DNA of 34,067 nt from Halococcus sediminicola (GTDB lineage: Archaea; Halobacteriota; Halobacteria; Halobacteriales; Halococcaceae), in the NCBI RefSeq assembly GCF_000755245.1, contig NZ_BBMP01000003.1, positions 1 through 34,067 of the forward strand, given 5' to 3'. Below the pieces are notes generated by a model, which was not told the DNA's origin, did no database searches, and was given only the letters and a program-made list of their open reading frames with translations. Position numbers and translations under genes: made by a program. Positions 1 through 34,067 of this stretch are shown in pieces. The stretch's first letter is position 1. Every line of letters begins with the position of its first letter.

Positions 1-84
1 TTTTTTCTTTTATTCATGATGCGGGTACGAACGTAAGATACAAACTCCATATCTTCCGAAGTCTCGGTTGTGTATAAGAGACAG
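1..84. other. Sequencing adapter / library artefact at left end
   Basis: Positions 69-84 match the last 16 bases of the Tn5 mosaic end used in Nextera libraries. The preceding GTCTCG at 61-66 resembles a corrupted read-2 adapter. Bases 1-60 are low-information and encode nothing credible. Genuine genomic sequence therefore begins at about 85. Read from the minus strand this segment produces the kind of spurious adapter peptide (VSYT-type) seen in contaminated databases. Confidence 0.88.
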
Positions 85-223
85 TCCGTATACAGTGAGC
101 GACGATATGTGCCTCGCGGGGAAGCCCGCCTGATTCGGGCTTCCCCGCGTGCTTTCCCAACGCTTGTTTCGCTACGCGTAGTGCCTTCTCAACGAAGTCG
201 AGGAGGACGATTGCCATATCCAA
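85..223 (-). pseudogene. N-terminal fragment of a transposase, cut by contig end
   Basis: The minus-strand frame starts at ATG 223 (a second ATG is at 217) and runs for about 46 codons to the adapter junction at 84/85. It reads as a short helical N-terminus (AIVLLDFVEKALRVAKQAL) followed by a Gly/Ser turn and REAHIVAHCIR. That layout resembles the start of haloarchaeal IS5/IS4-type transposases, as I recall the family. A contig ending inside a multicopy IS is a common assembly outcome, which supports the call. The 14-bp perfect inverted repeat at 115-149 lies inside this frame. The IS end should fall somewhere between 224 and about 285, but I could not fix an inverted repeat. The family assignment is an inference. 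Confidence 0.45.
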
Positions 224-1132
224 CTCCTCGACTTCATTGCCTCAAACCAGTACCGAACAATCCCGACGCCGTGTGTCGTTTTCAATAGAGCAGAATCGTA
301 CACTCCTGAGGACGTTGCGATCTTCGAGAACCAAGGTATCACCGAGTACACCACTCGGCTGATCAACCAGCGCTTTGTGAATCCCGACGTGGTGGTGATC
401 GCGAACGTGCGTCAGGACCATCAAGATACTCTGGGCAAGACGATCCGAGATCTGGCGCGGGCGTTCGCGCGAACGATCCCGGCGGACACGACTGTGATCA
501 ATGGCGAGCAAAACCCCGTTCTGCTTGAGTACATGCGTGAGGAGATCAAACAGCAGGGTGCGACGATGCAGGCAGTCACCATCCCGGAGCACCAACAGGG
601 TCGCATCGGAGCCGAGACAGTCTACGCGTGCAACGACGTGCTCCGCCACCTCGACATGGAGCCGATCCCGGAAGACCACCTGAGCGCCTATCTCGACGCG
701 ATTCAACCCGAGTGGGTGCGCGTACCCCAAGGACGAGTGTTCGACGGTGCGCAGATCAACGACATCGAGAGCACCGAGGCGATCCGACAGGCGCTCGCGG
801 GCGAGGAGTACGTGCTTCCGTTCGTCTTCTTGCGCTCGGATCGGCGAAGCCGAACCGCTTCGTTCGCAAACTACCTGAACACGCTCGCCGAACGCGATCT
901 AATCCGCGAGGCCCATGCCGGTGGCGCGTTCACCGGCGTGTTCGCGGCGAACGTGGACGTGCCCGTCACCCAGCACGACCGCTCGGAGGACGCGAGCGAC
1001 GTGCTTGATGAGATGCTCACCACCGAATATCCGGTACTCACGATGGGAAATACGGTCGACGACTTCATGCGTGATTTGGAAATTGAGATCGACGAACGCG
1101 CCCAACAGATGGCGATCAAGAGTGCAGATTAG
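182..1132 (+). CDS. Mur ligase family protein, PgsB/CapB-like, 5' truncated
   Basis: The frame is open from 182 (stop TAG at 179-181) to TAG 1130-1132. The first usable start is GTG 377, but recognisable protein begins earlier (VAIFENQGITEYTTR, about 315-360), so the real start is missing. The segment NPDVVVIANVRQDHQDTLG matches the DxHxDxxG-type motif of PgsB/CapB Mur ligases (VITNVRxDHxDxMG). A later FVFLRSDRRSRT resembles the PgsB RxDRxxRT segment. The N-terminal P-loop half of a roughly 390-residue family member is absent. PgsB-type enzymes ligate glutamate in poly-gamma-glutamate synthesis; what this homologue ligates is unknown. Loss of the front is most simply explained by the transposase fragment directly upstream in opposite orientation. 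The 3' end overlaps the convergent MscS gene by 4 bases. Confidence 0.6.
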   Translation, partial: CLLNEVEEDDCHIQLLDFIASNQYRTIPTPCVVFNRAESYTPEDVAIFENQGITEYTTRLINQRFVNPDVVVIANVRQDHQDTLGKTIRDLARAFARTIPADTTVINGEQNPVLLEYMREEIKQQGATMQAVTIPEHQQGRIGAETVYACNDVLRHLDMEPIPEDHLSAYLDAIQPEWVRVPQGRVFDGAQINDIESTEAIRQALAGEEYVLPFVFLRSDRRSRTASFANYLNTLAERDLIREAHAGGAFTGVFAANVDVPVTQHDRSEDASDVLDEMLTTEYPVLTMGNTVDDFMRDLEIEIDERAQQMAIKSAD

Positions 1133-2124
1133 CCGTTCGATTCGAGTCTGAGAACTGGGTTCTCGCCACACTGGTTGACGAGGTGGATCTGTGGATAGGG
1201 AATGTCGATACCCGCATCATCGAAGCGGTTCTTCACGCTTGTGATGTATTCGCCCCGGGTCTTGAGGAAGTCGTTACGGGTTGGGTTGGCGATCCAAAAG
1301 CGTGAAGTCAGGCCTACATAGAAGTCAGCGAGCGCACCGCGGCCGGGCTCAGACGGTTCGGCCATCCGGACTGAGGGTGCGGGATCATCAAGGATATCTG
1401 GATGGCGTTTGGCTTCCTCAACAATAATCTCGGCCGCTTCGTCGATGTCGTCATTGTAGCTGATGCGGAAGTCGAACTGGATGCGGAGTTCATCCTTTGC
1501 CCCGGTGTTTTTGATGACGTCATCCGTCAGTGTAGAGTTCGGCACGGTAAGGAGTTCGTTGTCGAAGGTACGCACTCTCGTGACCCGAAAGGAGATATCC
1601 TCAACGATGCCCGTATAGGCTCCCTTATCCCACTCGATCCAGTCGCCGATCGTGAATAGATCACCGGTGTAAATGAACACGCCGGCGACGACGTTCGAGA
1701 GGGTGTCTTGGAGTGCGAGGCCGACCGCAAGGGTTGCCGCGGCGGCGATCACAGCGGTCGAGGCGAAGAATCCGGTGAGACGTGCTGCTTTGAACGCGAC
1801 CGCGAGCGCGACGACCCTCATTATGAGGTGGAGAATCCGCAAGAGCGGACGTTTTTCGTGGTCGTCGAAGCTCCAGCGGTCGAGCGTGCGATTGAACAAC
1901 GGGATAAGGACCGCTCGCCCAAACAGATAGATCACCGCGAAGGCAACGACGAACGAGATAGCTGCGCCGAGTGGTTTCGCATATGCTGTGTCGAGGCCGA
2001 ATTGATGGAGCGCCTCACCGATCGGGCCGGTACCGTCAATCGCGACAGTGGTATTGGTTCCGTTAGCAGTGGTATTCGTGGTCGGCAATCCAATCTGAAG
2101 GGATGATGACGGACTGTCGTCCAT
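1129..2124 (-). CDS. mscS: MscS-family small-conductance mechanosensitive channel
   Basis: This 331-residue membrane protein opens when membrane tension rises, releasing solutes on hypo-osmotic shock. The N-terminus carries an acidic/Thr-rich extracellular stretch, then hydrophobic segments at about residues 51-75 and 103-125. The pore helix has the Ala/Gly pattern STAVIAAAATLAVGLALQDTLSNVVAG. It is followed by the conserved beta domain (FTIGDWIEW, GIVEDISFRVTRVRTFDNELLTVPNS), which is diagnostic of MscS. The C-terminal alpha/beta part ends near VKNRFDDAGIDIPYPQ, also typical. The start ATG (2122-2124) shares one base with the TAA stop of the upstream 82-residue gene, so the two are probably cotranscribed. 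Its 3' end overlaps the convergent Mur-ligase gene by 4 bases. Confidence 0.93.
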   Translation of the reverse strand: MDDSPSSSLQIGLPTTNTTANGTNTTVAIDGTGPIGEALHQFGLDTAYAKPLGAAISFVVAFAVIYLFGRAVLIPLFNRTLDRWSFDDHEKRPLLRILHLIMRVVALAVAFKAARLTGFFASTAVIAAAATLAVGLALQDTLSNVVAGVFIYTGDLFTIGDWIEWDKGAYTGIVEDISFRVTRVRTFDNELLTVPNSTLTDDVIKNTGAKDELRIQFDFRISYNDDIDEAAEIIVEEAKRHPDILDDPAPSVRMAEPSEPGRGALADFYVGLTSRFWIANPTRNDFLKTRGEYITSVKNRFDDAGIDIPYPQIHLVNQCGENPVLRLESNG

Positions 2125-2372
2125 TACTGATACGTCGCGGTGTTACCGGGGATTTCTCTCGGCTTGGGCCCTCTCTGCTCACCGAGGTGTGTAGTTAGCT
2201 CGTCAATTATTCTCTGTACTGCATGCCGCAGACATGAATTCACCTCCACGTGATCGTACTCACCGAACTGGGTGTCGAGTTTGTCGGTACCGCTCTCGAT
2301 TCCGGCTTCCATTCGAGGCGTGGTGCTGACGCCGTGAGCACGATCTTTCAGCGCGCGCTCGTCAGTTGTCAT
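2124..2372 (-). CDS. Small hypothetical protein upstream of mscS
   Basis: This 82-residue acidic protein starts at ATG 2372 and stops at TAA 2126-2124, overlapping the mscS start by one base (TAATG). The C-terminal half contains a helix with AVQRIIDELTTHL followed by a basic/Pro segment. I see no membrane segment and no recognised domain. The translational overlap with mscS and the haloarchaeal amino-acid composition argue that it is a real gene. Its function is unknown, and cotranscription with the channel is an inference from spacing. Confidence 0.62.
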   Translation of the reverse strand: MTTDERALKDRAHGVSTTPRMEAGIESGTDKLDTQFGEYDHVEVNSCLRHAVQRIIDELTTHLGEQRGPKPREIPGNTATYQ

Positions 2373-2523
2373 CTACTCTGGCGTCCTCGTGCACTCCACC
2401 TAAAGTTAACCATCCGCAGACTACTCTCATAACCGACATAATCTGCACACGAGGACCGCTCGGAGGACGCGAAACAGCTCGCGTGTTTCCGCCTTATCAC
2501 CAGCATTACTTGAGGAGACAGAG

Positions 2524-3108
2524 CTACGTCTCGTCTGCGCTTTGCAGAACATCCTTCAATGGAGGTGCTTCATAGTTGGTGAACTGGTCAAGCAAGTCGT
2601 TGGGATCGTCCTCGATTACGATGATTTCTCGATGGTGAGCACTCACGAACGCTTCATCACATTGGTGGTCAAAAAATGCGGCGAGGTCCGCGTAGTAGTC
2701 CGCGACGTTCAGAAGTCCACAGGGATGCTCGTGGAGACCGAGTTGAGTCCACGTGAGCACTTCCATGAACTCTTCGAGCGTGCCGAACCCGCCGGGGAGT
2801 GCGATAAATCCATCGGACTGATCGACCATGCGTTGTTTGCGTTCATGCATCGACTCGACGATTTCGAGATCGCTAAGTCCATCATGAGCGATCTCGCGTT
2901 CGCGGAGCGCATCCGGAATGATGCCGTAGGCTTCGCCGCCCGCGTCAAGCGTTGCATCCGCAACCGTCCCCATTAATCCGACGTCGCCACCGCCGTAGAC
3001 GAGCCCGAGATTCCGGTCCGCGAGCGTTCGTCCAAGGTGATCGGCAGCTTTCCGATATACCGGTTGAGCGCCATCACTCGACCCACAATAGACACAGATC
3101 CGGTCCAT
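2524..3108 (-). CDS. TIGR00730 / LOG family Rossmann-fold protein
   Basis: This is a 194-residue protein when started at ATG 3108 (MDRICVYCGSSDG), which gives the usual family length. The upstream extension to 3309 is in frame but lies in the insertion-sequence flank and has no family similarity, so I reject it. Motifs are GGGDVGLMG (residues 39-47), MHERKQRM (87-94) and PGGFGTLEE (105-113). The last is the signature of LOG proteins, which in characterised members hydrolyse cytokinin riboside 5'-monophosphates or related nucleotide monophosphates. These proteins are often mislabelled lysine decarboxylase. The archaeal substrate is not known. It stands alone, upstream of and divergent from the IS605-like element. 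Confidence 0.9.
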   Translation of the reverse strand: MDRICVYCGSSDGAQPVYRKAADHLGRTLADRNLGLVYGGGDVGLMGTVADATLDAGGEAYGIIPDALREREIAHDGLSDLEIVESMHERKQRMVDQSDGFIALPGGFGTLEEFMEVLTWTQLGLHEHPCGLLNVADYYADLAAFFDHQCDEAFVSAHHREIIVIEDDPNDLLDQFTNYEAPPLKDVLQSADET

Positions 3109-3298
3109 ACTGACGATCACCGCTACAGAGCGAAATAGCGTGTGATACAAACCGTTAGCGCATACCTCGTCTTCAGGCGGAGGTTGAGCGGTAGGCCGTT
3201 TCTGTGTCTGTGCAGCTGGGTCGGTTGGCGTATCAGTGGACTGGATTTCCAGCCTACCGTAACGCTCAGTAGTGCTCGGGTGCATAGTGTGTATACGG

Positions 3299-3685
3299 AT
3301 GAAGACCACACGGCACGCGGCTTATAACCTCAACTACCACATAGTGTGGTTGCCGAAGTGCCGTCGTTCGGTACTGACCGGAACGGTCGCGCGCCACGTC
3401 GAAGAAATCATCCAAGAGATAGCAGGTGACAAAGGGCTGGAGGTTATCGATCTCACCATTCAACCCGACCATATCCACCTGTTCGTGAGTAGCCCACCGA
3501 AGCACGCTCCGTCGCTCCTTGCCAACTGGTTCAAAGGAATCTCATCGCGGAAGTACAATCACCGCTACGCGAGTTCCGACGACCAGAAAATCAAGTGGGC
3601 GCGGGGATACTACGCTGGAACGGCAGGCGAGGTATCCAGCGAAACCGTCCAAGACTACATCCAGCGCCAAGAGGCCGAAGCATGA
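3299..3685 (+). CDS. tnpA: IS200/IS605 family Y1 transposase TnpA
   Basis: This is a 128-residue single-domain HUH endonuclease that cuts and joins single-stranded DNA at hairpin-marked ends. The start is ATG 3299 (MKTTRHAAYNLNYHIVW); the nine-residue upstream extension does not fit the family. The HUH motif is DHIHLF with His58 and His60, and the catalytic tyrosine is Tyr120 in QDYIQRQ near the C-terminus. Length and motif spacing are normal, so the enzyme looks active. The stop TGA overlaps the tnpB start (ATGA at 3682-3685), implying translational coupling. Confidence 0.95.
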   Translation: MKTTRHAAYNLNYHIVWLPKCRRSVLTGTVARHVEEIIQEIAGDKGLEVIDLTIQPDHIHLFVSSPPKHAPSLLANWFKGISSRKYNHRYASSDDQKIKWARGYYAGTAGEVSSETVQDYIQRQEAEA

Positions 3686-4857
3686 GCGAAGTCACGAAGA
3701 CCCTCGAACTCAAACTCGTCTCGCCGAACGCCCACAAGCGACGAAAACTCCACGAGACGACCGACACCTACCGCTCGGCACTCCATGCCGCGTTTGACGC
3801 TGGTTGTTCGACTCAATCGGCGGCGAACGATGTGGTAGTCGAGTACGACTTGAGCGGCTACGCGAAGAACGCCCTCAAGAAGTACGTGCCGCAACTCTGT
3901 GGCGGGAGCTACGACGCCGACGAGCTTCACGACGAGCATCCAGTTCGGTTTACGAACGAGGGTGTTCGCTTGGACCACAAGCCACAGAACGCCGTCGAGT
4001 GGTACGTGAAAGTCCCCCACCACGACGACTACCACCTCTGGATACCCGCACAACCGAACCCCGAACAGCGGTCGTGGGTCGAAGCCGTCTTGGCAGGAGA
4101 CGCCGACATGGGCGAGTGTCGGCTGTTCAACCGTGATGGCGAGTGGTTCCTACATATGGTGGCTACGCGGGAGGTCGAACAGCGGCCAACCGATTCGGTG
4201 TCCGATGAGACGCCGATTGGTGTGGACATCGGGGAATCTGCATTGCTCACGGTGTGTCATCGTGACGAGCGCGGAACCCCGACCGCACCAACACTCTGGA
4301 ACGACGAAGGCAAAGAAGTTCGACGCCTCCGGAAGACGTATTTCACCGCCACGAAGCGACTTCAGGAACGCAAGAGCGAGCGCATCGCTGAGTCGTTCGG
4401 CGACCGACTCTGGCGGCAAATAGACCACATCCTCCACTCGGTGACAGATGCTGTGGTCGAGCATGCCGCGTCGGCCGAAAATCCCGTACTCATCCTCGAA
4501 GACCTCACGCACATCCGTGAGAGTATGGGCTACGGCGCGTACATGAACCGTCGCCTTCACGGGTGGAGCTTTGCGAAGATGCACGCCCAACTGTGCTACA
4601 AGGCCGCCGAGCGCGGTATCCCCGTCGAAGCGGTGAACCCCGCGTACACGTCCAAGACGTGCCACGTTTGCGACGAGACGGGATACCGCCCCGAACAGGC
4701 GGAGTTCCGATGCACGAACGACGAGTGTTGGGTTTCGGAGTACCAAGCAGACGTGAACGCCGCGCTAAACATAGCAGACCGTTACTCCAGCGGAGAGAGA
4801 GCCGTTCAAGAGAACACACGAACGGCGATGACTCGGCTGGGGATGGGGCGCGTTTGA
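3682..4857 (+). CDS. tnpB: RNA-guided nuclease TnpB (IS1341/IS605 type)
   Basis: This is a 391-residue TnpB, the ancestor-like relative of Cas12. Characterised members use a right-end RNA (omega RNA/reRNA) to cut DNA and favour retention of the element. The start is ATG 3682, overlapping tnpA. The split RuvC site is complete: Asp182 in GVDIGES, Glu273 in LILEDLTHI and Asp357 in YQADVNAALN. A four-cysteine zinc finger lies between the last two (C327, C330, C344, C349). The N-terminal helix-turn-helix-like region is present. Nothing suggests decay. The C-terminus runs past ALNIA into a charged tail of about 30 residues. Confidence 0.95.
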   Translation: MSEVTKTLELKLVSPNAHKRRKLHETTDTYRSALHAAFDAGCSTQSAANDVVVEYDLSGYAKNALKKYVPQLCGGSYDADELHDEHPVRFTNEGVRLDHKPQNAVEWYVKVPHHDDYHLWIPAQPNPEQRSWVEAVLAGDADMGECRLFNRDGEWFLHMVATREVEQRPTDSVSDETPIGVDIGESALLTVCHRDERGTPTAPTLWNDEGKEVRRLRKTYFTATKRLQERKSERIAESFGDRLWRQIDHILHSVTDAVVEHAASAENPVLILEDLTHIRESMGYGAYMNRRLHGWSFAKMHAQLCYKAAERGIPVEAVNPAYTSKTCHVCDETGYRPEQAEFRCTNDECWVSEYQADVNAALNIADRYSSGERAVQENTRTAMTRLGMGRV

Positions 4858-5001
4858 CCGCGCCACAAGACAGCCAAGCCGATGGTGAGGCCCACCAGCA
4901 GACGCTTGGAGCGTATGCGTCTTGACACCGACGGTAGCCTTCGGTAGCTACTGAAATCCGATGGTCGGATTCCACGTCGTTCACGGCGTGGAGGAGGTCA
5001 A
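4858..5001 (+). ncRNA. Candidate omega RNA (reRNA) scaffold at IS right end
   Basis: No gene lies between the tnpB stop and the right end. The segment is rich in short palindromes: hairpins at 4955-4971 and 4972-4991, and a small inverted repeat around 4932-4948. In studied IS200/IS605 elements the omega RNA spans the tnpB 3' end and the right end, and the guide is the host sequence just past the end. Here the guide would start at 5002 (ATGCAACCGGTCTAAA). The position and structure are seen; transcription and function are inferred from the family. Confidence 0.4.
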
Positions 5002-5135
5002 TGCAACCGGTCTAAAGCACGTGTTCAACCGCTAGCTCGACCAAGATGTTCTGTAGGCGTCGAGCAAGACCTGAGACGACCGATGGAGAGACGTTCGATC
5101 ATGGTTCTCTTGATTGCACTCACCACTGACAGAGG

Positions 5136-5142
5136 TTTTTAC
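5136..5142 (+). promoter_or_regulatory. Possible TATA box for the mre11 operon
   Basis: The AT-rich run TTTTTAC sits 39-45 bases before the mre11 ATG in otherwise GC-rich DNA. This fits a haloarchaeal promoter giving a short leader. No clear BRE element was identified. Confidence 0.35.
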
Positions 5143-5180
5143 CTGATGCCCGACTATCACCGAACAGAGACACTCCCCAC

Positions 5181-6806
5181 ATGGTTCAAATCGCCCATAT
5201 CAGCGACACTCACCTCGGAAATCGACAGTACGGCAGTGACGTGCGCCGGCAGGATTTCACCGACGCCTTCGCCGCCGCGGTCGAACGTGCGGTTGAGCGC
5301 GATGTCGACGCGATCATCCACACCGGTGATTTGTTCCATCGACGAACACCGCCGCTCCCGCAGGTCAACCAGTGTATCGGCGTGCTTCGGCGAGCACACG
5401 ACGCCGGCATCCCCTTTCTCGGAATTGTCGGAAACCACGACCGAAAGATGGACGATCAGTGGCTCGATTTGATGGCCCACACTGGGACTGCTAGCCGTCT
5501 CGATAGCTCGCCGACGATGATCGGCGAAGGCGACGAAGCTGTCGCGCTCTACGGCATCGACGCCGTGCCAAGCCCAGCGTGGGATTCCACGAACTTCGAA
5601 CTTGACAAGCCCGACAACGACGACGCTTACCGGCTCTTATGTATGCATCAGCTTCTCCATCCGCCTGTGCCGGAGATTATGGCCGACTATCCCGCTGACT
5701 CGGTGATCGAGCGCCTCAACATCGAGATTGACGGCCTCGCACTCGGTGATTATCACGAGGCCGAGAGTGCCGACGTCAATGGTGTGGATGTGTGGTACGC
5801 CGGTTCCACGGAGCGAGGTAGTGCAGGCGAGGAGGGCCCGCGCTCGATCACGATGCTCTCCGATTTCTCCGATCACACCATGTCGCGTAGCCACGTCGAC
5901 CTCGACACGAGAGACTTCCAGCCCATTCAGATAGCGTTTGAGGAGAACGACGGCTACGAACATGCCCGCTCCGTATTCGAGGAATACGACCTCACCGATG
6001 CCGTGGCGGTTGTGAACCTCACTGGTAAGCGTACCTCCCTCACTGCGAGCGACATTCACGAAATAGCTCTTGACCGCGGTGCGGCGGTCGCCCGTGTCGA
6101 CGACAACCGGGGACGTGAGCATCTCGATATCGGTGCTAACCCGACAACGGACGTCGAAGACCCTGACACCCTGATTGACAAGCGGCTCGCCAAAGCGGGT
6201 CTCAGCGAACCAGCCCTTGATGTCGATCAGATGGTTCGAGACGAGGCAACGTCGACGAACGCGCTTGACGACAACGCCGAACGACTCATTAGTGAAGCAC
6301 AGGATAAAGCGTTCGAGAGCGGCGACCCCGAGGCGGTACTGGGCGATGGTCCCGTTGAGGAACCCGAAGGGGGCGACGAACGAGTCGCCAATGCCAGGCC
6401 GGGTGGCGGCAACGAGTCTGACGACACCGAACCGACTGAGACAGCAGAGACACTCCGAGAGCAGGTCGAGACGGACGTCGAAGCCGCCGAGGCAGAGGCG
6501 GAGGGCAGTGACGTCGTAGCAAGCGAAGACGGCGAGAGCGGCGATAAGCCGGCCCTAACGGATATGAAAAAACCTGCGGGCGAATCTAAATCTGAAACGG
6601 ACACCGCCGAGTCTGTTAAAGAGAGGCCGCCGGAAGCTCGGGCTGAAACCGCACCGACGACCAACGAGAGCGAGACAGAGCAGACCGTCGAAACCGAAGC
6701 GACCGATGGCGGCAACGATCCTGAGGACGATACCGAGAGCGCCAGTGGTTCGACAAACCAGGCATCATTCGCTGACATCGGTGGTAGCAAGGAAGAATCT
6801 CAATGA
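5181..6806 (+). CDS. mre11: DNA double-strand break repair nuclease Mre11
   Basis: This is a 541-residue manganese-dependent nuclease that works with Rad50 to trim double-strand break ends. The calcineurin-like core shows DTH (residues 9-11), GDLFH (49-53), GNHD (84-87), MHQ with His156, and GDYH with His192, in the usual order. The capping domain follows to about residue 370. The last 150 or so residues are a low-complexity Glu/Asp/Thr/Ser tail with no fold, a common haloarchaeal addition. The start ATG 5181 gives MVQIAHISDTHLG, the normal N-terminus. It overlaps rad50 by four bases (ATGA), so the two subunits are translated together. Confidence 0.96.
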   Translation: MVQIAHISDTHLGNRQYGSDVRRQDFTDAFAAAVERAVERDVDAIIHTGDLFHRRTPPLPQVNQCIGVLRRAHDAGIPFLGIVGNHDRKMDDQWLDLMAHTGTASRLDSSPTMIGEGDEAVALYGIDAVPSPAWDSTNFELDKPDNDDAYRLLCMHQLLHPPVPEIMADYPADSVIERLNIEIDGLALGDYHEAESADVNGVDVWYAGSTERGSAGEEGPRSITMLSDFSDHTMSRSHVDLDTRDFQPIQIAFEENDGYEHARSVFEEYDLTDAVAVVNLTGKRTSLTASDIHEIALDRGAAVARVDDNRGREHLDIGANPTTDVEDPDTLIDKRLAKAGLSEPALDVDQMVRDEATSTNALDDNAERLISEAQDKAFESGDPEAVLGDGPVEEPEGGDERVANARPGGGNESDDTEPTETAETLREQVETDVEAAEAEAEGSDVVASEDGESGDKPALTDMKKPAGESKSETDTAESVKERPPEARAETAPTTNESETEQTVETEATDGGNDPEDDTESASGSTNQASFADIGGSKEESQ

Positions 6807-9613
6807 AGATTACTCGAATCCGACTACAGAACATCCGTAGTTACGAAGATCAGACCGTCGAATTTCCCGAGGGCACTATCTTGATCCACGGCGAGAACGG
6901 AGCCGGGAAAACGTCGCTTTTGATGGGTCTGTTCGGTGGGCTGTTCCTTTCCAATATCACGAACGTCGATGGCAACAACTTCAACGTAGGCGACCTCGTG
7001 CGCCGCGGCGAGGATAAGGGCCGCGTCGAGTTGGATTTCGTCGTTGACGACGACGAGTATAGCGTCGAATGGGAAATGCCCGGTCTTGATAGTGGAAGCG
7101 CATCGAAGGCCACACTTTCGTCGCCAGTTCTCTCAGATCCAGTTTCTGGCATCCGTGACGTCCAGCAGGAGGTGACGAATCTACTGGGCATGAACGAGGA
7201 CGATTTCTCCAGTTCGGCGTATGTTCAGCAGGGCGAGATTGATCGACTCATAGAAGCGAACGACCGTGGCGCGATGATCGACAGCCTGCTCGGTCTCGAC
7301 CAGATCGAGGAGTATATCGAACGCGCTAAAATGACCCGACGCGGGGCGAGACGTACCTACGAACGGTGCCAGGAACGTCGTCGCGGACAGGAGGCGAATC
7401 TCGACGACTACGATCACGACGAGGATGGTTATATCGAGGTAATACAGCGCCTCGAAGACGAGATCGAAGACAAGAAAGATCTCGCCGACCGTCATCAAAC
7501 CCATATTGATGAGACGCTCATCCCACGGCTCAACGAATATACCGACAAACTCGAGCACCACGAGACACTCTCCGAACGACTCTCAGATAAGCAAGACCAG
7601 ATCGAACAGGCAAAATCCGATCGGAAAGAGGCCCAGCTATCCAAGCAAGATAGCGAGGACACTATCACCGAGCACAAATCCGCAATCGGCGACCTCCGTG
7701 ACGAGGTCGGGATGCTCGACGACGAGGCGGAGTATGACCTTGATAGTCGAGAAAGCGCGGCGGATGCGCTCGACGCTGTTCAGGATGATCTGCTCGACGC
7801 TCAGCAGGAAAAGAATACGCTGGAAAACGAGTACAACAATGCCCGCGACGATCTCTTGGATGCGAAGTCGGACCTCGGCGACGTCAATGAGGATCTAAAG
7901 GAATCGCGGACCCAAGTCGAGGAGAAGGAATTAGCTATCGAGAATGCCGAAGGCGATGTCGAGAGTTACGAAGATGAACTCCGCGAACAACTTCGCAACC
8001 TTGCGGACACGCTTGAGGAATACGAGGTTGAGACAAACTTCAGAATGGATGAGCAGGGCGAAATCGACATCGGCGTGGCTACGGACGCGTTAATTCCGCT
8101 CGCCCGTGAGCGTATTCCCGAGCGCCGAGAGCAACTCAACGACGAGATTAACGAACTCACTGGCGAGATTGGACGCCTCGAAACTAAAGCCGAAACCCTC
8201 AACGACCGGATCGAGAAATTTCAAGAACTCGGCGAGGCTGGCGAGTGTCCCAAGTGTGGCCAGACCGTCGGGGAGGCCCATGTCGACGCGGAGATAGACG
8301 AGTTGGAGAACGAGCGGGATAACGTTGAGACGGAGATCACGTCGATCGAGGAAGACAAAAAGCAGCTTCAGCGCCGACACGGCCAACTCAGCGGTATTCG
8401 CAACACTGTAAATGATGTGATTGATTTCTATACCGACACGCTGGATGAGGCCCGCGAGCGCGTCGAAGACCTCCGCAGCGACCGTGAGGACATTACCCAG
8501 GAAATCGATGAGCTTGTAGCCGAAGAATCCGAACTACATGACCGGATCGGCGATCTCGAAACCACAGTTGAGGAACGCGAGGCGACCTTCGAGGAGGCTA
8601 AAACCCACATGGAGAGCATTGCTGACAGCCGCGAGACGATCAAAGATGCTGACGCGAAGTACGACGCCATCAATGACCGCCAGACCAAAATCGAACAGGA
8701 ACAGCAGGCCATCAGCCACGCCGACGACCGAATCGAGAACCTCGACGACCAACTCGACGCCTACTGGGACGAGAAAGAGAGCATCGAAGACGAACTCGGT
8801 GACCTCGACCCCGAGGAGCTTCGAGAACGAAAGGCTACCTACGAGGACGAAATCGAGAGCCATCGTGAGGACCGGGACGAGGCCCAAAGTCAGGTCGAAG
8901 ACCTCCGAGGCGAGGTGGCCACCGTAGAAACCACGCTGAATAACTTCCGCGATCTCCAGGAGAATATCGCCGAATTAGAACACCGCGAACGGTGGGCCGA
9001 TAGCGTTCGAGAGGACATCGAGCACACACTCTCAATCTACAACGAGGTCCAGTCGGATCTCCGCGAGACATACCTCGGGTATCTCAACGAATACACCAAC
9101 GATATCTTCAAAGACATTTATAAGAACAGTAGCTACCAGCAGGTCCGTATCACCGAAGAACACGACGAGACCTACGATACCTACGACTACGATATTCAGT
9201 TGCTCCGCGACGACGGCACGATGGAAGACCCCACCAACGCGAGCGGGGGCGAACGCGCAGTTGTGAATCTCGCGCTCCGAGCGGGTATCTATCGGTTGAT
9301 CGCCCAGATCCGTGGAGCAGGCGGAACACTTCCGCCGTTCATCCTCGACGAACCGACTACGTTCCTTGATGAGGGTCATGTTGGTCAGCTAGAACAGATG
9401 CTCGACACCGTCAAGGAGTGGGACGTCGCACAGGTGTTCGTGGTGAGTCACGACGAGAGTCTGATCCATGGCGCGGATCACGAATGTCTCGTCACGAAAG
9501 ACGAGGGCTCGACGAGTCAGATAGAGATGCAACTGGCTGGTCAAGACTACGAGGGCAGCGACGGGACCGAGGTTGCACTCTCGGATGGAGGATCGGGAGA
9601 TGGAAGCTCATGA
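6803..9613 (+). CDS. rad50: DNA double-strand break repair ATPase Rad50
   Basis: This is a 936-residue SMC-like ATPase that tethers DNA ends and controls Mre11. The Walker A motif GENGAGKTS is at residues 30-38. A long coiled coil (about 175-770) is interrupted by the zinc hook CPKC (Cys482, Cys485), which dimerises two Rad50 molecules through one zinc ion. The ABC signature SGGE is at 814-817 and Walker B FILDEP at 846-851, followed by the D-loop and the switch His in VVSHDESL. All functional parts are present and the length is typical for archaea. The tail beyond about 915 is Gly/Ser/Asp-rich. Confidence 0.97.
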   Translation: MKITRIRLQNIRSYEDQTVEFPEGTILIHGENGAGKTSLLMGLFGGLFLSNITNVDGNNFNVGDLVRRGEDKGRVELDFVVDDDEYSVEWEMPGLDSGSASKATLSSPVLSDPVSGIRDVQQEVTNLLGMNEDDFSSSAYVQQGEIDRLIEANDRGAMIDSLLGLDQIEEYIERAKMTRRGARRTYERCQERRRGQEANLDDYDHDEDGYIEVIQRLEDEIEDKKDLADRHQTHIDETLIPRLNEYTDKLEHHETLSERLSDKQDQIEQAKSDRKEAQLSKQDSEDTITEHKSAIGDLRDEVGMLDDEAEYDLDSRESAADALDAVQDDLLDAQQEKNTLENEYNNARDDLLDAKSDLGDVNEDLKESRTQVEEKELAIENAEGDVESYEDELREQLRNLADTLEEYEVETNFRMDEQGEIDIGVATDALIPLARERIPERREQLNDEINELTGEIGRLETKAETLNDRIEKFQELGEAGECPKCGQTVGEAHVDAEIDELENERDNVETEITSIEEDKKQLQRRHGQLSGIRNTVNDVIDFYTDTLDEARERVEDLRSDREDITQEIDELVAEESELHDRIGDLETTVEEREATFEEAKTHMESIADSRETIKDADAKYDAINDRQTKIEQEQQAISHADDRIENLDDQLDAYWDEKESIEDELGDLDPEELRERKATYEDEIESHREDRDEAQSQVEDLRGEVATVETTLNNFRDLQENIAELEHRERWADSVREDIEHTLSIYNEVQSDLRETYLGYLNEYTNDIFKDIYKNSSYQQVRITEEHDETYDTYDYDIQLLRDDGTMEDPTNASGGERAVVNLALRAGIYRLIAQIRGAGGTLPPFILDEPTTFLDEGHVGQLEQMLDTVKEWDVAQVFVVSHDESLIHGADHECLVTKDEGSTSQIEMQLAGQDYEGSDGTEVALSDGGSGDGSS

Positions 9614-9838
9614 AACACCGATCATCGTGCGTCACCGAGGAGATGAACTGATGCAAGAAGCAATCAACTGTGCGTTCCAGGCGGACGCCTGGTTATCCAG
9701 TTCGTCGACGAGATGGCCGGCGATCCATGATCGTACTCCACGTTGCTGTATATGTTCGGCGATACCGACCTCGCACACCGACAGACGGTCAGAGTGGCGA
9801 TTCGTGAGGCGACGGAAAGCGCCGATAATGGGGAATGA
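9600..9838 (+). pseudogene. Decayed or frameshifted small gene between rad50 and nurA
   Basis: The ATG at 9600 lies inside the end of rad50 and opens a frame whose first 25 or so residues look like normal coding (ETPIIVRHRGDELMQEAI). After that the same frame becomes Arg/Cys/Ser-rich, unlike its neighbours. The reading shifted by two bases then looks coding instead (RLVIQFVDEMAGDP, an in-frame TGA, then LYMFGDTDLAHRQTVRVAIREA) and ends at TGA 9836-9838. The simplest reading is a small operon gene broken by a frameshift plus a stop. The original frame happens to stay open to 9932, directly before nurA. I do not recognise the family. Confidence 0.35.
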
Positions 9839-9899
9839 TGGAGAACCCGCATGCAGCCCAGTCTCCGAGAATGGTGCGCGTGAGAGGTCCGCACCGAGA

Positions 9900-9905
9900 T
9901 TTAAG
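9900..9905 (+). promoter_or_regulatory. TATA-like box before nurA
   Basis: TTTAAG is centred about 30 bases before the nurA ATG at 9933, the distance expected for a leaderless haloarchaeal transcript. It suggests nurA-herA can be transcribed apart from mre11-rad50. Confidence 0.45.
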
Positions 9906-9932
9906 GCAGATGTGGATGTAATCGTTCGATAG

Positions 9933-11252
9933 ATGGATGCAGAAGCACTTTCGCTCGTCCGAGCGATATGCGGGCGAATCGACGAGAACGTCCCGCGGCA
10001 GGGCCGTGAGCAGTCCGAACACGCTCGCCGGCTGTTCGAACATCTCGATAAACCCGGTGGTGGTGTCGAATCGATCGGCGAACCGTGGTGTGCTCGGACG
10101 CCGATCGCCGACCTCGGGAACTGGAGCAACGACCCGTGGGATGGGCCGACATATGCCATCGATGCTTCGACGACGCAGGCGCTCGAATACACAAATGGGC
10201 TAATCATGGATACGGCCTACGCCAAACTCGGTGTCGGCGGTATCGACGTCAATCGCAGTGCCGAGCGCGCCGGCACGGTGAAAACCGTGGTCTACTACCA
10301 CGAAGGTGAATCAACCATCCGCAGCGAGAGATTTTCTGAAGCCGATGAAACCGAGGATGAAAGTCCGTTACAGGGCGAACTTGTTCCTTACGATGCCGAC
10401 GCGGACTCGGCGCAGAATCTCTCGAAGGCCGTCTCATCGGTCGCCCAATCGCTCGCTGAGGGTGAGCACGCTCGCCGAATGCTTGATGAAGTCGACGGCC
10501 CGCTCTTTCTGGATGGATCGCTCTACCCGCTTGGCGTGCTGTATTGGGTGTTGCTCGATGACGCCGGTAGTACCTCTCCCGCCGAATCATGGGGTCGGCC
10601 TCGTGAAATCGTAGAGAACTACATCGAGGTTGTGGAGACCCAATACGACCGCGGCTTTCCAGTTGTGGGAATCGTGAAAACCTCGACCACGGCCCAACTC
10701 GTTGATTCGCTGGAAGAGAAAATCCGCCAGCACGACGTTACGGACGAGAGCGGCCTGCGACCGGACGTTTCGTGGACCCGAGATCACCAGTATCTCGCCG
10801 AGGTGCTCCGGGGCGGGAGTCTCGACGAACTCACTTACACATCGTGGTTCGTAAGCACCGAACTCGCCGCCGGTCGATTCGGCGATACTGAGATACTTGA
10901 TCCCTTCGCACAGGACCTCCAGTTCGGTGAGCCCGGTGATTACCGGCGAGCGTTTTTCTACGTGCGATTGCCAAAGCAAGAGTTCGTTTTTCGGGTCGAG
11001 ACGCCGCTCCTCTTTATCCTCGACGACGAGGAAACCCGCGATGAGATCCAGAACAAAGCACTCAAAGAGATCGCCCGTCGCCGCGACGTACCGCAAGCTG
11101 TGACACGTGCCGACCGTATCGCTGGCATCTCGCAGGGTAATCGTAAGACGATTCGTGGGGTACTGAATTCGAGCGCACCAAGCAAGAACTACAATTGGGA
11201 CGGCCGGTGGAGCCAAGACGACATCAACGGAATGGAGCCCGACAATGAGTGA
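9933..11252 (+). CDS. nurA: NurA-domain 5'-3' nuclease
   Basis: This is a 439-residue nuclease of the NurA family, which in thermophilic archaea works with the HerA helicase to resect 5' strands at breaks opened by Mre11-Rad50. The first catalytic aspartate is Asp77 in TYAIDAST, and a second conserved acidic motif is LFLDGSLYP (Asp194). Later conserved segments include VVGIVKTS and a C-terminal NKALKEIARRRDVPQAVTRADRIAGIS. It is longer than thermophile NurA proteins (about 300-340), owing to acidic inserts typical of halophiles. It overlaps herA by 8 bases (11245-11252), so the two products are likely made in a fixed ratio. Confidence 0.88.
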   Translation: MDAEALSLVRAICGRIDENVPRQGREQSEHARRLFEHLDKPGGGVESIGEPWCARTPIADLGNWSNDPWDGPTYAIDASTTQALEYTNGLIMDTAYAKLGVGGIDVNRSAERAGTVKTVVYYHEGESTIRSERFSEADETEDESPLQGELVPYDADADSAQNLSKAVSSVAQSLAEGEHARRMLDEVDGPLFLDGSLYPLGVLYWVLLDDAGSTSPAESWGRPREIVENYIEVVETQYDRGFPVVGIVKTSTTAQLVDSLEEKIRQHDVTDESGLRPDVSWTRDHQYLAEVLRGGSLDELTYTSWFVSTELAAGRFGDTEILDPFAQDLQFGEPGDYRRAFFYVRLPKQEFVFRVETPLLFILDDEETRDEIQNKALKEIARRRDVPQAVTRADRIAGISQGNRKTIRGVLNSSAPSKNYNWDGRWSQDDINGMEPDNE

Positions 11253-13203
11253 TTTTACCCTCCCCGAAGACCGCGAGAGCAAGGATACAAACAAGGAGCA
11301 ACGTACCGAAAATGACGAGGTTAAGCAGGGAACGCTCAACGCTCCCGAAAGTGATGGCGATACCGCCGCTGAGAGCGGGAGCAAAGACGCCATCGGTGCA
11401 CGCTCGGTCGAGAGCGATATCACTCCACGCGCGGAGGACGAGATCGGTCATATCCTCGGTGGCAACAACATCCGAATCGGCCGCACCGAACATCTGGTCG
11501 AGGCGTACATCACTACCGATCGGCGCGAGGACGTGCAGGTAGGCGATTACGTACAAGTCCCCTATCCCGGACGAGGCGAGAGCCTGTTCGCGGCTGTTGA
11601 AGCACTCCGGTACGAACCTTATACGGACCTCGATGATACCTCCGACACTCACCACGACATCGTAAGCGAGGAGAGCGTCGACGAAAGCGAATATGTACTG
11701 GTAGCTGAGCTTGATCCAATCGCGTCAATCGAGATCGACGACACGGCCGCCGAGGCTGAGGAGAAATACGAGCGCGGGATCGTGAGTCGAATCCCGAAGC
11801 CCAACGCAGATGTGACACTTACCGAAGATGAGGCATTCCTTCGCACGGGGCTGAATATCCCACACTCTGGTGTGTTCTGTGGCCATCTCGCGGTCGCTGG
11901 TGATCGAAAAACCGTCGCTGACAAGCCGGTGCCATACTACATCGACAATCCGGGGAGTGTGCAGGATGGGGCGGGAGGTTTCGAGGTCGAGAGTGGCGAA
12001 CCTGCTATCTGGCGACACACGCTCGTCGCCGGCTCGACTGGGAAGGGGAAGACTCATTTCACCAAAAACCTGCTTCGCCAGTTTATCGGCGGGAAACGGT
12101 ATCCGGTCGGGAATGCGCACAAAGAACTGGGCGTGGTGATCTTCGATCCCGCGAACGAGTACTGGCAAATGCGCGAGAATAACGAGGATCTTCAGCCCGG
12201 CGGCGAGAAGGCAGCGCTCGGAGAGGAACTTCGGAATAGCTCGATTAATACGGGTGGCCTCGGCGATGATCTTCAAGTGTTCGCACCGGAAGTTGACGGC
12301 GCGAGCCCGGACGAGTCGGGCGAGCGCTACCCGTTCTCGATCCCGTTCTCGCTGGTGGCCGAGCATCCCCAGCTGTTGATGCCGTACAAAGCGACCGCGG
12401 TAACGCGAGGGGCTCTGGAGGACTGTCTCGACGATTACTTCGATCAGTTCCACGAACCTGAGAGGGTTGAGGGGGATGGCGAGCCGTCACTCGTTGACGA
12501 CGACGGCAATGTTCCTCAGTATGAGGACTTCATCCATTTCCTCAACCAGAACGATCACGAAGGTAGTATGCTCCGCGAGCGAAACGAGATTGGAAGCGGG
12601 ACGTGGGGCGCAGTGATGCGTCGGGCAAAACGCTCGGAGTTCGGCGCAGTGTTCGATGCCGATGCGAACCGACTCGACGAGGTGGCCCATCGTATGTTCG
12701 AACCAGGACAGGTGACGGTGATCCCAACGCGACATCTGACTAGTAAGCGCGAGAGTCTTGTCGTGCTGTCGGTACTCTCCTACATCATTGAGAACAAACT
12801 GAAAAGCGACGGGGCGGACCCAAACGTGAGCGAAACACCACTGATGGTCGGCGTCGACGAGGCCCACAACTACCTCTCCTCGCCGAGCAGCGACGACGTT
12901 CGCGGGCAGTACATCGTCAACCAAGCGAGAGATGCGGTTCGACAGGGACGAAAGGACCAACTCGGAATGATGATGATCACCCAGAACCCTGAGGACATCG
13001 ACGATGACATCCTGAAACAGACGAACACGAACGTCTTTCTCGGTCTTCGGGCGGAGGTGGTCCAGAGGGTGCCCTCAATCCCGCCGGAGTTTGCCCGCGA
13101 CATCCCCAAATTCGGGAAAGGACAGGCAGCCGTGAAAGCACCGGATGTGGAGGCAGTCGAAGTCACTGGTCTTTCAGAATGCTTGACCAAGCACGGAGAT
13201 TAG
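11245..13203 (+). CDS. herA: HerA-type DNA helicase / translocase ATPase
   Basis: This is a 652-residue FtsK/HerA superfamily ATPase that forms a hexamer and drives end resection with NurA. After a charged N-terminal tail (about 60 residues) comes a HAS-barrel-like region (GHILGGNNIRIGRTEHLVEAYI onward). Walker A is GSTGKGKT (263-270), followed by VVIFDPANEYW. Walker B is LMVGVDEAHNYL with Asp538 and Glu539. The segment MMITQNPEDIDDDILKQTNTNVFLGLR and a C-terminal GKGQAAVKAP are typical of HerA. Start ATG 11245 is set by the overlap with nurA. It closes the repair cluster; about 190 bases without a clear intact gene follow. Confidence 0.93.
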   Translation: MSDFTLPEDRESKDTNKEQRTENDEVKQGTLNAPESDGDTAAESGSKDAIGARSVESDITPRAEDEIGHILGGNNIRIGRTEHLVEAYITTDRREDVQVGDYVQVPYPGRGESLFAAVEALRYEPYTDLDDTSDTHHDIVSEESVDESEYVLVAELDPIASIEIDDTAAEAEEKYERGIVSRIPKPNADVTLTEDEAFLRTGLNIPHSGVFCGHLAVAGDRKTVADKPVPYYIDNPGSVQDGAGGFEVESGEPAIWRHTLVAGSTGKGKTHFTKNLLRQFIGGKRYPVGNAHKELGVVIFDPANEYWQMRENNEDLQPGGEKAALGEELRNSSINTGGLGDDLQVFAPEVDGASPDESGERYPFSIPFSLVAEHPQLLMPYKATAVTRGALEDCLDDYFDQFHEPERVEGDGEPSLVDDDGNVPQYEDFIHFLNQNDHEGSMLRERNEIGSGTWGAVMRRAKRSEFGAVFDADANRLDEVAHRMFEPGQVTVIPTRHLTSKRESLVVLSVLSYIIENKLKSDGADPNVSETPLMVGVDEAHNYLSSPSSDDVRGQYIVNQARDAVRQGRKDQLGMMMITQNPEDIDDDILKQTNTNVFLGLRAEVVQRVPSIPPEFARDIPKFGKGQAAVKAPDVEAVEVTGLSECLTKHGD

Positions 13204-13277
13204 CGTAGAATGCAGACTACCAAGCCCCATTCCTCAGTGAGCGCGACTGAAGGGAGTACGAGTAGAGAGGAGGTACG

Positions 13278-13385
13278 ATGACCGCCTTTCAGCCGGTCAC
13301 TGCAAACCACGTCGCGGAAACAGGAAGCCCCACCCTCAAGTGTAGCCGTCACGCGAACGGTAGGATGAGAGAGGATGTCACGGTA
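13278..13385 (+). pseudogene. Relic of an IS1341-type tnpB C-terminus
   Basis: A short open stretch from ATG 13278 reads TAFQPVTANHVAETGSPTLK. It resembles the extreme C-terminus common in haloarchaeal TnpB proteins (a V-E-x-GSPxLKE tail). The DNA holds AAGCCCCACCCTCAA, a string I associate with right ends of such elements. No RuvC or zinc-finger part remains upstream, so this would be an end remnant only. The call rests on remembered family features. Confidence 0.4.
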
Positions 13386-13390
13386 GAAAT

Positions 13391-13585
13391 CTACTCGTCA
13401 TCGCCGCTGGGTAAGTCTAACTCTTCTGTCGGAGATGGATGATCACAGTTGCCGTAGATGTGATACTGGACTGCAGAGACACTTACTTCCATTTGATGAG
13501 CAATCAGATAATCCCACCGTCCACGGTCTTTGAGTCGTCGTATCTCTCGACAATCCTCCTCAGTAATGTGTGAACCACCTGGCAT
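13391..13585 (-). CDS. Small helix-turn-helix-like protein
   Basis: This 64-residue protein starts at ATG 13585. The central part, EEDCREIRRLKDRGRWDYLIAHQMEVS followed by VSAVQYHIYG, has the spacing of a recombinase/homeodomain-like helix-turn-helix: an 'is it time to bind' helix, a turn at EVS, and a recognition helix. The tail is acidic. It lies among mobile-element relics, so it may derive from an integrated element. No partner gene is adjacent. Confidence 0.6.
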   Translation of the reverse strand: MPGGSHITEEDCREIRRLKDRGRWDYLIAHQMEVSVSAVQYHIYGNCDHPSPTEELDLPSGDDE

Positions 13586-13729
13586 CGTCAGCGTCTCCCT
13601 GCTTTACTGTCAGGAGGGAGCATCTATATTGTGTTTCACTTTCCTCCGCTGTCTGTGTATATATTCATCGTTCTGTACACTCAAGAAAGGTGAAAAGGAA
13701 CAGAGCAACTCCAGATCTACGAGGGGTGA

Positions 13730-13834
13730 GCGTGGCACGAACAAGTTCCAGAGAACAAACCCAAGTGGATGCCCGAGACGATGATGGAAGCGAACGGCTC
13801 GAAGGAAGGCATCGAGCACCTTAACGAGTTGTAG
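13730..13834 (+). pseudogene. C-terminal gene fragment, family unknown
   Basis: The frame after TGA 13727-13729 reads AWHEQVPENKPKWMPETMM and continues EANGSKEGIEHLNEL to TAG 13832-13834. Composition is that of real haloarchaeal coding, unlike the other frames here, but there is no start or upstream portion. It could also be a 23-residue ORF from ATG 13769. I read it as the tail of a lost gene. Confidence 0.3.
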
Positions 13835-13888
13835 CCGGTGACGGGTACACTCATATAGCTAGACTTGATATTTTCGAATCAGCCGCTC

Positions 13889-14005
13889 ATGGAGTCGTTC
13901 GTCTACGAATGCGTCAACTGCGGTCACCAACTCAGCGGCGATGCAGGAGCGTCACGGTCCTGTCCAGAATGCCGACAACTGATGAAACGCATCGATTCGT
14001 CGTAA
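13889..14005 (+). CDS. Short zinc-ribbon protein (38 residues)
   Basis: ATG 13889 to TAA 14003-14005 encodes a 38-residue protein with two CxxC knuckles: CVNCG near the N-terminus and CPEC 18 residues later. This is the pattern of the many CPxCG-type small zinc-finger proteins of haloarchaea. A TATA-like GATATTTTC at 13866-13874 lies at the right distance for a leaderless transcript. Function is unknown; such proteins are thought to act in regulation or as small partners. Confidence 0.7.
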   Translation: MESFVYECVNCGHQLSGDAGASRSCPECRQLMKRIDSS

Positions 14006-14234
14006 CTCGAAAGCTGGCCGACTAAAAAGACGCGCTTGTGCGCAAGTAGGGTCTCTCGTATCTATACCTTGTCGCCAGAAGCACTTAAAGACCGACGCGA
14101 ACGAACCGCTGGTCGGTCACGCCTCACTTGATGCTGCAATGGACTGGATATCTCCGGTGGAGGCTGGTTTCTGGTATGTCTCGAAGCAGTAGACCCGTCT
14201 ACTCAAAGAGCGTGAGTCCCGGGACTGATACAGA

Positions 14235-14243
14235 TTCATATAC
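14235..14243 (+). promoter_or_regulatory. TATA-like box before the 76-residue protein gene
   Basis: TTCATATAC is centred 26 bases before ATG 14265, the standard spacing for leaderless haloarchaeal transcription. It supports that start over the upstream in-frame GTG/TTG possibilities. Confidence 0.45.
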
Positions 14244-14264
14244 GGCCGGTTGGGAAGAACGGGT

Positions 14265-14495
14265 ATGGATGAAAGGCGGCGGATACCGCCGTTCGCCGAA
14301 GACACGCTTGCGCTGCTGACTGAAGCGGCTGGCGGAACCGGCGAGGATCTTCCGAGAGACGAGGCCATTGGAGTGATCACTGACGACGAGCGCTTTAACA
14401 AAGCCGACGCTGAGGCAGCACTCGAGTTGCTACAGAACCGTGGGTATATCTATTACGTTGGAGAAAACGTCCGGATTACACCGACCGACGACTGA
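14265..14495 (+). CDS. Small winged-helix-like hypothetical protein
   Basis: This 76-residue acidic protein starts at ATG 14265. It carries a helix (EDTLALLTEAA), a second (RDEAIGVITDDERFNKADAEAALELLQNRG) and a terminal beta hairpin (YIYYVGENVRITP). This helix-helix-wing order resembles the wHTH domains of haloarchaeal DNA-binding proteins, with the hairpin as wing. I do not recognise a named family. The upstream five residues of the open frame fall in the promoter and are excluded. Confidence 0.7.
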   Translation: MDERRRIPPFAEDTLALLTEAAGGTGEDLPRDEAIGVITDDERFNKADAEAALELLQNRGYIYYVGENVRITPTDD

Positions 14496-14642
14496 GCAGT
14501 AATTTGTCGCAACCAGCGGAGATATTCTCTCGAGAGCTCACTTTCAGTCCGCTTGGAAAGGTTCTATAACTGATTGGGAGCTATCCACGCCGAGGACCAC
14601 AATCTGAACCTCGAAAGAGCGCTGTTACACGCTTTCCATTTC

Positions 14643-14792
14643 ATGATACAGACAGTCAAACGGATGCTCTCACGCTCGACACGGGAGTCCGTCATCGAGT
14701 GCCGCAACTGCGGGGCAAATGTCGAACCAGAGGCTGAGTCATGTCCATTCTGCGCCTCGGCTGAAATCACACACTACGAGATCGACCCATGA
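14643..14792 (+). CDS. Short CPxCG-type zinc-finger protein (49 residues)
   Basis: ATG 14643 opens a 49-residue protein with a basic N-terminus, then CRNCGANVEPEAESCPFCAS, a two-knuckle zinc ribbon (CxxC with 12 residues and CxxC). It closes with ITHYEIDP. This is a common haloarchaeal small-protein type. The longer in-frame extension to 14574 is basic, lacks a promoter and is rejected. It is the second small zinc ribbon within 1 kb. Confidence 0.65.
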   Translation: MIQTVKRMLSRSTRESVIECRNCGANVEPEAESCPFCASAEITHYEIDP

Positions 14793-14825
14793 ACTGAATG
14801 ACTTCTCTGAGCCGGAGTGGGGGCA

Positions 14826-14915
14826 TCTATAGGAATTAGCACTCAGCTTCAGAGTCCCAACATCACAGGTTGTTGTCTCATTGAGATCGCCGTGCGAGAT
14901 ACACGGCACGAGTCC
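14826..14915 (+). repeat. Diverged copy of the sequence at 32607-32700
   Basis: By eye, about three quarters of bases match over roughly 85 positions, including ATTAGCACT, ACATCACAGGTT and CGAGATACA in the same order. The copy at 32.6 kb lies in an open frame for a small membrane-like protein. This one has an extra base and no long frame, so it appears to be a decayed copy. It fills the gap between the zinc-finger gene and the TMEM175 gene. Confidence 0.5.
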
Positions 14916-14947
14916 ATCAGTACGGGACCTTCGAGAGTGGGCTCAGT

Positions 14948-15604
14948 TTAGTGGGGTGGGGTCGCCGACTCGCTTAGAGAATCCTCAAGACTCGCGACGA
15001 GTCGTGATTCTAAGACCGAGTTGATCGGTAGTAATAGAAGCCACGAGAGGATGGCTATCGTCGGGTCAAACATTGCGATGATCGCTGATAGCACGAACAC
15101 GACCGGTGACGCAAGGAATCGTGCTGCCTGAATTCCGACAGTTAACGACGTGAGTCCCTCTTCTATGAGTTCTTTCCGGGAGGCGTACCCCCACAGTAGT
15201 GTGAGAGAGAATCCAGTGAGAGCCAGCATCCCTGCATAAAAGGTGACACCAAACTGATCAGGGTAAGCGGTGAACATGCTCGTTGCATACGGGACGAACC
15301 CGACGAAGAGCAAGAACAGGAGGTTGAGCCACAGAACGCCACGGTTGTGGCGGTCGATGTGAATGAACACGCGTCTATGGAGCACCCAATAGAAACCAAC
15401 TACGAAAAAGCTCAACAGATACGCGAAAAACTCCTGCCACTGCTTTGTGATGAGATCTCGGAGTACTGCGACCGTGCTTCCAGCAGGAATCGTCGGAATG
15501 TTGATGTCCAACACCAGCAGTGTGATCGCGATGGCGATGACACCGTCGCTGAGCGCGAGTAAACGGTCGGTCTCAGTGGATTCGTGGCTGTACGATAGTG
15601 ACAT
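14948..15604 (-). CDS. TMEM175 / DUF1211 family membrane protein
   Basis: This 218-residue integral membrane protein starts at ATG 15604. The first helix carries RLLALSDGVIAIAITLLVLDI, matching the RxxxFSDGVxAIAITLL signature of TMEM175 channels. Prokaryotic members conduct potassium as tetramers with six helices per subunit. Five further hydrophobic segments follow (about residues 60-78, 91-108, 121-137, 161-176 and 179-195), giving the expected topology. The C-terminus is short and charged. It stands alone; about 530 bases upstream hold no gene. Confidence 0.9.
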   Translation of the reverse strand: MSLSYSHESTETDRLLALSDGVIAIAITLLVLDINIPTIPAGSTVAVLRDLITKQWQEFFAYLLSFFVVGFYWVLHRRVFIHIDRHNRGVLWLNLLFLLFVGFVPYATSMFTAYPDQFGVTFYAGMLALTGFSLTLLWGYASRKELIEEGLTSLTVGIQAARFLASPVVFVLSAIIAMFDPTIAILSWLLLLPINSVLESRLVASLEDSLSESATPPH

Positions 15605-16133
15605 GCACTAAATCGATGTTCGGCGAACAAGTGATTATCCTCATTCCGTCGAGAGGATCGATAACGCTTCCAACTACTTCTATCAGAGTCGTCGGACTCG
15701 TTCTTCTCATTCGCGAACTGTGATATGTATCTCTGTGTTCAGCAAATCATTTCTGACGACGATCTGGTGAGTTTGTGGCGACCGTGAGAGATGGATCCTG
15801 TGTATTCCGCACGACGTTTCTGGCAGCCACCGGAGAGTACACGACCAAAGTATGAGTTCTATTGCTGATCCCTATAGATCGACGGTTGATGAACTCGGAA
15901 CACGGAAGAAGCCGACTTACACTCGGAATCGAGTGTGGGCCACGCTCTTTAGACAGCGCCTCTCGAAGTAGTGGCATGGCGACTCCGTTCGGCGCGACGT
16001 GAGGAACGCTGATCGAGCGTTGCGAGGAACTTCCTGCAGAGGCGACGCTGTCACGCCGTTGGCTATCGAACACACGCGGAGGCAGATAGACCATGACCGA
16101 AGCGCATCCGCTTTCGACAGGTCAGGGATTGCC
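15605..16133. other. Long intergenic region without a supported gene
   Basis: Frames here, including a 115-codon minus-strand frame (15747-16094), are Ser/Arg-rich and unlike haloarchaeal proteins. I see no RNA gene and no mobile-element end. It should hold the promoter of the TMEM175 gene and the 3' region of the ATPase. Confidence 0.5.
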
Positions 16134-18344
16134 TCATGCTAGCGAACGACGGCTGTTGATGACGACGAACAGCGTGCTGACAACGAGCAACGCGGATGCG
16201 ACGACGGGAGTGACGACGCCCGCAACTGCCAGCATCGTTCCGATGGTCGGAACGGCGAGTGCGAGCACGAGATTTTCGACGAACCGGCGGTGCGTCTCGC
16301 AGGCGATGGTGAGGCAATTGACGAACGAATCGAGATCGTCGCTCGTTAACAGCGCGTCAGCGGCCGTAGCAGTGAAGTCGCTGCCTGCCAGCATCGCTAC
16401 GCCGATGTCGGCCGCCGCGAGCGCTGGTGCGTCGTTGGTGCCGTCGCCGACCATCGCTACCCTCCCCTCCTCACCGAGATCACGAATGATTTCCTCCTTT
16501 GACTCGGGTGTCACATCGGCGAACACCTCCTCGATGGCCGATTCCTCGAATCGAGCGGCGACCTGCGGATCGTCGCCCGTGATACAGACGACACGCCGGC
16601 CGTCGGCCGCGAGGTGCTCGACGACCTCCTTCCAGTTTTCTCGTGGTGCATCCGCGAGCGCGACGATGCCGGTCGCCGCGCCATCCCAGCCGACGACCGC
16701 CGGTAGCTCGCCTGTTGCATGGATCTCCGCGACCCGTAATCGCACCGTTTCGGGGATTTCCCAATCGAATTCGCTGAATAGCGCCGGGTTGCCGACCGCC
16801 GTTCGCGACCCCTCGACGGTGGCGCTGACGCCGTAGCGATGGTGCTCGAACTCGCTGACATCTTCAGTCGGTGTCGCCAACTCACCGATGGCCGCCGCGA
16901 TCGGATGGCTCGAGCGCGACTCGACAGCGGCCGCACGCGCGAGGAGTTCCTCCCGATCACCGAGTGCCGTGATGTCGGTCACGCACAGTTCACCGGTCGT
17001 GAGTGTCCCGGTCTTGTCGAACGCGACGATATCGACGTCAGTGATCCGTTCGAGTAGCGTCCGATCAAGGACGGCCACACCACGGTCGGCCGCTGTCGTG
17101 AGACCGCGCCCGAGTGCGAGCGGGCCGGCCAGCGTCAGCGCGACCGGACAGGCGACGACAAGCACTGACAGCCCCGTCAGTAACGCCGTGTCGAGCATCG
17201 CGCCTGCGAATAGCCAGCCTGCGAACGTCACGACGGTGAGCACGGAGACCAGGGGAACATACCGTATAGCGATCCGGCTCGTGAGTCGAGCGACGTTCGT
17301 CCGCGTCGCCTGAAGATCCCAGACGAGCGCACGGAGTTGGTCGAGCAGGCTGGTCGCGCCGTCGCCGACTTGGACTTCCAAGGCACCGTCGATCGCGACT
17401 GAGCCGCCGACCACGTCATCGCCAGGAATCTTGCGTTGCGGGCGCGCCTCGCCGGTGACGAGCGCCTCGTTGACCGCCCCGCGACCGTTAATTACCCGGC
17501 CGTCGAGCGGGACATGTTCGCCGGGCTTGATCAGCAGCGTGTCGCCGGCCTCGCAGTCGTTGACCGGGAGTGTCTCGGTACCACCGTCGGTGAGTCGCGT
17601 CGCACGCGACTGCGAGCCGTCGAGTCGCTCGGCGAGATCGACGACGGTGCGCTGCTCGTCGGCGGCGCGCACGTAGTTGGCGATCGTCGCCACGACGATG
17701 ATCGTCATCGCGATGTCGAACGAGAGGTAGGCCTTGTCGAAGAATGCAAGCGAAAGCACCGAATACGCGTACGCGGCGAGCGCTGACAGCGCGACCAGCA
17801 CATTGAGGGTGAGCCGGCGCTCGCGGAGACTGATGTACGCTGAGCGAAAGATCGGGAAGCCGACGCCGAAGACGGTGATCGTCGTGAACAGGACGATCGG
17901 ACCGTACAGTCCGACAACGATCGCGTGGGCGTCGAGATACGCGTCGGGATAGAGGCCGAGATAGAGCGGATAGAAGAAGACCAGATAGAGCATGTAAACC
18001 GGCGCGACGACGATAATCGCGAACGCGGTCCTGATGCGATCGAACGCAAGCGCGCTGCGGTCTTCATCGGTCGCGTCCGGCGAGGGGAGTGATGCCCGGT
18101 AGCCCCATCGTGAGAGCCCATCGGCGATGGCATCGGTATCGACTCGTTCGGAATCGTAGGTCACGCGGACTGTTTCGGCGCTGTAGCTCGCTGCCGCGTC
18201 GCGAACACCGTCGATATCGGTCGCGAGGGTTTCGAGAAACGATTCGCAAGCACGGGTATGCATCCCACGCAGCGAGAAGTACGCTGTCTCGGCGGCCGCT
18301 GTGTCGGTCGCCGCGTGCGGGTCGTGGGTGGAGTCGGCATGCAT
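16134..18344 (-). CDS. Heavy-metal P1B-type ATPase with atypical metal motifs
   Basis: This 736-residue membrane pump has an HMA-like domain (about residues 20-85), eight predicted helices, and all catalytic P-type motifs: TGEA (297-300), DKTGTLT with phosphorylated Asp443, SSHP (478-481) and GDGTNDAP (633-640). Family pumps export Cu, Zn or related ions. Two metal-site motifs deviate. The HMA loop is GMHTRAC, so the first cysteine of CxxC is lost, and the helix-6 motif is CPV (399-401) where CPC, CPH or SPC is normal. The transported ion therefore cannot be read from sequence. It starts at ATG 18344 and no chaperone or regulator gene is adjacent. Confidence 0.9.
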   Translation of the reverse strand: MHADSTHDPHAATDTAAAETAYFSLRGMHTRACESFLETLATDIDGVRDAAASYSAETVRVTYDSERVDTDAIADGLSRWGYRASLPSPDATDEDRSALAFDRIRTAFAIIVVAPVYMLYLVFFYPLYLGLYPDAYLDAHAIVVGLYGPIVLFTTITVFGVGFPIFRSAYISLRERRLTLNVLVALSALAAYAYSVLSLAFFDKAYLSFDIAMTIIVVATIANYVRAADEQRTVVDLAERLDGSQSRATRLTDGGTETLPVNDCEAGDTLLIKPGEHVPLDGRVINGRGAVNEALVTGEARPQRKIPGDDVVGGSVAIDGALEVQVGDGATSLLDQLRALVWDLQATRTNVARLTSRIAIRYVPLVSVLTVVTFAGWLFAGAMLDTALLTGLSVLVVACPVALTLAGPLALGRGLTTAADRGVAVLDRTLLERITDVDIVAFDKTGTLTTGELCVTDITALGDREELLARAAAVESRSSHPIAAAIGELATPTEDVSEFEHHRYGVSATVEGSRTAVGNPALFSEFDWEIPETVRLRVAEIHATGELPAVVGWDGAATGIVALADAPRENWKEVVEHLAADGRRVVCITGDDPQVAARFEESAIEEVFADVTPESKEEIIRDLGEEGRVAMVGDGTNDAPALAAADIGVAMLAGSDFTATAADALLTSDDLDSFVNCLTIACETHRRFVENLVLALAVPTIGTMLAVAGVVTPVVASALLVVSTLFVVINSRRSLA

Positions 18345-18895
18345 GGTGTCCTGTATTTGCCGATTAGTTGTCGTCCATTGAACCGTGACGGGAGCGCTTC
18401 ACCGCCGGGTTCAATGAGTACCACGGTTTGTCTGGAACGAGTTTGTCGAGAACGCGCCGTTCGAACCGACAGATTTTGAATATCGATCGACCATTCGTGT
18501 AGTCGCACAGACGATGGATCGTGTTCCACGATAGTCACTGCAACCCCCGATGATTTGGGGTTCGGCTGGTGATTTGCCGCGAATGATCTCGCTGCGTTCG
18601 CAAGTGAGTTCGACGCTGTCGCGCTCAAGACAATCGAGATCAGCATCTGTTCGGCTTGCTGCTGTTGATCGACGCGCTCGAACGTGGGACATAAGCGCTC
18701 TCAAAAGTGTCGAGACACTTGTACTGATCAAATTCTACACATTATTGTCGGATGTCTAGTGCACCGCTAACGATCTCCGACAGGATGTGACCAACGTGCT
18801 TCTAAAACGTGTCGGCTACGACCGGCCGATTCACAGTCAGTAGCTCGGTCCAGCGAACAACGCGCTGCAATCGCTCGCTGAAAGACGATGAGGAA
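18345..18895. other. Intergenic region upstream of the ATPase, no supported gene
   Basis: About 550 bases with only shadow-like frames. The segment next to 18344 must hold the ATPase promoter on the minus strand. A fragment around 18560-18640 has weak coding character on the minus strand but no start and no recognisable family. No tRNA or IS end is visible. Confidence 0.4.
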
Positions 18896-19221
18896 ATGCT
18901 AGAAGCGTTCGATAACATGGGCATCGACCGCGAGCGACTGTTCGATGTCGACCGGAGCAAGGTCGAGGAAGCGCTGGATGTCGTCCCAGTGTCCGAGGAG
19001 GACGTCTACGACGTGAGCGAGAGTGAGTACGTGCGTAGGCTGAGGTGGACGAACAGCGCAAAGAGACGCGCTTACAGGGACTCAAAGACCGGCTGGCGGT
19101 CAGCGATGATCCCGAGGCGGATGTCCTGCGCCAGGAAGTCGATCGGTTGGAACAAGAAATCGAGGAGCTGACCGAATTCTCGCCGGGGAGTTCGTTCGAG
19201 ACACAGGCGGAGCAAGGCTAA
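18896..19221 (+). pseudogene. Frameshifted acidic coiled-coil protein gene
   Basis: From ATG 18896 the frame reads MLEAFDNMGIDRERLFDVD and continues through DVVPVSEEDVYDVSESEY, clearly haloarchaeal coding. At about 19040-19050 (GGCTGAGGTGG) coding passes to another frame: EVDEQRKETRLQGLKDRL followed by DVLRQEVDRLEQEIEELTEF, ending at TAA 19219-19221. Adding one G in that string restores a single product of about 109 residues with a C-terminal coiled coil. It may be a true mutation or an assembly error. The open frame extends upstream to 18809 without family-like sequence, so the N-terminus may also be missing. Family not recognised. Confidence 0.6.
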
Positions 19222-19224
19222 GAC

Positions 19225-19347
19225 GTGAGCACTGACCGCCGGCATCGTCAGCAACTCGTCTATCGCGGGGCCTGTCCCAACTGCGATGAGCAGTTCCAGC
19301 GCCTCTCGACTGTCCGGACTAGATCTTGCTGGCGATCTGCCCGGTGA
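19225..19347 (+). CDS. Short zinc-ribbon fragment after the frameshifted gene
   Basis: GTG 19225 begins three bases after the stop of the preceding gene and runs 40 codons to TGA 19345-19347. CPNCDEQFQRLS is one zinc knuckle. The expected second knuckle is degenerate (a lone Cys in RSCWRSAR), so the product is probably truncated by mutation. Spacing suggests it once shared a transcript with the frameshifted gene. Confidence 0.35.
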   Translation: MSTDRRHRQQLVYRGACPNCDEQFQRLSTVRTRSCWRSAR

Positions 19348-19419
19348 GAACACGCGCTCCGGTGCGGTCGATGGTGCGTGCGAGTTCACCAAAGGGAGAC
19401 AACTGGCACGGTTGCTTGC

Positions 19420-19596
19420 TCACGAACGGTCCTGCTCAACGTACGCTTCAATCTGAAGCACTTCCGATGGTGTCATTCCGAGGTCTTCGGCGAGAGTGCT
19501 GATCAACTCCCACGCTCGCCGCTCTCGATGCGTGTCGAGGCTGTCAGGTGAGCCGACAAGAGCGGCGAGCGCTTCGACGATGAGCGCTGTGTCCAC
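19420..19596 (-). CDS. Small hypothetical protein, possibly missing its start
   Basis: From GTG 19596 this encodes 58 residues (DTALIVEALAALVGSPDSLD then HRERRAWELISTLAEDLGM), ending TPSEVLQIEAYVEQDRS. It is acidic and helical, and the last part could be a small helix-turn-helix (AEDLGMTPSEVLQIEAY). The same frame stays open upstream to about 19720 with coding-like sequence (WRQEFIHESAAIGRYNRRDRP) but no good start codon, so the gene may be 5' truncated. No recognised family. Confidence 0.5.
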   Translation of the reverse strand: MDTALIVEALAALVGSPDSLDTHRERRAWELISTLAEDLGMTPSEVLQIEAYVEQDRS

Positions 19597-19900
19597 AACG
19601 ATCTGTTCGTCGGTGTTTGCGAGAGCACTCGTGGGCCGGTCTCGTCGGTTATACCGACCGATGGCTGCGGATTCGTGTATGAACTCTTGCCTCCAGAACT
19701 TGAAACCAGTTCAAGCAGTACTCACACCGACTCAACGCGACCGACCGTTTCGAGAATTCTCTTTCGTTCGGTGCATCTGTCGAACTTTCCTATGGGGAGG
19801 GTCGGGAGAGACCGCCGCAATGGTGCTGCAATACCATAGGAACACTCGTTCGGAGAATTGTTTTGCCTTTTTATAGAATAGCCCCTTCCGGTGGCGGTAG

Positions 19901-19908
19901 TTATATTA
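19901..19908 (+). promoter_or_regulatory. TATA-like box before the nucleotidase gene
   Basis: TTATATTA lies 31-38 bases before ATG 19939 in an AT-rich stretch, a good haloarchaeal core-promoter candidate. The 340 bases between the small reverse gene and 19939 otherwise hold no complete gene. Confidence 0.5.
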
Positions 19909-19938
19909 CAATCGTGCTAATTGTTAGGTTGAGACTCG

Positions 19939-22461
19939 ATGATTAATAGAGTATCCACAAAACAAATCCTGGCGCTCGTCGGTGTTGTCTTGCTTGTCGG
20001 AGCAGGACTAAGCGTTGCACCAGCATCTCTCGCACAGGACAGCGGTGTCGAAACACCCACCCCGAGCAACGACGGCGGTGAGAACGATCCATACGACTGT
20101 TCGGATTTCGATTCCCGCGAGGAGGTGAATGCGGTATTCGACCCGGACGATGATGTCTCGAACCTCGACGACGATGGTGACGGCGTCGCGTGCGAGGGAC
20201 AGTTCCCACCTGCGGACTCCGATGGCGGGGCTGCGGCTTTGACTACGACCGCAACCGAGACAGCTACCGAAACGGGCACTGTTGAACAGGCAGCAACCGA
20301 CACCGATACGGAAACTCAGACGGCAGCGGCAACCGAAACGGAAACCGCAATCTCGACCGAGGACGAGACTCAGGCCGAAACTGAAGATGAGGGCGACAGC
20401 TCCACTAGCGGTGAAGAAACCACCGAAGGCATCGACCGCGATCAGAGTACCGACAGTGACGGCGACGCGAGCACGGAGGGCGATACCGTCTACTACCAAC
20501 TGGACTTCGTGAAGGGTGAGCCAATCGAGCATCTCGACTGGCCCGATGGCACGTACACGAACGACCAGTTGATCCGCTTCGCCCACGGGAGTACCGACGA
20601 GCCGATCACCCGACGTTCGGACGGCGAGTTCACTACCGACGAGGCGCTCGCCGAGCGCATCGATAGTCAGAACATCGAAGTTGAGGATGGCACTGCGACG
20701 ATCACGTTCACGGTCGCCGACGGCGAGGCCGTGACACTCTCGTTGGCGAGCTACACGAAACCTGACCCGACGTGGGACCCCGAAGACGAGGATGATCAGG
20801 TGTTCGTCGATGCCCAGACGCGCACCTTTGAGTCGGGAACCCACACCCTGACCGTCGATCTCCCGACTGAAGCTGGAACCGAGTCCCCGACTGAAAACGA
20901 CACTGACACGGGCGACGGCGCAACCTTGAGCAACGAAACGGATGGAGATGAGGGCACTGAGAACGCGACGACGCTTACCGTACTATCGTACAACGACATT
21001 CAGACGGCCGCCGCGAAGGACGGCAACTTCTCGCAGCTGGTCACTTTGATCGAGCAACGACGGCAGGCACACGACAACCCGACCGTCGTGGTGGGCGGCG
21101 GCGATCAGATCGCTCCGCACGCGCTCGGGCCGGTGAGTCAGTGGCGCGCGCCGGTCGATGTGTTGAACCTCATTGACCCGGCCGCGGACACCGTCGGTAA
21201 CCACGACCTCGACTACGGATTGGCGGCGTTTGCAAACGCTTCCGACGCCTCCGAGTTCCCGTGGCTTGCGACGAACCTCGAAAACGCCAGCACTGGTGAG
21301 CCAATCGACGGTGCGAAACGATACGAGATTGTCGAGCGAAACGGCGTCCGAGTCGCGTTCATCGGGCTGGCTGACGCCGCGATCCGGAACAAGACGAACG
21401 TCGCGTTCGGCGAGAACACCACCCGACTCACGGATTTCCGTGAGGTCGGTCCCGAAACCGCCGCGATGCTCAAAGAAGAGAAGAACGTCGATACCGTGGT
21501 CGCGCTCGCCCACACCGGCGTGCCGGAAGCGAAGGAACTCGCACGAGCCGACGACGGGGCAATCGACGCGATAGCGGTCGGCGACGACGAAATCTACTAC
21601 CCACCGCAGGAAACATCCGGTACTGTGATCACTGAAGCGCGTGCTCGCGCGGAGCATCTTGGCGAACTCAACCTCACTATCGAGAACGGCGAGGTCGTCG
21701 GGTGGAACGGACGGATCATCAACGTCACCGACGCGACCCCGAAAAACGAGACGGCATCCGAAATCATTACCGAGTACCGCAGCGCGGAGCTTCCGGGGAC
21801 GAACGCCAGCTTCGATGAGGAAATCGTCCGCTCGGGGACGCCGCTCGACGCACGGTTCGCCTCGAATTACGCCGGTGAAACAGGATATGGCAACCTCATC
21901 ACCGACGCGATGCGAAACGAGACCGGCGCGGATATCGCCATCACGAACGCCGGTGGCATCCGCTCGGATCAGGTGTACGGTCCCGGAAACATCACGGCCG
22001 GCGACGTGTACAACACGCTGCCGTTCTCGAACACGCTCGTCACGGTCGAAGTAACCGGAGCCGAGCTGAAGTCGGTGCTTGCGAGCCAGATCGGCTCGGG
22101 CGACGTTGGCTCGCAGGTCAGCGGCATAACCTTCGATTGGACCAACGGCACGGATGGTGCGAAGGTACAGAACGTGACCGTCAGCGGCGAACCGCTCGAC
22201 GAGGACGCGACGTACACGCTCACGGTCAACAGCTTCATGGCCGACGGTGGCGACAACTACCCGCTCGCCGACAAGCCGCGGGTCAGCGAGACGGACACGC
22301 TGCTCGCCACGACTGTCATCGAGTACATGCAGACGCGGGAGACGATTGCACCGACGCCCAAAAACCGAATCGAGCAGGTCAGTTCGGACGTTGAGAGCAG
22401 CAGTACGAACGCAACGGCGAGCATCGGGGCAGCACACGGTATCGGAGCGGTTGCGACGTAG
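19939..22461 (+). CDS. Secreted Excalibur / 5'-nucleotidase-family fusion protein
   Basis: This 840-residue exported protein has a signal peptide (about 1-32). An Excalibur calcium-binding domain (51-86) follows, with paired cysteines Cys54 and Cys85 and the acidic DxDxDG loop. Next come a Thr/Glu/Asp-rich linker (about 95-185), a beta-rich module (about 187-305), a second linker, a metallophosphatase domain (about 346-580) and a 5'-nucleotidase C-terminal domain (about 610-805). Family members hydrolyse extracellular nucleotides. Motifs seen are NDIQ (352-355), GGGD (Asp389), GNHD (420-423), HTG (His525) and GDDE (548-551). The first and last normally read NDxH and GHTH/GHSQ, so metal ligands are changed. 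Activity is therefore uncertain. Confidence 0.87.
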   Translation: MINRVSTKQILALVGVVLLVGAGLSVAPASLAQDSGVETPTPSNDGGENDPYDCSDFDSREEVNAVFDPDDDVSNLDDDGDGVACEGQFPPADSDGGAAALTTTATETATETGTVEQAATDTDTETQTAAATETETAISTEDETQAETEDEGDSSTSGEETTEGIDRDQSTDSDGDASTEGDTVYYQLDFVKGEPIEHLDWPDGTYTNDQLIRFAHGSTDEPITRRSDGEFTTDEALAERIDSQNIEVEDGTATITFTVADGEAVTLSLASYTKPDPTWDPEDEDDQVFVDAQTRTFESGTHTLTVDLPTEAGTESPTENDTDTGDGATLSNETDGDEGTENATTLTVLSYNDIQTAAAKDGNFSQLVTLIEQRRQAHDNPTVVVGGGDQIAPHALGPVSQWRAPVDVLNLIDPAADTVGNHDLDYGLAAFANASDASEFPWLATNLENASTGEPIDGAKRYEIVERNGVRVAFIGLADAAIRNKTNVAFGENTTRLTDFREVGPETAAMLKEEKNVDTVVALAHTGVPEAKELARADDGAIDAIAVGDDEIYYPPQETSGTVITEARARAEHLGELNLTIENGEVVGWNGRIINVTDATPKNETASEIITEYRSAELPGTNASFDEEIVRSGTPLDARFASNYAGETGYGNLITDAMRNETGADIAITNAGGIRSDQVYGPGNITAGDVYNTLPFSNTLVTVEVTGAELKSVLASQIGSGDVGSQVSGITFDWTNGTDGAKVQNVTVSGEPLDEDATYTLTVNSFMADGGDNYPLADKPRVSETDTLLATTVIEYMQTRETIAPTPKNRIEQVSSDVESSSTNATASIGAAHGIGAVAT

Positions 22462-22551
22462 AGCCAAGTCCTGCCAACCGCTGAACGCAGCTACTACTGT
22501 CTTGATTTCCGCAAGCCTACTACTTAGGATGCTTGCAAACCGCTTGTCAAC

Positions 22552-23265
22552 ATGCCTTTCGAGGGGACTATTACGTCGATCCACCAGATGACTCCGCAGG
22601 TGAAACAGTTCGTCATCGAAGCCGACGATGAGTTCGAGTTCGAACCCGGCCAGCACACGACTGTGCGGTTCGAGCGCCGCGATTCTGACGAAGATGAAGA
22701 CGAGCAGGTCGTCCGTCCATACACGGCCACCAACACGCCCGGCAGCAACCAGCTCACGCTTGCGATCAAGCGCTATGACGACGGTACTGCCTCGGTGTAT
22801 ATGCACGAGCGCGAGATGGGTGACACAGTAACGCTCGGCGATCTCGGCGGGAATCTCACCCTTCGAAACGCCGACGAAAACGTGGCGTTCGTCTCCACAG
22901 GGACGGGAATCACGCCGATGATGGCAATGCTCAAACAGTATCTTGAGGTCGGATCGGGTGACGTCGATTTCTTCTACGGCGAGAAGAACCAAGAGAACAT
23001 CATGTACCGTGAGACGCTCGACCAGCTCGCCACGGAGCACGACCAGCTATCGGTCGTGTACTCGCTTTCCGAGGAGGGGTGGGACGGCCCAACTGGCCAC
23101 GTCCAGAATCACATCGAGGATTATCTCGACGATCTCGACAGGGACTTCTACGTCTGTGGCGTCCCACAGATGGTCGTCGATACCAAGAATCGTCTCGGCG
23201 AACTGGGCGTTTCCGACGACCGCGTGTTCTCCGAAGGATGGGAAGACGGCGAGGTCGAGGAGTGA
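22552..23265 (+). CDS. FNR-like FAD/NAD(P)H oxidoreductase
   Basis: This 237-residue flavoprotein belongs to the ferredoxin-NADP reductase fold. The N-terminal barrel has the FAD motif VRPYTATN (an RxYS-type motif with T for S) after a halophilic acidic insert. The C-terminal half has the NAD(P)-binding STGTGITPMMAML and the terminal YVCGVPQMV. Family members shuttle electrons between NAD(P)H and a ferredoxin, flavodoxin or haem partner. No such partner is fused or adjacent, so the acceptor is unknown. Start ATG 22552 gives a standard N-terminus. A palindrome-flanked mini-element begins directly after the stop. Confidence 0.9.
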   Translation: MPFEGTITSIHQMTPQVKQFVIEADDEFEFEPGQHTTVRFERRDSDEDEDEQVVRPYTATNTPGSNQLTLAIKRYDDGTASVYMHEREMGDTVTLGDLGGNLTLRNADENVAFVSTGTGITPMMAMLKQYLEVGSGDVDFFYGEKNQENIMYRETLDQLATEHDQLSVVYSLSEEGWDGPTGHVQNHIEDYLDDLDRDFYVCGVPQMVVDTKNRLGELGVSDDRVFSEGWEDGEVEE

Positions 23266-23475
23266 TGGCTCCCACGAGTAAACTCGTGGGGCTTCCTCCG
23301 TCCACGACAGGACTTAGACCCAATCGAGGGCAAAGCGGTCCCGGTCTCAAGAGGCGTTGTGTCGGTTCGGCTCCCCCGTTCCTACCGTGTCGAAAGGAAC
23401 GGCGCGGATCAGACAAGTACCTTACGCCGCCGTATCCCACGAGTGAACTCGTGGGCTTTCGCGGCTGCTGAACAT
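23266..23475 (+). mobile_element. Palindrome-flanked mini-element (PATE-like, IS200/IS605-derived)
   Basis: Two nearly identical perfect hairpins, each with a 9-bp stem CCCACGAGT/ACTCGTGGG, bracket a non-coding core: 23271-23290 (loop AA) and 23435-23454 (loop GA). The spacing is 144 bases between them. No open frame with protein-like composition lies inside. This matches the description of palindrome-associated transposable elements in haloarchaea, short relatives of IS200/IS605 elements mobilised in trans by TnpA. The outer limits are approximate. It begins within a few bases of the oxidoreductase stop codon. Confidence 0.6.
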
Positions 23476-23551
23476 TTAGCTGTAAATAACAGTCGTTTAC
23501 CCGAAAAACAATGACCAGCAGAAACAGATCGCCGGTCCTGGACCAGTTCCT

Positions 23552-24460
23552 ATGACGCGCTACGGCTACGCCGCGATGAACGTCACGCTCCGCGAGGAAA
23601 ACGTCCGGACGAATCGCGGGATGCAGAAAGCCACCTTCGAGGAGCGTGGTCTCGACTACGTCGGCGAGCTCGCCGAGAAGAACTGTCAGGGTCTCAAGCG
23701 CATCGTCGAGTGGAATCTCGATCACGACATCCACTACTATCGCATCGCTTCGGACCTCCTGCCGTGGTTCAGTCGATACGATTTCGATGACTTGCCGAAC
23801 GCGGCCGAGATTCGCTGTCTCCTCGAAGAAGTGGGTGCTCTTGCTCGTGAACACGACATGCGGCTGACCTTCCACCCGGATCACTTCGTGAAACTGGCAA
23901 GCAACAAGGAGGACGTCGTTGAGCGGTCGGTAACCGATCTGGAAAACCATGGGGTCCTGCTTGACGCAATGAAACTGTCGCGGACACCATACAACGCGAT
24001 CAACATCCACATCGGAGCACACTACGGCGACAAAGAAGCGACGGGCGAGCGCTTCTGCGAGCACTTCCAGCGACTTTCGCCGGCAGTACAAGATCGTCTG
24101 ACCGTCGAGAACGATGACACCAACTCACTCTGGAGCGTTCCGGAATTGATCGATGCTGTGCATGATCGCATCGATATTCCAATCACCTACGACGATTTTC
24201 ATCATCAGTTCACGAGCCGCGGGCTGACACGCCGCGAGGCACTCACGGATGCTGCGGAAACGTGGGAAACGACCCCGATCATCCACTACAGCGAATCTAG
24301 ACGCCTCCACGAGGCCGATCCGTCGATTCGACCGCAGAACCACAGTGACTACGTTGCCGGGCCGATCCGTACCTACGGAACGAATGCCGACGTGATGCTC
24401 GAAGCGAAACAAAAAGAACTAGCAGTGCTCCGGTATCGCGACGACGCGACATCGACGTAG
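23552..24460 (+). CDS. uvsE: UV DNA damage endonuclease UvdE (UvsE)
   Basis: This 302-residue TIM-barrel metal endonuclease nicks DNA 5' of cyclobutane dimers and 6-4 photoproducts, starting an excision pathway independent of UvrABC. The N-terminus RYGYAAMNVTL corresponds to the family's GYA/GYV-type start. Metal-binding residues are expected in RLTFHPDHF, INIHIGAHYGDK, LTVENDD, ITYDDFHHQ and IHYSES, all present in order. Length is normal. The start codon ATG 23552 follows about 75 bases after the mini-element. It is monocistronic as far as can be seen. Confidence 0.93.
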   Translation: MTRYGYAAMNVTLREENVRTNRGMQKATFEERGLDYVGELAEKNCQGLKRIVEWNLDHDIHYYRIASDLLPWFSRYDFDDLPNAAEIRCLLEEVGALAREHDMRLTFHPDHFVKLASNKEDVVERSVTDLENHGVLLDAMKLSRTPYNAINIHIGAHYGDKEATGERFCEHFQRLSPAVQDRLTVENDDTNSLWSVPELIDAVHDRIDIPITYDDFHHQFTSRGLTRREALTDAAETWETTPIIHYSESRRLHEADPSIRPQNHSDYVAGPIRTYGTNADVMLEAKQKELAVLRYRDDATST

Positions 24461-24488
24461 CTCAGCTTGTCACTATTGGTACTCAGAA

Positions 24489-24828
24489 GTGAGCACTGTG
24501 CGAATGAACTCAGCCGGCAATACCCACTCGCTGCTCAAATGGATACTACCCAGCCATTGGCGACGAACCCTCGGCAGGGGCACTGAGAACGACGATGGCG
24601 ATGGGACAGTGGATGATGAGGGTCGAGTGCTCCCGGTCGCTGTTATCGATGACGAGCGAGAGCTCGCTGAAGCCGTCCGAGTGGCGGCGGTCGCTGAAGT
24701 GTTCGGCAACGAGGTCTGCGAGATCGGTGAGTGAGCGATCGGGCGGTGAGCGGGTCACGATTCACTCAGAGATTGGCGAAGGCGAGGTCTTACAGCTATC
24801 GGCTGACGCAGGCGAAGAAGGTAGCTGA
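24489..24828 (+). pseudogene. Possible decayed gene, two overlapping frames
   Basis: A frame starting at 24489 reads VLPVAVIDDERELAEAVRVA and continues AAVAEVFGNEVCEIGE before a stop at 24734. An overlapping frame then reads SGGERVTIHSEIGEGEVLQL and SADAGEEGS to TGA 24826-24828. Each looks coding only in its own part, so a frameshift joining them is plausible. The minus strand also has a fair frame (24546-24758), which weakens the call. No family recognised. Confidence 0.3.
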
Positions 24829-24926
24829 GTAGACGACCTTCTGGCACTCCCGTTCACTATATCAGTTTGTGGACGAACGGCTCGCCTCATCGGTGGGTTC
24901 ATGCCGTTGATCTGTGATATGTGAGT

Positions 24927-26489
24927 ATGAACCGGCGGCTACTCGGTGTCATCTTCATCGCAGTCCTTCTCGTTTTCGCAGGCTGCTCTAGTGGTTCGTC
25001 CACTTCGACTCAGACAAGCACTGGTAGCCAATCAGACACCGCTGCCGGGTCCGTATCCGTCACCACGTCAACCAACGCAACAACCAACCTGCCGAACACC
25101 CCTCCGAATACGAGTGCTTCTCCACAGGCACGTTCGTCAGTCAATGGGACGTTCGAAGTCCACTCGATCAACGTCGGTCAGAGCGATTCGACGCTCATCA
25201 TCGGGCCGACCAACCAGACCATGCTGATCGATACGGGTGACTACCGCGATGACGGTGAGGTTGTGCTCGATTACCTCAAGAAACACAATATTGACCGTAT
25301 CGATTATCTCGTGACGTCGCACGTCGATGCCGACCACATCGGCGGCAACGCCGCTGTCATCAACTACTACGAGACTGAGGCCAACGGCGTCGGTGCGGTC
25401 TACGACCCCGGGATCGCCTCGAACTCCCAGACATACCAAGACTACCTCAACGCGATCGAGAAATACAACGTCACGCTGTATGAGGCTCGTGCTGGTGACG
25501 ATATCCCGTTCGAGGACGTTCAAACCCAGGTGTTGAACCCTCCTGAGAAGTACATCGACAGCGAACAGCGCAACGAAAACAGCATCGTGCTGCGACTCAC
25601 GTTCGGACAGACGAGGTTCATCCTGCCGGGCGATATCGAAGAGACGGGTGAGAGCCATCTCGTGGACGAATACGGCGCTCGGCTCAACTCCACGATATTG
25701 AAAGCCGCCCACCACGGGAGCGGTGGCAGTAGCACCAACTTGTTCCTCGATGCCGTCTCGCCGAAGGTGGCGCTCATATCGAGCGCCTACGATTCACAGT
25801 ACGGCCATCCACGGCCCGAGACGCTTCGTCGACTTGCCGACCACAATATCGAGACCTACTGGACGGCGACGCACGGGAATATCGTCCTCGCCAGCGATGG
25901 AACGACGATCGATATCGCCACACAACGACAGGCCCCGACCGATCCGATTTCGGTTCGGGATGGTGACCCGGTCGAACCCGGTACGGGTGGACCAGTCACC
26001 CATCGCGAGACCATTCAGGTTGCGGCAGGTTCGTCGCCACCCTCAGAGACTGAGACGAACACCCCTGCACCCACGACGACAGCACCGGCCCCATCCGGAA
26101 CAGGCACATCGGTAGCGACGGACGGGGGAACTGCAACCACCGCACCAGTTACTGGTGACAATTCGCTGGCTGTGAAGACAGTCCACGCCGACGCCGAGGG
26201 CGACGATACTGACAATCTCAACGACGAGTACGTCGTATTCACGAACACGGGGTCGCGTTCGCTCGATGTTTCCGGGTGGACGGTCAGCGATGCCAGCTCG
26301 CATACCTACACCATTCCATCCGGGACTACTCTCGAGGCCGGCGAGACGCTTACCCTCCACACTGGCGAGGGGACGGACGACGGGAGCAACCTGTACTGGG
26401 GGTCTGGCAGTGCGATCTGGAACAACGGGGGCGATACGATCACGATTACAAACGCGCAGGGCGAACAGGTCCTCAAGGAGGAGTACTGA
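24927..26489 (+). CDS. ComEC-like metallo-beta-lactamase lipoprotein with lamin-tail domain
   Basis: This 520-residue lipoprotein has a signal with lipobox FAGC (Cys20), then a Ser/Thr-rich spacer. The metallo-beta-lactamase domain (about 75-330) resembles the soluble part of ComEC/Rec2: INVGQSDS (normally NVGQGDS), LIDTG, the metal motif HVDADHIGG (His132-His137), PGDIEE and AAHHGSGGSS. A Thr/Pro-rich linker follows, then a C-terminal lamin-tail domain (about 415-518) with NDEYVVFTNTG, LDVSGWTVSD and NNGGDTITI. Homologues are probably extracellular nucleases or phosphodiesterases; this is inference. ATG 24927 is preferred over GTG 24921. Its stop overlaps the DUF3006 gene (TGATG). Confidence 0.88.
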   Translation: MNRRLLGVIFIAVLLVFAGCSSGSSTSTQTSTGSQSDTAAGSVSVTTSTNATTNLPNTPPNTSASPQARSSVNGTFEVHSINVGQSDSTLIIGPTNQTMLIDTGDYRDDGEVVLDYLKKHNIDRIDYLVTSHVDADHIGGNAAVINYYETEANGVGAVYDPGIASNSQTYQDYLNAIEKYNVTLYEARAGDDIPFEDVQTQVLNPPEKYIDSEQRNENSIVLRLTFGQTRFILPGDIEETGESHLVDEYGARLNSTILKAAHHGSGGSSTNLFLDAVSPKVALISSAYDSQYGHPRPETLRRLADHNIETYWTATHGNIVLASDGTTIDIATQRQAPTDPISVRDGDPVEPGTGGPVTHRETIQVAAGSSPPSETETNTPAPTTTAPAPSGTGTSVATDGGTATTAPVTGDNSLAVKTVHADAEGDDTDNLNDEYVVFTNTGSRSLDVSGWTVSDASSHTYTIPSGTTLEAGETLTLHTGEGTDDGSNLYWGSGSAIWNNGGDTITITNAQGEQVLKEEY

Positions 26490-26773
26490 TGGCGACCGGA
26501 GAGTACCGCGGAGTACTGGACCGCTTCGAGGACGACCTCGCAGTGGTGCTGCTCGAACGCGATGGGGACACGATAGGGGATATCGCACTCCCTCGAGAGC
26601 AACTGCCCGAAGACGGTCGTCATCAGGACGCACTCTTCGCGATCGAGATGGAGGGCGAGACGGTCCAAACCATCTCATACTGCCCAGAAGAAACACGCAA
26701 GCAGGCAGAGCAGGCTCAGTCACGATTCGACCGCCTCTCGCAGCGGCCGCCGGGAAGTGACGAAGAGAATTGA
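26489..26773 (+). CDS. DUF3006 domain protein
   Basis: This 94-residue protein starts at ATG 26489, sharing one base with the preceding stop. GVLDRFEDDLAVVLLE and the later LPREQLPEDGRHQDALF match the small beta-barrel-like DUF3006 family. DUF3006 genes are commonly found beside ComEC-like metallo-beta-lactamase genes, as here, so a shared role is likely, though the biochemical function is unknown. The open frame upstream to 26276 is a shadow of the lipoprotein gene. Confidence 0.87.
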   Translation: MATGEYRGVLDRFEDDLAVVLLERDGDTIGDIALPREQLPEDGRHQDALFAIEMEGETVQTISYCPEETRKQAEQAQSRFDRLSQRPPGSDEEN

Positions 26774-26928
26774 TCGCACAAGCCGGATTGGCCAGAGACG
26801 AAGGGCTTCGTCAGGGAATCAGCCTCGGTAGCAGGTAGTCGGAGTTCTGGAGGGCGGGGTGAAGCTTTTCAATAGATGGAGCTTTGGACTGGAGTCAGGA
26901 AGGGTCCTTTTGGACACTTGATTAGCCA

Positions 26929-26947
26929 ACAGGCTATCGTAGCCTGT
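26929..26947. repeat. Perfect inverted repeat, 8-bp stem
   Basis: ACAGGCTA and TAGCCTGT are separated by TCG, about 55 bases before the RHH start codon. It could be an operator, a terminator stem of an upstream transcript, or the edge of a small element. Nothing here decides between them. Confidence 0.5.
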
Positions 26948-26976
26948 AGTACGACTGGAAGTAGACAAAGGTCTTT

Positions 26977-26994
26977 AGGTATTCTACAGGTATT
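26977..26994 (+). promoter_or_regulatory. Direct repeat AGGTATT, likely operator overlapping the RHH promoter
   Basis: AGGTATT occurs at 26977-26983 and again at 26988-26994, eleven bases apart (one helical turn), just before ATG 27002. The complement AATACCT occurs at 27221-27227 before queD. Ribbon-helix-helix proteins bind such short repeats as dimers of dimers, so autoregulation plus control of queD is a reasonable inference. Confidence 0.45.
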
Positions 26995-27001
26995 ATCTTC
27001 C

Positions 27002-27184
27002 ATGCCAAAGATTAGCGTTGATGTTCCACAGGAGTTGCTTGATGATCTCGATGAGCATGTCGGAGAAGGGGGAAAGTTCGTGAACCGGAGTGATGCAATC
27101 CGCGCGTCTATGCGCAAAACGCTCGATATTTTAGACGATATTGATAGTCGACATGGACGACTCGAACGCGAAGAGCAACCTTGA
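27002..27184 (+). CDS. Ribbon-helix-helix (CopG-type) transcriptional regulator
   Basis: This 60-residue protein starts at ATG 27002. The N-terminal strand PKISVDVP, then helix A (QELLDDLDEHV), the turn GEGGKFVNRSD and helix B (AIRASMRKTLDIL) are the classic MetJ/Arc/CopG ribbon-helix-helix. The strand contacts DNA bases as a dimer. It precedes queD by 47 bases on the same strand, and repeated heptamers lie before both genes. The likely role is to regulate itself and the preQ0 operon; the ligand, if any, is unknown. The longer in-frame extension upstream is rejected as non-homologous. Confidence 0.88.
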   Translation: MPKISVDVPQELLDDLDEHVGEGGKFVNRSDAIRASMRKTLDILDDIDSRHGRLEREEQP

Positions 27185-27200
27185 TTCCGATACTCCACCA

Positions 27201-27227
27201 TCTATAAGCACTGCCGAAATAATACCT
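27201..27227 (+). promoter_or_regulatory. queD promoter with TATA box and AATACCT operator-like site
   Basis: TCTATAAG (27201-27208) is centred about 28 bases before ATG 27232, fitting a leaderless transcript. AATACCT (27221-27227), the complement of the heptamer repeated before the RHH gene, lies between the TATA box and the start, where a bound repressor would block transcription. Confidence 0.45.
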
Positions 27228-27231
27228 GGGT

Positions 27232-27699
27232 ATGTCAGGAGTTGCCTCAAGAGAGCATGAGGATCGCCCATCATCAGTCAGTGATGAGGAACGAGTACTC
27301 TCGATTGGAGCTGACCGACCGATTCGCATCAGCGCCGGCCATCGATTGCTGCATCATGAGGGGAAATGCAGTCGGCCTCATGGACACAACTACGAAATCG
27401 CTATCACGGTTACTGGACCACTCCGAGAAGAGGGGTGGGTCGTCGATAAAGGGATTGTGACCGATCTCATCGAAGACTGGGATCATCGATTTCTTCTTGA
27501 GCGTGGTGACCCACTCATTGATGCGTTCGAGCAAAGCGGCGACAGTGATGCTACTATCGTTCTCGACCATCCACCTACGGCTGAAGTGATGGGTGTTGTT
27601 CTCGAAAACAGGTTACGTGACCAACTGCCTGCATCAGTCAGTGAGGTGTCTGTTGAGGTGTGTGAAACAAACGAACTGCAGACTTATCCCTCGCGATAG
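27232..27699 (+). CDS. queD: 6-carboxytetrahydropterin synthase QueD
   Basis: This 155-residue enzyme of the 6-pyruvoyl-tetrahydropterin synthase family converts dihydroneopterin triphosphate to 6-carboxy-tetrahydropterin, the first committed step to preQ0. The zinc-binding histidines are in ISAGHRLLHHEGKCSRPHGHNY, which also holds the catalytic Cys of the CxxxHGH motif. WVVDKGIVTDLIEDWDHRFLL matches the family's (M)VxDF..L motif region. The N-terminus is about 20 residues longer than most members. It is the first gene of queD-queE-queC, followed after 1 base by queE. Confidence 0.93.
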   Translation: MSGVASREHEDRPSSVSDEERVLSIGADRPIRISAGHRLLHHEGKCSRPHGHNYEIAITVTGPLREEGWVVDKGIVTDLIEDWDHRFLLERGDPLIDAFEQSGDSDATIVLDHPPTAEVMGVVLENRLRDQLPASVSEVSVEVCETNELQTYPSR

Positions 27700-27700
27700 T

Positions 27701-28480
27701 ATGCCGGCCAGATCAGAAGTTGATGTCAGGGAGGGGCCACCGGACGGATCCGGAACAGAGAGTCTCCCAATCAACGAACTCTTCTACTCGATGCAAGGGG
27801 AGGGCAGACTCGCGGGTGTTCCCTCAGTTTTTGTTCGTACAAGTGGCTGTAATCTTCGTTGTTGGTTTTGCGATTCTTATCATACGTCTTGGGAACCCAC
27901 ACACGCATGGATGAGTACCACGGAAATCATCGATGAAGTTTCCACTCACGCCAAAGCGGACCACGTCGTTGTTACCGGTGGTGAACCTCTCATTCACGAG
28001 GAAACAACGAATCTCATCGACAGCCTCAGCAACGACGGATACCACATAACGGTCGAGACGAACGGAACAGTATACCCAGATGCGGCAATTGATCTCGCAA
28101 GCATCAGTCCCAAACTCGCCAGTAGTACACCTACGGCAGCGAAAGACCCGAAGGGCGATGGAGAATGGAGTGGGAAACACGAAGAACTACGGATTGACAT
28201 GACGGCACTGACGCGCTTGATTGAGAACTACTCATTCCAACTCAAATTTGTTGTCACTTCTCGGGAAGATATCGAGGAAGTCAATGACATCATCGAGTGT
28301 ACTCGTGAGCAAACAAGTGCTCGTATACGAAATCAGGACATCTTGCTTATGCCAGAAGGGCAGACCGAAGTCGAAATCGCACAAAAGCGAGCACAGGTTG
28401 CCGAGCTCGCGATGGAACATGGATATCGGTACACTCCACGCCTGCACGTGAACCTCTGGAACGATGAGGTGGGACGATGA
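27701..28480 (+). CDS. queE: 7-carboxy-7-deazaguanine synthase QueE (radical SAM)
   Basis: This 259-residue radical SAM enzyme turns 6-carboxy-tetrahydropterin into 7-carboxy-7-deazaguanine. The iron-sulfur motif CNLRCWFC uses Cys50, Cys54 and Cys57 (CX3CX2C). The substrate-binding INELFYSMQGEGRLAGVPSVF lies just before it and VVTGGEPL after it. All are diagnostic of QueE. The start ATG 27701 is one base after the queD stop; the longer frame from 27593 is within queD and rejected. The C-terminal HVNLWNDE is typical of archaeal members. Confidence 0.94.
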   Translation: MPARSEVDVREGPPDGSGTESLPINELFYSMQGEGRLAGVPSVFVRTSGCNLRCWFCDSYHTSWEPTHAWMSTTEIIDEVSTHAKADHVVVTGGEPLIHEETTNLIDSLSNDGYHITVETNGTVYPDAAIDLASISPKLASSTPTAAKDPKGDGEWSGKHEELRIDMTALTRLIENYSFQLKFVVTSREDIEEVNDIIECTREQTSARIRNQDILLMPEGQTEVEIAQKRAQVAELAMEHGYRYTPRLHVNLWNDEVGR

Positions 28481-28563
28481 GATGGAGAACAACGCCTCGG
28501 CGGAATCACGTATCATCTTAACCAATCATCGTATGATAAGCAAATAATAAACACATCCCGACA

Positions 28564-28883
28564 ATGAACGACGATAATTCCAAAGAGACGAAAGCATTCG
28601 TTTTGCTATCGGGTGGTATCGACTCAGCAGTTTGCTTGAAGAAAGCATCTGAAGAGCATGAGAGCGTCGCAGCCGTCCATATCGACTATGGCCAGCAAAC
28701 CGAGGACATCGAACGCGCCAACGCAGAGAAGCAGGCGGATGGTCTCGGTATTCCTCTCTATACTTGCAATTACCGAGCGGTATTCAGAGAATTTGCTGAA
28801 GGAACCATTGAGAACAAAGAATACGATCGCGAACGCACGACCGACGAAGAACACAGCGTTGGATACGTTCCGCAACGAAACCT
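28564..28883 (+). pseudogene. queC: 7-cyano-7-deazaguanine synthase QueC, N-terminal part, cut by IS
   Basis: This holds the first 106 codons of QueC, the ATP-dependent enzyme that makes preQ0 from 7-carboxy-7-deazaguanine and ammonia. The PP-loop LLSGGIDSAV (SGGxDS at 16-21) and IDYGQQ are intact. The reading enters YVPQRN, which should continue into a helix, but an insertion sequence starts at 28884. The frame from 28884 runs only seven more codons of IS DNA and stops at 28905. The rest of the gene resumes at 30328 in the matching phase, giving a 229-residue protein if rejoined. Confidence 0.95.
28879..28883 (+). repeat. Left target-site duplication of the ISH3-type element
   Basis: AACCT here is repeated exactly at 30323-30327, immediately after the right inverted repeat. 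Removing the IS and one copy restores the queC frame. Confidence 0.92.
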
Positions 28884-30322
28884 CGGTAGTTCCCAATCGA
28901 GTTGAGAGCCGGAGCTAAAGCGTCGGTCTGATTGGAGCAGATGTCTGGTTGAGTGAATGTGCTACAGCTACCCCAACCAGACGGGTTCCTTTCGGCGTGG
29001 GACGTCAAAGGTGTAGCGGCGGATGTGATCGGAGAGCTTCCCTTGCCAGGGATCGAGGGCTCGCCCCTCGATCCTGGCGACATCTGGTCCGTCGTTATCC
29101 TTGCCAGCACCAATCAGAGCTCCGTTCGAGAGGTCTGCGCCGAGAACCACGAGGCTCCCTGCGACGATACCGTCTTCGAGTGGCTCCATACACTTGATCG
29201 AGGCTGGCTCGAGTTCGCCGCTAACCTCCTGTTCATGCAGTTGGCCATGACGATCCTCGACCGCTCGGGGTCGAGGATCGTCTCCATCGATTTCGTCGAT
29301 AACCCCTATCATGGCACCTACAGCGACGAGATAGGCGAACTTTGTCGAATGAGCCCTAAAGACGGTACCACGACCTGCCACCGATACTGCACCGCCTACC
29401 TCGTCTCGAACGGCAAACCGATCACGCTCGCGATGACGTACGTCCGCAGCGACGAGAAGCAGGCCGACGCGGTTGAGCGCGTCCTCGACCGCGTCGAGGC
29501 CTATCCCTTCGAAATCGAGCTGTTGTTGGCTGATTCCGGCTTCTACAACGAGCGCGTCATTCGCCGCTCGCAAGAGATCGCCGCGACTGTCGTGCCGGTC
29601 GCCGAGAAAGGCGACCGGCTCGAAGAGAAGCTTGCAACGCACAAATCGTACATGACGACCTACCGGATGTACAAGGATAGCGAGCGGGAACTGCGCTTCC
29701 CGCTCGCGGTTTCAGTCTCGTATCAGAACGGCGATCGCGGCAAGCACGGTGAAGTGGTTCGAGGGTACGCGGCGTGCGATCTGGGCGATCGCACGCCCAC
29801 ACAGGTCGAACACTGCTACCGAAAGCGGTCAGCGATCGAATCCAGCTATCGGCTGTTTCGAAGTGCACGAGCGGTAACGTCGACGCAAGATCCGATCGTA
29901 CGGTTTGCGTTCGTGGTGGTGAGCTTCCTGCTGGAGAACCTGTGGTTGGTGCTACGATGGGCGGTCGTCGCCCGCCCACGTCGGGGCGGGCGCGACCTGC
30001 CTGAGGAGTTCACGTTCTCGGTGTTCTGTGACTGGATTCGACACGCGTTGGAAGAAGAGTTGGAGCGGCGGTGGAAAATCAAGATGAATGGCGTCGGCGT
30101 GCCGGACGCGTACACCTCGGCCGCGGGCTGAGGCCAGCCCGCGGCCTCGGGAGTGCCCTTCGTGAGCAGCAGCTGTCGGCTGGGATCTTGGGAGAAGCCG
30201 GTGCAGGAAGCTTCTGAAACGCCGCCACGCCTTTGAGGTCTGGTGAACCGGTTCACCACGACGTTCACCGCAACAGTCCACCGGTTCAGAGGATTTGCTG
30301 AGATCTCAGTTGGGAACTACCG
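28884..30322 (+). mobile_element. ISH3-family insertion sequence, 1439 bp, inside queC
   Basis: The ends are terminal inverted repeats starting CGGTAGTTCCCAA (28884) and ending TTGGGAACTACCG (30322), 13 bases perfect with partial match beyond. A 5-bp duplication AACCT flanks it. One transposase gene fills the interior. The size, 5-bp duplication and transposase motifs fit the ISH3 family of haloarchaea. The element looks complete and recent, because ends, duplication and host gene halves are undamaged. Confidence 0.93.
28953..30131 (+). CDS. ISH3-family DDE transposase
   Basis: This transposase has about 392 residues and starts at GTG 28953 (a GTG two codons on is also possible). The DDE residues fall in IVSIDFVDNPYHG, ELLLADSGFYN and HCYRKRSAIESSYRLF, the last being the Y-(2)-R-(3)-E-(6)-K/R-type signature of IS4-related enzymes. 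The C-terminal FAFVVVSFLLENLWLVLRW and RPRRGGRDL are typical of ISH3 transposases. No frameshift is seen, so it is probably functional. It is transcribed in the same direction as queC. Confidence 0.9.
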   Translation: MNVLQLPQPDGFLSAWDVKGVAADVIGELPLPGIEGSPLDPGDIWSVVILASTNQSSVREVCAENHEAPCDDTVFEWLHTLDRGWLEFAANLLFMQLAMTILDRSGSRIVSIDFVDNPYHGTYSDEIGELCRMSPKDGTTTCHRYCTAYLVSNGKPITLAMTYVRSDEKQADAVERVLDRVEAYPFEIELLLADSGFYNERVIRRSQEIAATVVPVAEKGDRLEEKLATHKSYMTTYRMYKDSERELRFPLAVSVSYQNGDRGKHGEVVRGYAACDLGDRTPTQVEHCYRKRSAIESSYRLFRSARAVTSTQDPIVRFAFVVVSFLLENLWLVLRWAVVARPRRGGRDLPEEFTFSVFCDWIRHALEEELERRWKIKMNGVGVPDAYTSAAG

Positions 30323-30327
30323 AACCT
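30323..30327 (+). repeat. Right target-site duplication of the ISH3-type element
   Basis: AACCT directly follows the right inverted repeat and equals 28879-28883. Confidence 0.92.
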
Positions 30328-30697
30328 CCATTTCCTCACGACTGCTGCTGCGGTCGCTGAGCACAATTCCGAAGCTCGTGACGATATTCTTCTCTATCAT
30401 GGTGCTCAACAGAATGATGGAGAAAACTACCCTGACTGTCGACCAACGTTTCTCGAAGCCGCGGAGAATGCGATCAATCGATCGACCGACCAACACGCGA
30501 TTCGAGTTAATACACCGATCATCACTCACTCCAAGCCGGAGGTACTGCAACTCGGCGAACGTTTGGAAGTCAACTGGGAGACCACATTCAGTTGCTACAA
30601 TGACGAGAACGGTGACCCCTGTGGAGAATGTCCTGCATGTATCGAGCGAGAGGATGCATTTGAAGAGGCGGGAATCTCTGATCCACTTAGTTACTAA
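30328..30697 (+). pseudogene. queC: QueC C-terminal part, separated by the IS
   Basis: Read in the phase that continues codon 107, this gives HFLTTAAAVAEHN, ILLYHGAQQND and NYPDCRPTFLEAAENAI, then the zinc-binding cysteines FSCYNDENGDPCGECPACIER, ending SDPLSY and TAA 30695-30697. These are standard QueC C-terminal features. It has no start of its own and is not expected to work alone. The DNA shows no further damage, so precise excision of the IS would restore the gene. Confidence 0.94.
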
Positions 30698-30700
30698 CGA

Positions 30701-30835
30701 TTACGCTCTATGGAATACATAGGGTCCAGCGTTGGGGATATGGATCAGTCGGCCATCTGCTAGTGAATCAATGGCTTCCAAATCACGGCTCCGCCGTTCG
30801 GCGTAATATCGGACCTCAATATGACCGTTGGGCAC
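30701..30835 (-). CDS. Small hypothetical protein convergent with queC
   Basis: GTG 30835 to TAA 30703-30701 encodes 44 residues reading PNGHIEVRYYAERRSRDLEA, then IDSLADGRLIHIPNAGPYVF. An in-frame TGA three codons upstream fixes GTG as the start. The composition and the beta-helix-beta look are those of a genuine small haloarchaeal protein. It ends 3 bases from the queC stop on the other strand. No family name recognised. Confidence 0.5.
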   Translation of the reverse strand: MPNGHIEVRYYAERRSRDLEAIDSLADGRLIHIPNAGPYVFHRA

Positions 30836-31122
30836 TTGATGTCAGAGAAGACATCTCGTAGCGGTTTCGGATGCTCTATTGAAAATGGAGGACGGCAGCA
30901 GGATTATTCCGTAATGGCTTGAGTCGTGCGCATAGTAGTGCACACCGTGCCTGCGGTCAGCTCTGACAGAGGGTGTCATGGATCGGTTAACATAGCTTCT
31001 CGCCAGATCGGTCAGAAGGTGGGCGAGTTTAATTCGGAGGGAGGGCGATGAGAAGGTAGCTCGCACTCGACGAATCCGTCTCAGTCACAACTGTTATTCG
31101 CGTCTCGAAGAGAAGCTTGGGT
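30836..31122. other. Intergenic region before the initiator tRNA
   Basis: I see no coding frame with protein-like composition and no RNA structure here. The last 40 bases must contain the tRNA promoter. Confidence 0.4.
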
Positions 31123-31196
31123 AGCGGGATGGGATAGCCAGACATTCCGGCGGGTTCATACCCCGCAGATCGGTGGTTCAAATCCACCTCCCGCTA
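31123..31196 (+). tRNA. Initiator tRNA-Met (anticodon CAT)
   Basis: The cloverleaf is complete: acceptor AGCGGGA pairs with TCCCGCT plus discriminator A. The anticodon stem GCGGG/CCCGC encloses the loop TTCATAC with anticodon CAT, and the T arm GGTGG/CCACC encloses TTCAAAT. The three G-C pairs next to the anticodon loop and an A at position 1 mark the initiator rather than the elongator tRNA. There is no intron and no encoded CCA. Its sequence is close to the initiator tRNA I recall from other haloarchaea. Confidence 0.93.
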
Positions 31197-31252
31197 TGGC
31201 GGCGTTTGCTCGCCTTATCACCAACGTCTAACTGTTGGACGTTGTAGAGAGG

Positions 31253-31720
31253 ATGGTCGAGGAGTCCGCAAACGAGGAGTGGATACGAGTGCTCACCGAG
31301 CGCCCATCGAACCGTGGTGAAAAGGAATCTCGGTACATCCAAGCCATCGGTGAAAGTCGGTTCACGCTACGGGAACTCGTTCCAGCCAACGGCGCAGACC
31401 TCTCTCCTGGCGACCGGGTGGCCGTTGAGAGCGAGGACATTACTGATGTCCACCGCCGGCTGACCTACCAGACACTCACGCAGGCTGCACAGGACAGCTT
31501 GAAGGCGACCATCGAAGACATTATCGCCGACCGGCTTTCGCTTACGCCTGCCGGTGCGCGGGAGGCAACGCTCATTGACGGTGAACTCAAGAGTACAGGC
31601 GACGACATCAACCTTGGTGACGTGCTCATCGTCGGCAACGTCCGTGAGGCCGGCGGTACGGAACTCACGCACGACGACCATCTCGAGCGCGTCGAAGGCT
31701 TTGACGTCGAGATTTACTGA
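31253..31720 (+). CDS. DUF655-like protein with a divergent C-terminus
   Basis: This 155-residue protein starts at ATG 31253 (TTG 31235 would add six residues). The first 85 or so residues resemble archaeal DUF655 proteins, which carry an OB-like nucleic-acid-binding domain: SRYIQAIGESRFTLRELVP, then GADLSPGDRVAVE and RRLTYQTLTQAAQDSL. The usual C-terminal helix-hairpin-helix part (GIGKK-type) is absent. In its place is TLIDGELKSTGDDINLGDVL followed by an acidic end. The assignment covers only the N-terminal half. Its stop overlaps the next start (TGATG), suggesting an operon, and the gene lies close behind the initiator tRNA. Confidence 0.6.
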   Translation: MVEESANEEWIRVLTERPSNRGEKESRYIQAIGESRFTLRELVPANGADLSPGDRVAVESEDITDVHRRLTYQTLTQAAQDSLKATIEDIIADRLSLTPAGAREATLIDGELKSTGDDINLGDVLIVGNVREAGGTELTHDDHLERVEGFDVEIY

Positions 31721-32031
31721 TGGCCGACTCCGACCCGCTGCCGGCGCGCGTGCATGAACATGTCGCCGCCGATAGCAACCACGACGCTACGCCCGAGAGA
31801 TCGCGACAGCGAGCGTGTCGGCAGGTCTACCGTGCCGCCGAAGCGCTCGAAGAACTCTTGAAGGGTCGAATCGAGTTCGTCCACCACAATCGCCACGGGA
31901 AGATGCTCATCGAGTCCGCGGCGGCTCGGGCGGCGACTGTCAGCCGTCGTCAGCGGCTGCGAGGTGAACCCCGTTGGAGAACCGCCTGCCAAACGATAGC
32001 TCGAAAACAGGAACAATCGTTCCGTACATGA
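31720..32031 (+). CDS. Hypothetical protein downstream of the DUF655-like gene
   Basis: This 103-residue frame starts at ATG 31720, overlapping the preceding stop by one base. The first 65 residues (HVAADSNHDATPERSRQRAC, then VYRAAEALEELLKGRIEFVHH) look like real helical coding. The last 35 are Arg/Ser-rich and unlike it, so a frameshift near 31920 may have altered the C-terminus. No family recognised. Confidence 0.45.
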   Translation: MADSDPLPARVHEHVAADSNHDATPERSRQRACRQVYRAAEALEELLKGRIEFVHHNRHGKMLIESAAARAATVSRRQRLRGEPRWRTACQTIARKQEQSFRT

Positions 32032-32115
32032 CCGCGGCGCAAGCATGGGTTGGTTACTGACGGGTAAATTGCCTCATTCAGCCTCACAGCTAGATCAGAG
32101 GACGGAGGAAGGAGT

Positions 32116-32304
32116 TCACCTTCTGACTACAGATGACAGTGGGTCTCCGGCCTCGTCTTCGATGGGCGACATCACACGACTGAGGTGCTCGCAGATGGCC
32201 TGGACGGTCTCGCCCTGTTCGTCGTCGAGATCAAGTGCGTCGAGAGCAGCCTCGACGCCTGCCGGAGTGTTCTCGCTGACGTCTACCCGACGAGTGACAC
32301 CCAC
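32116..32304 (-). CDS. Small acidic hypothetical protein
   Basis: GTG 32304 opens a 62-residue acidic protein (VEAALDALDLDDEQGETVQA, ICEHLSRVMSPIEDEAGD). It follows the short zinc-ribbon gene on the same strand after 44 bases, so the two may be cotranscribed. Composition supports coding; there is no recognised domain. Confidence 0.45.
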   Translation of the reverse strand: MGVTRRVDVSENTPAGVEAALDALDLDDEQGETVQAICEHLSRVMSPIEDEAGDPLSSVVRR

Positions 32305-32348
32305 CGCTTCCGCTACTCTGCTGGCCGGTCACTCACCGGTTTCGAGTT

Positions 32349-32492
32349 CTACCCGATCCGCGGCAGATCGAACCCTTCGCCACAGTCTTGGCATTCGTAT
32401 TCGAGTTCCTCCGCCGGCGTGAGTTCGGCGCGCAACGACCCACAATTTGGACACGGAGTTTCGGCAGCCGCCGCGGCAGGGTCTGAGGACAT
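32349..32492 (-). CDS. Short zinc-ribbon protein (47 residues)
   Basis: ATG 32492 to TAG 32351-32349 encodes 47 residues with CPNCGSLRAELTPAEELEYE then CQDCGEGFDLPRIG, a two-knuckle zinc ribbon with beta-strand spacing. This frame is preferred over the overlapping 90-residue minus frame (32329-32601), which is Arg-rich with no conserved pattern. It is another of the small haloarchaeal zinc-finger proteins; function unknown. Confidence 0.7.
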   Translation of the reverse strand: MSSDPAAAAAETPCPNCGSLRAELTPAEELEYECQDCGEGFDLPRIG

Positions 32493-32577
32493 GGTTGTTT
32501 GCCTCTACGCTCCCTTCGAACTCGAAATAAGTAACTTTATTGGCTAAAAGGGGGGGGCACGCTACATATCCTGCTCT

Positions 32578-32835
32578 TTGCATGGGGAGTACCGCTCCCA
32601 CACCGCGCTATGGGGATTAGCACTGATCTTCGGAATCCTCACATCACAGGTTATCGACTTGTTGAAATCAGCGTACGAGATACAGGGCGCATGTCTCGTT
32701 CTATCACTGCCGCTGGTTAATTGGACGATGAAGGAACTACGACTCCTGTTTTGGAGACCAATCAGACTCGAGACCCGCTCCGAGTGCGATCCCGACAGCA
32801 ATCCCTATAGCCAGCTTGTTCATCGTATGGGATAG
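32578..32835 (+). CDS. Small membrane-like hypothetical protein
   Basis: This 85-residue frame starts at TTG 32578. Two hydrophobic stretches (WGLALIFGILTSQVIDLL, and CLVLSLPLVNW after a short polar gap) suggest a two-helix membrane protein with a charged C-terminus. Part of the DNA has a decayed copy at 14826-14915, which shows it belongs to a repeated family in this genome. The TTG start is uncertain. Confidence 0.45.
   Translation: MHGEYRSHTALWGLALIFGILTSQVIDLLKSAYEIQGACLVLSLPLVNWTMKELRLLFWRPIRLETRSECDPDSNPYSQLVHRMG
32607..32700 (+). repeat. Diverged repeat partner of 14826-14915
   Basis: Shared ordered blocks with the 14.8 kb copy include ATTAGCACT, ACATCACAGGTT and CGAGATACA. Here they lie within the small membrane-protein frame. 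Confidence 0.5.
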
Positions 32836-32964
32836 GAGATGAAAAGCAGCAAAGATTGATGATCGACCCCACTCATCTCTTTTGAGATGTAGGTTGCTGT
32901 ATGGCTACCGGCATTGACTACTTCCGTTTTTTTGGTGTATAACATAATAAATGCTAAATACAAA

Positions 32965-33889
32965 CTAGCAACTATTGATCTCTGAAGGAGTCCACGGCAA
33001 ATCGATCTGGCGAACCAACTCTGTGACCTCAGCGTATGATGAATTCGTCGTTCTTCCTAGTGAAGATGAGCAACTATCGTCTGTAATTTGAGATATTGAG
33101 TCGAGAAACGCAGTACAGATGCTTTCGTTCTCGAAGAGACCGTGTAAATACGTACCAAGAACCGACTCGGTTGCAGCACTTCGATTCCCTAGAGGGCGAT
33201 CAAGCGGTGCTAGGTGTACCGTTTGTCCCATGTGAGTTTCGAATCCTGACACAGTTCCTGAAACTCCATCAATTGGACCGGTCCCTGTGACCGCCACCGT
33301 CACTTGCCGAACTTGCTGTTCGTGTGAGAACTTTGTTTTGACAGGGAGCAAACCGAATCCTCGAACAGTGTTTCCCTCTCCGGTTCCCTCGATAGCGGCG
33401 TTCGTTATCTGTTCCCCGAGCATCTGATACCCGCCGCAGACGCCAATGACTGGTCCAGAAAACCCATCGAGAGCGTCGTCGAATCCGGCGTCTCTGAGCG
33501 CTAACAGATCATCGACGGTGTTCTTGGTCCCAGGGATGACGACGGCGTCAACCTCTGTGAGTTTCGAACGGAGTGGGACGTAGGCGACACGAACGCCGGG
33601 AATGCGAGCCAGTGGTTCGAGGTCGGTGAAATTGGCGATGTGCGGCAAGTGGGGCACGCCGATGGTCACTGCCTCCGCCGGTGATACGCCGTCTTCGTCA
33701 CCGAAGACAGCACTTTCGTCGTCGGGCGGTAGTGAAAGGCTGTCTTCTTCGGGCAATCCGGGGTCGTCGTAGGGAAGCACGCCGACCACTGGAACGCCGG
33801 TTCGTCGTTCCAGTTCCTTGATACCGGAGTCAAGGAGTGCGCTATCTCCGCGAAATTTCGTAATGACACAGCCCCGAACGCGATTTTGT
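32965..33889 (-). CDS. cbiP: Cobyric acid synthase CbiP/CobQ, C-terminal part (contig end)
   Basis: This is the last 308 or so codons of the amidotransferase that amidates four side chains of adenosylcobyrinic acid diamide in cobalamin synthesis. The frame enters from the right end with NRVRGCVITKFRGD. VDAVVIPGTKNTVDDL, PVIGVCGGYQMLGE (the class-I glutaminase-like Cys) and the later SGFETHMGQT and LGTYLHGLFEN (His) are all CobQ/CbiP motifs. The start lies beyond the genuine sequence: the frame continues only into adapter DNA from 33890, whose translated residues must not be counted as protein. The stop is TAG 32967-32965. Confidence 0.9.
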
Positions 33890-34067
33890 CTGTCTCTTAT
33901 ACACATCTCCGAGCCCACGAGACCGAGGCTGATCTCGTATGCCGTCTTCTGCTCGAAAAAAAAAACGACCCCCGAGGTCACCGCGCGGCGCGTAGGTGTT
34001 CGTACACAGCACAAGACGCTCCTTCAGGCAAGAAGCGCTCCCCTGTGTAACCCGCCCCAACGCACAC
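33890..34067. other. Nextera adapter read-through and junk at right end
   Basis: Positions 33890-33923 match the transposase adapter (CTGTCTCTTATACACATCT plus the read-2 part). 33924-33931 (CGAGGCTG) equals an i7 index I recall as N710. 33932-33953 matches the P7 flow-cell sequence, with a poly-A run after it. The remainder to 34067 looks like low-quality read tail. Frames reading through it yield the known spurious adapter peptide (EQKTAYEI-type). Confidence 0.96.

Follow-up and report, generated by a model that had tools for sequence, protein, structure and literature searches.

Introduction

Archaeosine is present in almost all archaeal tRNAs. In bacteria, the genes for queuosine and yhhQ are controlled by preQ1 riboswitches, and the sections of the same report considered here note archaeal COG1738/YhhQ homologues and their likely role in preQ0 salvage, and name no archaeal regulator (PMC5372724). 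Deletion of queE or queC in H. volcanii leads to loss of archaeosine in defined medium, and salvage of preQ0 from rich medium has been proposed (PMC3017900). The queD, arcS and tgtA genes respond to perchlorate (PMC12175516). We found no archaeal regulator of preQ0 genes described in the open literature that we searched.

Here we describe a small ribbon-helix-helix (RHH) protein encoded next to preQ0 genes in a contig of Halococcus sediminicola, of which the whole stretch that we analyzed, 34,067 nucleotides, is referred to as the window. The preQ1 riboswitches act at the same pathway step as the system that we propose, precursor synthesis and uptake, but they are bacterial RNA elements, whereas our proposal involves a protein and a DNA site; an Rfam search for preQ1 riboswitches across positions 26000–31000 of the window returned no match at the gathering score. 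Among RHH proteins, CdrS, a regulator of ftsZ2 in haloarchaea (PMC7439475, PMC8406309), is likewise a small single-domain archaeal protein encoded beside the gene that it regulates (in our case, a predicted target), but the neighbor of CdrS is ftsZ2, whereas that of our protein is a preQ0 gene. We rejected identity with CdrS on the basis of a score of 28 bits against the NF058555 model, which has an equivalog cut-off of 100. The closest solved structures by sequence were those of NikR, with similarity confined to the RHH domain (2bj1, E 0.0075). Nickel-responsive NikR has a C-terminal metal-sensing domain, which our ~60-residue protein lacks, and we rejected this identity as well, because the matches ended with the DNA-binding domain and included only the first ~40 residues.

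Results

A conserved RHH gene accompanies preQ0 genes

The RHH gene of the window (27002–27184, plus strand) encodes a 60-amino-acid product that scored just above the cut-off for PF01402 (RHH_1/CopG; 21.5 versus 20.5 bits) and is conserved across the class and beyond. Almost every genome of class Halobacteria has the gene, with homologues in 387 of 391 genomes at E ≤ 1e-3 and, at E ≤ 1e-10, in 74 of 80 genomes. A phylum-wide search also recovered the protein from several families outside the class, at 55–74% identity, and 24 positions were invariant in a 31-member alignment. A model of the monomer had high-confidence helices at residues 10–17 and 29–50, with the strand not formed in the monomer, and a Foldseek search with this model produced no useful match. 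Viral contigs yielded no RHH homologue.

In most families of Halobacteria, the RHH gene lies directly 5′ of QPTR/YhhQ, the preQ0/queuosine-precursor transporter gene, often between tatC and rlmE; the product of this usual neighbor belongs to the YhhQ/QPTR family by its matches to Pfam Vut_1, to the NCBIfam 'queuosine precursor transporter' and, above cut-off, to TIGR00697. Other arrangements also occur, with the RHH gene heading queD-queE-queC in Halococcus, an additional RHH copy a few kb 3′ of queDE in some Halorubrum, RHH divergent from queD in L184, and the order RHH-queC-queE in L217. In family f4, which going by its named relatives we suggest is Natrialbaceae, the gene sits between tatC and rlmE without QPTR, and it was present in all f4 genomes searched. 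Outside Halobacteria, RHH heads queC, queD, queE or QPTR genes in 11 of the 20 loci that we read, and in family f13 it stands alone.

The RHH gene is commoner than QueD (74 versus 56 of 80 genomes), and nearly all genomes with RHH and without QueD have QPTR. Five of nine Halococcus genomes have both RHH and an adjoining queD, and the other four have neither, having kept QPTR and TGT. One genome (G014) has no RHH, QueD, QPTR or TGT, although part of these absences may represent a single loss, because RHH and QPTR share an operon in other members of its genus.

We also observed additional copies of the gene. Several Halorubrum-type genomes had two to six RHH matches (L126, L132, L045, L046, L062 and similar), and some of these extra copies had no que or QPTR gene nearby in the stretch read, yet had a strong promoter site resembling GATATTC-N6-GAATAC. 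At L160 (G131:C15, 1542–3288), a further RHH copy precedes two divergent genes, one QueD-like (34%) and one QueE-like (31%), which may constitute a separate 7-deazaguanine cluster.

The que genes of the window

Three que genes follow the RHH gene of the window on the plus strand: queD (27232–27699; PF01242, 9e-21), queE (27701–28480; a radical SAM protein with QueE models as its best NCBIfam matches, though below cut-off) and queC, which is interrupted. The 5′ part of queC (28564–28883, positions 1–98 of PF06508) is separated from the 3′ part (30323–30697, positions 97–209) by an ISH3-family insertion element (28884–30322, plus strand) with terminal inverted repeats, AACCT at both flanks, and a transposase gene at 28953–30131 (plus strand; NF033541, 2e-118). 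The only other QueC-type copy that we found in the assembly (L031; G000:C13:5104-5517) is without the N-terminal third and lies directly against a winged-helix (HTH_33/HTH_32) ORF that we took to be a transposase. Because one queC is interrupted and the other copy truncated, the strain may depend on preQ0 salvage by its QPTR (G000:C22:415706).

Elsewhere in the window, four consecutive genes at 5181–13203 encode a calcineurin-like phosphoesterase, an AAA (SMC-like) ATPase of 936 amino acids, NurA and a HerA-like helicase, a set that looks like one for DNA-end processing, and 24921–26770 encodes a secreted-looking protein that combines a metallo-beta-lactamase fold with a lamin tail domain, and after it a DUF3006 protein.

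A candidate operator at the RHH and queD promoters

The sequence-only reading of this locus had pointed to two copies of AGGTATT, 11 bases apart, before the RHH gene, with the complement between the queD TATA box and start. We found the heptamer as described, at 26977–26983 and 26988–26994 on the plus strand and at 27221–27227 on the minus strand, the last of these between TATAAG and the queD ATG at 27232. The window had no further copy, and all three were within 251 bases, at two promoters, although the count was weak when taken alone, as at least three copies occurred in 8 of 100 shuffles. A 10-mer, CAGGTATTAT / ATAATACCTG, was identical at the two promoters (26987–26996 and 27219–27228).

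Viewed across genomes, the heptamer is one half of a candidate operator, TATTC-N6-(G/T)AATA, with half-sites 11 bp apart, which lies between roughly −24 and −7 relative to the ATG, immediately 3′ of the TATA box. The columns of RHH-QPTR promoters run in the order TTTAAG, TATTC-N6-(G/T)AATA, start codon, and the same columns precede queD. At the RHH promoter of the window, the TATA-like element read from the sequence is TTTAGG (26974–26979, plus strand; −28 to −23), which matches the TTTAAG consensus of RHH-QPTR promoters, and the candidate operator is GTATTC-TACAGG-TATTAT (26979–26996, plus strand), which covers most of both heptamers and, at 19.9 bits, was the top matrix site of the window, with the next separate site at 12.3 bits. 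At the queD promoter, the TATA-like element TATAAG (27203–27208, plus strand), likewise read from the sequence, agrees in position with other queD promoters, and the candidate operator (27208–27225, plus strand) has the −24 position seen in other genomes, with a score of 10.3 bits that ranked about sixth in the window. This site is weaker than that of the RHH promoter because its first half is degenerate, with only the second half-site, TAATAC, conserved. Among Halococcus loci, the half-site appears to co-vary at the two promoters, being GCTATTA/TAATAGC in L004 and L125 as against GGTATTA/TAATACC in the window, and this co-variation may reflect one evolutionary event.

The sequence-only reading had also noted an 8-bp inverted repeat further upstream. 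The repeat (26929–26947) is present and perfect, with a 3-nucleotide loop (ACAGGCTA/TAGCCTGT) and no T run after it. It is not part of the candidate operator, because something similar was seen only in the closest relative (L002) and not in L003, L004 or L010.

The site marks synthesis and uptake promoters

Conservation at both promoters in related loci had been set beforehand as the check on the motif, and it was borne out. We built a matrix from 51 RHH-QPTR promoters only, and applied it to queD promoters that it had not seen, at a threshold of 1% of shuffles. Among the 46 queD promoters whose fetched locus did not contain the RHH gene, 29 exceeded the threshold, with ~0.5 expected, and 17 fell under it; the queD starts were picked by a rule independent of the operator (nearest modal position), which may be wrong in some genomes. 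No control promoter exceeded the threshold, whether of rlmE (0/46), queE (0/29) or operon-internal QPTR (0/27). We rejected tgtA as a regulon member, as 0 of 30 TGT-family promoters did so.

The position of the site was also constrained, with 31 of the 36 queD sites that scored 9 or more starting at exactly −24, which was also the commonest start in RHH-QPTR promoters (39 sites). A minority of sites scored best further upstream, at −46 to −51. The strict palindrome GTATTC-N6-GAATAC occurred 75 times in 391 genomes, compared with twice for a reversed control pattern, and of these strict sites 33 lay immediately 5′ of queD and 2 lay 5′ of RHH. All 33 queD cases were in family f4, among its 45 sites, where RHH is unlinked to queD. 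One strict site, GTATTCAAGCGCGAATAC, recurred in six genomes and was not counted as regulatory because it apparently lies inside a coding sequence at L218, the only such locus read.

The promoter of the RHH gene itself mostly had no site in family f4 (3/39) and had none in family f13 (0/9). Outside Halobacteria, 9 of 11 RHH promoters linked to que or QPTR genes exceeded the 1% threshold. Unlinked QPTR promoters had no clear site in Halococcus, and in family f4 a few had strong sites, differently placed. As for a pathway-specific regulon, a common site is present at synthesis and uptake promoters and absent from controls. Separately, the RHH promoters of L320–L322 and L326–L330, outside Halobacteria, appear to have three or more consecutive half-sites at ~11-bp steps, an arrangement that suggests higher-order binding.

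Discussion

Our analysis brought together a conserved protein, the variety of arrangements in which its gene is linked to preQ0 genes, and a common site at a fixed position in both linked and unlinked promoters. From these comparisons of sequence, we infer that the RHH protein would bind the candidate operator and that the effect would be repression. We think it likely that the 60-amino-acid protein is a dedicated, autoregulating repressor of preQ0 supply throughout the phylum of the haloarchaea. It is very probably a dedicated switch, because it adjoins the genes for preQ0 synthesis or import, which share a DNA site at their start. The sequence-only reading had named it as a candidate dedicated regulator of preQ0/archaeosine synthesis, a proposal supported by the unlinked queD promoters, the other classes and the site-free controls, and one that we refine in that the predicted regulon comprises preQ0 uptake (QPTR) together with synthesis and leaves out tgtA, which has no site. 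Weighing against our explanation are the unlinked queD promoters that fell under the threshold, the RHH promoters of families f4 and f13 with few sites or none, the unlinked QPTR promoters of Halococcus, the half-degenerate queD site of the window, and the genomes with RHH and no QueD, although nearly all of these have QPTR.

RHH dimers probably bind the two half-sites of TATTC-N6-(G/T)AATA, which are one helical turn apart, and we envisage two RHH units side by side because this spacing suits them. Bound protein would prevent the transcription machinery from assembling, both at the RHH promoter, which is followed by QPTR or que genes, and at queD. We favor repression by obstruction because most sites fall in the interval from the TATA box to the start codon. 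The signal might be preQ0 or another pathway intermediate; this is a guess, with preQ0 the natural candidate effector.

The protein might bind the same site and activate, or act as a dual regulator. The sequence cannot tell the direction of regulation, and the sites at −46 to −51 would suit this explanation, but most sites are placed so that a protein bound there should stand in the way of initiation, and we consider activation unlikely. Alternatively, the common site could be real but bound by another small DNA-binding protein, with the RHH gene only a frequent neighbor, as might be imagined from family f4, in which strong queD sites are kept while the RHH gene has neither a site nor a linked target. 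Against this explanation, which we regard as quite improbable, RHH is still found in all f4 genomes searched, it has remained beside pathway genes despite numerous rearrangements and in different classes, and outside the class its promoter has the site where it is linked to the pathway (9/11) and not where it is unlinked (0/9). It is very improbable that TATTC-N6-GAATA belongs to the ordinary core promoter or start site of haloarchaeal genes, because although it overlaps the core promoter and is flanked on one side by a normal TATA box (TTTAAG), none of the rlmE and tgtA promoters of the same organisms exceeded the threshold and its strict form is scarce across the 391 genomes. Chance repetition of the heptamer, which the shuffled counts would allow, is refuted by conservation of the site at fixed positions across families and classes.

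A dedicated preQ0 repressor would give this small and highly conserved RHH protein a probable role and would place salvage through QPTR and synthesis under one control. With a named protein, a defined candidate operator and a short list of targets, the proposal is directly testable in Haloferax or Halobacterium, and the motif provides a means of finding further members of the regulon. More tentatively, and with somewhat more doubt than confidence, we suggest that an ancient, phylum-wide RHH repressor of 60 residues, with an operator of its own, may coordinate preQ0 synthesis with salvage on the supply side of archaeosine, taking the role that the preQ1 riboswitch has in bacteria and sensing the precursor without a separate ligand domain.
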